Below, piece by piece: positions 1 to 47,637 of a stretch of DNA of 47,637 nucleotides. Positions within the stretch are counted from its first letter, which is position 1; every line of letters begins with the position of its first letter. The notes beneath the pieces were generated by a model. That model was not told where the DNA came from. It saw nothing but the letters and a program-made list of their open reading frames with translations, and made no database searches. Location: the IMG/VR virus record IMGVR_UViG_3300009168_000020, positions 1-47,637 of that record. One strand, given 5' to 3'. The translations under genes were made by a program, and so were the position numbers. This DNA comes from a virus.

Positions 1-123
1 CAGGTCATTGTTGATTTCCTGCTGAACACCGCGAAGTTTGAGACCGACATCAAGAAGGCTACCAAGTCCTTCAAGAATATGGGGAAGGAACTTACGGCTG
101 CCGGAAAGACTATGACTGCCGGA
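1..123. repeat. Terminal direct repeat, left copy
   Basis: Bases 1-123 are identical to 47515-47637. The tape-measure reading frame continues in phase across the join, so the repeat marks closure of a circular or terminally redundant molecule of about 47,514 bp. Whether the overlap is an assembly artefact or real terminal redundancy cannot be told from the sequence; its position inside a gene argues against a physical end. Confidence 0.95.
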
Positions 124-3024
124 GTCACCTTGCCTCTGGTTGCCGCCGGCGCCGCAGTGGTCAAGTTCGCCAACGACTTTGACGAGGGCATGGACAAGAT
201 CCGGTCTGGGACGGGAGCGACCGGGAAAAACCTCGAGAGTCTCGGACAGAGCATGAAGAACGTCATGTCCGGAGTCCCGCAGGGCGTAACAGATGTATCT
301 TCGGCGATCACCGATCTGAATCAACGCCTCGGGCTGACCGGGAAACCGCTCGAGGAAATGGTTTCCCAGATGCTCAACCTCTCTCGGATAACCGGGACGG
401 ATGTGGGGCCGTTGATAAAGTCGACGACCGAACTATTCTCCAAATGGTCCATCGAAACCGAGAAACAGTCCGGGGCCCTGGATTATTTATATAAAACCAG
501 CCAAGCTACCGGCGTAGGCATTCAACGCCTCACAGATCTCAGCGTCCAATTTGCCACACCCTTGAAAAACGTCGGTCTTGGTCTTGAAGATGCAGCCGTA
601 ATGATGGCCCAATGGGAAAAGGAAGGGGTCAACGTTGAACAGGCTGTCATGGGTCTCACAAAAGGCATGTCTGCATTTGCCAAGGCTGGCCAGGAACCCG
701 CAGAAGCTCTGAATCAACTGCAATTATCCATAAAGGGCGCTGGGAGCGAAACGGAGGCAATGGCGATCGCGGTCAAGGCCTTCGGGACCAGAGCTGGTCC
801 GGAACTTGCCAAAGCCATCCGAGAGGGCCGATTCAGCATTGAGGAACTCGTTCAGAGAATATCAGAGAGCGGAGACACCATCAACCAAGCCGCTGCGGAT
901 ACCATGTCCTTTAGCGAAAAAATGGGAATCCTCGGCAACAGGGTAGCTCTGGCCGCCGCGCCGTTGGGAGACGCGCTACTGAAGGCATTCGACAAGCTGA
1001 TGCCTTACATTGAAAAGGCAATCAACTTTGTGACCGGCCTGGTGGAGAAGTTTTCTAAGCTGCCCGAATCAACTCAGATGACAGTAATCGCTCTTGCCGC
1101 GGTTGCAGCGGCTATCGGTCCAGTCCTACTCGTTTTGGGCAGCATGGCAACGGGGATATCGACGCTATCGCCGATGTTTGTCGGGCTATCATTCGGCATT
1201 ACCGGAACGGTTAGCGCCTTCCGCGCTCTGGCCGGAGCTCTTACATGGCTCGGCCCAATAGGGATGCTTACCTCAAATGTCGGGGCGCTAATCACGGCAT
1301 TCGGACCATTGCCCGTCATTATTGCCTCTGTTGGCGCTGCCTTTGCGGGTTGGGAAATTGGAAAGTGGCTGAACCAATTTGAATCTGTCAGAAAAGCCGG
1401 GGAGGCCGTTGCTGCCGTCCTATTAAAAGTCACGGGAACGGCGCCCAATGTAGGTGGAGCCTTAGGGAACCTCGAAGGAACCACTCAACGTCTGGCGGAC
1501 AAGCTTAAGTCTCTCGGCGTCAATGTCGATCGCTTCGCAAATGAGACCGTTGAGAATTGGGCCACAAGAGTAAACACGGCAGCCAAAGCCCACAAGGAAC
1601 TGAGGCCTCAGATCGAACAAGTCACCAAGGTCACCGATACGGCGGGCAAAGCAATCGCAGCGACGGCCATAAGCGTGGATGATCTTGGAAAGAAAACCAA
1701 GGATCTGACTGCGGAGATAAAGGACGCCTATGCCCCATTTAACAAGCTAACGAAGCAGATCGAAGATGAGATGAAGATTGTCGGCAACGTGGCGCCCATC
1801 CAGAAGCATTATGCCGTGATCATGCAAGCGGCAACCGAGCAGATTCGACTCGGGGGAACGCTCTCAAACGCCCAGGTGAAGCTGCTCGAAGAAGCCTATG
1901 CGATGGATCGAGTCAGAATCGCGTCGGACAAACTTGACCCCAGCCTCATGGACCTTTCCGAAACATCGATTGACCTGATTGCAAACTTGAAGGATCTGAA
2001 GGAATCCACAGAAGATGCCTATGCGGCAATCCAAAACATGAAGCCTTCAAATCCCTTTGAAAACCCGGCCGGCATGTTCCCGGAACTTAATAAATTCATT
2101 GTCGAGGTCCCAGGCGATTTTGAGAAAGCGACCGGCAAGGCGTCGGAATCGATGAACGACCTGGGTCGCTCCGTTTCGACCACTCTCACCAACATGACGC
2201 AGGACCTGGCCGAAAAGCTGACCAAGTGGGCAGGACCATTCCAGGATTTTGCCAAAGCCGCCTTCTCGTCTTTGATGGAGGGGCTATTCAATCCACTTAT
2301 CAGCAAAATGACCGAAGTCGGGAATCAGATCGGGGACTGGCTTGGAGGAATATTTGGAAAAGGCGGAGGAGCGACCGGTTCTATTTTGGGCGGAGGTGCA
2401 TCGACCGCAGGCGGAGGGGTCGCTAGTGCTGGAGGCGGCGCGGCGTCTGCAGCAGGATCTGCCGCCAGTTTTGGAACGATGGCCCTAGCCAGCGCGATTG
2501 GAGGAGCTGTCTCGGGAATCATTGGCCTGTTCAAAGACCGCGGGGACATGGACGAAATCGAGCGGAACACGCGGGAAACTGCTATCGATGTTCATGGCCT
2601 GCGCGGGGAATCGGCTTATTGGATTCTTGGTTCGCTTTTGGAAATCCAGAAAGCCAGTAGCGAAGCGCGAGATCACATAAAAGCCTATCTGAATTTACTT
2701 GAGCCGATTGCAAACGCTATTGCCAGCATTGGCACAGTCGCCCCAGTTCCAGCGCTCGCCTCTGGCACAAGCTATGTTCCAAACGACATGCTTGCCTATC
2801 TGCATCGCGGGGAGGCCGTTGTCCCGGCCAGTCAGAACCGGTCATTTTCCTACCAAGGGGGCGGCATCAACATCAACCTGGCGATCAACGGCGGATCGGA
2901 AGACATTGTCCAGACGGTTAAGAACAAGGTCATCCCGATCCTGAAGCAGGAAATGGCGGGCGGGAATACTGGATTCCGAGAAGCCGTTGTCCGGGCCTAC
3001 GGACATACAGTGAGGGCCTACTGA
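1..3024 (+). CDS. Tail tape measure protein (main part, 5' end at 47497)
   Basis: This gene sets the length of the phage tail and lies inside the tail tube until DNA ejection. The true start is ATG at 47497, and the frame runs through the contig join, giving about 1,013 residues. The N-terminal third resembles TP901/PhageMin_Tail tape measures: the segment around MGKELTAAGKTMTAG, then a long alpha-helical region with motifs such as TGTDVGPLIKSTTELF. Hydrophobic Ala/Gly/Leu-rich stretches lie near bases 1075-1360, and a Gly/Ala/Ser-rich linker lies at about 2340-2480. It follows the assembly-chaperone pair and an HK97 gp10-like gene, as expected for a siphovirus. The stop overlaps the next ATG by one base. 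Confidence 0.95.
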   Translation, partial: QVIVDFLLNTAKFETDIKKATKSFKNMGKELTAAGKTMTAGVTLPLVAAGAAVVKFANDFDEGMDKIRSGTGATGKNLESLGQSMKNVMSGVPQGVTDVSSAITDLNQRLGLTGKPLEEMVSQMLNLSRITGTDVGPLIKSTTELFSKWSIETEKQSGALDYLYKTSQATGVGIQRLTDLSVQFATPLKNVGLGLEDAAVMMAQWEKEGVNVEQAVMGLTKGMSAFAKAGQEPAEALNQLQLSIKGAGSETEAMAIAVKAFGTRAGPELAKAIREGRFSIEELVQRISESGDTINQAAADTMSFSEKMGILGNRVALAAAPLGDALLKAFDKLMPYIEKAINFVTGLVEKFSKLPESTQMTVIALAAVAAAIGPVLLVLGSMATGISTLSPMFVGLSFGITGTVSAFRALAGALTWLGPIGMLTSNVGALITAFGPLPVIIASVGAAFAGWEIGKWLNQFESVRKAGEAVAAVLLKVTGTAPNVGGALGNLEGTTQRLADKLKSLGVNVDRFANETVENWATRVNTAAKAHKELRPQIEQVTKVTDTAGKAIAATAISVDDLGKKTKDLTAEIKDAYAPFNKLTKQIEDEMKIVGNVAPIQKHYAVIMQAATEQIRLGGTLSNAQVKLLEEAYAMDRVRIASDKLDPSLMDLSETSIDLIANLKDLKESTEDAYAAIQNMKPSNPFENPAGMFPELNKFIVEVPGDFEKATGKASESMNDLGRSVSTTLTNMTQDLAEKLTKWAGPFQDFAKAAFSSLMEGLFNPLISKMTEVGNQIGDWLGGIFGKGGGATGSILGGGASTAGGGVASAGGGAASAAGSAASFGTMALASAIGGAVSGIIGLFKDRGDMDEIERNTRETAIDVHGLRGESAYWILGSLLEIQKASSEARDHIKAYLNLLEPIANAIASIGTVAPVPALASGTSYVPNDMLAYLHRGEAVVPASQNRSFSYQGGGININLAINGGSEDIVQTVKNKVIPILKQEMAGGNTGFREAVVRAYGHTVRAY

Positions 3025-3797
3025 TGCCAGGCGCATATCTTGCAACCAACCTAATTACCTCAGCGGCAACGATCACTCCCAGCACCGAGGACACCGCTTA
3101 CCCAAGGGCGAATCTCTATGACAAGCAGGCGGCTCGGGTGTTCAAGGGGACCTCGCTGACGAGTCTTACAATCCTGATCGACTTTGAGGCCTCCGTCCAG
3201 GCAGACACCATCTCACTCATCAACCACAACCTGACTGCCAGCGCTGTACTGAGCCTGAAGGCCGGATCCGGAAGCCCTCCGAGCACGGTAGTAGCTACTC
3301 CTGTTTATCGCCAGCACGACCTCTGGAAGGCGTTTACTGCGGTCTCTGCGCGCTATTGGCTTTTGACTATAACGGACAGCAACTCCGTGGCTATCCAGAT
3401 CGGTCAGCTTCTGATCGGGAACCGGACCGTCTTCCCGCGCGCGCGCCGGATCGGCGAGAGCTACCGTCCCGCACAGAAGCGCAACACGATCTCCGGGGAG
3501 ACCTATGCCGGAGTGCTTTGGAATTACCATCTGTTCGAGCGCCGGGAATTCAATCCGAGCTTCCGGGTTTCTTCTGCTGCAGAGTTGGCCGTTCTGACCG
3601 CTCTGGACGCCTCAGTCTTCGGCAATGTCTATCCATTCGTGTACATCCCGGATGCCTCTGGAGTTGACGTGTACTACGTCCGCAAAGAGCAGGACTACCA
3701 GCCGCAGGAGATCGGGAGACTGTCCGGTCTTGAACTGGCCCACGACTACCAAATGACCCTCGTGGAAGAATCGCGGGGATTGGAGATTAAATTATAA
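3024..3797 (+). CDS. Putative distal tail / minor tail protein
   Basis: A 257-residue protein directly downstream of the tape measure and sharing one base with its stop. The order tape measure, then a 250-residue beta-rich protein, then a large hub-like protein is typical of siphovirus tail tips, so a distal-tail role is likely. The composition is beta-strand-like with no signal peptide. The segment with IGNRTVFPRARRIG and the central W-N-Y-H-L-F-E-R-R-E-F-N run resemble unnamed minor tail proteins. I recognise no catalytic motif. Confidence 0.6.
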   Translation: MPGAYLATNLITSAATITPSTEDTAYPRANLYDKQAARVFKGTSLTSLTILIDFEASVQADTISLINHNLTASAVLSLKAGSGSPPSTVVATPVYRQHDLWKAFTAVSARYWLLTITDSNSVAIQIGQLLIGNRTVFPRARRIGESYRPAQKRNTISGETYAGVLWNYHLFERREFNPSFRVSSAAELAVLTALDASVFGNVYPFVYIPDASGVDVYYVRKEQDYQPQEIGRLSGLELAHDYQMTLVEESRGLEIKL

Positions 3798-3806
3798 GGA
3801 GCGATT

Positions 3807-4292
3807 ATGGCAAGCGGTCCGCTTTTCCCTTGTAGTGCATATCCGGCAACGTCAGGAAAGGTTTGGCCTGGGTTTCATACTGGGGCTGGCGCAGGCAGCA
3901 AGCAGGATGAAGGGATGCAGGTGCTTGCCTCGCTTGATGCCGATGCGATTTGGAGATTGAGATTCCAATTACCAGCAACGTTACCAGCTGGAACTTGCAA
4001 ACTTCGTCTCATAGGACTATGCAACGATGATTCCCACGTTGCCAAAGTAAATCCAAAGTGGGCATCGGTTGCGATGGCAGAAGACCCATCATCGGCTACG
4101 CTACAGGCTGAAGGGACGACGACTGTGACCTGGGGCGCAAGCGACCACGATAAATACGTAGAAAGCAAGATCACGCTCGACGCGGACACGCCTGTAGGCG
4201 GTGAAATAATAGCGATGGATCTTACCTTTGAGACCTCAGGCTGGACTCTCGACCAGATCTCCACTTGGATGGCTAGTCTTATTTGGGAGTAG
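3807..4292 (+). CDS. Small beta-rich virion protein
   Basis: A 161-residue protein with a good ribosome binding site (AAGGAG, 3798-3803) before the ATG. It alternates hydrophobic and polar residues with many Thr, Ala and Gly, which suggests a beta-sandwich. The pattern of RLRFQLPATLPAGTCKLRL followed later by GGEIIAMDLTFET looks like a jelly-roll or galactose-binding-like fold. Its place between tail-tip genes suggests a fibre or tip decoration protein. No family could be named with confidence. Confidence 0.5.
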   Translation: MASGPLFPCSAYPATSGKVWPGFHTGAGAGSKQDEGMQVLASLDADAIWRLRFQLPATLPAGTCKLRLIGLCNDDSHVAKVNPKWASVAMAEDPSSATLQAEGTTTVTWGASDHDKYVESKITLDADTPVGGEIIAMDLTFETSGWTLDQISTWMASLIWE

Positions 4293-4295
4293 GGA

Positions 4296-5111
4296 ATGTC
4301 TCGACTGTTTTCTGGAGCAACCGATGTTTTAACCGCCGCGAGTTATCCTTGGCCTCACGCCCTTGGAGCTGTCGGCCTTTGGTTTCGACCAACATGGTCC
4401 TCTGGTGACGGTCAAAATCATCTTATTCTGCGGATGGGAGACGATCCAAGCTACTTCGACATATTTAAGATTGGCAACAACTTGTACTGTGGTTACATGA
4501 ACAATGGTGTAAGCGGGAGAAGTATCACCGCTGATACTGGACTTTTCACAGCAGGAGTGTGGACAGGGATATACATTCAGTGGAACGCGAACGCAGTGGG
4601 TTTCCCGTTCCCTGAAGATCAACTGGCCCGATGGGTCTATAACTGCGGTTCAAGCACGCTTTATTTTCACGGAACACAAGCTACGGCGCTCCAAAATACC
4701 GATCTGAGCGCCTTGACGTTGAACGTTGGCGGTCTAGCGCGGGCCAGTCTCCCTTGCAGCGGGGAGATTGGAAATTTATGTGTCTATACCAGCATGGTTG
4801 CCGGTGATTACGGAGTTACTCCTTTATGGCGAGACGGCTTGCCATTCCGAAGGCCTGCAAATCTGCAAGACTACTGGCCTCTGCTTGGCGATGAGTCTCC
4901 AGAGCCAAACTGGGGTTATGCTAATCCGACAAGATCGCTTACGGTCAGCGGAGCGACCAAGGGATTGAGCGGTCCAAGTACTTGCATGTATAGGATGGGA
5001 TACGCGCCTCAGAATATTTTGATCGAGTCTTCAGTTGTAACTGGCAGTCTCCTTCTCAATCCCGACTTAACAGGCGGTTTTCGCGGTATGCACGGAGGAT
5101 TTACAAGATGA
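4296..5111 (+). CDS. LamG/concanavalin-like tail protein
   Basis: A 271-residue protein with the layout of a LamG (concanavalin A-like) beta-sandwich: an early GLWFRPTWSSGDGQ strand, a middle WTGIYIQWNANAV strand, and a late GEIGNLCVYTS segment that matches the usual G-x-I-x-x-x-x-V-Y end of the fold. Such domains in phage tails bind cell-surface sugars. It starts four bases after the preceding stop and overlaps the next gene by four bases, so it is translated in the tail-tip operon. Receptor binding is an inference from fold and position. Confidence 0.6.
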   Translation: MSRLFSGATDVLTAASYPWPHALGAVGLWFRPTWSSGDGQNHLILRMGDDPSYFDIFKIGNNLYCGYMNNGVSGRSITADTGLFTAGVWTGIYIQWNANAVGFPFPEDQLARWVYNCGSSTLYFHGTQATALQNTDLSALTLNVGGLARASLPCSGEIGNLCVYTSMVAGDYGVTPLWRDGLPFRRPANLQDYWPLLGDESPEPNWGYANPTRSLTVSGATKGLSGPSTCMYRMGYAPQNILIESSVVTGSLLLNPDLTGGFRGMHGGFTR

Positions 5112-5833
5112 GTGATACTCGTAAGCGCGGCTCGACCTCAAACATGGTCAAGATATTCATACCCGACAACTCTGTGATTACAGGCGCGGGGGTGACAGGC
5201 CTGACATACCAAAGTACAAACCTTCGTATATCCTACCTGCGTGATAAAGACGCTGCATTGACTAGCTATATTGGGGCGAATATTGAAACGGTCTCAACGC
5301 TTGGCACTTATCAGGCACCATCATCTTCCAGCAAATGCAGGTTCAAAGAGACTGCAATCCCAGGGGTATATGAGATCCACTTTCACAACGACGCTACGGC
5401 GTTTGGAGCTGCGGATACCAGCGAGAAGGTGATTGTTCTGGTTGCGGAGGACACCACAACAGATTTGAAGATCGGCCCCTGCGCGAAGGAGATTCAGCTT
5501 ACGGCGTTTGATTTGCAGACGGCGACTGTGGATATGGGAAAGATCAACGGGAGCGCCGCTGCTGCTATACGCCTCGCTCTGAGCACCGGGCAGATCATTA
5601 CCGGCACGGTCGACGATACAGTTGCTCCAACCACGACCGAGTTCGAGGCCGACGACATAACCGAGGCGACTGCTGATCATTACAAGGGACGCGTGATCAT
5701 CTTTACGACGGGCGCTCTGGCTGGCCAGGGAACGACCATTTCATCCTACTCGCTCGCGGGAGGTAAGGGCCATTTCGTCGTGGTCACCTTAACTGAGGCA
5801 CCTGCAAATAACGATACCTTCATCATCGTGTAA
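5108..5833 (+). CDS. Conserved phage tail/virion protein, unknown role
   Basis: A 241-residue protein starting in a four-base ATGA overlap with the LamG-like gene. The N-terminal half is beta-rich and the C-terminal third (YKGRVIIFTTGALAGQGT, then GHFVVVTLTEAPANNDTF) resembles a module often seen at the ends of phage neck, tail and fibre proteins. There is no signal peptide or catalytic motif. Position and composition support a structural tail-tip or baseplate accessory role. Confidence 0.5.
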   Translation: MSDTRKRGSTSNMVKIFIPDNSVITGAGVTGLTYQSTNLRISYLRDKDAALTSYIGANIETVSTLGTYQAPSSSSKCRFKETAIPGVYEIHFHNDATAFGAADTSEKVIVLVAEDTTTDLKIGPCAKEIQLTAFDLQTATVDMGKINGSAAAAIRLALSTGQIITGTVDDTVAPTTTEFEADDITEATADHYKGRVIIFTTGALAGQGTTISSYSLAGGKGHFVVVTLTEAPANNDTFIIV

Positions 5834-5836
5834 CAA

Positions 5837-8800
5837 ATGTCGACAACCAGACTTTCACTTACCGGGACCCCGGGCCGACCGTATGGCTCCTTTGCGCTGA
5901 AGGCGAGGACTGCCTGGTTCGCGTCCGTTTCTGATACGCTCTCAGTTATTCTCGATTCTGCTGTCGCTGCGCTCGCTCGCCACTTGACTGCAAGCGTCTC
6001 TGATACTTTGATGAAGGCGACCGATGCGCTCTATCCTCCGCCCATCGAAGCCACGCATTTCGACGGCGCCATATCGGATTCCATGCAGAGGATCGTCGAT
6101 GCGTTATCCGTCACCCGGAATCGGGATCGGGGCGGGTCCATCAGCGACACGGCTAAGGTAATAAGAGACTCTGTTACAGCCGCCTTGATAAACCTCGAAA
6201 CTCCCGCACGATGGGTTGCGCCGATCACGATCACGCCGCGCGTTTCAGCTATCGATCCGCTGTACCTGGCCGCGCATCCAGTGAGGCATCCAACGATCTA
6301 TTTTGATCCGAAAGTTAAGAGTTATGGAACCTTCACCCGAGCGATCTCGGCGCCGGCTGGATTCATCAAAACAGGCGATGTGAATATAACACTGCTCGAC
6401 CTGGACAATTCCCTCCGACAGCAAATAGCTTCTAAAACGATACGCAAGGCAACCGCTGAGGTTAGGCTCGGACCGGAAGGGGCCAGCCTTTCAGCTTTCT
6501 TGCGCCCATGCAAAAGGGAAGTTGGAACGATCACGCAGCCGAGCGATGGCTTGCTTAGCATGCCGCTGCGCGATTATGTTTATGATTCCCTCGAAAACCA
6601 GATTCCCGCCGAAGTGGATGCAACTCGGTATCCAAACCTCCCAGAATCTCCTGCGCGCGATTTCTCTCCGATCATTATCGGGACCGTCGCGGCAGCAAAC
6701 GGAGCCATCCCTCTGTTCCTTGTCGATACGGCGAATTTTGGCTATCTGGTCGCCCGGCATCCATGCAAATCAATCGATGCCGTTTACCGCAAGGCATCCG
6801 ATGAGGATGAGTTTTCCCTGGTCGATCCTTCCGAGTACACCGTTGAAAATGTTTGGCTGCAGCACTGCATTATCAATTTCTCTGCCGATCAGGCCGATGC
6901 GGAGATCCGCGCCGACGTGACCGGATATTACGATGCAGACACTCTCGCCCTGAAATGCACCAACTTCTCGGACTTCATCCTAGAGATACTCCAAACTATC
7001 CTTGGCGTGGAGGGCCTCGACCGCATCAATTTCGCGTCCTTCGAGGAAACTAAGACCCGGACCACTGCAGCCGGGCTTGCCTGTGCCGGGATGCTAAAAG
7101 ACAAGATGACGTTCGGCGAGCTACTGACTCAGCTGCAGCGCTCGTCGAACATTGACATTTTCAGCGATAAGAATGACCGCATAACGGTCCATTACACGAC
7201 CGATGACGAGGAACCGACGGTCGATCTGGACGACATCCTTCGGCTTTACAAAGGAACCGTCAGCCAGTCACTTGCCGATCCGGCCTATAACCAGATCCCA
7301 TATAAATACGCCCCGAACTACGCGACAGACAAATGGACCGAGGCTGAGTGGAACAACGAAGGAGACCAGGAGAAAATCGGAGACGTTGTACCCGACGAGC
7401 AATTGCAACTCTATTGGATACGCGATGCCGCAACCGCATTATCTGTGGTGGAGCGCCGCGGGCAGTACCTTGACCTTGACAGCTTCCGGTTCGAAGGAGA
7501 AATTCCGCTTATCCCGGTGCTTGAGAATCTCGAGCTCGCCGACCTGGTTGAGATCGCTCATTTTGGAGGAATAAAGTCCGGCGGATACACCGAGGAGCAG
7601 TTCAAGATCCTCGAACTTTCGATGGACATTGACAATCTGAAATATAAATTCAAAGGGATCCGCCGCCGACTGCCGCCTCCAACTGCTGTGGCTGCGACTC
7701 TTTCAGGGAACATTGTAATCAATGCAAGGGTTGGGCCCTTCGCCGGCACCGAAGAAGGTGAGTTGTTTGCCATCTTCCGGAATCCGAGCGACGACAAGAA
7801 GCTGAAAGCCTGGTACACAAACGACTATGGCGCGACATGGGCGGCAACAGACGATGCCAATGCTCCGTCACTAGCGAATGGAATATCCTCATTTGATTGC
7901 TATAAGACGGGCAACCTTATCTATATCGCCACACAGGAGAGCTCTGGCAGGGTCGCTTACCATGTTTTCTCTATAACTACCGGGACCTGGTTGACGGTCA
8001 ACGATGAAGTCATAACGACGGTTTCGAATGGTGGAAGCCATTGCGTCTCGATTGAATGCCGATATCCTGACCTTAAGCCCGTGATCTACTTCCAAGGGAA
8101 TAAGGAGTTGATCGGGGGGCAGTATTGGCATCGCGGCTATTACTCGATTTTGCAATCCGGATCATGGTCGAGCCCGGCAATGGTAACTCCGGATCCTGGG
8201 CAATACTCGGAAAACCTGTATGGCATTTGGCGCGCCGACGCAGTGTCATCGCATTGCTATATCCAGAGGGTTGTTGCTGGCCGCGAGAATAGGATGCACT
8301 TCTTCTGGACCGTAAACCCCGCCGTGACCTGGGTGCAGTGGTCGCCGGATGAATATTGCCAGACTATGCAGAGCGACCTGACTCTGGGCGGCAAGAGGCT
8401 TATAGCGACAACGAGCGTTTACTACCCGGCAGCGCGCAACATTGGCGGCGTTATAGCTTTCGACAATCGCAGCAAGATTGCTATGGTCCGAAAGAGCGGC
8501 TCTGGAGGATGGGGCTCCGCTTTCATAGACATTTATTCAGAAGGCCCGAGTCTCGAGCGGCTTCGGGAAACAGCGACCGATGGGACGATTTATGAATCGG
8601 TGAGTGCAGCCGAGAATCCTGCGGGCTTTGTCGGCGTCGATGAAGATGGAGAGAGTCCGATCCTGTACCTGGCGTCGGCCTGCTGGGGACCGCGGTATGT
8701 GTCGGTTCAGGAGTCGACGGACGCCGGCGCTGTTTGGACGGCTCAGGTGCAAGCGGGCCCACTCTATGCCTATCCCCAAGATATTCAGACACTGGCAGGA

Positions 8801-8905
8801 AACTTCTTTAAGATCCGCGGAAGGATGTATCTGGCTTATTTCTCTGGTCCTACTTTCCCAATGTTCAGATGGAAGCGAGTAGATAAACTGCCCTCGACGA
8901 CATAA
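5837..8905 (+). CDS. Large tail-tip protein with Asp-box (BNR) domain
   Basis: A 1,022-residue protein that is probably the tail hub/tip. Residues about 28-115 contain four loose repeats around a V/I-S-D-T/S core. The middle (about 150-620) has the mixed alpha/beta character of tail hub proteins. The C-terminal part carries Asp-box motifs (S/T-x-D-x-G-x-x-W): TNDYGATW near residue 661 and STDAGAVW near 960. These are typical of sialidase-like beta-propellers, so sugar binding is likely. No clear Shine-Dalgarno precedes the ATG, which lies three bases after the previous stop, so translational coupling is likely. Confidence 0.65.
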   Translation: MSTTRLSLTGTPGRPYGSFALKARTAWFASVSDTLSVILDSAVAALARHLTASVSDTLMKATDALYPPPIEATHFDGAISDSMQRIVDALSVTRNRDRGGSISDTAKVIRDSVTAALINLETPARWVAPITITPRVSAIDPLYLAAHPVRHPTIYFDPKVKSYGTFTRAISAPAGFIKTGDVNITLLDLDNSLRQQIASKTIRKATAEVRLGPEGASLSAFLRPCKREVGTITQPSDGLLSMPLRDYVYDSLENQIPAEVDATRYPNLPESPARDFSPIIIGTVAAANGAIPLFLVDTANFGYLVARHPCKSIDAVYRKASDEDEFSLVDPSEYTVENVWLQHCIINFSADQADAEIRADVTGYYDADTLALKCTNFSDFILEILQTILGVEGLDRINFASFEETKTRTTAAGLACAGMLKDKMTFGELLTQLQRSSNIDIFSDKNDRITVHYTTDDEEPTVDLDDILRLYKGTVSQSLADPAYNQIPYKYAPNYATDKWTEAEWNNEGDQEKIGDVVPDEQLQLYWIRDAATALSVVERRGQYLDLDSFRFEGEIPLIPVLENLELADLVEIAHFGGIKSGGYTEEQFKILELSMDIDNLKYKFKGIRRRLPPPTAVAATLSGNIVINARVGPFAGTEEGELFAIFRNPSDDKKLKAWYTNDYGATWAATDDANAPSLANGISSFDCYKTGNLIYIATQESSGRVAYHVFSITTGTWLTVNDEVITTVSNGGSHCVSIECRYPDLKPVIYFQGNKELIGGQYWHRGYYSILQSGSWSSPAMVTPDPGQYSENLYGIWRADAVSSHCYIQRVVAGRENRMHFFWTVNPAVTWVQWSPDEYCQTMQSDLTLGGKRLIATTSVYYPAARNIGGVIAFDNRSKIAMVRKSGSGGWGSAFIDIYSEGPSLERLRETATDGTIYESVSAAENPAGFVGVDEDGESPILYLASACWGPRYVSVQESTDAGAVWTAQVQAGPLYAYPQDIQTLAGNFFKIRGRMYLAYFSGPTFPMFRWKRVDKLPSTT

Positions 8906-8936
8906 CCGGTAGCATCTTTGATTTTGGAAAAACGAA

Positions 8937-8960
8937 GCCTCGGGCCTCCCGGGGCTTTTT
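8937..8960 (+). terminator. Rho-independent terminator after tail-tip gene
   Basis: GCCTCGGG pairs with CCCGGGGC (one T-G wobble) around a three-base loop, and five T residues follow. The Shine-Dalgarno of the next gene (TTGGAG) begins within ten bases of the T run. Confidence 0.85.
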
Positions 8961-8976
8961 CATTTTGGAGACAGCC

Positions 8977-9747
8977 ATGCAACTTAGCGATAGATGTGGG
9001 GTAATAATCGGGCGCATTGGGACAATGAGGGCGAGGCTCGATTGCCCAGGTCCCGGATGGGCGAGGGATCCGCGAACCGGACTATACCTCAAGAAATCCC
9101 GGAGCAAAAACATCATTACTCTGTCCGGACTCTCCTTCATGGCCAAGTCGATCCAGTACGGAAATGCGGACGCCGGCGGAACGCTCCGGTATATCGGTAC
9201 CGGGACCGGCTATACGTATCCAGCCAAAGGCGACACAGCGCTGGTTGCAGAAACGCTCAGAGCGGAAATCGACTCCTGGACCAATACCAACATCGCATCC
9301 GATCCGGTTGTGATGATTGCGACCAAGATGTTCCTGACCACGGAGGCAAACGCTGCACTGATGGAGTGTGGTCTCTTCAAAGCCTCCACAGGCGCCCCGA
9401 TGTTCTGCCGCGGCCTGTTCGGTTACGGACTCATCACCAACGCGACCCAGGCGGATCCGGTTGTGATCGAAAGCGTCGGGCACGGCCTGGCCGACGGCGA
9501 CAAGATCCTTATCGAAGCCGTCGAAGGGATGACCGAGCTCAACGGCAATGCATATTACGTCGACGTGCTGACCGGAGACACTTTCGGACTATATACTGAT
9601 GCAGCCTTGTCAGCCTCGGTCAATGGAACAGGCTTCACGGCCTATACCGACGCCAGCCCGAACAACGCGACCTGGAAGAAGATCATCCCGAAGACCTCGG
9701 CGGAAACGCTGACAGTCACCTATTCGCTCACATTCCCAGCCGATTGA
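8977..9747 (+). CDS. FCCH-domain-like phage tail accessory protein
   Basis: I start this at ATG 8977 because TTGGAG at 8965-8970 is a well-spaced ribosome binding site; an upstream TTG at 8965 would destroy that site. The product is about 256 residues. The segment VVIESVGHGLADGDKILI followed by GMTELNGNAYYV is the pattern that databases call the ubiquitin-activating E1 FCCH domain, which is frequent in phage tail and fibre proteins and has nothing to do with ubiquitin there. The gene lies between two terminators and may be its own late transcription unit. Confidence 0.6.
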   Translation: MQLSDRCGVIIGRIGTMRARLDCPGPGWARDPRTGLYLKKSRSKNIITLSGLSFMAKSIQYGNADAGGTLRYIGTGTGYTYPAKGDTALVAETLRAEIDSWTNTNIASDPVVMIATKMFLTTEANAALMECGLFKASTGAPMFCRGLFGYGLITNATQADPVVIESVGHGLADGDKILIEAVEGMTELNGNAYYVDVLTGDTFGLYTDAALSASVNGTGFTAYTDASPNNATWKKIIPKTSAETLTVTYSLTFPAD

Positions 9748-9775
9748 GTCTCAAGAGGCTAATGGTTACATAAGG

Positions 9776-9820
9776 GCCTCGCAGAGATCGGCGCTCTCAG
9801 TCGACCTGGCGGGGCTTTTT
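9776..9820 (+). terminator. Branched terminator before lysis genes
   Basis: GCCTCGC (9776-9782) pairs with GCGGGGC (9809-9815), with a small inner AGAG/CTCT hairpin, followed by five T residues. It separates the tail genes from the lysis cluster. Confidence 0.65.
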
Positions 9821-9839
9821 CTTTGGAAAGGATAAGTTG

Positions 9840-10106
9840 ATGACAGATCAAGCTCAGGGATGGTTGCAGCGGAATTGGGGGCTCGTTTTAGGTTGGGGTA
9901 TTCAACTTATCTTTCTAGGCGTCTACATCGGGCGACAGGAAACGCTACTCAAGATCATGGATGACAGAGTAACCAACCTGGAAACGCGGCTCACGGCTCA
10001 CCACGAGGATAGAGCGGTCCATCTCGATTGGGATTGGAAGGCTCAGATAAACCAACGATTCGACCGGCTAGAGCAGAAGCTGGATACTCACATGGCGACT
10101 AGATGA
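9840..10106 (+). CDS. Small membrane protein with coiled-coil tail, lysis cluster
   Basis: An 88-residue protein. ATG 9840 is chosen over TTG 9837 because GGAAAGGAT at 9824-9832 is well placed. One membrane segment (LVLGWGIQLIFLGVYIG, about residues 15-31) is followed by a charged helix with coiled-coil character. It overlaps the lysozyme start by four bases. A holin-like or lysis-regulator role is plausible from position, but the single membrane pass and long cytoplasmic helix also fit other small phage membrane proteins. Confidence 0.6.
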   Translation: MTDQAQGWLQRNWGLVLGWGIQLIFLGVYIGRQETLLKIMDDRVTNLETRLTAHHEDRAVHLDWDWKAQINQRFDRLEQKLDTHMATR

Positions 10107-10498
10107 CAGTCTCAACCTCCGAATTTGCCTTTGCGCTTATCGCGGTATTTGAGGGATGCAAGCTGAAGGCATACAAGGACACGGGCGGAATTATCACAAT
10201 TGGCCTAGGACATACCGGCCCGGATGTTACCGAAGGCATGGTCATCACCCAGGAGCAAGCCCTGGCCTTATTCGCCAAAGACGCCGCGCCACTATTGGCG
10301 CTCGTGCCAATGGAACCAAAGACGCGATCGGCCGCGCTCGTATCCTTCGGCTACAACTGCGGCATGAAGGCCATGAAAAAGGCAATGGTTGACATTCGTG
10401 AAATAGACGATCCGCGCCATTGCACCGACAGGAAGGGGAATGTACTGGCGGGGCTCGTATCCCGCCGCCGGCTGGAATCCACGTTATGCAAGATTTAA
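10103..10498 (+). CDS. Endolysin, GH24 lysozyme
   Basis: A 131-residue muramidase that cuts the glycan backbone of peptidoglycan at the end of infection. The T4-type catalytic triad is visible: Glu17 in FEGCKLKAYKD, Asp26 in the same block, and Thr32 in GIITIGLGHT. The C-terminal GLVSRRRLE matches the conserved GLVxRR end of the family. There is no signal peptide, so it depends on a holin to reach the wall. It starts in an ATGA overlap with the preceding small membrane protein and overlaps the next membrane gene. Confidence 0.93.
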   Translation: MTVSTSEFAFALIAVFEGCKLKAYKDTGGIITIGLGHTGPDVTEGMVITQEQALALFAKDAAPLLALVPMEPKTRSAALVSFGYNCGMKAMKKAMVDIREIDDPRHCTDRKGNVLAGLVSRRRLESTLCKI

Positions 10499-10803
10499 TT
10501 GCCCACATTCTTGACCGTTTCCTGATCCATTTCGTATCAGCCTGCGCCCTTGTTCTGTGCGCCTTCTTCTTCGTCTCCTGGCTCGCGCGGCGGTATCGCA
10601 TTGAATGGATACCGGGGAGCCTCGAAGCTCGGCTATTCTTATCAGCAATGATAGTTTTCGCCGCCAGCACATTGCGCGAGGCTTACGACGTAGCGAACGG
10701 CGGGCCTTTGATTAAGAGCTTCACTGATTACGCTTCATGGTTCCTTGGCTGCGCGGCTTCAGCCTGGGGCTTGTATCGGTATCACTATCTTGCGGATGAC
10801 TAA
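10486..10803 (+). CDS. Putative three-pass membrane protein, holin candidate
   Basis: The product from ATG 10486 is 105 residues; the upstream in-frame extension is only the lysozyme gene read in another frame. Three hydrophobic segments are visible: about residues 11-32, 44-62 and 78-95. Three passes, small size and a 13-base overlap with the endolysin gene are typical of class I holins. No holin family motif is recognised, and the neighbouring two-pass protein at 10812 is an equally good candidate. Confidence 0.6.
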   Translation: MQDLIAHILDRFLIHFVSACALVLCAFFFVSWLARRYRIEWIPGSLEARLFLSAMIVFAASTLREAYDVANGGPLIKSFTDYASWFLGCAASAWGLYRYHYLADD

Positions 10804-10811
10804 GAGGATTT

Positions 10812-11075
10812 ATGGACAAATTTCTTTCAGACAAGAGGCTTCTGGTATTCATCGGCACGGTACTGGCAGCCGTAGGCGGCTGGGGCATCGGCTTTGGCGA
10901 TTGGAGCGAGATGACCACGCCAAATGCCATCTTTGGACTGCTGATGATCCTTGGCTCCATGCTCGGCGCGAATGTCACAAGTAATGTTCTGAAAACACCG
11001 CCCACGATTATCGAAACGACGGAACCGAAAACTGTGGTTAAAACAACAATCACAACTCCGAACGAAAAACAATAA
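10812..11075 (+). CDS. Putative two-pass membrane protein, holin candidate
   Basis: An 87-residue protein with two membrane helices (LLVFIGTVLAAVGGWGIGF and AIFGLLMILGSMLGANV) separated by a short polar turn, then a Thr/Lys-rich hydrophilic tail. This is the class II holin layout. A weak AGAGGA ribosome binding site precedes the ATG. It sits next to the endolysin and a three-pass membrane protein, so the two may act as holin and antiholin, which is an inference. Confidence 0.6.
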   Translation: MDKFLSDKRLLVFIGTVLAAVGGWGIGFGDWSEMTTPNAIFGLLMILGSMLGANVTSNVLKTPPTIIETTEPKTVVKTTITTPNEKQ

Positions 11076-11088
11076 AAAGGATAACCAC

Positions 11089-11379
11089 ATGGGCGCTCAC
11101 ATCGAATGGCTCGAGGATGTTGAAACCGGAGTCCTTCGCATTGGGCGCGAATTTCGCAAGCATGGTGATCCCTACGAACTGGCCTGTACGGTCATAAGAA
11201 AGGGCGATGTGATAACGCTCGTGGGCGCTAGTTGCATCGGCAATGCGCAGCTCATTGCAGAGCGCGAATCTATGCGAGCCATACTCGCCCCTCTCGGCAT
11301 CCGAAAGATTCGATGGCGACGGATCAAGGGAGATAAATGCAGAGATGTTGAGATTGAGGTTGCTGGGCCTAATCTATGA
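11089..11379 (+). CDS. Hypothetical protein, 96 residues
   Basis: A soluble, mixed-charge protein with an AAAGGA ribosome binding site before the ATG. No domain is recognised. It overlaps the sigma-like gene by four bases, which suggests coupled translation. The C-terminal part is basic (IRKIRWRRIKGDK), so nucleic-acid contact is possible but unproven. Confidence 0.6.
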   Translation: MGAHIEWLEDVETGVLRIGREFRKHGDPYELACTVIRKGDVITLVGASCIGNAQLIAERESMRAILAPLGIRKIRWRRIKGDKCRDVEIEVAGPNL

Positions 11380-11765
11380 CTGATGAACAGCTCGATCTGA
11401 TCGAGAAGCACATGTTCCTGATCGGCCTTCTCTCAGGCAAGTATCGCGGATCGAATTTGCATGACGAAATCAGGGATGAGGCACAGCTTGCCCTGGTGCA
11501 AGCCGCGAAGGATTATGACCCCGGAAGGGGCACAACATTTAAGACCTACGCTCGGAAGGCAATCGGCTGGGCCATAAAGGACTACTTTCGCCGATGGGAT
11601 TCGATGACTCGGACGCAGCGGAAGGTATTCAAAGAGACCGGGGAAGTGAAGATGATAAGGCGCGGGCGGCGTCCCAATCCAGACAAAGCTATGAAATCAG
11701 ATCCGCAGCAGCCGATAGACGTCGGTGCGCTCCGCAAGCGGTTATGGATGGGAGGGGTGTTATGA
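11376..11765 (+). CDS. RNA polymerase sigma-70 region-2-like protein
   Basis: A 129-residue protein whose residues about 30-74 match sigma-70 region 2: DEAQLALVQAAKDYDPGRG, then TTFKTYARKAIGWAIKDYF. Region 2 binds the beta-prime clamp of RNA polymerase and reads the -10 element. Region 4, which reads the -35 element, is missing, and the C-terminal third is basic and disordered-looking. It may be a phage late-transcription specificity factor or a competitor of the host sigma factor. It overlaps both neighbours by four bases, so it is co-translated with a secreted FN3 protein. The family assignment is firm, the role is inference. Confidence 0.75.
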   Translation: MTDEQLDLIEKHMFLIGLLSGKYRGSNLHDEIRDEAQLALVQAAKDYDPGRGTTFKTYARKAIGWAIKDYFRRWDSMTRTQRKVFKETGEVKMIRRGRRPNPDKAMKSDPQQPIDVGALRKRLWMGGVL

Positions 11766-12322
11766 AAAAACTTATAGGTCTGTTGCTATTTATCCTTGCA
11801 GCTTCCGCTGTCCGAGCCGGTGACGTCACCCTTGCCTGGGATCCGAACACCGAAACCGACCTGGCGGGGTACAAGATCCATGTCGGAACGGCGCCGGGGA
11901 GCTACTCCACGAATCATAATGTCGGCCTGGTCACGACGTACACAGTGACCGGGTTAGCTCCAGGGGTGCACTACTTCGCAGCTACGGCTTTTGATTTGGC
12001 TGGTCTTGAGAGCGGGTACAGCAACGAAGTCTCTCAGGTGATACTCAGCATACCGCCTATCATTACATCCATTTTTGCCTCATCCATTCTTACCACAGAG
12101 GCAACAATTGTCTGGACAACTTCATCGGAGTGCAGCGGCATCGCGCTCTATGGGCTGATCCCTAGCCAACTGTTTGCAGTATCATCGAACAATCTCGGCA
12201 CTACCGATCATCTGTCGCGGATCACCGGATTGAAGCCTAGAACACACTACGTTTACAAGGTCCAAAGCACTTGCGGAGGACAAGCCGTTGAAAGTGATTT
12301 ACGCAGTTTCAACACCAAGTGA
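11762..12322 (+). CDS. Secreted fibronectin type III protein
   Basis: The start is ATG 11762, in an ATGA overlap with the sigma-like gene, giving 186 residues. A Sec signal peptide is clear: MKK, a hydrophobic core, then a likely cleavage after AVRA near residue 19. Two FN3-like domains follow; the first has the hallmark strands VTLAWDPNTETDLAGYKIH and TYTVTGLAPGVHYFAATA with a final SGYSNEVS, the second a TTEATIVWTTSSECSG strand and GLKPRTHYVYKV. This FN3 style is common in sediment Deltaproteobacteria and relatives. The signal peptide suggests export into the host envelope rather than virion assembly. Confidence 0.75.
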   Translation: MKKLIGLLLFILAASAVRAGDVTLAWDPNTETDLAGYKIHVGTAPGSYSTNHNVGLVTTYTVTGLAPGVHYFAATAFDLAGLESGYSNEVSQVILSIPPIITSIFASSILTTEATIVWTTSSECSGIALYGLIPSQLFAVSSNNLGTTDHLSRITGLKPRTHYVYKVQSTCGGQAVESDLRSFNTK

Positions 12323-12329
12323 GGTCGGT

Positions 12330-12635
12330 ATGGGCCTATTTGGTTGCAGTAAAAGCGTCAAGAAGTGTCTCAAACAAATTCTAGCAAACCAGCAGCAACT
12401 GAAGGAGATCATCATGACAGTTAAGGAAGATTTTGCAGATTTCAAGACAGCTATGGAGTCCAAGTTGGACAATATCCAGGCTGATGTACTCAAACTCCAG
12501 AATCTCGTTGTGAACCAAGAAACGCCGCAGGAAATCAAAGACGGGTTTGCGGCATTGCTGGCAAAGGTTTCAGGCATAGACGATCTGGAACCAAATGCAC
12601 CTCCGGTCGAGCCGCCTCCAGAGGAACCGCTTTAG
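12330..12635 (+). CDS. Coiled-coil protein with two possible starts
   Basis: The product from ATG 12330 is 101 residues: a basic N-terminus with three Cys, a long amphipathic coiled coil with heptads (about residues 18-60), and a Pro/Glu-rich tail. A second in-frame start at 12414 (MTVKEDF) has a much stronger ribosome binding site, AAGGAG at 12402-12407, so a 73-residue short form may be the main or an additional product. No family is recognised. Confidence 0.55.
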   Translation: MGLFGCSKSVKKCLKQILANQQQLKEIIMTVKEDFADFKTAMESKLDNIQADVLKLQNLVVNQETPQEIKDGFAALLAKVSGIDDLEPNAPPVEPPPEEPL

Positions 12636-12643
12636 AGTATCAA

Positions 12644-12667
12644 GGGAGAGGTCTGTTTGACTCTCCC
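12644..12667 (+). other. Perfect hairpin between genes
   Basis: GGGAGAG pairs with CTCTCCC over a ten-base loop. No T run follows, so it is not a standard intrinsic terminator; it may protect mRNA ends or set the ribosome access for the next gene, whose AAGGAG site lies just downstream. Confidence 0.6.
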
Positions 12668-12690
12668 AAAGCAATCATAAGGAGATCCCC

Positions 12691-13182
12691 ATGAAATCCA
12701 GAATCCTTTTGGGCGCTCTGGCGCTCCTGCTATTGCTCTGCCTGCCTGCCGTAGCCCAAACCGGGCAGGGCGTGACCGTCGGCATGGCCTTCAATCAGAA
12801 CGCCAGCCCTCAAATTGCAGGCTGGGGAACGTATGACAAGCAGATAACGGACAAAATCTATTCCTACTCCGGCTATGACGTTACCCCGATCAGTCAATTC
12901 GTGGTCAACGGTCGAATTACCATCCCGCAGATCAAATTCACGGCATTCACTGGCTTTGCCATCAAAACGGCACAGATTAGCAAATTGTCGTTGTTCCTCT
13001 TAGGCACGGGCGGGTTTGCCACGACCGGGCAGAATACTAGCGGAGCCGGGGGAGCTGGCGGGTTTGCGCACTATCCGCTGGGCCATAATTGGGGCCTCAT
13101 CCTGGCGGCTCAGGGCAGCTATAGTGTCATCACCGGGACGGATGCCATTCTCAGATTCGGTGTCAGATACGGGGTGAAATAG
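12691..13182 (+). CDS. Secreted, probable outer-membrane beta-barrel protein
   Basis: A 163-residue protein with an excellent AAGGAG ribosome binding site. The first 22 residues form a Sec signal (MKS, Leu-rich core, cleavage near AVAQ). The mature part alternates hydrophobic and polar residues in Gly/Ser/Thr-rich stretches (GQGVTVGMAFNQ, ISKLSLFLLGTGGFAT, WGLILAAQGSYSV) and ends in ILRFGVRYGVK, which looks like a small beta-barrel. A phage-encoded envelope protein of this kind could change receptor access or block superinfection. That role is inference. Confidence 0.6.
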   Translation: MKSRILLGALALLLLLCLPAVAQTGQGVTVGMAFNQNASPQIAGWGTYDKQITDKIYSYSGYDVTPISQFVVNGRITIPQIKFTAFTGFAIKTAQISKLSLFLLGTGGFATTGQNTSGAGGAGGFAHYPLGHNWGLILAAQGSYSVITGTDAILRFGVRYGVK

Positions 13183-13395
13183 ATGGCCATCGGAGACAAA
13201 GCAGGAATAGAAGCGGTCACGCATCTGACCGAAGTTACCCTACCCAAACTCGCCGCGGCTATGCACGCGCTGGCAGAGAAACTCGACTTGAAGCTGGATG
13301 AGGATCTAGCCCAGGCCGTCAACGATGCCCACGAGCTGCTTGACCGGCTCAACGGGGCAAGCGTAACCCTATTCGTCCCGCCTAGGAGGAAATAA
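13183..13395 (+). CDS. Small helical protein
   Basis: A 70-residue, almost wholly alpha-helical protein starting right after the preceding stop. Ala/Leu-rich helices with acidic patches give it a coiled-coil look, and the end is PPRRK. No family is recognised. Confidence 0.55.
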   Translation: MAIGDKAGIEAVTHLTEVTLPKLAAAMHALAEKLDLKLDEDLAQAVNDAHELLDRLNGASVTLFVPPRRK

Positions 13396-13396
13396 C

Positions 13397-13837
13397 ATGC
13401 CAGAAGATATCCAATATTACGACATGAACGGAAAGCCCTATGACCCAGCCTCGGGGCGGCCATGGTTCTACAAGGAACCGGGCAGCGGCAAGTGGTGGGG
13501 CGGGCTGTTCGCGCTCAACGGCGGCTTTAACTGCTCAGAGCTCAACAATGAGGAATGGTATCTCAGCAGTGAACAATTTTCGTGGATGGGCAAGCCTGGA
13601 CCTGGACTGCCTAATCTGTTCAATAATCCCATATTCATCGAAACTAAGAAATCTTTGGCAACCAAGGCGGGCTGGATTCAGGGTACTCCCGTTGAACCTT
13701 CTCATGTCGGCCAGTACCCGGTCGAGACACCTTTCGGGGTAGTCTGGAAGGATGACGCCAGCAAGAAAGCAGGCGATTTGACCGTCAATGAGCTTAAGGC
13801 GTTGATGAGGGAATTACTCTCACAAGCGGGAGTTTAA
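13397..13837 (+). CDS. Hypothetical protein, 146 residues
   Basis: AGGAGG at 13384-13389 gives a strong translation start. The N-terminal two thirds are Trp/Gly/Pro-rich (GRPWFYKEPG, GKWWGGLFALNGGF), and the last 25 residues form a helix (LTVNELKALMRELL). It is not recognised. Its stop overlaps the phosphoesterase ATG by one base. Confidence 0.55.
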   Translation: MPEDIQYYDMNGKPYDPASGRPWFYKEPGSGKWWGGLFALNGGFNCSELNNEEWYLSSEQFSWMGKPGPGLPNLFNNPIFIETKKSLATKAGWIQGTPVEPSHVGQYPVETPFGVVWKDDASKKAGDLTVNELKALMRELLSQAGV

Positions 13838-14691
13838 TGAAACCCGCCAAAGAAAAGCGCCTCGTCGTAGTATCTGACCTTCACTTCGGCTCATCTTTCG
13901 GACTCCTGCCGCCCGGATTCGTCAATTCAGAGGGCGCGGAAATCGGACTCAACACCGGACAGAAGTATCTATGGGAGTGCTGGTCTGATTTCTGTGGCCG
14001 CGTCAAGCCCTACAAGCCCGATGCCGTTATCGTCAACGGCGATATCGTCGAGGGTAAGCAAGGCAAAGAGGGCGGCATGGGCCTGTCGCTACGGCTCATG
14101 GAGGATCAGAAGACAGCCGCAATAGAAGGGCTCCTGAAGCTCAAGGAAGCCTGCCCTGTCGGATGCGCGTTCTATTTCACGCAAGGGACAGCCTACCACG
14201 TGGGCGAACATGGCGAGTATGAGGAAGGCGTAGCCGGCGCACTCGGGGCAAGGCAGTATTACAGCGTAGGAACCGGGCGTCTGGTGCGTGAGGCGCTATG
14301 GCTCGATATTGGCGGCGTTATCATCGAAGCCGCTCACGCCATCGGCGGTACTCAGGGTTTCTACCGCGCAACGCAAACCGATCGGGAAATGCAGTGGTCA
14401 GCCATGTCCGGCAAGGATGCTACCAAAGGCGTTCCCAAGGCTGATCTGCTAATCCGCTCCCACGTTCACCACTTCATTGCCGTATCTCATGCGTCCAAGC
14501 AGGGGGTCATCTGCCCCTGTTGGCAACTTCAAACCAAGTACGCCCGCAAGAATAGCCTCCACCGGATGCACCCGGACATAGGCGGGTTGTTTGTTTACGT
14601 CGATCCCTGGCGCAAGAGGCGAGGGGAGCCGCCCTGCCTTGTCGTGCAGCGCCTCTATGACCTTCCCGCCGTTCCGGTGACAAAGCTATGA
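13837..14691 (+). CDS. Calcineurin-like metallophosphoesterase
   Basis: A 284-residue enzyme of the metallophosphatase superfamily, which hydrolyses phosphomono- or diesters with two metal ions. Visible metal-site motifs: SDLHFG (Asp14, His16), NGDIVEG (Asp69), a variant third motif QGTAYHVG (His121, where GNH is usual), His167, and SHVHH (His209, His211). The missing Asn of the third motif is odd. Substrate cannot be read from sequence; nucleic acid or nucleotide targets are common for phage members. It overlaps the next gene by four bases. Confidence 0.85.
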   Translation: MKPAKEKRLVVVSDLHFGSSFGLLPPGFVNSEGAEIGLNTGQKYLWECWSDFCGRVKPYKPDAVIVNGDIVEGKQGKEGGMGLSLRLMEDQKTAAIEGLLKLKEACPVGCAFYFTQGTAYHVGEHGEYEEGVAGALGARQYYSVGTGRLVREALWLDIGGVIIEAAHAIGGTQGFYRATQTDREMQWSAMSGKDATKGVPKADLLIRSHVHHFIAVSHASKQGVICPCWQLQTKYARKNSLHRMHPDIGGLFVYVDPWRKRRGEPPCLVVQRLYDLPAVPVTKL

Positions 14692-14921
14692 AGCCACAAC
14701 CGCCCGTCGATCTCTGGGAGCGCCTTGACGCCGAAGTCTCCGCAATGTACGCCCAACCCCCTGAAGACTCTTTCACTATTTCAACCTTCGCTGAAAAGTA
14801 CGACAAGACTGAAATGGTAGCGCGTCGGATCATTGAGGGCTTTTGCAGGCGAGGCATTTGTGAAGAAATAGGCCGATTTGGAAGCCGTCACGCGCGGCAT
14901 TTTATACTGAGGGACAAATGA
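14688..14921 (+). CDS. Small winged-helix-like DNA-binding protein
   Basis: A 77-residue protein with a helix-turn-helix pattern: FTISTFAEKYDKTEMVARRII (helices 2 and 3), then a wing-like segment GICEEIGRFGSRHARHFIL. This resembles phage winged-helix proteins. It overlaps both neighbours by four bases. Confidence 0.55.
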   Translation: MKPQPPVDLWERLDAEVSAMYAQPPEDSFTISTFAEKYDKTEMVARRIIEGFCRRGICEEIGRFGSRHARHFILRDK

Positions 14922-15196
14922 CGCCAGAGCAGACCGAGCACATGAACCATATCATCAAACAGATTTCAGACGCGATCAGCGCTAAGTATCCCAAGGGCGC
15001 GGCTGAGCATAACAGCAAGCTCTATGAGTACAGTGCCCTTGCCCTGCTGGACGCGGCTATCGAGGAAACCATCGACCTTCCCACATATCTCTACACACTG
15101 CGGGATGCGCTGATCGCCATGATCGAGCAGATGCAGGCGCTCAAGGATGAGAATGATTATCTGCGGATGCAGGCGGCAACTGAGGTTGACCGCTAG
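14918..15196 (+). CDS. Small helical protein, possibly MazG-like
   Basis: A 92-residue all-alpha protein. The pattern AALALLDAAIEETIDLPTYL (with an E-E-x-x-D core) and the preceding KYPKGAAEHN resemble small phage all-alpha NTP pyrophosphohydrolase-like proteins, which remove unwanted nucleotides. The match is short, so this is only a suggestion. Confidence 0.55.
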   Translation: MTPEQTEHMNHIIKQISDAISAKYPKGAAEHNSKLYEYSALALLDAAIEETIDLPTYLYTLRDALIAMIEQMQALKDENDYLRMQAATEVDR

Positions 15197-15292
15197 TGCC
15201 AGTTTACAGCTACTTAACAGCTCTGAAACGTACAATCGGAAAAAGTTGATAACTGAGCGTTCACGTAACGTGGACAATCCCGAGGCATGAAC

Positions 15293-15538
15293 ATGCGCCA
15301 TAAAGTAGTCTCAATCGAGTGGGCAGACAGTTGCCAGGACATAAGCGGTTCGCAGATGCCGCTCGGCGAGGCTAAAGCATTTGAGCCCATCGTCATGTTT
15401 AGCTGCGGGTACTACCTCGGCCTCAATGACTCCAAAACGGCGCACGTTCTGGCAAGTAATGTTTCGGAAGAAGGGTTTTACCGGTCGATCAGCTTGATAC
15501 CGTGTGTGAATGTGATTCGGAAAAAGGTGCTGGGTTAG
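15293..15538 (+). CDS. Hypothetical phage protein, 81 residues
   Basis: ATG 15293 is preferred to ATG 15287 because GAGG at 15282-15285 is then seven bases away. The fold looks beta-rich, with VSIEWADS at the start and CVNVIRKKVLG at the end; proteins of this type with a V-x-W-x-D-S start are common small phage genes of unknown role. It is the last + gene before the divergent switch. Confidence 0.55.
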   Translation: MRHKVVSIEWADSCQDISGSQMPLGEAKAFEPIVMFSCGYYLGLNDSKTAHVLASNVSEEGFYRSISLIPCVNVIRKKVLG

Positions 15539-15547
15539 AGTGGGAGC

Positions 15548-15566
15548 TTCTTCGGGAATAGAAGAA
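15548..15566. terminator. Weak hairpin between convergent genes
   Basis: TTCTTC pairs with GAAGAA over a seven-base loop, between the end of the + gene at 15538 and the end of the - gene at 15576. It may end transcription from either side, but the stem is AT-rich and the T run is short. Confidence 0.3.
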
Positions 15567-15575
15567 TATGCGCGG

Positions 15576-15809
15576 TCAGGATGTCTTTTTCAGGTTTGGG
15601 CTTCCTTCTAACAGATAACGCCTGTCGGCCTCGGCAACGCATCTATACGGCTTGAATCCGATCAATTCACGCAGTACGTCAACCTCTTTAGCATAGCCAA
15701 GAGTCTTTGTTTTCGCCCTTCTTACTATCTCTGCAAACTTGTTGAACTCCTCCTCTGTGATCCGCAGAGAAAGCATGTGCGTCTTTGTCATTACCGCATC
15801 GTATGTCAT
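15576..15809 (-). CDS. Small RHH-like DNA-binding protein, likely regulator
   Basis: The only convincing - strand gene of the genome. From the start at 15809 it encodes 77 residues; starts at 15791 or upstream at 15833 are also possible. The core MLSLRITEEEFNKFAEIVRRAK has the beta-strand/helix pattern of ribbon-helix-helix proteins, and the C-terminal half is helical. It is divergent from the XRE gene, so the pair forms a repressor-style switch. No integrase accompanies it. Confidence 0.6.
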   Translation of the reverse strand: MTYDAVMTKTHMLSLRITEEEFNKFAEIVRRAKTKTLGYAKEVDVLRELIGFKPYRCVAEADRRYLLEGSPNLKKTS

Positions 15810-15846
15810 GCCAATCTGACCCCCTATTATTTCTTTCATTATTTTC

Positions 15847-15882
15847 TTGACAGCATTGTAGCACAAGATTATATTGCAATCA
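15847..15882 (+). promoter_or_regulatory. Near-consensus promoter, leaderless start of XRE gene
   Basis: TTGACA (15847-15852), a 17-base spacer and TATATT (15870-15875) make a sigma-70 promoter with one mismatch. Transcription should start six to eight bases further on, exactly at the ATG (15882). There is no Shine-Dalgarno upstream, so the mRNA is probably leaderless. A palindrome TTGT-AGC-ACAA (15856-15866) lies in the spacer and ATTGCAAT (15873-15880) overlaps the -10/start, both possible operators. On the other strand TATAAT (15873-15868) could serve the divergent gene. Confidence 0.75.
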
Positions 15883-16088
15883 TGTTTTCCAAAGCAGACA
15901 AAAAGGCAATCAAGAAAAACCTGAAGCAATACCGGATAGAGCATCAAATGACGCTCGATCAGATGGCCGCGAAGATAGGCATTTCTCCGGGCAACGTCTG
16001 GAAGATCGAAAACGGGGAAGTCACCCCGAACGATCTTACCACCTGGAAGATTAAGAGGGCGTTTCCAGGGATTTGCGAGGCAGCATGA
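15882..16088 (+). CDS. XRE-family helix-turn-helix regulator
   Basis: A 68-residue Cro/CI-type regulator. ATG 15882 is chosen because the HTH domain starts here and the promoter predicts transcription to begin at this codon. The HTH_3 pattern is clear: LKQYRIEHQMTLDQMAAKIGISPGNVWKIENG, with the recognition helix SPGNVWKIEN. It is too short to carry an oligomerisation or cleavage domain, so it is more Cro-like than CI-like. It probably controls the early + operon and the divergent gene. Confidence 0.85.
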   Translation: MFSKADKKAIKKNLKQYRIEHQMTLDQMAAKIGISPGNVWKIENGEVTPNDLTTWKIKRAFPGICEAA

Positions 16089-16089
16089 A

Positions 16090-16150
16090 GCGCGGCGGGC
16101 ATGGAATGGCGTGTCGGGGCGCGGCTAGGGATGGTTTGGTGAGGCAGGCT
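16090..16150 (+). repeat. Short block of degenerate G-rich pentamers
   Basis: GG doublets recur about every five bases (for example GGGCA, TGGAA, TGGCG, AGGGA, TGGTT, TGGTG). The string GGGATGGTTTGGT is nearly repeated (GGGAATGGTTTGGT) in the larger block after 17301. It lies between the XRE gene and the gene at 16195. Confidence 0.6.
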
Positions 16151-16194
16151 AAACAATTAAGCAACAAACAAATCACACACTAAGGAGAAGCCAA

Positions 16195-16857
16195 ATGGCT
16201 ACCGAAATCACAAAAACAACGAAGTCAGTCACAATACCCGCGCCAAGATTCGGGCGGGCGAAATTTCACATCACGGGTAACGACGTTTTGGTTACTCATA
16301 GGTTCTCAGCAAAAACCAAACTCCAAATGAAACAGAAAATGGAAACCGGGAAGGCCGCATCCAGCCGGAAGAACCGGGAGGCCAAAGCCACTGACGATCT
16401 ATTCCAAGAGGCTCGCTACATTAGCAAAGAGGGCTGGGACGGATTCAACGCCTCTGCGATCCGCAACGCCATGATCTCGGCTTGTAGGCTTGTCGGCTTC
16501 AAGATGACGCTGGCAAAGCTGTCCATCTTTGTCGAGGCTGATGGATACGACGCAGTAGAACCGCAGATACCGCTGATCAAGATCAATGCGAAGCCGGTCA
16601 AGCAGGAGGATATGGCGCGGGTCGAAACGGGCCAGCCTTACGTGACCGTGCGCCCAGCCTATTTCAACTGGAGCGCGGATGTAAAAATCCGCTGGGATGA
16701 GGATCAGTTCACAGTTGAGGATATTTCCAATCTGCTTGCGCGTGTCGGCGCACAAGTTGGGCTCTGTGAAGGCAGGCCGGACAGCCCCAACAGCGCCGGA
16801 ATGGGTTGGGGGCTCTTTGAGGTTGCCGGGACAGCTCAGAAAGAGAGGGCCGCATGA
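16195..16857 (+). CDS. Conserved phage early protein, unknown function
   Basis: A 220-residue protein with an AAGGAG ribosome binding site. The pattern fits a widespread but unnamed phage protein: an N-terminal FHITGNDVLVTHRFSAK, a charged region with REAKATDDLF, a middle DGFNASAIRNAMISA, and a C-terminal WSADVKIRWDEDQFTVEDI followed by RVGAQVGLCEGR. There is no catalytic motif that I can name. It is bracketed, with its downstream partner, by G-rich pentamer blocks and overlaps that partner by four bases. Confidence 0.65.
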   Translation: MATEITKTTKSVTIPAPRFGRAKFHITGNDVLVTHRFSAKTKLQMKQKMETGKAASSRKNREAKATDDLFQEARYISKEGWDGFNASAIRNAMISACRLVGFKMTLAKLSIFVEADGYDAVEPQIPLIKINAKPVKQEDMARVETGQPYVTVRPAYFNWSADVKIRWDEDQFTVEDISNLLARVGAQVGLCEGRPDSPNSAGMGWGLFEVAGTAQKERAA

Positions 16858-17300
16858 ATAACAGAGACGCGGTTATCTCCGAATTGAAGCGAATTGCAGA
16901 CGAACATGAAGGCAAGTTGTTGCCGGGCGACATTGTTGATGAAGCCAGGAATACGCGATCCCCGTTGCACTCCAAATTTGAATGGGACGACACAGAGGCG
17001 GCGGAACGCTATCGGCTCTGGCAGGCGCGGCAACTGATTTCCGTGACCGTCGATTACATCGGGGCCGACAAGGATTCTCCGCTTTCGAGAGTATTTGTCA
17101 GCCTCACGCCTGATCGCAAAGACGGCGGCTACCGAACCATCGAAAGCGTGATGAGTGACAAGGGTTATCGCCAGCGGCTTCTGGATGACGCAATGGAAGA
17201 AATGCAACGCTTCCAGCAGAAGTTTGCGACCCTGAAAGAGCTTGCGGAAGTATTCGCGGCAATGCGTAGGGCCAGAAAGCGCAAATCAGAGGCGGCATAG
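16854..17300 (+). CDS. Conserved phage early protein, unknown function
   Basis: A 148-residue protein that overlaps the previous gene by four bases. The segment GDIVDEARNTRSPLHSKFEWDD followed by TEAAERYRLWQARQLI matches a family often found among phage early genes but without a known role. The C-terminus is a long charged helix. The conserved W-D-D-x-x-A-A signature is the best landmark. Confidence 0.65.
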   Translation: MNNRDAVISELKRIADEHEGKLLPGDIVDEARNTRSPLHSKFEWDDTEAAERYRLWQARQLISVTVDYIGADKDSPLSRVFVSLTPDRKDGGYRTIESVMSDKGYRQRLLDDAMEEMQRFQQKFATLKELAEVFAAMRRARKRKSEAA

Positions 17301-17765
17301 GTTTCAATGGGCATGGCAGGCGCGGCCGGGAATGGTTTGGTCGGGCGAGGACTAGCGAGGCAATGCAGGCAGGGCAGGATATGGGTTGGCAAGGCGAGAC
17401 TCGGATTGTTAGGGCAAGGCAGGATTGGAGAGTCAAGGTATGGACGGGCCAGGATTGGTGCGTATCGGCAATGCAGGTGGGTCAAGGTTGGGCTCGGCCT
17501 GTATCGGAGCGATCGGGCGAGGTGTGGTGTGGCAGGTTAGGCGAGTCGAGGTATTCCAAGGAGCGGTATCGAATGGCAACGCAGGTATGGACTGACAAGG
17601 ATGGTCAAGGCAAGACCGGGAAAGTTACGGCATTGCAGACTCGGCTTGGCGTGGCTGGGCAGGAGAGGCGAGTATTGGACTAGCGAGGTCGGGCATGGAG
17701 AGGAATGGTAATGCAGGCGAGGTCCGGCGTGGCAAGGCGGGGCTGAGCGAGGCAAGTAAATGCAA
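17301..17765 (+). repeat. Long block of degenerate G-rich pentanucleotide repeats
   Basis: About 465 bases without a believable gene. A G or GG falls every five bases and stays in phase over long stretches: from about 17476 to 17580 nearly every fifth position is G, mostly as GG. Common units are GGCAA, GGCAT, GGCAG, AGGTA and TGGTG. C never runs on this strand, so the strands are strongly asymmetric. Several reading frames stay open by chance, but none looks like protein. Possible roles are a protein-binding array, an unusual structure such as G-quadruplex, or a mutational relic; none is proven. Confidence 0.75.
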
Positions 17766-17785
17766 AACAGGCAAATAAGGACAGC

Positions 17786-17935
17786 ATGAAACGCAAACAA
17801 ATCCTGCCGCCCTGGCTCCTACTCGCCGCCCTACTCACCGGAGCAATTCTCGGCTGCATGGCGGGATGCGGCGGCAGACCTACACCGACTTATGAGCAGC
17901 AAGTCAATCACCTTGTTTGGGGGATAACCGTATGA
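17786..17935 (+). CDS. Small putative lipoprotein, 49 residues
   Basis: Preceded by AAGGA (17777-17781). MKRKQ and a Leu/Ala-rich core are followed by TGAILGC, a lipobox-like site with Cys24 as the likely lipidated residue, then a short Gly/Pro-rich part (MAGCGGRPTPT). It would be exported and anchored in the envelope. Its stop overlaps the next ATG. Confidence 0.55.
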   Translation: MKRKQILPPWLLLAALLTGAILGCMAGCGGRPTPTYEQQVNHLVWGITV

Positions 17936-18030
17936 ACACACTCAAAGACATTCTGATGCTTCGCGGGCCGTGGTTTTACGGGATCTGCTTTATCGGAATT
18001 GCTATCGCGCTCGTTTGGGGGTGGAGATGA
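17932..18030 (+). CDS. Tiny membrane protein, 32 residues
   Basis: Starts in an ATGA overlap and ends in another. MNTLKDILMLRG is followed by one hydrophobic helix (WFYGICFIGIAIALVWGW). Nothing more can be said about function. Confidence 0.5.
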   Translation: MNTLKDILMLRGPWFYGICFIGIAIALVWGWR

Positions 18031-18218
18031 TTACCTGGACGGGAGATGAGCAAATGCTAAACGCTCCAAGTCAGATAGCGAACGATTTGAAAGACGCCCT
18101 ACCTGACGCATTTGATGTCGCAATCGGAATTGTCAATGCGTCAAAGATATGCTTCCCGATCTGGCTACTCATTGCGCTAGCCGTGTTCGTGAGGATGTTA
18201 TGGTCGAAGCCCTTTTAA
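18027..18218 (+). CDS. Small C-terminal-anchored membrane protein
   Basis: A 63-residue product from ATG 18027, in a four-base overlap. An amphipathic N-terminal half is followed by a membrane helix (CFPIWLLIALAVFVRMLW) at the C-terminus. A later start at 18054 is possible. Confidence 0.5.
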   Translation: MITWTGDEQMLNAPSQIANDLKDALPDAFDVAIGIVNASKICFPIWLLIALAVFVRMLWSKPF

Positions 18219-18304
18219 TAGCCGGAATATTTATGACTGTGCTTATTGGCTTCGGCGGGCTGATCGTGTGGCTGTGCGAGCGGACACCGGGGATAAGGAA
18301 ATGA
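18200..18304 (+). CDS. Tiny membrane protein, 34 residues
   Basis: GAGG at 18191-18194 precedes ATG 18200. The product is mostly one hydrophobic helix (ALLIAGIFMTVLIGFGGLIV) ending in a short basic tail. It overlaps the previous gene by 19 bases. Confidence 0.5.
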   Translation: MVEALLIAGIFMTVLIGFGGLIVWLCERTPGIRK

Positions 18305-18573
18305 CTTTGCTTGCTGTGCAGCGTGGAAGGACACGCACGGAGAACGTGGTCGATTCGACAGGGGAGAGTGAGCGGGTGCAAAGCCGTTCTGCAAGAGAGC
18401 CGGAGGGATTCTCGGACTCAGCCGGCGTTTCCTCTCCGTTGGCGGAAACAGGATCGAGCCGCTATCAAGCGCGGCCACAGCAAGCATATCCCGCCGTCTT
18501 CGGCAGAACCGTCCGACCCTCGGGCAACGGACGACTAGCGCGGGGGCGGCGGGAGCAAATAAGGGAGAATGAA
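18305..18573 (+). other. Gene-poor stretch with hairpins
   Basis: This 269-base stretch can be read as an N-terminal extension of the next gene, but the implied protein is Arg/Ser/Gly-rich and not protein-like. Short stems are visible: GCCG-TCTT-CGGC near 18490 and CGTCCG/CGGACG near 18510-18533. It may hold a structured RNA or a degraded gene. Confidence 0.35.
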
Positions 18574-18855
18574 ATGCCATCAGGACAAACCAAGATACTC
18601 AGGACTGACGGAACCGAAGAAATCATTAACCGGAAAGTTCCATGGACGGAACTGGAAACAATCCTAAATTGCGATTGCTTCGATACGGTCAATCTACACG
18701 ACGGCCACGTCATGCTGGTTGATGACAACGGAATTGCAGACGCCAAACAGATCAATCACAAAGCAACGGATCTCTATCACGGTGTTTGCCGGCCTGGAAC
18801 GACTTTCCCCATCGTTGGCGATGTCGCCATAGTTTGGGATGAAGACTTTGCTTAG
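18574..18855 (+). CDS. DUF3846-like phage protein
   Basis: ATG 18574 has an AAGGGAG site at 18561-18567, so the longer frame to 18301 is rejected. The 93-residue product matches the small phage/plasmid family with the landmarks DTVNLHDGHVMLVDDNG, then NHKATDLYH and a final PIVGDVAIVWDEDFA. The family is common in early regions of phages and conjugative elements; its role is unknown. Confidence 0.7.
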   Translation: MPSGQTKILRTDGTEEIINRKVPWTELETILNCDCFDTVNLHDGHVMLVDDNGIADAKQINHKATDLYHGVCRPGTTFPIVGDVAIVWDEDFA

Positions 18856-18859
18856 AGTT

Positions 18860-19021
18860 ATGCCCACAGTCGCGATAGGGATCATGTCAGAGGGACTCCG
18901 TGAAAGACTCTTTTGGCAGATCAAATCCAATAGTCTTGAGCAAACTCGCGAAGCCGGGCGTACCGGCACTGTGGGCTCCAAGTGTGAAGGGGGCATTGTG
19001 CCCGAGATTGCAGTGTTTTGA
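18860..19021 (+). CDS. Possible small gene, 53 residues
   Basis: Open frame from ATG 18860 with a weak AGAG ribosome binding site, just after the DUF3846-like gene. The sequence is mixed and unrecognised (MSEGLRERLFWQIKSN). It could be chance. Confidence 0.3.
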   Translation: MPTVAIGIMSEGLRERLFWQIKSNSLEQTREAGRTGTVGSKCEGGIVPEIAVF

Positions 19022-19067
19022 CTAGGCGGGGTCGTTTGACGGCGGCCACGCTGAATTAAAGGCAATT

Positions 19068-19283
19068 ATGATAAGCGCATACGTACACATCAAAGCAGAG
19101 CAAAGGCCGAGATTTGACCTTATATCCAGCGGCATAGCCATTATCGACGTCGCGGACTGTCATTTGTGCTTTGAAGATCTTGACCACGCCCGCGCCTTTG
19201 CCGCCGAGATTCTAGTCAAGATCAGCGAGATTGATCAGGTGACGATACCGGGCGTTCTGCCGGTGGAGAGGGTTGTAGCCTAA
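19068..19283 (+). CDS. Hypothetical protein, 71 residues
   Basis: A compact alpha/beta protein (IAIIDVADCHLCFEDLDHARAF) with an AAAGGC ribosome binding site. No family is recognised. Its stop overlaps the next start by one base. Confidence 0.5.
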   Translation: MISAYVHIKAEQRPRFDLISSGIAIIDVADCHLCFEDLDHARAFAAEILVKISEIDQVTIPGVLPVERVVA

Positions 19284-19546
19284 TGTCTCCCTTACCCAAG
19301 GCAGGATCGGAGCCTACCAACCGTTATAACGCCAGAATCAATGTAATCTGCGCGACCTGTGGCGCATCCGTACCCTGGCGCAAGGGCAAGAAGTATTGCA
19401 GCCCCAAGTGCCGGATGGCGGGATACCAGAAGCGGGCGGCGAAAAGGACGATGCAGAGAATGATTGATAGCTACGTCAAGTTTGTACAGTCACAAGCGGA
19501 AGCCGATGGCATTCCGTTTGACGCGGAAGAAGTAGAGGAAAGGTAA
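19283..19546 (+). CDS. Small zinc-ribbon protein
   Basis: An 87-residue protein with a four-Cys zinc site: CATCG (two Cys), then YCSPKCRMAGYQKRA (two Cys). The C-S-x-x-C-R-x-A-x-Y pattern is common in small DNA-associated phage proteins. The C-terminal half is a charged helix. Confidence 0.7.
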   Translation: MSPLPKAGSEPTNRYNARINVICATCGASVPWRKGKKYCSPKCRMAGYQKRAAKRTMQRMIDSYVKFVQSQAEADGIPFDAEEVEER

Positions 19547-19596
19547 CCAATTCGCATCCCTCAGACAACGGAGGGAGGCAAAAGGAGAAAACGAGT

Positions 19597-20577
19597 ATGG
19601 CAAGCAAATTCACGAAAGCTAAAAGCAAACAGGCTTATTTGAAGATGGCCCTGTACGGCGGAACCGGATCAGGGAAAACCCTGACATCGCTTTTGATCTC
19701 AGAGGGACTTGCAAAACTCTGTGGAAAGCGAGTCGCCTACATTGACACAGAGAACGGAAGCGATTTCTACGCCACCGACGTTCCCGAAAGGCTTGTTCAC
19801 CCGATGGCCTTTGACTTCGACCGCATCCAAACAGCCCAGCTCATGGATGTGTTGGAAGCCGTTGAAACCTTGGACACCGACGTCTACGGGGTTGTGGTGA
19901 TCGATCAGATGACAACTCTTTGGGAAGCTGCCAGAGCTGCTTACAACGGGAAAAAGACCGTGATCGGCGGCATCCCAATTCAGGCGTGGGGAGATATTAA
20001 AAGACCTTACAAGCGCATCGTATCTCTGACGCGCGATGGCAACTACCACTCCATCTATCTTGGCCGAGAGGGAATGATTATCGACAAGGACGAAGACGGG
20101 GAAATGGAAGTCATCGGAACCAAAATGAAGGCCGAAGGGGAAACGGCATACGAGCCGCACATCCTTGGCCGCATGAAACAGACGATGGAGAAGGACGGAA
20201 ACTATCGGATCAGCGTTTTCTTTGAGAAAGACAGGTCCGGCGTTCTTACCGGGCGCACGTTCAACTGGCCGAATTTCGATACCATAAAGCCGGTCGTGAA
20301 GTACCTAACCGGGGTTGAGCAAAACAAACTCGGAACCGCAGAAGAAAACGCCGAGAAGGACGTTGAAGCCCAAGAGCGCGAGGCGCAAAAGGTTGAGGCA
20401 GAGCGCCGGGATATGTACGAGTTGATCAGATCCGCCATTCTCAACGCCAAGGATGAATCCCAACTCAAGACCGCCTGGGCGTTGACCAACGGAAAGAAAG
20501 GGAAGCTCGGAGACCTTTTCGACCAGCTCCAGACCATGAAAGACTCCCGCAAGGCTGAGTTAAGGGAGGCTGCATAA
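19597..20577 (+). CDS. Sak4-like RecA-fold ATPase (recombination)
   Basis: A 326-residue P-loop ATPase. Walker A is GGTGSGKT (residues 21-28) and Walker B is GVVVIDQ (Asp103). Length, P-loop near the N-terminus and a charged, helical C-terminal third fit Sak4-type phage single-strand annealing or recombination proteins. These work with an SSB, and the next gene is an SSB, overlapping by one base. A GGAG site (19583-19586) precedes the start. The specific Sak4 name is by resemblance. Confidence 0.8.
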   Translation: MASKFTKAKSKQAYLKMALYGGTGSGKTLTSLLISEGLAKLCGKRVAYIDTENGSDFYATDVPERLVHPMAFDFDRIQTAQLMDVLEAVETLDTDVYGVVVIDQMTTLWEAARAAYNGKKTVIGGIPIQAWGDIKRPYKRIVSLTRDGNYHSIYLGREGMIIDKDEDGEMEVIGTKMKAEGETAYEPHILGRMKQTMEKDGNYRISVFFEKDRSGVLTGRTFNWPNFDTIKPVVKYLTGVEQNKLGTAEENAEKDVEAQEREAQKVEAERRDMYELIRSAILNAKDESQLKTAWALTNGKKGKLGDLFDQLQTMKDSRKAELREAA

Positions 20578-21200
20578 TGTCACTCAAAGCCGATACCAAA
20601 TATAGCGGTAAAGTCGCGGAAGGCAGTCAACTATACACCACTCAAACCGGAACCGTGGGTTATCAGGTGATGCTGGAAACCGAGGATGAGCAAACCAGCT
20701 TCACGATCTGGCTCACCGAGAAGAACCGGGCAAGGGCGAGTAAAGCATTTGAAACCCTTGGGGTCGATCCTGAGAATTTGAAAAGCCAAGCCTACCTTGA
20801 ATATCAACTCGGGGTTGATATTGTCGGAAAAGAAGTCTCCTTTGGCACCAAGGCTGAAGAATACAACGGGAGAACTACTATCAAGGTCGCTTGGATCGGG
20901 AAGAAATCGGACCCAAATTTGGCAAGAGGAGCCGCGTCGTTCTTTGGAGGTGGAGGAAAGGGAACTGGTAGCTCCGGGCCTTCAGAGCCATCGACAAAAC
21001 AAGAAGATCCAATCACAGACGACGATATTCCCTTCATGGTGGACATAACATGGAAAGAACGCACAAAGCCTGCTTCAAATGCGGAATCGACAAGCCTATT
21101 GACCAATTTTATAAACATTCGGCGATGGGTGATGGGCATCTTGGAAAGTGTATGGCATGCACAAAACTTGATGTCAAATTGCGTTACATCAAACGCATAG
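20577..21200 (+). CDS. ssb: Single-stranded DNA-binding protein with unusual C-terminal extension
   Basis: Residues about 1-115 form an OB-fold-like SSB (VGYQVMLETEDEQTSFTIWL, then GVDIVGKEVSFGTKAEEYNGR). A flexible Gly/Ser/Pro linker leads to ITDDDIPF, the classic SSB acidic tip that binds partner proteins and normally ends the protein. Here the frame runs on for about 55 more residues through the start of the HNH gene. Either the tail tip is buried, or the extension is an insertion side effect, or the sequence carries a small error. The ATP-dependent partner lies upstream. Confidence 0.8.
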   Translation: MSLKADTKYSGKVAEGSQLYTTQTGTVGYQVMLETEDEQTSFTIWLTEKNRARASKAFETLGVDPENLKSQAYLEYQLGVDIVGKEVSFGTKAEEYNGRTTIKVAWIGKKSDPNLARGAASFFGGGGKGTGSSGPSEPSTKQEDPITDDDIPFMVDITWKERTKPASNAESTSLLTNFINIRRWVMGILESVWHAQNLMSNCVTSNA

Positions 21201-21481
21201 ATTCCGTTAAGGAATACGAAAAGAAACGAATGCGCGATCCTCATCGCAAAGAATTAACGCTGGAATATCAGCGCAGAAGAAGGGCGAAATACCCCGAGAA
21301 GAACAGGGCAAGGCAGGTTCTCGGCTACTACGTTAGAACCGGGAAGGTTCCTAAATTGCCCTGTCAAATATGCGGGTCCGCTCGGTCTGAGGCTCACCAC
21401 ATAGACTACAAAAGTCCGCTTCGAGTGATCTGGCTTTGCCGGGAGCATCACAGACAAGTTGAGATTCGCAAATCTGCATAG
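21050..21481 (+). CDS. HNH endonuclease with N-terminal zinc finger
   Basis: A 143-residue protein. The N-terminus has a four-Cys finger (CFKCGIDKPIDQFY, then KCMACTK), the middle is a basic helix (EYQRRRRAKYPEKNRARQ), and the C-terminus is an HNH motif: CQICGS, EAHHIDY, and WLCREHHRQVE. It is probably a free-standing homing endonuclease. It overlaps the 3' end of the SSB gene by 151 bases in another frame, which suggests a late insertion there. GGTGGA at 21038-21043 is its ribosome binding site. Confidence 0.8.
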   Translation: MERTHKACFKCGIDKPIDQFYKHSAMGDGHLGKCMACTKLDVKLRYIKRIDSVKEYEKKRMRDPHRKELTLEYQRRRRAKYPEKNRARQVLGYYVRTGKVPKLPCQICGSARSEAHHIDYKSPLRVIWLCREHHRQVEIRKSA

Positions 21482-21510
21482 ATGGTGAAACACGCGATTT
21501 AGGAGGGGAG

Positions 21511-21735
21511 ATGTTGACTGTGCTTCGACTAGATAGATGGGCTGGTCGCGTAAGCCTGTATTACCAGTATCGCAAAAACGGCAAGCAGTATCGGGATGCA
21601 CATAGATGGGAGAAGATTGCATGTGGAGCGTTTAACTATTGCGTCTGTCTAATCTGTGGGCATGAGAAATGCAATATCAAAGGATGCAACTGCGGGACCT
21701 GCTTTCATTGCGGGATGAAGATGGAGGGGAGATGA
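21511..21735 (+). CDS. Cys-rich small zinc-binding protein
   Basis: A 74-residue protein with a strong AGGAGGGGAG site. Cysteines in CVCLICGHEKCNIKGCNC and TCFHCGMK suggest two zinc sites. The gene ends in a four-base overlap with the next. Confidence 0.6.
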   Translation: MLTVLRLDRWAGRVSLYYQYRKNGKQYRDAHRWEKIACGAFNYCVCLICGHEKCNIKGCNCGTCFHCGMKMEGR

Positions 21736-22121
21736 AAGGGCCAAGATGCCAGAAGCATCAGAAGCGTCATTACATGGTGAACGATTGCGATCAGTGTAAG
21801 CAAGAGCGCATCACCTCACTCGAACTGAGGCTGGCTAAGGCGGAAGAACTGACCGTCAAACTCAGGGACAGGGTTACTGAAGCTGAAATGCTTAATTATG
21901 AGATCAAGATCGAAAATAATAATCTAAAATTCGGCCTTAATCAGGAACGAGGAAAGCCGCGCTGTGAGCATTGCGGGTCAGACCACATGATTCTTATGGG
22001 CTGTCCTCGATGTGGCGCTCCACAGTGTTGCGACCAGTGTTGCCAAATAACAACGCTCACTGACAGAGTTGAACGCCTCCAATCCGATCTGACTAGGCAG
22101 GAGTCACATGAAAAAGGTTAA
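21732..22121 (+). CDS. Coiled-coil zinc-finger protein
   Basis: ATG 21732 is chosen (ATGA overlap, GGAGGGGAG upstream), giving 129 residues. An N-terminal Cys/His cluster (CQKHQKRHYMVNDCDQC) is followed by a coiled coil (about residues 30-75) and a second Cys cluster (CEHCGSDHM, CPRCGAPQCCDQCC). Probably a nucleic-acid or protein adaptor; no family is named. Confidence 0.6.
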   Translation: MKGPRCQKHQKRHYMVNDCDQCKQERITSLELRLAKAEELTVKLRDRVTEAEMLNYEIKIENNNLKFGLNQERGKPRCEHCGSDHMILMGCPRCGAPQCCDQCCQITTLTDRVERLQSDLTRQESHEKG

Positions 22122-22329
22122 GCCAATGAAGCCTGTGAAGCGATGGGCGATTCTAGGGAAAAACGGAAAGATTACGACTTCATTCGATGGGGAATTCTAT
22201 TGTGTATCGGCTAATGAATTCTGCGACATATCTCCCTCCAAAAGATGTTTAGAGAATCGGCTTGATTGCAGCATACACGACAGAATCATCCGCGTCGAAA
22301 TCCGCGAGGTCGGGAGGGGGAAGGAATGA
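22108..22329 (+). CDS. Hypothetical basic protein, 73 residues
   Basis: AGGAG (22099-22103) precedes ATG 22108. Basic start (MKKVKPMKPVKRW) and a beta-rich core with three Cys. It overlaps its neighbours by 14 and 4 bases. It is not recognised. Confidence 0.5.
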   Translation: MKKVKPMKPVKRWAILGKNGKITTSFDGEFYCVSANEFCDISPSKRCLENRLDCSIHDRIIRVEIREVGRGKE

Positions 22330-22991
22330 GCAATTATAGTGATGATGTTCCGAATGACGCTTGGGATGATTTGGAGCATGAATTAGAACAGAAATTGAGA
22401 GTTGCATTAAAGATGGCAACTCAAGCGTCAGCCCAACTCTCCGCCAAGGATCGGGAGCTTGCTGAGGCTAAAGCTGCATGCGGGCAACTGGCGATTGGCG
22501 CAAGCGAACACGGCGAAACGCTTGAGAAGGAGCTTGCTGAGGCGCGGAAAGAATACGAGAACATGAAGGGTATTTATGGTGAATGCAGAGCAATTGTTGA
22601 CGAGCAGAACTTAGTTGTAAAACAAAAATCCGATGAGTCTAAGCGCCTTAAATTACAGATAGGCGATTTGCAGGGTAATTTGAAGTACATGACTTCAATT
22701 GCTAACCAGCATAGAGATGAGCTGTCCACCCTCAAGCACACAATAGTAGCCACTATCGGCGGTGTGGATTACGAAGGATTCCCAACAAGTGAGATTAACT
22801 ATCTTCAGCGGTTGCGGATACTTCTTGAGCGAGAGGCCGAGCTTGGCAAGTACAAGGATGCCCTGAATAAGCTCATGTGTGAAGCCAAAGGATTTATTTC
22901 AATGGCCGACCCTGATGACCACGGCAACACCAATATCGCCGTTATGAATCATTGGATCGACAATGCAGAAAAACTTCTGAAGGAGTCCTAA
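22326..22991 (+). CDS. Long coiled-coil protein
   Basis: The start is ATG 22326 with GGAAGGA upstream, giving 221 residues; an earlier in-frame start would overlap the previous gene. The protein is largely coiled coil (about residues 10-140), rich in Glu, Lys and Ala, with a C-terminal helical domain. It could be a scaffold or DNA-complex accessory factor. No domain is recognised. Confidence 0.6.
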   Translation: MSNYSDDVPNDAWDDLEHELEQKLRVALKMATQASAQLSAKDRELAEAKAACGQLAIGASEHGETLEKELAEARKEYENMKGIYGECRAIVDEQNLVVKQKSDESKRLKLQIGDLQGNLKYMTSIANQHRDELSTLKHTIVATIGGVDYEGFPTSEINYLQRLRILLEREAELGKYKDALNKLMCEAKGFISMADPDDHGNTNIAVMNHWIDNAEKLLKES

Positions 22992-23107
22992 TGCTCAACT
23001 ACCTAACCCAACACATCGTCCGCCGTCGCGTTGACATCATCGGCACGCTGATCGCAGTCGCGCTGTTTGCGTTTGCGTGCGGGCATGTGTGCAGGGGGAT
23101 GTTTTGA
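22991..23107 (+). CDS. Tiny membrane protein, 38 residues
   Basis: AAGGAG at 22979-22984 precedes ATG 22991. A basic N-terminus (IVRRRVD) and one membrane helix (IIGTLIAVALFAFACG). The stop overlaps the TTG start of the next gene. Confidence 0.5.
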   Translation: MLNYLTQHIVRRRVDIIGTLIAVALFAFACGHVCRGMF

Positions 23108-23397
23108 GACGTGCCGCCAAGATCGACGCTAACCAGCCTGCCATCGTTAACGCTCTCCGTCTCGCCGGCGCACACGTTCTAGACCTGTCCAGACTAGGCG
23201 GCGGCTGTCCTGACATCCTAGCGGAGTACCGTGGCCGATGGCTGCTGCTGGAAATAAAGGACGGCACACGCAAGCCCAGCGAGCGCCGGCTGACCGAAAT
23301 GGAAGCGCGGTTTCACCAGATATGGGGTGAGCGCGTGAGGGTTGTGGAGAGTTTGGAGCAGGCGTTTGAGGTTATGGGGGTGAGGGTTGGAAAGTAA
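23104..23397 (+). CDS. VRR-NUC-like nuclease
   Basis: I choose TTG 23104 (in a TTGA overlap, with AGGGGG upstream), giving 97 residues. The core follows the VRR-NUC pattern: N-terminal DANQPAIVNALRLAG, the G-G-C-P-D-I-L turn with Asp, and LLLEIKDG with Glu and Lys of the PD-(D/E)XK nuclease site, then PSERRLTEMEARFH. Such small phage nucleases are structure-specific and may process replication or recombination intermediates. Confidence 0.75.
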   Translation: MRRAAKIDANQPAIVNALRLAGAHVLDLSRLGGGCPDILAEYRGRWLLLEIKDGTRKPSERRLTEMEARFHQIWGERVRVVESLEQAFEVMGVRVGK

Positions 23398-23428
23398 AAA
23401 CGAGCGGGTTGTGGTGGAGATTGGGTAA

Positions 23429-23680
23429 ATGAAAGTAATGCTTACGGCTTTTGGCGGGAAATTGAGAAGCGACGTCTTGGAATATCCAGAAGAAATAGGC
23501 CATAGAATCACAATCCCAATGCCTATTGATGGACATAAATGGGTTGAGTACAGTGGACACGTGACGCTAGATCAACCGGCTTGTATCGGGCTTGGCGTTT
23601 TTGAGAATACAGGTATGTATTTACTGGTTGGAAAAGACACATGCAAGGAATACAGGCTGATAGATTGGAAAAAACACTGA
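23429..23680 (+). CDS. Hypothetical protein, 83 residues
   Basis: A soluble beta-rich protein (HRITIPMPIDGHKWVEYSGHV) with no recognised family. It shares one base with the next gene. Confidence 0.5.
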   Translation: MKVMLTAFGGKLRSDVLEYPEEIGHRITIPMPIDGHKWVEYSGHVTLDQPACIGLGVFENTGMYLLVGKDTCKEYRLIDWKKH

Positions 23681-23883
23681 TGCCCACCATCCCCTTCTAC
23701 CCCGGCGATGAAGTCCCAATGTGGATCTGCCCGTACTGCGGCCAGGGCGTGTATCGCAGCATCATTGAGCACCTGTACGGCGGGCGTGGTGTGAAGGGGT
23801 GTGGGGAGTATTGGGAGACTGTGGGGGATGTGATTTGCATTAGTGACCATAGCACGCCTTGCAAGATGGAGAGGGAATGCTGA
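23680..23883 (+). CDS. Small Cys-containing protein, possible zinc finger
   Basis: ATG 23680 is preferred, giving 67 residues; the longer frame starts inside the upstream gene. WICPYCGQGVYRSIIEHLYGG resembles a C2 half finger with later Cys residues. It overlaps the methyltransferase start by seven bases. Confidence 0.5.
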   Translation: MPTIPFYPGDEVPMWICPYCGQGVYRSIIEHLYGGRGVKGCGEYWETVGDVICISDHSTPCKMEREC

Positions 23884-24830
23884 TTCGCGCTGATGCTCGC
23901 CATATTCCGCTGAAGGATAAGACTGTGCAATGCTGTGTGACCAGTCCTCCGTATTGGGGTCTGCGCGACTATGGCGATCCGAATCAGATCGGACTTGAGA
24001 AAACGCCGGAAGATTACGTTGCGTCTATGCTGGCTGTATTCCGGGAAGTATGGCGCGTTCTGCGGGATGATGGTGTGCTGTGGTTGAATTTGGGAGACAG
24101 TTATGTAGCGAATGGAAGCAATCAGGTTCCACAGACAAAATGTCATATTGGAAGCGGGTTTGCCGGACCTAACCGTGATGGCATGACGGGATTGAAGCCA
24201 AAGAATCTCATTGGTATCCCCTGGCGCGTAGCCTTCGCGCTCCAGGCCGATGGCTGGTATCTGCGCTCTGACATAATTTGGAGCAAGCCAAATCCCATGC
24301 CGGAGAGTGTGACGGACAGGCCGACGAAGGCGCATGAGTACATTTTCCTGCTCTCAAAATCAGGACGGTATTACTACGATGCAAAGGCAATTCAGGAACC
24401 GTCAAACGGTTGGAATGGCTCAGAATTTCAGGACGGCAAGAATTTAGTGAACCATCCCAATGTCGGGAAAAACCGAAATTGGCGTGATTGCACAACAACA
24501 AGGCGGACAACCAAAGACGCCGGCTTTAGCGTAAACCCACGACATTACGAAACTCGCAACAAGAGGACGGTATGGGAAGTATCCACTAATCCGTTTCCCG
24601 GGGCTCACTTCGCAACCTTCCCGCGTGAGATACCGGAGACTTGCATAAAAGCCGGCAGCAGGCCGGGAGATGTGATTTTAGATCCGTTCTGCGGGAGCGG
24701 CACGACGGTGATGGTTGCGCGTGACCTGGGCCGCGTAGGAATTGGACTAGATTTGACCTATCAGGAACTCGCCGCCGAGCGCATAGGCGGGAGCCTGTTC
24801 AAGAACGTGGTGAACTCAGCATGGCAATAA
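23877..24830 (+). CDS. DNA methyltransferase, beta-class, N4-C or N6-A
   Basis: The start ATG 23877 follows GGAGAGGGA. The 317-residue enzyme carries TSPPYWGLRDYG (motif IV, residues 22-33) before DPFCGSGTTV (motif I, about 269-278), the beta-class order. The SPPY form is typical of N4-cytosine enzymes but also occurs in N6-adenine ones, so the base is open. No restriction partner is seen, so it likely protects phage DNA or alters regulation. The catalytic set looks complete. Confidence 0.9.
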   Translation: MLIRADARHIPLKDKTVQCCVTSPPYWGLRDYGDPNQIGLEKTPEDYVASMLAVFREVWRVLRDDGVLWLNLGDSYVANGSNQVPQTKCHIGSGFAGPNRDGMTGLKPKNLIGIPWRVAFALQADGWYLRSDIIWSKPNPMPESVTDRPTKAHEYIFLLSKSGRYYYDAKAIQEPSNGWNGSEFQDGKNLVNHPNVGKNRNWRDCTTTRRTTKDAGFSVNPRHYETRNKRTVWEVSTNPFPGAHFATFPREIPETCIKAGSRPGDVILDPFCGSGTTVMVARDLGRVGIGLDLTYQELAAERIGGSLFKNVVNSAWQ

Positions 24831-24964
24831 AACCCAAACTCAACCCGCACATCCTCCGCGCCCGCGCAATCGTAGCCATATGGGAGTATCTGCAGGTGGC
24901 GGATGATGCGAAGTGTCAGAAGTTGTTTAGGGGGATTTGGAGATGGTTGAGGCGGGAAAAGTAG
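24821..24964 (+). CDS. Small basic protein, 47 residues
   Basis: Open frame from ATG 24821, overlapping the methyltransferase end by ten bases. It is Arg/Lys/Trp-rich (FRGIWRWLRREK), possibly nucleic-acid or membrane associated. Low certainty because it is short. Confidence 0.35.
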   Translation: MAIKPKLNPHILRARAIVAIWEYLQVADDAKCQKLFRGIWRWLRREK

Positions 24965-24968
24965 TAAA

Positions 24969-25000
24969 GTATGGTAGTCACTCAAAAACGCACACCATAC
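24969..25000. promoter_or_regulatory. Perfect inverted repeat upstream of RHH-like gene
   Basis: GTATGGT (24969-24975) and ACCATAC (24994-25000) are perfect seven-base arms, 18 bases apart, 17 bases before the RHH-like start codon. They could be an operator for that protein or a stem-loop. Confidence 0.5.
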
Positions 25001-25016
25001 ACACAGAAGGCACACA

Positions 25017-25247
25017 ATGACCAAATACGATGAGCCAGACGAACCACGGGCAATGGGCAACTTCTTAGGCAAGCAGAGGCGCAATTTCAACCTGACAAAC
25101 AGGTGTTGGGACATGATGCACCAACTAGCCTGTGATATTGGCGTAAACCACTCAGCTATAATAGAGTTAGCTATCAGAGAGATGTACACCAGATACCAAG
25201 GAACGCCGGAGCCAATAAAGTATTCAGACTTCAGGAGGGCTAAGTAG
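25017..25247 (+). CDS. Small ribbon-helix-helix-like protein
   Basis: A 76-residue protein with a short strand (RRNFNLTN) followed by two helices (CWDMMHQLACDIG and NHSAIIELAIREMY), the RHH layout. A perfect inverted repeat lies just upstream, so autoregulation is plausible. Confidence 0.6.
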   Translation: MTKYDEPDEPRAMGNFLGKQRRNFNLTNRCWDMMHQLACDIGVNHSAIIELAIREMYTRYQGTPEPIKYSDFRRAK

Positions 25248-25249
25248 AA

Positions 25250-25834
25250 ATGCAGAGCGCGGATACCTCAACCAAAACTTTACCTGCTGATAAGATATCA
25301 CCTGTCTACTACTCAAGTAGTGTGTATGCTGTAAGTACGGATGAGGCGTGGAAAAACGTCGAAGGATGGCCATATGAGGTATCCAATTACGGCAGGGTAA
25401 GGCGTACTATTCCGGTCAAGGGAACCAAAGCGGGGGATATCATTCGGGGCGGCAGCTCCGGCAAATACCCCAATGTTATCCTCTGCTTGAATGGTGTCCA
25501 TAAGACAATTCAAAGGCATCTCCTGGTAGCCAGAGCCTTTCTTGGCCCATGTCCTGAAGGCAAGGAATGTCACCACAAAGATCATAATCCGCAGAACCCT
25601 TCAGAGTCAAATCTCGAATACGTAACCAGTTCACAAAATAAGCAAAAAGCCGTGGAGCATGGCTACCGTGGAACGGCCCGCTATAACGCCAAAATCACAG
25701 ATCAGAAGGCAAAGCAGATCCTTGACCTACGCGCCGATGGATGGACGGTAAGAGAAATCATGGATCTGCTTAATGCCCCTGAGTCTATCACATACCACGT
25801 AATCCGGCGCGACAACTGGAAACACATTTCATAA
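25250..25834 (+). CDS. NUMOD4-HNH homing endonuclease
   Basis: A 194-residue protein with the standard order: NUMOD4 motif (WKNVEGWPYEVSNYGRVRR, about residues 35-53), HNH core (HLLVARAFLG, then GKECHHKDHNPQNP and NLEYVTSSQN, about 89-130), and a C-terminal HTH-like segment (AKQILDLRADGWTVREIMDLL). It is a mobile homing gene between the RHH-like and initiator genes. It shows no intron. Confidence 0.9.
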   Translation: MQSADTSTKTLPADKISPVYYSSSVYAVSTDEAWKNVEGWPYEVSNYGRVRRTIPVKGTKAGDIIRGGSSGKYPNVILCLNGVHKTIQRHLLVARAFLGPCPEGKECHHKDHNPQNPSESNLEYVTSSQNKQKAVEHGYRGTARYNAKITDQKAKQILDLRADGWTVREIMDLLNAPESITYHVIRRDNWKHIS

Positions 25835-25876
25835 CGTAAACCTTGTTCACCTTGTAAGCAAATAGGACTCCCGCAC

Positions 25877-26701
25877 ATGGCAAGAATACGACAGATCAAA
25901 CCAGAGTTCTTTCTTGATGACGGTTTGGCGTCCTCATGCTGCCGAGATGCTCGGCTTTTGTTTGTCGGCTTATGGACCCTAGCTGACCGTGAGGGCCGCT
26001 TAGAGGATCGTCCGGCAAAGATAAAGGCTCAAGTTTTCCCATACGATGATGACGCAACACTGGATCAGATCGTCACGTGGCTTGACCAATTAGCGTCCGA
26101 AAGCTGCATTTTGCGGTACGAAGTGGATGGAAGGAGATATTTATGGATCAGGAACATGAAGCTCCACCAGCACTTTCACCGCGATGAACAGGGTAGTAAA
26201 CTACCTGAGCCGCCACAAGATATCGAAATACACCGTACAAGCACCGTACAAGCACCGCAGTTGCACCCTACTTGCACGCCGACTTCTACTTCTACATACG
26301 ACTTACAGCATATGGGTAGTGCGCCTAAGAAACGGCGCACATCCCAAAAGACAGGTTGCCCCGAAAGTTTTCCTATAGACGACCATCTGAAAGAATGGGC
26401 GAGTAGGAAGGTCCCCGGCCTCAACGTGGAGGACGAAACGGAAAACTTTTTAGACCATCATAGAGCTAAAGGCAACAGCTTTGCGGATTGGGATGCGGCT
26501 TGGCGCTCGTGGATGAAGAAGGCGGTTAAGTTCGCACAAGGCAACAATGGCACCAAATCCTACAAGCCCGACACCATCGGCGCACAGACCGAATCTCAGG
26601 GCGACATATGGGACCAAGCCCGATATGACACGATGGTCAAATGCGTCGGGATCGAGGCGGCGGAGAACTATAAGCGGAGAACGAAAGGGGAGGCGGCGTG
26701 A
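25877..26701 (+). CDS. Replication initiation protein (gpO-like)
   Basis: A 274-residue protein. The N-terminal domain (IRQIKPEFFLDDGLASS, LLFVGLWTLADREGRLEDRP, AQVFPYDDDATLDQIV) is the winged-helix initiator domain shared by many phage replisome organisers. The C-terminal part (FLDHHRAKGNSFADWDAAWRSWMKKA) is the common helicase-loader-interacting end. The linker is Thr/Ser/Pro-rich and is encoded by a run of 11-bp iterons, so the origin is probably inside this gene, as in lambda O. There is no phage DNA polymerase or helicase in the window, so host replication machinery is used. Confidence 0.85.
   Translation: MARIRQIKPEFFLDDGLASSCCRDARLLFVGLWTLADREGRLEDRPAKIKAQVFPYDDDATLDQIVTWLDQLASESCILRYEVDGRRYLWIRNMKLHQHFHRDEQGSKLPEPPQDIEIHRTSTVQAPQLHPTCTPTSTSTYDLQHMGSAPKKRRTSQKTGCPESFPIDDHLKEWASRKVPGLNVEDETENFLDHHRAKGNSFADWDAAWRSWMKKAVKFAQGNNGTKSYKPDTIGAQTESQGDIWDQARYDTMVKCVGIEAAENYKRRTKGEAA
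26231..26285 (+). repeat. Five tandem 11-bp iterons, likely replication origin
   Basis: CACCGTACAAG occurs twice in perfect tandem (26231, 26242), followed by CACCGCAGTTG, CACCCTACTTG and CACGCCGACTT, all at 11-bp spacing. This lies between the two domains of the initiator gene, the same place as the lambda origin. Confidence 0.75.
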
Positions 26702-26883
26702 AAGAACAAGTCTGGGACTACTGCACCAAATGCCCGCGCATCTACGGCCCGCAGCCGCTTGTGGGCAACACTGGGCTGTGCAAGGTGCATGCGATCGACA
26801 GGAATCATAAGGCGTATGAGAAACGGGTTCCAGGGAGAAGGGGTAGGAAACGCAACTTAAAGCGAGGTGAATATGTCTGTTAG
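26698..26883 (+). CDS. Small zinc-finger-like protein, GTG start
   Basis: Starts at GTG 26698, overlapping the initiator stop (GTGA). The 61-residue product has YCTKCPRIYGPQPLVG with later Cys/His (LCKVH) and a basic tail (PGRRGRKRNLKRG). It probably binds nucleic acid. Confidence 0.5.
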   Translation: MKEQVWDYCTKCPRIYGPQPLVGNTGLCKVHAIDRNHKAYEKRVPGRRGRKRNLKRGEYVC

Positions 26884-27340
26884 AAAACTGCCTTTATGGA
26901 AAAGTTTAGTTGAGGATCTGATAACCGAAGGCGTTGAACATGGAAAGGTTTACGACGCGGCGCGTTTCGAGGAGGCGCTCTCGTGCAAACGCGGAACGCG
27001 CGAATTCGGGCTCGCGGTCCATGAAATCAAAATGGAACTTGAACGCCATGGATTCTATCTGCAAGGCCATGCGATTCGCGAAGGAAGCCTAACCATCATT
27101 CCACCGGAAAAACATATCAGCATCGCAAAAGCATCTGAGCGCCGTAACCAGAAGAACCGGCGTCGGGCGATTGCACTGCTTGGAGCCACAGATCGTGAAT
27201 TGCTCCCAAAGAAAATCAAACCATTCCATGAAAAGATCCTGATGCGATTGCAGATCAAGCAATTGATCGAGCATCGCGCGGGAAGGATTCATGGATATTT
27301 GCAGAAGAAAGCTCCAAAGTTGTTGGAGATAAGGGCATGA
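26873..27340 (+). CDS. Hypothetical protein, 155 residues
   Basis: ATG 26873 follows AGCGAGGTGA. The protein is helical and basic, with a conserved-looking segment RGTREFGLAVHEIKMELERHG that resembles a DNA-binding or RNA-binding helical domain, and a long C-terminal helix. No family is recognised. It ends 14 bases before the first array repeat, so it may share a transcript with the array. Confidence 0.55.
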   Translation: MSVRKLPLWKSLVEDLITEGVEHGKVYDAARFEEALSCKRGTREFGLAVHEIKMELERHGFYLQGHAIREGSLTIIPPEKHISIAKASERRNQKNRRRAIALLGATDRELLPKKIKPFHEKILMRLQIKQLIEHRAGRIHGYLQKKAPKLLEIRA

Positions 27341-27354
27341 AGCCGCAGTGTCGG

Positions 27355-27671
27355 AGAAAACCAAAATGTTGAAGCGAGCCGGTTTTGTTTAGGAAACCAA
27401 AGGAGCAAAGCGTGTCAGGTAGGCTTAGAAACCCAGTACAAGGAAGCGAGTCAGGGAAGACGAGAAATCCACCAGGTTCAAGCGTGCCATTTGGTGAAAG
27501 AAAACCAAACGAACAAAGTGAGCCATTCGTGATAAGAAACCCATCGCGCAAAAGCGTGCCAACTTCTGAAAGAAAACCATTGGAGATTAGCGTGCCAGCG
27601 TTCATGAGAAAACCATCAGTCGGAAGCGTGTCAGGGGCCAAGAGAAACCCAAGAGTAGAAAGCGAGGAACT
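27355..27671 (+). repeat. TIGR-like array 1, 36-nt period with two 9-nt spacers
   Basis: Seventeen exact 18-nt half-units fill 27355-27660, then a truncated B box reaches the next start codon. A boxes (AGAAAACCA; variants AGAAACCCA, AGAAATCCA, AGGAAACCA) start at 27355, 27391, 27427, 27463, 27499, 27535, 27571, 27607 and 27643. B boxes (AGCGTGCCA; variants AGCGAGCC, AGCGTGTCA, AGCGAGTCA, AGTGAGCCA) start 18 bases after each A. A spacers: AAATGTTGA, AAGGAGCAA, GTACAAGGA, CCAGGTTCA, AACGAACAA, TCGCGCAAA, TTGGAGATT, TCAGTCGGA, AGAGTAGAA. B spacers: GTTTTGTTT, GGTAGGCTT, GGGAAGACG, TTTGGTGAA, TTCGTGATA, ACTTCTGAA, GCGTTCATG, GGGGCCAAG. This is the layout of tandem interspaced guide RNA arrays. 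The last B box (AGCGAGGAACT) supplies the ribosome binding site of the next gene. Confidence 0.9.
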
Positions 27672-28745
27672 ATGATTAACCAAACCCTAAAATCGATATT
27701 CAGCGGATACTACGATTTGCAGAAGATGAGAATCCAAGCGGGGAACCGCATTGTCGCCAATTTCAAACTGCGCACCGGACAAAGCACTGGGACTCCCGAG
27801 TCAGAGCTTGACAAAGAGGGAAAGGACATTCTGGAAAGAGTCAGGAAAGCCTATGACTCAATGGCCGATGCAGCCGCCGATCTCCCGAGAGTGAGTAAGT
27901 TTGTCGGCAACGAAGTTATAAGCGAATACGCCGAGCTTGTACTGGCGGATTCGTATATGTCTCTGATGGCCCAAGAGGAAAGGTATTTCAAGTCAATCAA
28001 AGGAATTGTTCACAAACACCCATTCTGGAAACATTGGTTGAAGGGTGTAAGCGGAGTCGGCGAGTTGATGGCGCTTGTTATCTTGGCGCTGATCGATATT
28101 CACAAAGCCAAATACCCTTCATCGCTTTGGAAGTATGCAGGGCTTGATGTTGGACCGGATGGCGCTGGAAGGTCTAGGCAGAAACAACACCTTGAGGAAA
28201 AGGAATATACAAACAGAGATGGCGAGTTGTCCACTCGAGTTGGAATCACGTTTAATCCCGTGCTGAAAACAAAGCTGTTGGGAGTGCTTGGACCGTCATT
28301 CCTGAAGGCTGGAAACGAGAAGTATGCAAAGATTTATTACGATTACAGAAACCGCCTTGAGAATCATCCGAAGTACAAAGACGGCGGAACGGCCCCAACA
28401 AAAAGCAGTAACGGAAAGAAGATGCCGTCAGCAAAGAGTCACCGCCACGATATGGCAACCCGCTACATGGTCAAGATGTTCCTGATCGACCTATATGCGG
28501 CGTGGCGGGAATTTGAAGGGCTTGAAGTGTCAAAGCCCTATCACGAGGAGAAGTTGGGGATTGTACATAGTCATTCCATGTTAGAAAACCAAACACAAAA
28601 AGCGAGCCATTCCCGCGTAGAAAACCATACTGAAACAGCGCGTCAACTTGACGAAGAAAACCATTCAGGTATAGCGAGTCAACAATGTCCAGAATACCAA
28701 AATGGCCGAGCGAGTCATGCCTCCGAAGAAAACCGGAGTTGCTAA
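27672..28745 (+). CDS. Tas-like protein with IS110/Nop-type core (nuclease-less, TasA-like)
   Basis: A 357-residue protein between two matching arrays. Residues about 20-115 are a long alpha-helical, coiled-coil-like stretch. Residues about 122-160 hold a helix-hairpin-helix core (LKGVSGVGELMALVILALID, then SSLWKYAGLDVG) of the type found in IS110 Transposase_20 and related to snoRNP Nop domains. The IS110 N-terminal DEDD domain is absent, the usual S-G after YAGL is AGRSR, and no HNH or RuvC domain is seen. The last 53 residues are encoded by array 2 sequence and repeat E-N-x-x-x-x-A-S, so this tail is probably a by-product of the overlap. GAGGA at 27664-27668 is the ribosome binding site. 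It likely binds guide RNAs from the arrays and DNA, without cutting it itself. Confidence 0.8.
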   Translation: MINQTLKSIFSGYYDLQKMRIQAGNRIVANFKLRTGQSTGTPESELDKEGKDILERVRKAYDSMADAAADLPRVSKFVGNEVISEYAELVLADSYMSLMAQEERYFKSIKGIVHKHPFWKHWLKGVSGVGELMALVILALIDIHKAKYPSSLWKYAGLDVGPDGAGRSRQKQHLEEKEYTNRDGELSTRVGITFNPVLKTKLLGVLGPSFLKAGNEKYAKIYYDYRNRLENHPKYKDGGTAPTKSSNGKKMPSAKSHRHDMATRYMVKMFLIDLYAAWREFEGLEVSKPYHEEKLGIVHSHSMLENQTQKASHSRVENHTETARQLDEENHSGIASQQCPEYQNGRASHASEENRSC

Positions 28746-28897
28746 GCGTGCCTAATATGGTTAGAAAACCAATCGTGGTGAGCGTTCCACAAGGATTTAG
28801 AAAACCAGATTGCAGAAGTGAGTCACGTTGGGACAGAAAACCAAGAAGCGCAAGCGTGCCATATCGTCCTAGAAAACCAGAGATAGCTAGCGCGGCC
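28583..28897 (+). repeat. TIGR-like array 2, same length and phase as array 1
   Basis: Again seventeen exact 18-nt half-units (28583-28888) and a truncated B box (AGCGCGGCC, 28889-28897), so both arrays have nine A and eight complete B boxes. A boxes start at 28583 and every 36 bases to 28871; variants are AGAATACCA and AGAAAACCG. B variants include AGCGCGTCA, AGCGTTCCA, AGTGAGTCA and AGCGTGCCT. A spacers: AACACAAAA, TACTGAAAC, TTCAGGTAT, AAATGGCCG, GAGTTGCTA, ATCGTGGTG, GATTGCAGA, AGAAGCGCA, GAGATAGCT. B spacers: TTCCCGCGT, ACTTGACGA, ACAATGTCC, TGCCTCCGA, AATATGGTT, CAAGGATTT, CGTTGGGAC, TATCGTCCT. All 34 spacers of the two arrays differ. The first 163 bases lie inside the tas-like gene. 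Confidence 0.9.
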
Positions 28898-28917
28898 CGA
28901 AATCATCCGGGCCGCGC
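28890..28917 (+). terminator. Perfect GC hairpin closing array 2
   Basis: GCGCGGCCCG pairs perfectly with CGGGCCGCGC over an eight-base loop. The stem grows out of the truncated final B box. There is no T run, so it may be an RNA-processing or stabilising hairpin rather than a standard terminator. Confidence 0.65.
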
Positions 28918-28930
28918 AGTTGGAGGTGTA

Positions 28931-29107
28931 ATGGAAAAGGACCTGCTGAGAGTCGATGAAGTGGCTGCAATGTTCCATGTGAAACCTCGCACAGTAAGGC
29001 GCTGGATTAAGTCGAATCGCTTGGTTATTGTGCGCAATCCTGCGGGCCGTCCGATGATCATGCGGGCAGAAGTATACCGCTTTCTATCCCTCAACAATGG
29101 TACATAA
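28931..29107 (+). CDS. HTH_17 / excisionase-like DNA-binding protein
   Basis: ATG 28931 with a strong GGAGGTG site, giving 58 residues. The sequence LRVDEVAAMFHVKPRTVRRWIKSNRL, then PAGRPMIMRAEVYRFL, is the MerR-like HTH_17 fold used by excisionases and small DNA-bending regulators. Direct repeats spaced 10 bp overlap its 3' end, a likely binding array. With no integrase in the genome, a transcription or replication role is more likely than excision. Confidence 0.8.
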   Translation: MEKDLLRVDEVAAMFHVKPRTVRRWIKSNRLVIVRNPAGRPMIMRAEVYRFLSLNNGT

Positions 29108-29135
29108 TGGTAGCAAATGGTATCTAATGACCATG
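29096..29135 (+). repeat. 10-bp direct repeats (AATGGTA)
   Basis: AATGGTA occurs at 29096, 29106 and 29116, with a fourth degenerate copy AATGACC at 29126. The 10-bp spacing places all copies on the same helical face. They start inside the end of the HTH_17 gene. Confidence 0.75.
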
Positions 29136-29148
29136 TATCTTGATTAGA

Positions 29149-29217
29149 GTGCGTTATTCTCATTGACGCACGTTAGTAGCCCCCCTCAAACTCCCCGCCA
29201 GCACGTGAAACGCGGGG
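29149..29217 (+). other. Two hairpins in the gap before 29269
   Basis: GTGCGT/ACGCAC (29149-29154, 29166-29171) and CCCCGC/GCGGGG (29193-29198, 29212-29217) are perfect inverted repeats in the 161-base gap after the HTH_17 gene. They may form a leader or terminator structure; no T run is present. Confidence 0.45.
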
Positions 29218-29268
29218 ATGCGACAACCCCGATAAAACACACTCCCTGAGTGGATAACTAAAACAACT

Positions 29269-29499
29269 ATGTCAAGCATCAGCATCGCTAACCCGAGGCC
29301 AGGCCAAGCCACACACACTTCGCGCAACCGAGCTGAGTACCTGTGTAATACAGGACAGGCGTACATGGCCTCGGGGAAGCTAGTGATTACAGCAGATGAG
29401 CGCGAGCTAGAGTATCAGCGCAACATGAGTGACGTAACCTACTGGCAAGGAAGCTACAAGGGGCCAGTGCTACACAAGCCAGGTGAAGTGCGGTCATGA
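29269..29499 (+). CDS. Hypothetical protein, 76 residues
   Basis: Open frame from ATG 29269 without a strong ribosome binding site. A later start at 29365 (MASGKLVITADERELEYQRNM) would give a 44-residue protein. It overlaps the next small gene by four bases. It is not recognised. Confidence 0.45.
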   Translation: MSSISIANPRPGQATHTSRNRAEYLCNTGQAYMASGKLVITADERELEYQRNMSDVTYWQGSYKGPVLHKPGEVRS

Positions 29500-29660
29500 G
29501 CGCCGCTGATTGGATCATCGTCTACAAACGCGAGTGCCGCTACCCCACAGACTTGATTCACTGTGGGCATCAGTACGTTAGGGGCTACAGATCAGATAGC
29601 CCAACGATCAAAACTGCAGTCAAGAGATTAAGAAAACGCAATGCCTCTCGCGCCGCGTAG
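29496..29660 (+). CDS. Small protein, 54 residues
   Basis: Starts in an ATGA overlap. The product (WIIVYKRECRYPTDLIHCGH, then a basic C-terminus VKRLRKRNASRAA) is not recognised. It overlaps the packaging HNH gene by 20 bases. Confidence 0.4.
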   Translation: MSAADWIIVYKRECRYPTDLIHCGHQYVRGYRSDSPTIKTAVKRLRKRNASRAA

Positions 29661-29997
29661 GCCGTGCACATGGCCGGGATGCAATGAGCTGACGTACTAC
29701 AGCAGATGCCCGCAGCATCAGAAGCAGGAGCGCAAAGAGATAGACAAGCGCAGAGGGACAGCGGCGCAGCGTGGGTACGATAGCAAGTGGAAGGTAGCAA
29801 GGGATTGGTACTTAGCCAATCATCCACTGTGCGTGAAGTGCAAGGCGATAGGAGCGGTGAGAGTGGCGACAGTCGTGGATCACATCGTGCCGCATAAGGG
29901 CGACATGGAGTTGTTCTGGGATCGGGATAATTGGCAGGCGCTGTGTAAGGCGTGCCATGACAGCAAGACAGCGAAGGAAGATGGGAGATGGAGATAG
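29641..29997 (+). CDS. HNH endonuclease of the packaging module
   Basis: A 118-residue HNH protein. An N-terminal Cys pair (CTWPGCNELTYYSRCPQH) and the HNH core VVDHIVPHKGDMELFWDRDNWQALCKACHDSKTAKED are complete. HNH proteins next to terminases in cos-type phages stimulate terminase cleavage at cos. It sits directly before the terminase small subunit, which supports this role. Confidence 0.88.
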   Translation: MPLAPRRPCTWPGCNELTYYSRCPQHQKQERKEIDKRRGTAAQRGYDSKWKVARDWYLANHPLCVKCKAIGAVRVATVVDHIVPHKGDMELFWDRDNWQALCKACHDSKTAKEDGRWR

Positions 29998-30002
29998 GGG
30001 GG

Positions 30003-30080
30003 GTGTATAAAGATAGAATACACTCGTTTCTCTGGACCGGGGGCGAGACCTTCCGCAACCTTTCGCGTTTTTGGTGATTT
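30003..30080. other. Candidate cos/packaging region before terminase
   Basis: An 83-base gap between the HNH and terminase small subunit genes. It holds a perfect stem GTGTAT/ATACAC (30003-30008, 30018-30023) and a G-rich then T-rich run (GGACCGGGGGCGAGACC, later CGCGTTTTTGG). In cos phages this gap often contains cos. The exact cut site cannot be read. Confidence 0.35.
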
Positions 30081-30539
30081 ATGAAGGGAAGAAAACCTAA
30101 ACCCACAGCCTTTCGGCTCATCGAAGGCAATCGAGAACACCGGACTATCCATGCTGAGCTTGAACCAAAACCAGAGTCTGGGAGTCCTCCAAAGCCTACT
30201 TTTCTCAATGAGGCGGCCGGGAGCCATTGGGATTATCTGGTCAAGCATTTGGAGTCCATGAAGACGCTCGCAGCATCTGATCAGGGTTCAATTATGGGCG
30301 CCGCCATGGCCTACGGTCAGATTTCAGACCTGCAGGCCCAAATATCCAAACTAATGCAGCCAGATTTTGTCTGTCTTGACCAGGACAAGCTTCTGGCTAC
30401 CGCGCGGCGATTGTTAAATTCAACCTCCGCAAACATGATCCGTTTCGAGGCTGATCTTGGGTTAAATCCCACAGCCCGCACAAGAATTAAGCTGGACAAG
30501 CCAGCGGTGCAATCCCGGCGGGAAAGGTTAATGGGTTGA
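30081..30539 (+). CDS. terS: Terminase small subunit, P27 family
   Basis: A 152-residue protein beginning MKGRKPKPTAFRLIEGN, the hallmark of the P27 terminase small subunit family, which recognises the packaging site and recruits the large subunit. The rest is helical as expected. It ends one base before the GTG start of the large subunit. Confidence 0.92.
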   Translation: MKGRKPKPTAFRLIEGNREHRTIHAELEPKPESGSPPKPTFLNEAAGSHWDYLVKHLESMKTLAASDQGSIMGAAMAYGQISDLQAQISKLMQPDFVCLDQDKLLATARRLLNSTSANMIRFEADLGLNPTARTRIKLDKPAVQSRRERLMG

Positions 30540-30540
30540 A

Positions 30541-32112
30541 GTGTCAGGAAAGCAAAAGGCTGATGACGCAGTCCGATTCTTTGAACGGCGCCTCACGCAC
30601 ACAAAAGGATCCTTTGCGAAACAACCATTCATCCTCGCGCCATGGCAGGAAAGAATCATCCGCGATATCTACGGCACGGTCAAAAGTAACGGCATGCGGC
30701 GCTACACGACGGCCTACGTCGAAGTCCCGAAAAAGAACGGTAAGTCAGAGCTCGGAGCCGGAATCGCGCTCGCGGGCCTCCTCCTCGACGAAGAACCGGG
30801 CGCGGAAGTCTACTCAGCCGCCAGCACCAGAGACCAGGCCACAATCGTCTTCCGGGTTGCGGCCCAGATGGTCCGGAATGATCCGGTTCTCAACTCGATG
30901 TGCCGGATTGTGGACTCGACTAAAACGATTTATCTCCGGGATGATCCAAATTCTTTTTACAAGGCGATCTCGGCCGACGCCGGGATCCAGGACGGAATAA
31001 ATCCCCATGTCGTCGTTTTCGATGAATTACATAGGCAGCGGAACCGCGATCTCTGGGACATCTTCCGGTATGGCAGTCCAACTAGGTCGCAGCCCATTCT
31101 TTTTGCGATTACCACAGCCGGAGTCATTGGACACTCGCCAATCTGCGAAGAGCAGCATGGATATGCGCGCCGCCTCCTGGATGGCACGTTTTCAGATCCG
31201 ACCTATTACCCGGTTATCTACGGCCTTGACGACGCGGAGGATTGGACCATCGAAGGACAGCCGGCTAAAGGAAAGACGCCTGCAACCGGATGGTATAAGG
31301 CAAACCCAGCCCTGGGCGACTTCCTGCCGATCGAGCGCATTCGCGATGAGGCCCGGACTGCCCTCGAGGTGCCGACGGAACAGAATAGCTTTCGCCGCTT
31401 CCGCCTCAATCAATGGGTTGGCCAGGAGACCCGATTTATTCCAATGGATGCCTGGCGCGCGTGCGGACCGCCCTTTGACGTCCAGGAGTTGGCTGGGCTT
31501 TCAGGATTCGGAGGTCTCGATCTTTCCACAACGCGAGATCTCACGGCGTTCACGCTTGTGTTTCCAAAGGACGATCAGTTCTTCGTGCTGTCTTACTTTT
31601 TCCTGCCCGGGGACGACCTTCACGAAAGAGCCCGAAAGGATAACGTCCCTTACGATCTCTGGGCTTCGCAGGGACTTATTCACACCACGCCCGGCAATCA
31701 GGTTGATTACAGCTATGTCCGCAAAGTCATTAACGACCTGTCCAAGCTTTACGACATCCGGGAAATCGGATTTGACCGTTGGAATGCAACCCAGATCGTG
31801 CAGCAACTTATGGATGACGGCCTGACCATGGTTCCGATCGGGCAGGGCTATCAGAGCATGAACGCGCCGACAGCGGAACTCCTGGCGATGATCAAGGACG
31901 GCCGTCTGCGGCATGGCAATAACCCGGTCCTAAATTGGATGGCCGACTGCATGACCGTGAAGCAGGACCCCGCCGGCAATGTAAAGCCGAGCAAGCCGGA
32001 CCGGATGAAATCAAAGAACCGAATTGATGGTATTGCGGCACTGGTAGACGCTCTCGCGCGCGTCATTGTGCAGACGAAACAAGAGCCCAAATTTCAAATG
32101 TTCGTTCTGTAG
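30541..32112 (+). CDS. terL: Terminase large subunit
   Basis: A 523-residue DNA packaging motor and nuclease starting at GTG 30541. Walker A-like EVPKKNGKSE (residues 61-70), Walker B HVVVFDELH (Asp161, Glu162), and the RNase H-like nuclease start GFGGLDLSTTRDLTAF (Asp327), followed by EIGFDRW (Asp412) and DGIAALVDAL, are all visible. It belongs to the Terminase_1 (phiKZ/HK97-like) type. It follows terS at once and is followed by a strong terminator. Confidence 0.95.
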   Translation: MSGKQKADDAVRFFERRLTHTKGSFAKQPFILAPWQERIIRDIYGTVKSNGMRRYTTAYVEVPKKNGKSELGAGIALAGLLLDEEPGAEVYSAASTRDQATIVFRVAAQMVRNDPVLNSMCRIVDSTKTIYLRDDPNSFYKAISADAGIQDGINPHVVVFDELHRQRNRDLWDIFRYGSPTRSQPILFAITTAGVIGHSPICEEQHGYARRLLDGTFSDPTYYPVIYGLDDAEDWTIEGQPAKGKTPATGWYKANPALGDFLPIERIRDEARTALEVPTEQNSFRRFRLNQWVGQETRFIPMDAWRACGPPFDVQELAGLSGFGGLDLSTTRDLTAFTLVFPKDDQFFVLSYFFLPGDDLHERARKDNVPYDLWASQGLIHTTPGNQVDYSYVRKVINDLSKLYDIREIGFDRWNATQIVQQLMDDGLTMVPIGQGYQSMNAPTAELLAMIKDGRLRHGNNPVLNWMADCMTVKQDPAGNVKPSKPDRMKSKNRIDGIAALVDALARVIVQTKQEPKFQMFVL

Positions 32113-32142
32113 AAAGAATTTAGGAATCAGGTTGAAAAACAA

Positions 32143-32169
32143 AGCCTTCGGTTTTCCGAGGGCTTTTTT
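32143..32169 (+). terminator. Strong terminator after terminase large subunit
   Basis: AGCCTTCGG pairs with CCGAGGGCT (one wobble) over a TTTT loop, followed by six T. The next ribosome binding site lies inside or just after the T run. Confidence 0.9.
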
Positions 32170-32183
32170 ATTTGGGGCACGCC

Positions 32184-34088
32184 ATGAACAGGGCCTATTC
32201 GACAATCAATATCAAATCAGTAGACGAGGAAAGGCGGATCATCGAGGGAATCGCCTCAACTCCCACTCCGGATCGCGTCGGTGATGTTGTGGTTCCAGAG
32301 GGCATGGAGTTTAAAACCCCCTTCCCGTTCCTCTATCAGCACAACTCACGGCAGCCAATCGGACTTGTGACCAGTGCAATGGTTAGCTCCGACGGCATGC
32401 GCGTGCGAGTCCAGATCGCCAAGGGCGGCGTTGCGCCATTTATTGACGAAGCCTGGGCTTTGATCAAGGAAGGTCTGATCCGCGGCCTCTCCATCGGTTT
32501 TCGCAGTCTCGAAGAGAGTTGGGATAAAACGCTTAACGGTTACCGCTACCTCCGCACGGAAATCATGGAGTTGTCGGCTGTAACCATCCCAGCAAACGCA
32601 GAAGCCTCTATTACATCCATCAAGTCTGCATCGCACGATGCGCTGGCCGCGTCCGGCCAAAGGCGCGCACCCGTTCAGCTTGATATTCATTCAAAAACGC
32701 CCGGCGCTTCGGGCAATCCACAGAGGAAAACCATGAAAAGCATTTCCGAACAACTGGCAGCGCTGGAAGCGAAGCGCCAGGCAAGTGTTGGCCGCAAAGA
32801 GGCCATTTTAACCAAGGGATCCGATGAAGGGCGGACAATGGATGACGTCGAGAAACAGGAATTCGACGGCCTTGACGCAGAAATCGAATCCATCGACGAG
32901 CAAATCACTCGTCTCAAGAAACACCAGAAACAAATCGACAGCTCGGTCCCGATTACCGAAAAGGCCGGGGCTTCGACTGAAGGCGCCAGCAAAGCGCGCG
33001 GCGGAATCGTCACTGTCAAGGGGCCCAATCTCCCCAAAGGAACCGCATTCACCCGCTACGCGATCGCGCTCCTGCGCGCCAAGGGAAATCTGATGCAGGC
33101 CGCCGAAATCAGCAAGGCCTGGCGCGATTCCACTCCCGAGGTTGAGCAGGTTTTGAAGGTCGCCGTCGCGGCCGGCACGACCACCACGGACGGCTGGGCT
33201 TCTGAGCTCGCCGATTACGTCTACATGGCCTCGGAGTTCATCGAGTACCTGAGACCCCAGACGATCATTGGGCGCATCCCGAACCTGCGTCCGGTTCCGT
33301 TCAACGTCCGGCTTCCGTTGCAGGATTCCGGATCCACAGTGAACTGGGTCGGCCAGGCAGGGCAGAAACCGGTTGGGAAGTTGCACTTCGATACCACCAC
33401 ACTGGGGATTGCCAAGGCTGCCGGAATCGTGGTCGTAACGGAAGAACTCATCCGGCTGGCGCGTCCTTCGGCTGAAGGCCTAGTCCGGGATGACATGGCC
33501 AGAGCGATCGCGCAGTTCCTCGACGAGCAGTTCGTCGATCCGTCCGTGGTTGCCGTGTCCAATGTCAGTCCGGCGTCAATCACTTATGGCGCAGCGACCA
33601 GCGTAGCCTCAGGCACAACCGCAACCGACTTGCGCAATGATTTGCAGCTCGCCCTGAGCCAGATCATCCAGGCCAACATCGACCCGACCGGGCTCGTAAT
33701 CGTGATGCAGCCGGTGCTCGCAGTTGCGCTCCAGTTGCTGCGAAATGATCTCGGTGTGGCCGAATTCCCCAACATCAACGCCTCCGGCGGAAGCCTGGAG
33801 GGTTACGCGGTGGTCACATCAATGTCGGTCCCGGTTGGAACCGTGATCTTCCTAGTGCCGAGGGAGATTATGCTCGCGGACGAAGGTGGGATCTCACTGG
33901 ATGCCAGCCGTGAAGCGTCGATCGTCATGGACGACGGCGTATCACCAGCCTCAACCACCATGGTCAGCCTGTGGCAGAAAAACCTCGTCGGTCTCCGCGT
34001 TGAGCGGATGATCAACTGGGCTCGCCGGCGCACAGCAGCGGTGTATTACCTCACCGCGGCCGGATATGGCGGCGCAAGCCCGTCCTAG
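32184..34088 (+). CDS. Fused prohead protease and HK97-type major capsid protein
   Basis: ATG 32184 follows GGGG; an in-frame TTG at 32172 is less likely. The 634-residue product has an S78-type protease domain (His53 in LYQHNSRQPIG, Ser103 in RGLSIGF, acidic residue in ELSAVTIPANAEA) followed by a coiled-coil delta-like region and an HK97-fold capsid domain. An internal ATG at 32733 has AGAGGA upstream (32722-32727), so a separate 451-residue capsid product (MKSISEQLAALEAKRQ) is likely in addition. Protease and capsid are usually separate genes. Confidence 0.9.
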   Translation: MNRAYSTINIKSVDEERRIIEGIASTPTPDRVGDVVVPEGMEFKTPFPFLYQHNSRQPIGLVTSAMVSSDGMRVRVQIAKGGVAPFIDEAWALIKEGLIRGLSIGFRSLEESWDKTLNGYRYLRTEIMELSAVTIPANAEASITSIKSASHDALAASGQRRAPVQLDIHSKTPGASGNPQRKTMKSISEQLAALEAKRQASVGRKEAILTKGSDEGRTMDDVEKQEFDGLDAEIESIDEQITRLKKHQKQIDSSVPITEKAGASTEGASKARGGIVTVKGPNLPKGTAFTRYAIALLRAKGNLMQAAEISKAWRDSTPEVEQVLKVAVAAGTTTTDGWASELADYVYMASEFIEYLRPQTIIGRIPNLRPVPFNVRLPLQDSGSTVNWVGQAGQKPVGKLHFDTTTLGIAKAAGIVVVTEELIRLARPSAEGLVRDDMARAIAQFLDEQFVDPSVVAVSNVSPASITYGAATSVASGTTATDLRNDLQLALSQIIQANIDPTGLVIVMQPVLAVALQLLRNDLGVAEFPNINASGGSLEGYAVVTSMSVPVGTVIFLVPREIMLADEGGISLDASREASIVMDDGVSPASTTMVSLWQKNLVGLRVERMINWARRRTAAVYYLTAAGYGGASPS

Positions 34089-34105
34089 ACCGCATCTTTC
34101 AAACC

Positions 34106-34137
34106 AGAGGGGAGGCGATCCAGTCTCCCCTCTTTTT
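34106..34137 (+). terminator. Perfect terminator after capsid gene
   Basis: AGAGGGGAG and CTCCCCTCT are perfect nine-base arms, followed by a T run. It limits read-through from the very highly expressed capsid gene. Confidence 0.92.
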
Positions 34138-34152
34138 CTCATGGGACTGTGA

Positions 34153-34410
34153 ATGAAAACCGTGACGGTGATCAAAGACCACTCATTCGGAAGACAAAGG
34201 CGCATTGTCGGTCAGACCTACGACTTGCCGGACGCCATGGCTATCGTGTACGTCAAAGCGAAGCTAGTCACAGAGACACCTAAGCCCGTTGTCAAGCTGC
34301 CTATTCCAACTCCTCCTACTGAGGATGACAAACCGGATGAACCAGATAAAGCACCGGGAAAAACAAGCCGGAGACGTTACAAACGGCGCGACATGATTTC
34401 CGAGGATTAG
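34153..34410 (+). CDS. Hypothetical protein, 85 residues
   Basis: A short beta-like N-terminus (MKTVTVIKDHSFGRQRRIVGQTYDL) followed by a Pro/Asp/Lys-rich disordered tail ending in RRRYKRRD. It lies between the capsid and portal genes, where small head-decoration or connector accessories are often found. No family is recognised. Confidence 0.5.
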   Translation: MKTVTVIKDHSFGRQRRIVGQTYDLPDAMAIVYVKAKLVTETPKPVVKLPIPTPPTEDDKPDEPDKAPGKTSRRRYKRRDMISED

Positions 34411-34411
34411 G

Positions 34412-35788
34412 ATGAATATCGTCCAGAAAGCGATTTATAAACTATTCAGCCTCACCCGTGTCGGTTCTTCTTGGAATTGGTGGGGCCGGATCCTCGAGCC
34501 GTTCACCGGCGCGTGGCAGAAAAACATCACGCTGGACACCGGCGATAAACTCCTGAGTTTTTCTGCTGTCTATGCTTGCGTCACAGGGATTGCAACGGAC
34601 GTCGCCAAACTGCGGATCAAGCTCGACAAAGATGAAAATGGGATCTGGGTCGAGACGACCTCCGGTTCTCCGTGGCTTCCTGTATTAAGAAAGCCAAACC
34701 ATTACCAGAATCGTATCAAGTTCGTTGAACAATGGATTGTCTCAAAACTCCTCTCTGGGAATCTGTATGCGCTAAAGGAGCGCGACAGCAGGGGCATTGT
34801 CACAGCACTCTATATTCTCGATCCGCATCGCGTTACGCCGCTGGTATCAGAGAGCGGCGACGTGTATTACCAGCTTCAGAAAGACTTACTTTCCCTGCAA
34901 CCCGAGGACATGGTTGTTGTACCCGCCTCAGAAATAATTCACGACATGATGGTCTGCCTGTGGCATCCGCTGGTCGGGGTATCTCCCCTTTACGCCTGCG
35001 CGCTGTCGGCAACAATGGGCAATCGCATTCAAAACTCATCGACCATATTTTTTGATAACCGCGCTCTACCTGGCGGGACGTTGAGCAGTGATCACACGAT
35101 CACTGATGTAACGGCGAATCGCCTCAGAGAGGATTGGCAGAAGAACTTCGGCGGTGATAATAGGGGCAGAGTGGCTGTTCTTGGCGATGGCCTAAAGTTT
35201 GAGGCTATGCAGATGACAGCCGAGGCCTCCCAGCTCGCCGAGCAGTTGAAATGGACGGTTGAGGACGTGGCGCGGGCGTTTCATTACCCACTCTACAAGC
35301 TCGGCGGACCGCTGCCTCCATATGCCGGAAACGTCGACGCCGTTATAACGAGTTATTACACGGATTGCCTGCAGATCCTGATCGAATCCCTTGAGCTCAG
35401 CCTTGATGAAGGGCTTGAGTTGCCGCGCAACATGGGCACGGAGATGGATCTTGACAACCTCATGCGCATGGATACCGCCGCCCTGTACGAGACCAACAAT
35501 AAAGCCGTCGGCGGCGGCTGGCTGGCCCCGGACGAGGCGCGCTTCAGAGCAAATTATAAACCCGTAGCCGGCGGGAAATTGCCGTATTTGCAACAGCAGA
35601 ATTATTCTTTAGAGGCTCTAGCGAAACGGGACGCCGATAATCCTTTCGAAAAGCCAAAGCCCGCGCCCGTGGCTCCTCCTCCAGATCCAGAGCCAACTCC
35701 GGAGCCAACCCCAAGCAAAGAGGCGATGGAATATGCCTGCCGTAAGAAATTGCTTGAATTTAAAAAACGAAAGGATCAAGCGGCATGA
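34412..35788 (+). CDS. Portal protein, HK97 family
   Basis: A 458-residue portal, the dodecameric ring through which DNA enters and leaves the head. Landmarks: SFSAVYACVTGIATDVAKL, then NRIKFVEQWIVSKLLSGNLYALKER, DPHRVTPL, MMVCLWHPLVGVSPLYACALSA, and VEDVARAFHYPLYKLG, all in the expected order. It has the Pro-rich acidic C-terminus often seen in the family. It follows the capsid gene, whereas in HK97 the portal precedes protease and capsid. It overlaps the next gene by four bases. Confidence 0.93.
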   Translation: MNIVQKAIYKLFSLTRVGSSWNWWGRILEPFTGAWQKNITLDTGDKLLSFSAVYACVTGIATDVAKLRIKLDKDENGIWVETTSGSPWLPVLRKPNHYQNRIKFVEQWIVSKLLSGNLYALKERDSRGIVTALYILDPHRVTPLVSESGDVYYQLQKDLLSLQPEDMVVVPASEIIHDMMVCLWHPLVGVSPLYACALSATMGNRIQNSSTIFFDNRALPGGTLSSDHTITDVTANRLREDWQKNFGGDNRGRVAVLGDGLKFEAMQMTAEASQLAEQLKWTVEDVARAFHYPLYKLGGPLPPYAGNVDAVITSYYTDCLQILIESLELSLDEGLELPRNMGTEMDLDNLMRMDTAALYETNNKAVGGGWLAPDEARFRANYKPVAGGKLPYLQQQNYSLEALAKRDADNPFEKPKPAPVAPPPDPEPTPEPTPSKEAMEYACRKKLLEFKKRKDQAA

Positions 35789-36963
35789 TCGAAGAATCCG
35801 AAAGGGATGGACTTTTATCGGCCGTTGTCGATTATGTCGATGATCAAATTGCCAACGCAACCAAGGAAATAAAATCCAACATCAAAGAGCCGCAAAAGGG
35901 AGAACAGGGTCCCCCAGGAATCAACGGGAAAGACGGAGAGAGCGTAGTTGGACCGCCAGGATCATCCGGCAAGGATGCTGAAGTCAATTACTCGTCCATA
36001 ATCACCGAGGTTTTGAAACAAATCCCATCCCCTGAAGACGGGCAGGACGGCGAGGACGGCGAGGACGGAGCGCCTGGACCTCAAGGCCCCGAAGGAATTC
36101 CTGGCCAGTCCATTGTTGGCCCGCCCGGTGTAAAGGGTGACCCAGGAAAAGATGCCATCGTCGATTACGAGAAGGTCGTTGTCGAAGCGGTCAAAAGAAT
36201 TCCAACTCCAAAGGATGGCATCGACGGCAAAGAGGGCGTCCAGGGTCCGCAAGGCTCAAAGGGAGATAAGGGTGATACAGGAGAGCGTGGACTAGAAGGA
36301 GCGCCGGGAGTAATCGGCGCGCAAGGTCCGCCGGGCATCAATGGCAAAGACGGTCAAGCCGGCGCTCCGGGCCCGCAAGGAGAAAAGGGAGATCCGGGAT
36401 CAAGAGGCGAAAAGGGCGAATCCATCGTTGGACCGTCTGGGCCAGCTGGAATAGACGGCCGCGATGCCCTTCAGATCGACATCCTGCCATCTGTGAATTT
36501 CGATAGATCCTATCCGCGCGGAACCTATGCGAGATATGAAGGCGGAATCATTCGATCCTACCGGGACACGATCCCCGGTGAAGTGTTGGAGAAGGCCGGC
36601 TGGGAAGTCGTTATTGCGGGCATTTCGGCAATTGACATCGTTCAAGGGGACGATCCCAGAGAATTTCTAGTCAAGTCTCGAATGACCGGAGGCTATATAA
36701 CCGAGCGATCTTTCCGGATGCCCGCGATGATCTATCGGGGAATCTATAAGCAGGGAGATGCATATCGCCAGGGCGATGTGGTCACCTGGGGCGGATCGGC
36801 GTGGCATTGCCAAATCGACAACCCGAAGACGTCTCCGAGCGAGTCGCAAGAATGGAAGCTGATGGTCAAAGAGGGTCGGAAGGGTAAGGACGGTAAAGAC
36901 GGCGAGCGAGGGATTCAGGGGCTGCCCGGAAGGCCCGGAATGGATGCAAGAGGAGATATATGA
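35785..36963 (+). CDS. Collagen-like virion protein with carbohydrate-binding C-terminus
   Basis: A 392-residue protein. G-x-y repeats (such as GPPGSSGKDAE and GDKGDTGERG) form collagen-like stalks, interrupted by two short helical segments of the form D/N-Y-x-x-V/I-x-x-E-A/V-x-K-x-I-P-x-P. The C-terminal third has the fold pattern of CBM5/12-like carbohydrate binding (YKQGDAYRQGDVVTWGGSAW, then WKLMVKEG). It starts in a four-base overlap with the portal gene. Such proteins are often head or neck fibres that bind glycans. Confidence 0.8.
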   Translation: MIEESERDGLLSAVVDYVDDQIANATKEIKSNIKEPQKGEQGPPGINGKDGESVVGPPGSSGKDAEVNYSSIITEVLKQIPSPEDGQDGEDGEDGAPGPQGPEGIPGQSIVGPPGVKGDPGKDAIVDYEKVVVEAVKRIPTPKDGIDGKEGVQGPQGSKGDKGDTGERGLEGAPGVIGAQGPPGINGKDGQAGAPGPQGEKGDPGSRGEKGESIVGPSGPAGIDGRDALQIDILPSVNFDRSYPRGTYARYEGGIIRSYRDTIPGEVLEKAGWEVVIAGISAIDIVQGDDPREFLVKSRMTGGYITERSFRMPAMIYRGIYKQGDAYRQGDVVTWGGSAWHCQIDNPKTSPSESQEWKLMVKEGRKGKDGKDGERGIQGLPGRPGMDARGDI

Positions 36964-37262
36964 GCGATAGACGCGGGTTTATCAAAGCATTGATGGGCGG
37001 AACGGCGATAGCCGGTCTGCCTGCTGTTCGGGAAATCAAAGCGGCGCATTTGACGGAAAACGATCTGGTTGTTTTGGAATTTCCCAGGCTGCTGAGCGCA
37101 GAATCTGTCGATCGGATTCGGAGGGAGTGGAAAGACAGATTTCCCAATGTCGAATGTCTGGTCTTATCTGAAGGAGCGGAAATTAAGGTAATAAAAAACA
37201 TCAATAGAACCTACGTTGAGATTCCTAAAAAAGACGCTATGTCGATGTGTAATGGACGTTGA
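36960..37262 (+). CDS. Tat-signal protein, 100 residues
   Basis: Starts in an ATGA overlap. DRRGFIKALMGGTAIAGLPAV fits a twin-arginine signal: R-R-x-F-I-K followed by a hydrophobic stretch and AVREIKA as a possible cleavage area. The mature part has no recognised domain. A phage structural-operon protein directed to the Tat pathway is unusual. No pathway partner is seen in the window. Confidence 0.55.
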   Translation: MSDRRGFIKALMGGTAIAGLPAVREIKAAHLTENDLVVLEFPRLLSAESVDRIRREWKDRFPNVECLVLSEGAEIKVIKNINRTYVEIPKKDAMSMCNGR

Positions 37263-37296
37263 GATTCTAAAGGGCTGCAATTGAAAAGGATTGGTT

Positions 37297-37452
37297 ATGG
37301 AGCTTGATCGGGACAGGGGTTATTACTGGATTAAATATCACGGCGAATGGATGCCCGCCGAATGGGCAAGTTCGTTCTGGATGATCATCGGGTACGACGG
37401 CACATGTAACGATGATGAGTTTGACGAGATCGGCGAGGAGATCAGCCATTGA
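37297..37452 (+). CDS. Small acidic protein, 51 residues
   Basis: AAAGGA precedes ATG 37297. The product (MELDRDRGYYWIKYHGEWMP) is acidic and Trp/Tyr-rich, and it overlaps the TTG start of the glycosyltransferase by four bases. It is not recognised. Confidence 0.5.
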   Translation: MELDRDRGYYWIKYHGEWMPAEWASSFWMIIGYDGTCNDDEFDEIGEEISH

Positions 37453-38117
37453 CTTGTCAGCCTCTCGTCTCCTGCGTGATGCCGACGTGGAACAGGCGCA
37501 ACTTTATTCCGGCTGCTATCGACTGCTTTCTGAAACAGACATACGAGAATCGAGAACTGGTTATCCTGGACGACGGCGAGGAACCGATCGAGGACCTTAT
37601 CCCGAAGGATGAGCGCATTCGCTATAAATTCGAGGACAGACGGCATTCCACTGGAGCAAAGCGAAACCGGGTCGTCGAAATGTCACAAGGCGACATTATC
37701 TGCCACTGGGATGACGACGACTGGAGCGCTGCCGATAGGATCACATTTCAGGTTGACCTGCTCAAGAAAAGCTCAAAGCCGGTTACGGGATTCAGCCATC
37801 TGCTCTTTTGGGATTGCACAGAGCAACAGGCAAAACGGTTTCGGGCTGCCATTGATGGATATGTTTGCGGGACAACTCTTTGCTATACAAAGGAATTCTG
37901 GCAGGCGCATCGATTCAGGGACAAACAGCAGTCGAGCGACAATGATTTTGTTTACCCGATGCTGAATAGGATTGCGTCGTCAAAGGACGCAAATCACATG
38001 GTTGCCAGGATTCACAGGAGCCATCACACAAGCCCCAAGTCTGGAATTAGGGAAACGGTTTCGCGCGACATCATACCCGCTGAATTCTGGGACAACGAAA
38101 AACTGAGGCAATTATGA
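37449..38117 (+). CDS. Family 2 glycosyltransferase, TTG start
   Basis: A 222-residue GT-A enzyme that transfers a sugar from a nucleotide-sugar donor. TTG 37449 has GAGGAG upstream and overlaps the previous stop. Motifs: SCVMPTWNRRNFIPAAI (residues 8-24), LVILDDG (37-43), and HWDDDDW (86-92) as the DxD metal/nucleotide site. It is the first of at least three GT2-like enzymes in the structural region and is separated from the others by the head-tail connector gene. Confidence 0.85.
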   Translation: MTCQPLVSCVMPTWNRRNFIPAAIDCFLKQTYENRELVILDDGEEPIEDLIPKDERIRYKFEDRRHSTGAKRNRVVEMSQGDIICHWDDDDWSAADRITFQVDLLKKSSKPVTGFSHLLFWDCTEQQAKRFRAAIDGYVCGTTLCYTKEFWQAHRFRDKQQSSDNDFVYPMLNRIASSKDANHMVARIHRSHHTSPKSGIRETVSRDIIPAEFWDNEKLRQL

Positions 38118-38737
38118 CAGCTAACGCTGTTTGCATTATACAGCCAACAGTCGAGCCGGTCAGCCTGACTGAGGCTAAGCTGCATCTCAGGATGAGAACC
38201 GATGAGTCTCCGTCAACCAATCCAGAAGATGCGCTGGTTGCTCTATTTATCGCGGCCGCCCGGAGATATGCCGAGCAGTTCACGAACAAGGCTTTCGCCG
38301 CTCAGACTTGGGATCTCTATCTCGATGCCTTTCCGGCAACCAATTACATCGCCATTCCCAAGCCTCCGCTGCAATACCTTGTGTCTTTGACTTACAAGGA
38401 CTCAGCCGGGGCATCTCAAGTTGTCAGTTTTATGGACCCGAGCGGAACAGTCTTAACTGAAACGGATGAATATATTGTTGACACATCAATGGAGCCCGGG
38501 CGCCTGTACCTGAAAAATGGAATCTCGTGGCCGGCAACAATCGATGAGGCCCAGGCTATTGTGATCCGTTTTGTTTGTGGCTTCGCCGACGCGTCCGATA
38601 TCCCGGCGGAAGTCAAAGCTGCAATATTACTGAAACTCTCTGATCTCTATGAGAATCGGGGAGACACGGAAGCAAGTGGACGCCTTGATTCTGCGCTAAA
38701 GGCGCTGCTTTGGCCTGAAAGGATTGTGCCTGTCTAG
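38114..38737 (+). CDS. Head-tail connector protein, gp6-like
   Basis: A 207-residue protein of the Phage_connect_1 type: VEPVSLTEAKLHLRM near the start, ALVALFIAAARRYAEQFTNKAF, the WDLYLDAFP strand, and VKAAILLKLSDLYENRGD at the end, all in the family order. It attaches beneath the portal. Finding it between two glycosyltransferases shows that the sugar genes are inserted within the head-tail module. It overlaps the previous gene by four bases. Confidence 0.9.
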   Translation: MTANAVCIIQPTVEPVSLTEAKLHLRMRTDESPSTNPEDALVALFIAAARRYAEQFTNKAFAAQTWDLYLDAFPATNYIAIPKPPLQYLVSLTYKDSAGASQVVSFMDPSGTVLTETDEYIVDTSMEPGRLYLKNGISWPATIDEAQAIVIRFVCGFADASDIPAEVKAAILLKLSDLYENRGDTEASGRLDSALKALLWPERIVPV

Positions 38738-38786
38738 CATCGTCAAATCCAAAACGAAGCGTTTATAACGGCACAGGCAAAGGAAA

Positions 38787-39467
38787 ATGGGTAATCTGGC
38801 GGTAATCATCCCGAGCAAAACGGCGTCGAACCTGAATGCCTGCGTTCCGGCATTGTCTCTGTGCGAGCCGAAGGCCCGGGTAATAGTTATCGATGACGGT
38901 CTAAAACTCATTGACGTTGATGAGGCTGTGATCAATAGGTGCGAATTCTACAATGGAGAAAAGCCCTTCATCTTTGCCCGGAATTGCAATATTGGAATCA
39001 GAATTGCGGGCGACGCAGATGTTGTGCTGCTCAATGACGATGCGCTCCTGAAAAGTTCGGGAGGATTCACCCTGATTCAGAAGGCCGCAGAAGATAATCA
39101 GGAATACGGCTGCATAGGCTCGACGACGAACGTCACCGGTTCAACCTTACAGAAGCCTCAAGGTAAGGGACTTCGCCCGGTGCATCACATCGCCTTTGTC
39201 TGCGTCCTGATACCAAGGCGAACCATAGATAAGATCGGGATGCTCGACGAGCGCTATTGCCTGGATTACGGGGTCGAGGACCGCGACTACTGCGAAATGA
39301 TAAACCGGGCCGGGATGAAGGTGGGCGTCCACGACGGCTGCTTTGTCGATCATTCGAAATTGAAAAGTTCCTTTCGTGGAAGTCCAATGGCGCCCGGAAG
39401 ATCAAATCAGAATCGGGCGCTGTTTCTTGAAAAGTTCAAATTGGGGAGCTACTGGAATTGGTCATGA
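38787..39467 (+). CDS. Glycosyltransferase, GT2-like
   Basis: A 226-residue GT-A enzyme with AVIIPSKTASNL near the start, RVIVIDDG (residues 31-38), a second acidic motif VVLLNDDALL (79-88), and a late DERYCLDYGVEDRDYCEMINRAG segment seen in rhamnosyl-type family 2 transferases. AAGGA is close to the ATG. It overlaps the methyltransferase start by four bases. Confidence 0.8.
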   Translation: MGNLAVIIPSKTASNLNACVPALSLCEPKARVIVIDDGLKLIDVDEAVINRCEFYNGEKPFIFARNCNIGIRIAGDADVVLLNDDALLKSSGGFTLIQKAAEDNQEYGCIGSTTNVTGSTLQKPQGKGLRPVHHIAFVCVLIPRRTIDKIGMLDERYCLDYGVEDRDYCEMINRAGMKVGVHDGCFVDHSKLKSSFRGSPMAPGRSNQNRALFLEKFKLGSYWNWS

Positions 39468-39925
39468 AGCTGAATCTTGGCGCATGCGACAGAGCAATCC
39501 CGGGCTATCTATCGGTCGACATTGCTCCGCCGGCTGACGTGGTAGCGGATCTGTCGAAGCCTTGGCCATGGGAAAACGATAGCGTGGAGGCAGTCAAGGC
39601 CTATCAGGTTTTCGAGCACATCGCGGACTCCATTCATGTGATGAATGAGCTCTGGCGGGTCTGCCGCAAGGGCGCCTTGGTGGAAATCGAGGTCCCGAGT
39701 GCATCCCACGGCGCTGGAGCGTTCCAGGATCCGACGCATAAGTCGTTTTGGACTAAGAATACCTTTCAATATTTCGAGGATGGCGCTGCAGAACGTGAAC
39801 GGTTCGGAGAACGCTACGGAATCATGGCGCGTTTCAAGGTGCGAAACGTGCGGGAACGAGAAGGCAGGGGCGCGTTGAGGGAAGGTGTGGTCATCCTTTG
39901 CGCTGAGTTGGAGGCCGTGAAGTGA
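39464..39925 (+). CDS. SAM-dependent methyltransferase, class I
   Basis: ATG 39464 lies in an ATGA overlap, giving 153 residues. LNLGACDRAIPGYLSVDIAP is the SAM-binding glycine-rich start (motif I and the acidic residue after strand 2), and VFEHIADSIHVMNELWRVCRKGALVEIEVPS is the usual motif IV and helix. Given its neighbours, it probably methylates a sugar. Confidence 0.8.
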   Translation: MKLNLGACDRAIPGYLSVDIAPPADVVADLSKPWPWENDSVEAVKAYQVFEHIADSIHVMNELWRVCRKGALVEIEVPSASHGAGAFQDPTHKSFWTKNTFQYFEDGAAERERFGERYGIMARFKVRNVREREGRGALREGVVILCAELEAVK

Positions 39926-40362
39926 AGTGCCTGATCGTCGCGCATCCCGATGATGAGATCCTCTGGTTCAATCCGGAAGAATACGATCAGATCATAATCG
40001 TATTTTTAGGGCGAAAGGATAAGCCAGAGCAGGAGGCCGCCAGGTTGCAGGCGATAAAAGAGCATCCCTTGGCTGATCGAATAACCTGCCTTGGACTTAC
40101 CGAATCGAATTTCTGGAGGGACAAAAGCCAGACCGATCACCACAATCGCAATTATCGCGATCTGTGCAAATATCTTCAGGATATAAAAGCAGAGTCCGTC
40201 ACGACGCACAATGCGGCGGGCGAGTATGAACATGCCGATCATATTCTGGTTCACAACGCCTGCATGGCTACGCTGAATTGCCCGGTCAACGGGAAGAACC
40301 CAGATATCTACCGCAAGGCTAAGGCCGTCTATGAACGGAATGGTTGCTGGACATGGTATTGA
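39922..40362 (+). CDS. PIG-L/LmbE-type deacetylase, GTG start
   Basis: GTG 39922 overlaps the methyltransferase stop. The 146-residue protein has the zinc motif AHPDDE (His8, Asp11) and the second zinc ligand region GEYEHADH (His107). These enzymes remove acetyl groups from N-acetylglucosamine-type substrates. The length is short for the family (usually about 220 or more) because helices at the C-terminus are missing. Confidence 0.8.
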   Translation: MKCLIVAHPDDEILWFNPEEYDQIIIVFLGRKDKPEQEAARLQAIKEHPLADRITCLGLTESNFWRDKSQTDHHNRNYRDLCKYLQDIKAESVTTHNAAGEYEHADHILVHNACMATLNCPVNGKNPDIYRKAKAVYERNGCWTWY

Positions 40363-40895
40363 AAATATCAGCCGCCATCGCGACTCGGGGAGATGTGGAC
40401 TTGACCGGAATTTTGGCAGAGATAGGAAAGCATCCCGAGATCCGCGAGGTGATCGTCGAAAAGAGTCCGACGCCATATGGCTGGTTTGTGGCCGCTTCAA
40501 AAGCGGCGAATCCGGTTGTCTATTACCAGGATGACGATTGCGTGACTGATATCCGGCCGGTGATCGACGCTTATGGGCCGGGGATAATCGTTAATGCCAT
40601 GACGCGGCAACATGCGAAATTATACCCGGGCCGTCAGACGCTCCTGGGATTTGGATCGGTATTCGATAAATCTCTTTTGTCCATTCTTGAAGGCTGGGAT
40701 CGCGATGCCGTATTTATGCGGGAATCGGCGCGGGTATTCGCAACGCTGATTCCACATAAGACCGTGTTTCCTGTGATCGACATTCTTCCGTGCGCCTATG
40801 CTGGAAATAGGCTGTATCGGAGAGTTGGGGAACATGCCGCGGCAAGAGACGAGATCAATCGCAGGATTGCTAAATATGAGTCTCGGGGCCATTGA
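40353..40895 (+). CDS. Probable glycosyltransferase-like protein
   Basis: A 180-residue protein from ATG 40353. VIVEKSPTPYGWFVAASKAA and a metal-site-like YYQDDDCVTDIRPV suggest a GT-A fold with DxD, although the domain is small and no family could be named. It overlaps the deacetylase by ten bases. Confidence 0.55.
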   Translation: MVLKISAAIATRGDVDLTGILAEIGKHPEIREVIVEKSPTPYGWFVAASKAANPVVYYQDDDCVTDIRPVIDAYGPGIIVNAMTRQHAKLYPGRQTLLGFGSVFDKSLLSILEGWDRDAVFMRESARVFATLIPHKTVFPVIDILPCAYAGNRLYRRVGEHAAARDEINRRIAKYESRGH

Positions 40896-41506
40896 TGCCA
40901 TACCAAGTTGTCAGAAGTTTTGAAAGGGCGATTGCGGAATACGCTGGATCGAAACACGCCGTTGCGGTCGAAAGCTGTTCGGCGGCGATCTTCCTATCAT
41001 GCCTATGGGTTGGCGTCAAAGGCAAGACCGTGATAATACCCGCGCGCACGTATCCGAGCGTGCCCGCGGGAATCATCCATGCCGGCGGGCGTGTGGAGTT
41101 TCATGATCGGCCATGGGAAGGCATCTATAAGCTGGAGCCATGTAACATCTGGGACGGCGCTCTTCGGTTCCGGCGCGGCATGTATCAAGGCGGACTGCAC
41201 TGCCTGTCATTCCACGCCAAAAAGCTGATCCCCGTTGGTAGGGGCGGGATGATCCTAACAGATGACGCCAATGCCGCAGCGTGGCTTCGTTTGGCGCGCT
41301 TCGATGGCCGGGAGGCCGTGGATATTTCCAGACAGAAGGAATTCACAATTCTTGGCTGGAATATGTACATGCAGCCCGAGCAGGCGGCCCGCGGTCTCCT
41401 GTTGTTTGAGTCGCTACAGCATAAGGAGCTAGCTGATCTAAATGTTCAGGAGCAGGGCTATCCAGACCTATCTCGGTCTCAGATTTACCGGGAAGCACAA
41501 GCATGA
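40895..41506 (+). CDS. DegT/DnrJ-type aminotransferase, shortened
   Basis: A 203-residue PLP-dependent sugar aminotransferase-like protein. FERAIAEYAGSKHAVAVESC and the later LSFHAKKLIPVGRGGMI (with the Lys that binds PLP) match the DegT/DnrJ/EryC1 family. It is about half the usual 370-400 residues and ends shortly after a helix, so the C-terminal domain is missing. It may be a degraded or partner-dependent enzyme. Its role would be making an amino sugar. Confidence 0.75.
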   Translation: MPYQVVRSFERAIAEYAGSKHAVAVESCSAAIFLSCLWVGVKGKTVIIPARTYPSVPAGIIHAGGRVEFHDRPWEGIYKLEPCNIWDGALRFRRGMYQGGLHCLSFHAKKLIPVGRGGMILTDDANAAAWLRLARFDGREAVDISRQKEFTILGWNMYMQPEQAARGLLLFESLQHKELADLNVQEQGYPDLSRSQIYREAQA

Positions 41507-42192
41507 AGCGCGTAGCGGTCCTGCAATCCAATTACATCCCATGGAAGGGATACTTTGATCTGATGAGCCGCGTGGATGAATTCATCGTTTACGACAATGT
41601 CCAAATGACAAACAACGATTGGCGCAACCGGAATGTGATAAAGACAGCCGATGGCCTGAAGTGGATCACGATTCCATTCCGGCACCGATTCGGACAGCGG
41701 ATCGACGAGACGGAAGTTGCGACAAGTTCCTGGGCGCGTCGGCACTGGCTGACGCTGGAGCAGAATTATCGGAGCGCGTCCTGGTTTGCCGAGTACGCCC
41801 CGGCGCTCAAGCAACTCTATGATGAGATGGTAGACGAGCGATTGCTCTCGCGCATAAATTGCCGTTTCCTTGTTTGGATATGTTCCGTGCTCGGCATTCG
41901 CACAAGGTTGACACGGTCCAGTGAATACAAGATCGAGGGCGATAGGCTCGAGCGGCTAGTGAACCTCTGCGTCCAGGCGGGTGCCACCGAATACCTGTCT
42001 GGACCGGCGGCAAAGGATTACCTCGATGAGAAGAGGTTCGCCGAAGCAGGCATCGCGGTCAGATATATGGATTATTCGGGCTATCCAGAATATCCACAAT
42101 TGCATGGGGCATTTGATCACCGCGTCAGCATTTTGGATCTCATCCTCAACGCTGGGCCGGATGCGTTCAGATATATGCGGGCGGCGGCATGA
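41503..42192 (+). CDS. WbqC-like family protein
   Basis: A 229-residue protein with the family landmarks: VAVLQSNYIPWKGYFDLMSRVDEFIVYDN, NNDWRNRN, and LKWITIPF near the N-terminus, and ATEYLSGPAAKDYLDEK and GYPEYPQLHG in the second half. WbqC proteins are found in O-antigen and other surface-sugar clusters; their reaction is not settled. It overlaps both neighbours by four bases. Confidence 0.85.
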   Translation: MKRVAVLQSNYIPWKGYFDLMSRVDEFIVYDNVQMTNNDWRNRNVIKTADGLKWITIPFRHRFGQRIDETEVATSSWARRHWLTLEQNYRSASWFAEYAPALKQLYDEMVDERLLSRINCRFLVWICSVLGIRTRLTRSSEYKIEGDRLERLVNLCVQAGATEYLSGPAAKDYLDEKRFAEAGIAVRYMDYSGYPEYPQLHGAFDHRVSILDLILNAGPDAFRYMRAAA

Positions 42193-43049
42193 TCGTAATA
42201 ACCGGGGCGGGCGGATTTCTGGGTCACTATGTGGCGCGGGAGTTGGCGGGCGAAAAACCACTCGCGCTTACCCGGAGCCAGTTGGACGTAAGCCGGCCTG
42301 AATCCTTCGACGCTATACCAGATGAACCGATCGAGGCGTTCATTCACCTGGCCGCGGTCATCCCGGCTAAGGCGGCGGATCTAAAGAGCGATATCTTTCT
42401 GCGGGTCAATGCGCTTGGAACTTTCTATGCGCTGGAGTTCTGCCGGCGCCGCGGCGTGCCGAAATTCATTCTAGCCACGACTATGTGGGAGGCGACTGGG
42501 CACAGTTGGTTGCCGATTACCGAGACCATGGGGCGCCGTTATGCCATGGCAGGGGATCACACGTCTTATGTCATCAGCAAAATAGCGGCCGCTGAGTACG
42601 TGGAGCATTACAGGCGGGAATATGGCATCCAAGGGATCACGCTGCGCATGGTCGGACTGCTTGGCTACGGACGCCAGCCGGGAGCCTTCGAGGTGTTCTA
42701 TGAGCAGGCCAAGAGAAAACAAGCCCTGGAGGTCTGGGGGGAGCATTCGGCCAAGCGCGATTCGCTATATGTGAAGGATGCCGCCAGGGCCGTTGCTGCC
42801 GCGCTGCGCAGTCCGGATGCCCATGGTTTATACAACATTTCTTCTGGTATAGGCAGGACGGTTCAGGAGGAGGTTAAGGTCTTTGCTGATATTTTTGATG
42901 CGCCAGTAGTTTACCGTCCGGAGATTCCAGACAAAAAGCATTCCTACTGGTTCGACAACGGCAAGGCAGCGCGGGAGCTCGGCTGGGTCCCACAATACAA
43001 CTACCACGACATCGTACTTGATTACGACAAGGAAGCAACGTGCCACTGA
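42189..43049 (+). CDS. NAD-dependent nucleotide-sugar epimerase/dehydratase
   Basis: A 286-residue extended SDR enzyme. GAGGFLG (residues 6-12) is the NAD-binding motif and YVISK (Tyr127, Lys131) is the catalytic pair, preceded by TT at 97-98. The C-terminal substrate domain is present (RDSLYVKDAARAV, WFDNGKAARELGW). It remodels a nucleotide sugar for the glycosyltransferases around it. Confidence 0.9.
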   Translation: MIVITGAGGFLGHYVARELAGEKPLALTRSQLDVSRPESFDAIPDEPIEAFIHLAAVIPAKAADLKSDIFLRVNALGTFYALEFCRRRGVPKFILATTMWEATGHSWLPITETMGRRYAMAGDHTSYVISKIAAAEYVEHYRREYGIQGITLRMVGLLGYGRQPGAFEVFYEQAKRKQALEVWGEHSAKRDSLYVKDAARAVAAALRSPDAHGLYNISSGIGRTVQEEVKVFADIFDAPVVYRPEIPDKKHSYWFDNGKAARELGWVPQYNYHDIVLDYDKEATCH

Positions 43050-43726
43050 CCAAGCTTTTGATGCGGATCTGGCTCGGCCCGCTGCCTCTGTGGATTGACA
43101 AGTGGTGGGCAAATGTAGAGACCCTGAAGCCTTACGGATTTCATTTTCTCCTATTGACCGATTATGAGGATATCAGACAGCGCTGCCACGACGTTCTCGG
43201 TATCCAAATTCGCCCATATCAGGAGATTGCAGGCACCAGAATAAGCGCGGCTTCCGGGCCGGCTTACGGAGAATTGTTTGCCGACAAATGCAAAGGATAC
43301 GATTTCTGGGGTCACTGTGATCAGGACACGGTCTTTGGCAGGCTGGACAGATTCGTCTCGGATGAATATCTCGGCGACTGCGATATTTTCGGCAATGATC
43401 CGGATGCGATATGCGGACCGTTTTCACTCTATCGAAATTGCGAGAAGGTAAATGCCCTATATCGCAAGGTGCCCAATTGGCAGCAGGCCCTCAGCGGCCA
43501 TGAGTTCGTATCGTTTGAGGAAGGCCTTTTCGTGCGTACAGTGAGGAAAGCTGCCGCGGCGGGTGAAATCTATTTTAAGTCGGCATTTTGGCAGGTTGAT
43601 TATAAAAAACATGAGCCAGTTGCGCATCTAAAAATCCTTACGGATGGTTCACTGATCGACTTGGTAGCCGGCAAAGAAACCATGATGTTTCATTTTAATC
43701 ACATAAAACATTGGCCTTTCGAATGA
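43040..43726 (+). CDS. DUF6625-like putative glycosyltransferase, GTG start
   Basis: Starts at GTG 43040 with AAGGAAG upstream. The 228-residue protein has a D-x-D-like core KGYDFWGHCDQDTVFGRLDRF, and later GHEFVSFEEGLFVRTVRKA, a pattern seen in a family that resembles glycosyltransferases near polysaccharide genes. It overlaps its neighbours by ten and four bases. The DUF number is from memory of the motif and not certain. Confidence 0.65.
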   Translation: MPLTKLLMRIWLGPLPLWIDKWWANVETLKPYGFHFLLLTDYEDIRQRCHDVLGIQIRPYQEIAGTRISAASGPAYGELFADKCKGYDFWGHCDQDTVFGRLDRFVSDEYLGDCDIFGNDPDAICGPFSLYRNCEKVNALYRKVPNWQQALSGHEFVSFEEGLFVRTVRKAAAAGEIYFKSAFWQVDYKKHEPVAHLKILTDGSLIDLVAGKETMMFHFNHIKHWPFE

Positions 43727-44403
43727 TCGACATTATCTATCTGGCCTTCAACCGCTTGGAATTCACAAAGGCATCCATGGCGGCCATGCTTGCCAATACG
43801 GAATGGGCGAAAGTGCGGAAACTCATTGTGTATGACGATGGTTCAACCGATGGCACGCGCGAATATCTCAAGTCCGTGGATTACCCGGTGCAGGTTGAAT
43901 TTGTGTTTGAGTCTCTGGGCGGGCCGGTCGCAATCACGAATCATTACCTGAGCCATTCCCCGAGCGATGTATTTGCCAAAATTGATAATGACACGATGCT
44001 GCCTCCGCATTGGCTGGGCGAGTGCATGAAGGTCATGGAGTCGCACAAGGAGCTGGATCTGCTCGGCATTGAATCATTCAATCCAGTCAAACCGGGAGAG
44101 GTCCCAAGGAACTACGGAAAGGCGAGGCATATAGGCGGTATTGGTCTGATGCGCAGCGGGTGCTTCAAGACGTTTCCGCGCGCAAATGGGAGGTTCGGCT
44201 TTACTCAATGGCAGCGGGAATCTTCTGCAATAAAGGGCTGGATCAATCCGTCTCTGCCGGTATTTTTGCTGGACAAGATAGCCTTTGATCCGTGGGCGAG
44301 CCTGTCCCGCGTCTATATTTCAAAGGGATGGCAGAGGCCCTGGCCTCCGTATGATGAAAATGGCAGGGCGATGTGGTCGTGGTGGACATGCAAAGAGAAA
44401 TAG
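43723..44403 (+). CDS. Family 2 glycosyltransferase
   Basis: ATG 43723 is in an ATGA overlap, giving 226 residues. MIDIIYLAFNRLEFTKASM and IVYDDGSTDGTREYL are the classic start of GT2 enzymes, and FAKIDNDTMLPPHW has the DxD site. It is one of the core glycosyltransferases of the island. Confidence 0.88.
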   Translation: MIDIIYLAFNRLEFTKASMAAMLANTEWAKVRKLIVYDDGSTDGTREYLKSVDYPVQVEFVFESLGGPVAITNHYLSHSPSDVFAKIDNDTMLPPHWLGECMKVMESHKELDLLGIESFNPVKPGEVPRNYGKARHIGGIGLMRSGCFKTFPRANGRFGFTQWQRESSAIKGWINPSLPVFLLDKIAFDPWASLSRVYISKGWQRPWPPYDENGRAMWSWWTCKEK

Positions 44404-45134
44404 TTGCCGCACTGCGCGTGAAAAATGAGGCCCGCTGGATCCGCGAGGTATTGGGATCCATAGCATGGTGCAAGGCGATCTACCTCATGGACGATCACAG
44501 CACCGATGACACGGCATCAATCGCGGCAGAGTGCGGGGCTATAGTCCTTCCGTCGCCGTTTGATGGTTACGACGAGGGGCGCGACAAGGAATGGCTCGTG
44601 ACCAAGATAGCGGCGAAGCATAAGCGGTTGACCTGGGTACTGATGATTGACGGCGATGAAGTCCTGGAACCAGGCGGGGAGAGCGGCATTCGTAAAATCA
44701 CAGACATCGGCGATGGAGTTGTGTCTTTCAGTCTCAGAATATTATACCTCTGGAACTCAAGAGATATGGTGAGGGCCGATGGGGTTTACGGAAGGTTCAG
44801 AAGGCCCTCTCTGTTTAGATTATTAGGGCAATATTCATTCAAGCGAACCGGAGTCAACGGGAACCTTCATTGCTCCTGCGTTCCGGCCGCCTGTTATGCG
44901 TTTTTCAGAACGTGCAATACAGCTCTGCTTCACCTCGGCTACATGAACAGGGAAGACCGGATTAGGAAATGGAAGCTTTATAATTCAATGGACCCGAAGA
45001 ACTTAGCCGAGGGATATGACCCATCGCATCCGGAGCGTGGATCTTATCCGCATATCGTCCAGGGGGATATTCCTCAAGTGCCGGCAGATGTCCGACTTAA
45101 GCACTCTGGCCCACTATTGCTGAGGGCAATATGA
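44388..45134 (+). CDS. Family 2 glycosyltransferase
   Basis: ATG 44388 is preceded by GGTGGA; in-frame GTG codons just upstream are possible. The 248-residue protein has VAALRVKNEARWIREVL, IYLMDDHSTDDTASI and VLMIDGDEVLEPG, the canonical GT2 signatures with a DxD (DGDE). It ends with a four-base overlap into the head-closure gene, tying the sugar island to late structural expression. Confidence 0.88.
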   Translation: MQREIVAALRVKNEARWIREVLGSIAWCKAIYLMDDHSTDDTASIAAECGAIVLPSPFDGYDEGRDKEWLVTKIAAKHKRLTWVLMIDGDEVLEPGGESGIRKITDIGDGVVSFSLRILYLWNSRDMVRADGVYGRFRRPSLFRLLGQYSFKRTGVNGNLHCSCVPAACYAFFRTCNTALLHLGYMNREDRIRKWKLYNSMDPKNLAEGYDPSHPERGSYPHIVQGDIPQVPADVRLKHSGPLLLRAI

Positions 45135-45457
45135 TCCTGCCCATTGGAAAACTTGATCGCCAAATAATTATTGAACAACTGACACAGACTCAGGGATCGG
45201 TCTATGGCGAGCCAACCGAGAGCTGGACCACGTGGCATACGTGCTGGGCGAATGTGTATTCCGGAGGCGGTCGGGAATTCGAGGCCGCGCGTCAGATATC
45301 GGCGGAGATTGACACTCAGTTCCAGATCCGGTACGTCGACGGCCTCATTTCCACTATGCGGATCAATTACGACGGTCGCTATTACGATATTCATCGCGTT
45401 CAGGAAGTGGGCCGCCGCGACCGTTGGAACATCTGGACAAAGGCGAGGCAGCAATGA
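45131..45457 (+). CDS. Head closure protein, head-tail adaptor
   Basis: A 108-residue protein of the Phage_H_T_join/SPP1 gp16-like type: GKLDRQIIIEQLTQT near the start, SWTTWHTCWANVYSGGGREFEAARQI, and RWNIWTKARQQ at the end. It closes the head beneath the connector. It follows the sugar island and continues the interrupted head-tail module. Confidence 0.88.
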   Translation: MILPIGKLDRQIIIEQLTQTQGSVYGEPTESWTTWHTCWANVYSGGGREFEAARQISAEIDTQFQIRYVDGLISTMRINYDGRYYDIHRVQEVGRRDRWNIWTKARQQ

Positions 45458-45867
45458 GCGAATCGATCAAGGCGACGATTTATCGCATCCTGAGCTCAGC
45501 CGCTATCACGCCTTATATCTACCATGGAGACCTGCCGCAGAATCCCAGCTATCCGGCGACCGTGTACGACATCATCAGCCAACCCGCTGCTGATCTTACG
45601 GAAGACGTCGGCGTGGTGGGTTTCCGAAAGGCGAGGATTCAGATTGATGTGTACGCCCAGAGCGTAGGCGCTGCCGAAGACGCTATGGAACGATATTATG
45701 AACTGCTGAAAAGTTATTCCGGATCCATCGGCGACGGAGCATCACCAGAGACGGTCATCGATTGCGACATCTGGGACGAAGGCGCGAACCCGGATATGGA
45801 CTTTGAAGACGAGCCGACGCTGCGCCAGATCGAAGGCCGATCGCGCGACTTCATGATTCATTGGTAG
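45454..45867 (+). CDS. Tail completion protein, DUF3168-like
   Basis: ATG 45454 lies in an ATGA overlap, giving 137 residues. The sequence fits the DUF3168 neck/tail-completion family: SIKATIYRILSSAAITPYIYHGDLPQ, YPATVYDIIS, KARIQIDVYAQS and a C-terminal RSRDFMIHW. It joins the tail tube to the head. A pair of terminators follows. Confidence 0.85.
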   Translation: MSESIKATIYRILSSAAITPYIYHGDLPQNPSYPATVYDIISQPAADLTEDVGVVGFRKARIQIDVYAQSVGAAEDAMERYYELLKSYSGSIGDGASPETVIDCDIWDEGANPDMDFEDEPTLRQIEGRSRDFMIHW

Positions 45868-45903
45868 AGACGGCGAAGTAACGGATTTAGGAATTCAACC
45901 GAA

Positions 45904-45928
45904 AGCCTCGGAGAAATCTGGGGCTTTT
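45904..45928 (+). terminator. First of two tandem terminators
   Basis: AGCCTC pairs with GGGGCT (one wobble), followed by TTTT. It lies directly after the tail completion gene. Confidence 0.6.
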
Positions 45929-45936
45929 CCATTTCA

Positions 45937-45960
45937 GGGCTCGGGCAACCGGGCCCTTTT
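45937..45960 (+). terminator. Second tandem terminator
   Basis: GGGCTCGG pairs with CCGGGCCC over a GCAA tetraloop, followed by TTTT. The pair insulates the major tail protein gene. Confidence 0.85.
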
Positions 45961-45977
45961 CATTTGGGGGTAACACC

Positions 45978-46409
45978 ATGACAGCAGGACGCAAGGCTTT
46001 CAAGACCAAGCTATATATCGGCGACCAGAACTCTCCGGAAAGTTTTTTCGCTCTCCCGGAACTCTTCTCGATCGGCGCCGTCGGCGGGAGCAAAGAACTC
46101 GTCGATATGACCAATCACGACACTCTGGGTCAGTATGACTACCTCGTGTTCGATCTCGAAGACGGCAATGAGATCCAGTTCGAGGCCAACGACATCCACG
46201 GCGACGCGCAGCAAGGCCGGTTCCGGACCGCGTATGCCAATGCAGAAAAGCATTATTTCCAAATCCTCGACCGCAACCTGGACGGCTACCAGTTCCCGGG
46301 CGTGATCACCAAGCTCGAAACGGATTTCAGTGAGCTCAAGGGCAAGGTGGTGATTCGCGGCACGCTCAAGATCGCGGGAACGGTCACCACAGTCACAGCC
46401 ACACCTTAG
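45978..46409 (+). CDS. Major tail tube protein
   Basis: A 143-residue beta-rich protein with the family layout of siphovirus tube proteins (MTAGRKAFKTKLYIGD, SIGAVGGSKELVDMTNHDTLGQYDYL, EIQFEANDI, ENDING in KVVIRGTLKIAGTVTT). It polymerises into the tail tube. A GGGGG-rich ribosome binding site and tandem terminators upstream suggest very high expression from its own promoter. Confidence 0.9.
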   Translation: MTAGRKAFKTKLYIGDQNSPESFFALPELFSIGAVGGSKELVDMTNHDTLGQYDYLVFDLEDGNEIQFEANDIHGDAQQGRFRTAYANAEKHYFQILDRNLDGYQFPGVITKLETDFSELKGKVVIRGTLKIAGTVTTVTATP

Positions 46410-46418
46410 GAGGAGGAT

Positions 46419-46763
46419 ATGGGTAAGAACACATTCAAAACTCCTCCGCCGATAAAGAGCATCAAGGTCAAGGTGGAGGAGTGGGATTCGGAAGAGGATT
46501 TCAATATCTCGGAGCTGAGCGGTCTGGAATGCCAGGAAGTCATCACTGCAGCCAATAAGGTGACCGGAGGCCAGGATCGAGATCACGGTGTCGAGTTGTA
46601 CGCCGAGCTGCTCTCGCGCTGCCTGAGTTCCGCTGATGGCGACAAGCCGTCGAAAGAGTGGCTTATGTCGGTTCCGTTCAACACGCTCAAGCGCCTTGGC
46701 GACCAGGCCATGAAGTTCAACAACATGGGACCCGAAGCTGAGGCGGGTGCTGAAAAAAACTAA
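46419..46763 (+). CDS. Tail assembly chaperone, short form (G)
   Basis: A 114-residue chaperone; AGGAGGA precedes the ATG. It holds the tape measure ready for tube assembly. Its last codons are GAA AAA AAC before TAA, which form the canonical slippery heptamer A-AAA-AAC (46754-46760). Confidence 0.88.
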   Translation: MGKNTFKTPPPIKSIKVKVEEWDSEEDFNISELSGLECQEVITAANKVTGGQDRDHGVELYAELLSRCLSSADGDKPSKEWLMSVPFNTLKRLGDQAMKFNNMGPEAEAGAEKN

Positions 46764-46990
46764 CGCCAGGGAAGCGTGCGCTGATGAAGTTCGCGCATTC
46801 CCTGGGGTATCCGCACTCGGACATGATGTTATCGGACATGACGGCATCGCAATATCACGAACTCATGGTGTTTTTTCAGGTAGAGGAAGACGAAAGAGAA
46901 GAACTGAAATCCGAAGCCGAACAGAGAAACCTGGCGTCATTCTTTCAACGCAAAATCGCGCAGCAGAAGAAGGAAAAGTCTAATGGCTGA
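46419..46990 (+). CDS. Tail assembly chaperone, -1 frameshift fusion (GT)
   Basis: A -1 slip at A-AAA-AAC joins the short chaperone to the -1 frame, which is open to 46990, giving about 190 residues; the fused part is 76 residues with MKFAHSLGYPHSDMML near its start. This matches the lambda G/GT scheme, where the ratio of forms sets tail assembly. A start inside the second frame at 46784 would have a poor ribosome binding site. Confidence 0.88.
46754..46760 (+). promoter_or_regulatory. Programmed -1 frameshift site A-AAA-AAC
   Basis: The heptamer is in phase with the zero frame and sits one codon before the TAA stop. It permits both tRNAs to re-pair after a one-base slip. Confidence 0.88.
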
Positions 46991-47495
46991 AGGTATCACC
47001 ATTAAAGGGTTGGATGAAATCGCGAAACGCCTGCAGGCTTTGCCTGAGAAGCTGCGTCGGAAATCCATCCGGAAAGCCCTTAACGATGGAACCGAACTTG
47101 TCAGAGCTGAAGCCGCGCGCCTTGCCCCGAGCGGAGGTACTGGCGCTGTTATGATGGCCGGCCACATCATCGGATTCGACGGCGGGCCGAAGTTGAAAGA
47201 TAACATCGTTACAAAGGTCTCCGTCGGAAACACGGAAGGCCGCGCTGGTATGAGTGACATTGATGCCTATGCCAGGGTCGGAATTGATTACAAAAAAGTA
47301 AAGCACGGTCATCTGGTTGAATTCGGCGCAAAGCCCCACAAGATCAAAATAAAGATCAATGGAAAAACAATCACCGTCCAACACCCCGGAGCTAAGAAGC
47401 AGCCATTCATGCGTCCCGCTTTTGATAATAAAGGCAGTGATGCCGTGAATACCATGACAACACAGTTGGCAAAAGCCGTTGAGGAAGAGGTCTGA
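46983..47495 (+). CDS. HK97 gp10-like tail completion protein
   Basis: A 170-residue protein of the HK97 gp10 family: ITIKGLDEIAKRLQALPEKLRRKSI, then AEAARLAPSGG, YARVGIDYKKVKHGHLVEFGAKPH and KKQPFMRPAFD. In many phages this gene precedes the major tail protein; here it lies between the assembly chaperone and the tape measure. It overlaps the chaperone frame by eight bases. Confidence 0.88.
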   Translation: MAEGITIKGLDEIAKRLQALPEKLRRKSIRKALNDGTELVRAEAARLAPSGGTGAVMMAGHIIGFDGGPKLKDNIVTKVSVGNTEGRAGMSDIDAYARVGIDYKKVKHGHLVEFGAKPHKIKIKINGKTITVQHPGAKKQPFMRPAFDNKGSDAVNTMTTQLAKAVEEEV

Positions 47496-47496
47496 T

Positions 47497-47637
47497 ATGG
47501 CCGCAAAAGTCGGGCAGGTCATTGTTGATTTCCTGCTGAACACCGCGAAGTTTGAGACCGACATCAAGAAGGCTACCAAGTCCTTCAAGAATATGGGGAA
47601 GGAACTTACGGCTGCCGGAAAGACTATGACTGCCGGA
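47497..47637 (+). CDS. Tail tape measure protein, 5' part (continues at base 1)
   Basis: ATG 47497 is the true start of the tape measure gene. It opens two bases after the gp10-like stop. GAGGAAGAGG at 47481-47490 serves as the ribosome binding site. MAAKVG leads into the repeated sequence, and the frame continues at base 1 of the window. Confidence 0.95.
   Translation, partial: MAAKVGQVIVDFLLNTAKFETDIKKATKSFKNMGKELTAAGKTMTAG
47515..47637. repeat. Terminal direct repeat, right copy
   Basis: Identical to bases 1-123. See the left copy. Confidence 0.95.

What the first reader, a model, noticed from the sequence alone, without database searches (positions are those of the whole stretch)
27355..28917. 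Two guide-RNA-like arrays around an IS110/Nop-type gene: a phage TIGR-Tas system
The two 306-nt blocks are built from exact 18-nt half-units that alternate an A box (AGAAAACCA) and a B box (AGCGTGCCA), each followed by 9 variable bases; all 34 spacers differ. Conserved positions vary only by a few single-base changes while spacers are unrelated. That gives 36-nt units with two 9-nt spacers, the known layout of TIGR arrays, whose 36-nt RNAs guide Nop-domain Tas proteins to DNA through tandem spacers. The gene between them has the expected helix-hairpin-helix core and no nuclease domain, so this looks like a TasA-type, possibly DNA-binding or silencing, system carried by a phage.
Basis: partly seen in the sequence, partly recalled or inferred. 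Interest (0 to 1): 0.98.

Follow-up and report, generated by a model that had tools for sequence, protein, structure and literature searches.

The report
Phage TIGR-TasA locus with two arrays
This tailed phage carries a TIGR-TasA system, a recently described RNA-guided DNA-binding system in which one protein is aimed by short RNAs bearing two 9-letter guides; it is a clean new example of a known kind, with two guide arrays and no known targets.

Summary
Two dual-repeat arrays (27341-27666 and 28569-28894) flank a 357-codon gene (27672-28745) in a tailed-phage record. [quoted passage not shown] The protein passes NCBI's curated TIGR-Tas model (136 bits, cut-off 100). Its predicted fold matches solved TasH (Z 19.5) and TasR (Z 18.0) without their nuclease domains, so it is a TasA. 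IMG/VR holds at least 183 relatives; 73 of 80 fetched carry such arrays. Among related phages, spacers are kept or lost as edge-A-loop-B units (11% breaks inside units, 36% between), independent support for the 36-nt guide. No guide matches its own phage, and guides of relatives show no excess against 1.7 Mb of TIGR-phage DNA. The tasA frame runs 59 codons into array 2; this tail is predicted disordered and no longer than chance allows. Verdict: new member of a known kind.

The parts
27341..27666 (+). TIGR array 1: nine 36-nt units (18 spacers of 9 nt), 5'-truncated edge AGCCG to 3'-truncated edge AGCGAG; begins directly after the stop codon of the upstream gene
27672..28745 (+). tasA: Nop/IS110-type RNA-binding protein with no nuclease domain; conserved part is residues 1-298 (to about 28565)
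28566..28745 (+). array-encoded tail of the tasA ORF (59 codons and stop, pLDDT below 50, not conserved)
28569..28894 (+). TIGR array 2: nine 36-nt units (18 spacers of 9 nt), 5'-truncated edge AGTCA to 3'-truncated edge AGCGCG; overlaps the 3' end of the tasA ORF
28890..28917 (+). 10-bp G+C-rich hairpin that absorbs the last truncated edge; terminator-like array end, but without a U-run
   Evidence: z = -5.4; not picked up by the terminator scan
26867..27340 (+). upstream gene of unknown function (157 aa), whose stop codon abuts array 1; probably on the same transcript (inference)
   Evidence: no family match
28931..29107 (+). downstream small helix-turn-helix (BldC/excisionase-like) protein, 58 aa; its likely ribosome-binding site follows the array-2 hairpin

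Best explanation
This is a phage-borne TIGR-TasA system. Both arrays are transcribed on the + strand with the surrounding genes and cut in the edge repeats into up to 18 tigRNAs of 36 nt. A TasA dimer holds each tigRNA by the AG...CCA boxes. Spacer A pairs with one strand and spacer B with the other strand of an 18-bp DNA site (reading A followed by the reverse complement of B), opening and bending the DNA without cutting it. The likely benefit is blocking transcription, replication or maintenance of DNA other than the phage's own, that is, host or rival elements. Shown here: array anatomy, protein family and fold, lack of a nuclease domain, unit-wise inheritance in relatives, no self-match. 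Inferred from the family: processing, RNA binding, strand-split targeting. Speculative: the biological target and benefit.
For: Array anatomy including both truncated edges. Statistical strength. NCBIfam NF052498 136.1 bits, cut-off 100. PDB sequence matches only to TasR 9mty and TasH 21kl. Fold matches TasH Z 19.5, TasR Z 18.0, IS110 Z 14.4. The characterised Salicola phage CGphi29 array has near-identical boxes, AGACAACCA and AGCGAGCCA (named SpTIGR in PMC12045711). 73 of 80 fetched relatives carry similar arrays. Spacers A and B of a unit are co-inherited: switch fraction 0.114 inside units, 0.357 between. No guide matches the phage itself with 0 or 1 mismatch in any geometry tested.
Against: No small-RNA data. 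No convincing natural target was found for any guide. No promoter was found on the + strand nearby. The array-2 hairpin lacks a U-run, and the tasA ORF is read into array 2, which could interfere with guide production. The predicted model has moderate confidence (mean pLDDT 68.8).
Confidence: 0.9

Rival explanations
1. The gene is an IS110-family transposase (as PHROGs labels its family), and the repeats are unrelated or bridge-RNA-like sequences that guide transposition.
For: Pfam PF02371 just above cut-off; phrog_4285 labelled transposase; IS110 structures match at Z about 14.
Against: NCBIfam's IS110 model gives 26.8 bits, cut-off 140, while the TIGR-Tas model passes. The N-terminal DEDD catalytic domain of IS110 is missing: the model aligns to IS621 only from its residue 126. 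Relatives carry arrays of the same layout, not single bridge RNAs.
Confidence: 0.02
2. TasA and its arrays regulate the phage's own genes (RNA-guided repression or lysogeny control) instead of acting on foreign DNA.
For: TasA has no nuclease, so it would not damage its own genome; it lies among phage replication and packaging genes and next to a small HTH gene.
Against: Best own-genome matches of all 18 guides are at chance level in every geometry. Guides of relatives show no excess matches to TIGR-phage DNA.
Confidence: 0.08
3. The periodic blocks are protein-coding repeats (part of the tasA product) and not guide RNAs.
For: The tasA ORF is open through five units of array 2; 18-nt half-units keep the frame.
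Against: Array 1 has stops in all three forward frames. The tail is absent or much shorter in relatives and predicted disordered; the open run is within chance (P = 0.09).
Confidence: 0.01

Closest known systems
TIGR-TasH of Salicola phage CGphi29 (SpTIGR; structures 9w04, 9vzx, 21kl)
   Same: Same array layout with near-identical boxes (AGACAACCA / AGCGAGCCA); same Nop-type core (Z 19.5); also in a tailed phage.
   Different: TasH has an N-terminal HNH nuclease region of about 65 residues that is absent here; in the Salicola stretch I read, the array lies only downstream; spacers are unrelated.
TIGR-TasA (for example FpTIGR of Flavonifractor plautii, PMC12045711)
   Same: Nop domain alone next to a dual-repeat array; 9-nt spacers, 18-nt combined guide, 36-nt RNAs reported.
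   Different: Direct sequence comparison with FpTasA was not made. Here arrays lie on both sides and the second overlaps the tasA ORF.
TIGR-TasR (9mty)
   Same: Same RNA-binding core (Z 18.0) and array logic.
   Different: TasR has a RuvC nuclease; its boxes are UG...CCA, here AG...CCA in both edge and loop.
IS110/IS621 RNA-guided recombinase and box C/D Nop5
   Same: Nop-type RNA-binding fold (Z about 14 and about 7; the latter alone would not be conclusive).
   Different: No DEDD recombinase domain and no bridge RNA; guides lie in arrays.

Membership tests
TIGR-Tas (dual-repeat array type) | Array of two alternating 8-12-nt repeats separated by about 9-nt spacers | tested here: met
[quoted passage not shown]
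   AGCCG/AGTCA at the starts, AGCGAG/AGCGCG at the ends
TIGR-Tas (dual-repeat array type) | Rho-independent terminator after the array | tested here: inconclusive
   Strong hairpin at 28890-28917 but no U-run; array 1 runs into the tasA gene
TIGR-Tas (dual-repeat array type) | Box C/D motifs shared between edge and loop repeats | tested here: met
   Both start AG and end CCA or TCA in nearly all copies; UG of TasR is replaced by AG in both, as in the Salicola TasH array
TIGR-Tas | Adjacent Tas protein with Nop/IS110-type RNA-binding domain | tested here: met
   NCBIfam NF052498 above cut-off; fold matches TasH and TasR
TIGR-Tas | 36-nt RNAs processed in the edge repeats | not testable with these tools
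   No RNA data; unit-wise inheritance in relatives is consistent
TIGR-Tas | Tandem-spacer targeting of both DNA strands | not testable with these tools
   Natural targets sought, none convincing
TasA subtype | Nop domain only, no HNH or RuvC | tested here: met
   Model residue 1 aligns to TasH residue 66, and residue 3 to TasR residue 111
IS110 transposase | N-terminal DEDD catalytic domain plus bridge RNA | tested here: not met
   Catalytic domain absent from the protein; NF033542 at 26.8 bits, cut-off 140

The most novel reading that the evidence does not exclude
Phage TIGR-TasA loci are a fast-changing guide store in which whole 36-nt guide units are gained, lost, duplicated and moved without any dedicated adaptation gene, and serve to hold down non-self DNA without cutting it. 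The unit-wise turnover in relatives would show how TIGR arrays evolve, a question the discovery paper left open.
Probability: 0.4. Interest if true: 0.6.

Novelty: new member of a known kind. Interest (0 to 1): 0.42.

Why it matters
TIGR systems were described in 2025, and the source of their spacers, the way arrays grow and the job of the nuclease-free TasA remain open. This locus is a compact phage example with 18 guides around one small protein. The family around it, with dozens of arrays in closely related phages, makes array evolution measurable: guides turn over as whole edge-A-loop-B units. The lack of self-matches argues against self-regulation.

Tried and rejected
Self-targets: 18 guides against the 47.6-kb record in four arrangements (gaps of 0-2 for two of them); best matches equal to shuffled pairings. 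Targets in relatives: 938 unique guide pairs (in one search those with 8-10-nt spacers) against 0.67 Mb and then 1.74 Mb of TIGR-phage DNA; no excess of A.rc(B) over control geometries or shuffled pairs. The one exact match (an L036 guide in L017, 2-bp gap) is A+T-rich and compatible with chance. Exact scans of IMG/VR for three window guides gave 1, 2 and 2 hits against 1 for a control; none of the hit stretches resembles the window phage. Coding function of the tasA tail: open run not longer than chance (P = 0.09). No Rfam family, no tRNA, no PADLOC match. No relative found among plasmids. Below Nop5, the matches look like ordinary coiled-coil similarities.

Full report
What is there. The window is a whole IMG/VR viral record of 47,637 bases. 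It encodes a tailed phage: terminase small and large subunits (30081, 30541), capsid/protease protein (32172), portal (34412), tape measure (79), a replication-initiation-like protein (25877), an N6/N4 DNA methylase (23859) and a Sak4-like protein (19597). Its terminase is about 50% identical to those of many phages, so no host can be named from it.

The arrays. [quoted passage not shown] The consensus edge is AGCG(T/A)G(C/T)CA and the loop AGAAAACCA. In all complete edges position 4 is G and position 7 is C or T, so the variation there keeps G-C or G-U possible (read from the sequence; the pairing itself is inference by analogy with TasR). Each array begins with a 5'-truncated edge and ends with a 3'-truncated edge, as reported for TIGR arrays. 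Period-36 identity stands about 11 sd (array 1) and 10 sd (array 2) above the window mean.

The protein. The ORF 27672-28745 passes NCBIfam NF052498 (TIGR-Tas, 136 bits, cut-off 100), while the IS110 model is far below its cut-off. PDB sequence searches find only TasR 9mty and TasH 21kl. The AlphaFold2 model (mean pLDDT 68.8; much of the core 80-93; residues 298-357 below 50) matches TasH (Z 19.5), TasR (Z 18.0), IS110 (Z 14.4) and Nop5/Nop56 (Z about 7, which alone would not be conclusive). It aligns from its first residues to TasH residue 66 and TasR residue 111, so the nuclease domains are missing: a TasA.

Relatives. A profile scan of IMG/VR found 183 relatives; 80 were kept and 73 have a chain of at least four boxes in phase (some records are near-duplicates). 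Boxes vary by clade (AACGAGTCA/AGAAAACCA, AGCGAGCCA/AGCAACCCA, AGCGAGCCA/AGACAACCA), with the 18-nt phase kept. The Salicola phage CGphi29 locus, whose TasH was characterised in PMC12045711, has the last pair. None of the window's spacers occurs in another array.

How arrays change. In 34 pairs of loci with partly shared arrays, neighbouring spacers inside a unit (A then B) differ in shared state in 11.4% of cases, neighbours across an edge repeat in 35.7%. Alignments show whole units inserted, lost, replaced and moved while the general order is kept. Some arrays hold repeated units or spacers. The pairs are not independent, so these figures describe a trend and are no formal test. The pattern supports the edge-A-loop-B unit as the thing inherited.

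Targets. For the window's 18 guides, no own-genome site fits better than shuffled pairings. For the guides of relatives, exact and one-mismatch sites in 1.74 Mb of TIGR-phage DNA are about as frequent as in control geometries. Single-guide scans of IMG/VR are at control level. The guides therefore do not detectably aim at their own or related TIGR-bearing genomes; host genomes could not be tested because the host is unknown.

The overlap. The tasA frame runs on for 59 codons into array 2, since 18-nt half-units keep the frame. Most relatives stop before the array; L005, L047, L050 and L054 show shorter tails. Shuffled spacers give a run as long in 9% of cases. I read the tail as incidental; translation may still affect guide production from the first five units, which is testable.

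Mechanism. By membership, the arrays should yield up to 18 tigRNAs that bring a TasA dimer to 18-bp sites without cutting. In PMC12045711 a TasA was shown to bind 36-nt RNAs, while strand-split DNA targeting was shown for TasR and TasH; DNA binding by TasA is inferred from them. The target order A followed by rc(B) is my derivation from the 8-nt 3' overhangs reported there. Interference with rival or host DNA is the most likely use (about 0.6), self-regulation less so (0.08), other uses such as helping recombination stay open.

Novelty. Known kind, new member. Arrays on both sides are within the published range (arrays upstream and/or downstream); the overlap of array 2 with tasA is a local variation. 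The useful new point is unit-wise turnover across relatives.

Noticed in passing
L013/L015, L067/L071, L077/L080, L022/L023: TIGR arrays in related phages gain, lose, replace and move whole 36-nt units; the same unit can sit at different places (GAGCGCGGG/TTTGTCGAG in L077 and L080).
   Followed up: partly
L005 6881-7087 and L006 1398-1604: Two phage contigs 99.7% identical differ within the array by two substitutions that both fall in one 9-nt spacer (AGATGAACG versus AGATTATCG).
   Followed up: no
L010 9114-9908 and 11222-11608: Acidobacterial (Acidipila) MAG contig with a TIGR-TasA locus and long arrays on both sides, including tandem copies of the same unit (GGAAAAATA / AGGCTATTT).
   Followed up: no
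L047, L050, L054 near the tas stop codon: Other relatives in which the tas ORF reads about 30 codons into the array.
   Followed up: partly
L017, minus strand, about position 3700: A guide of L036 (AAATCTAAT / GAACAAATA) matches L017 exactly with a 2-bp gap, and L087 with one mismatch; compatible with chance.
   Followed up: partly
window 25250-25834 and 29641-29997: Two stand-alone HNH genes near the TIGR locus (NUMOD4/HNH_3 and HNH); the second lies just before the terminase small subunit.
   Followed up: no
window 79-3024: The tape-measure profile match starts at profile position about 222, so the record is probably cut inside the tape-measure gene.
   Followed up: no
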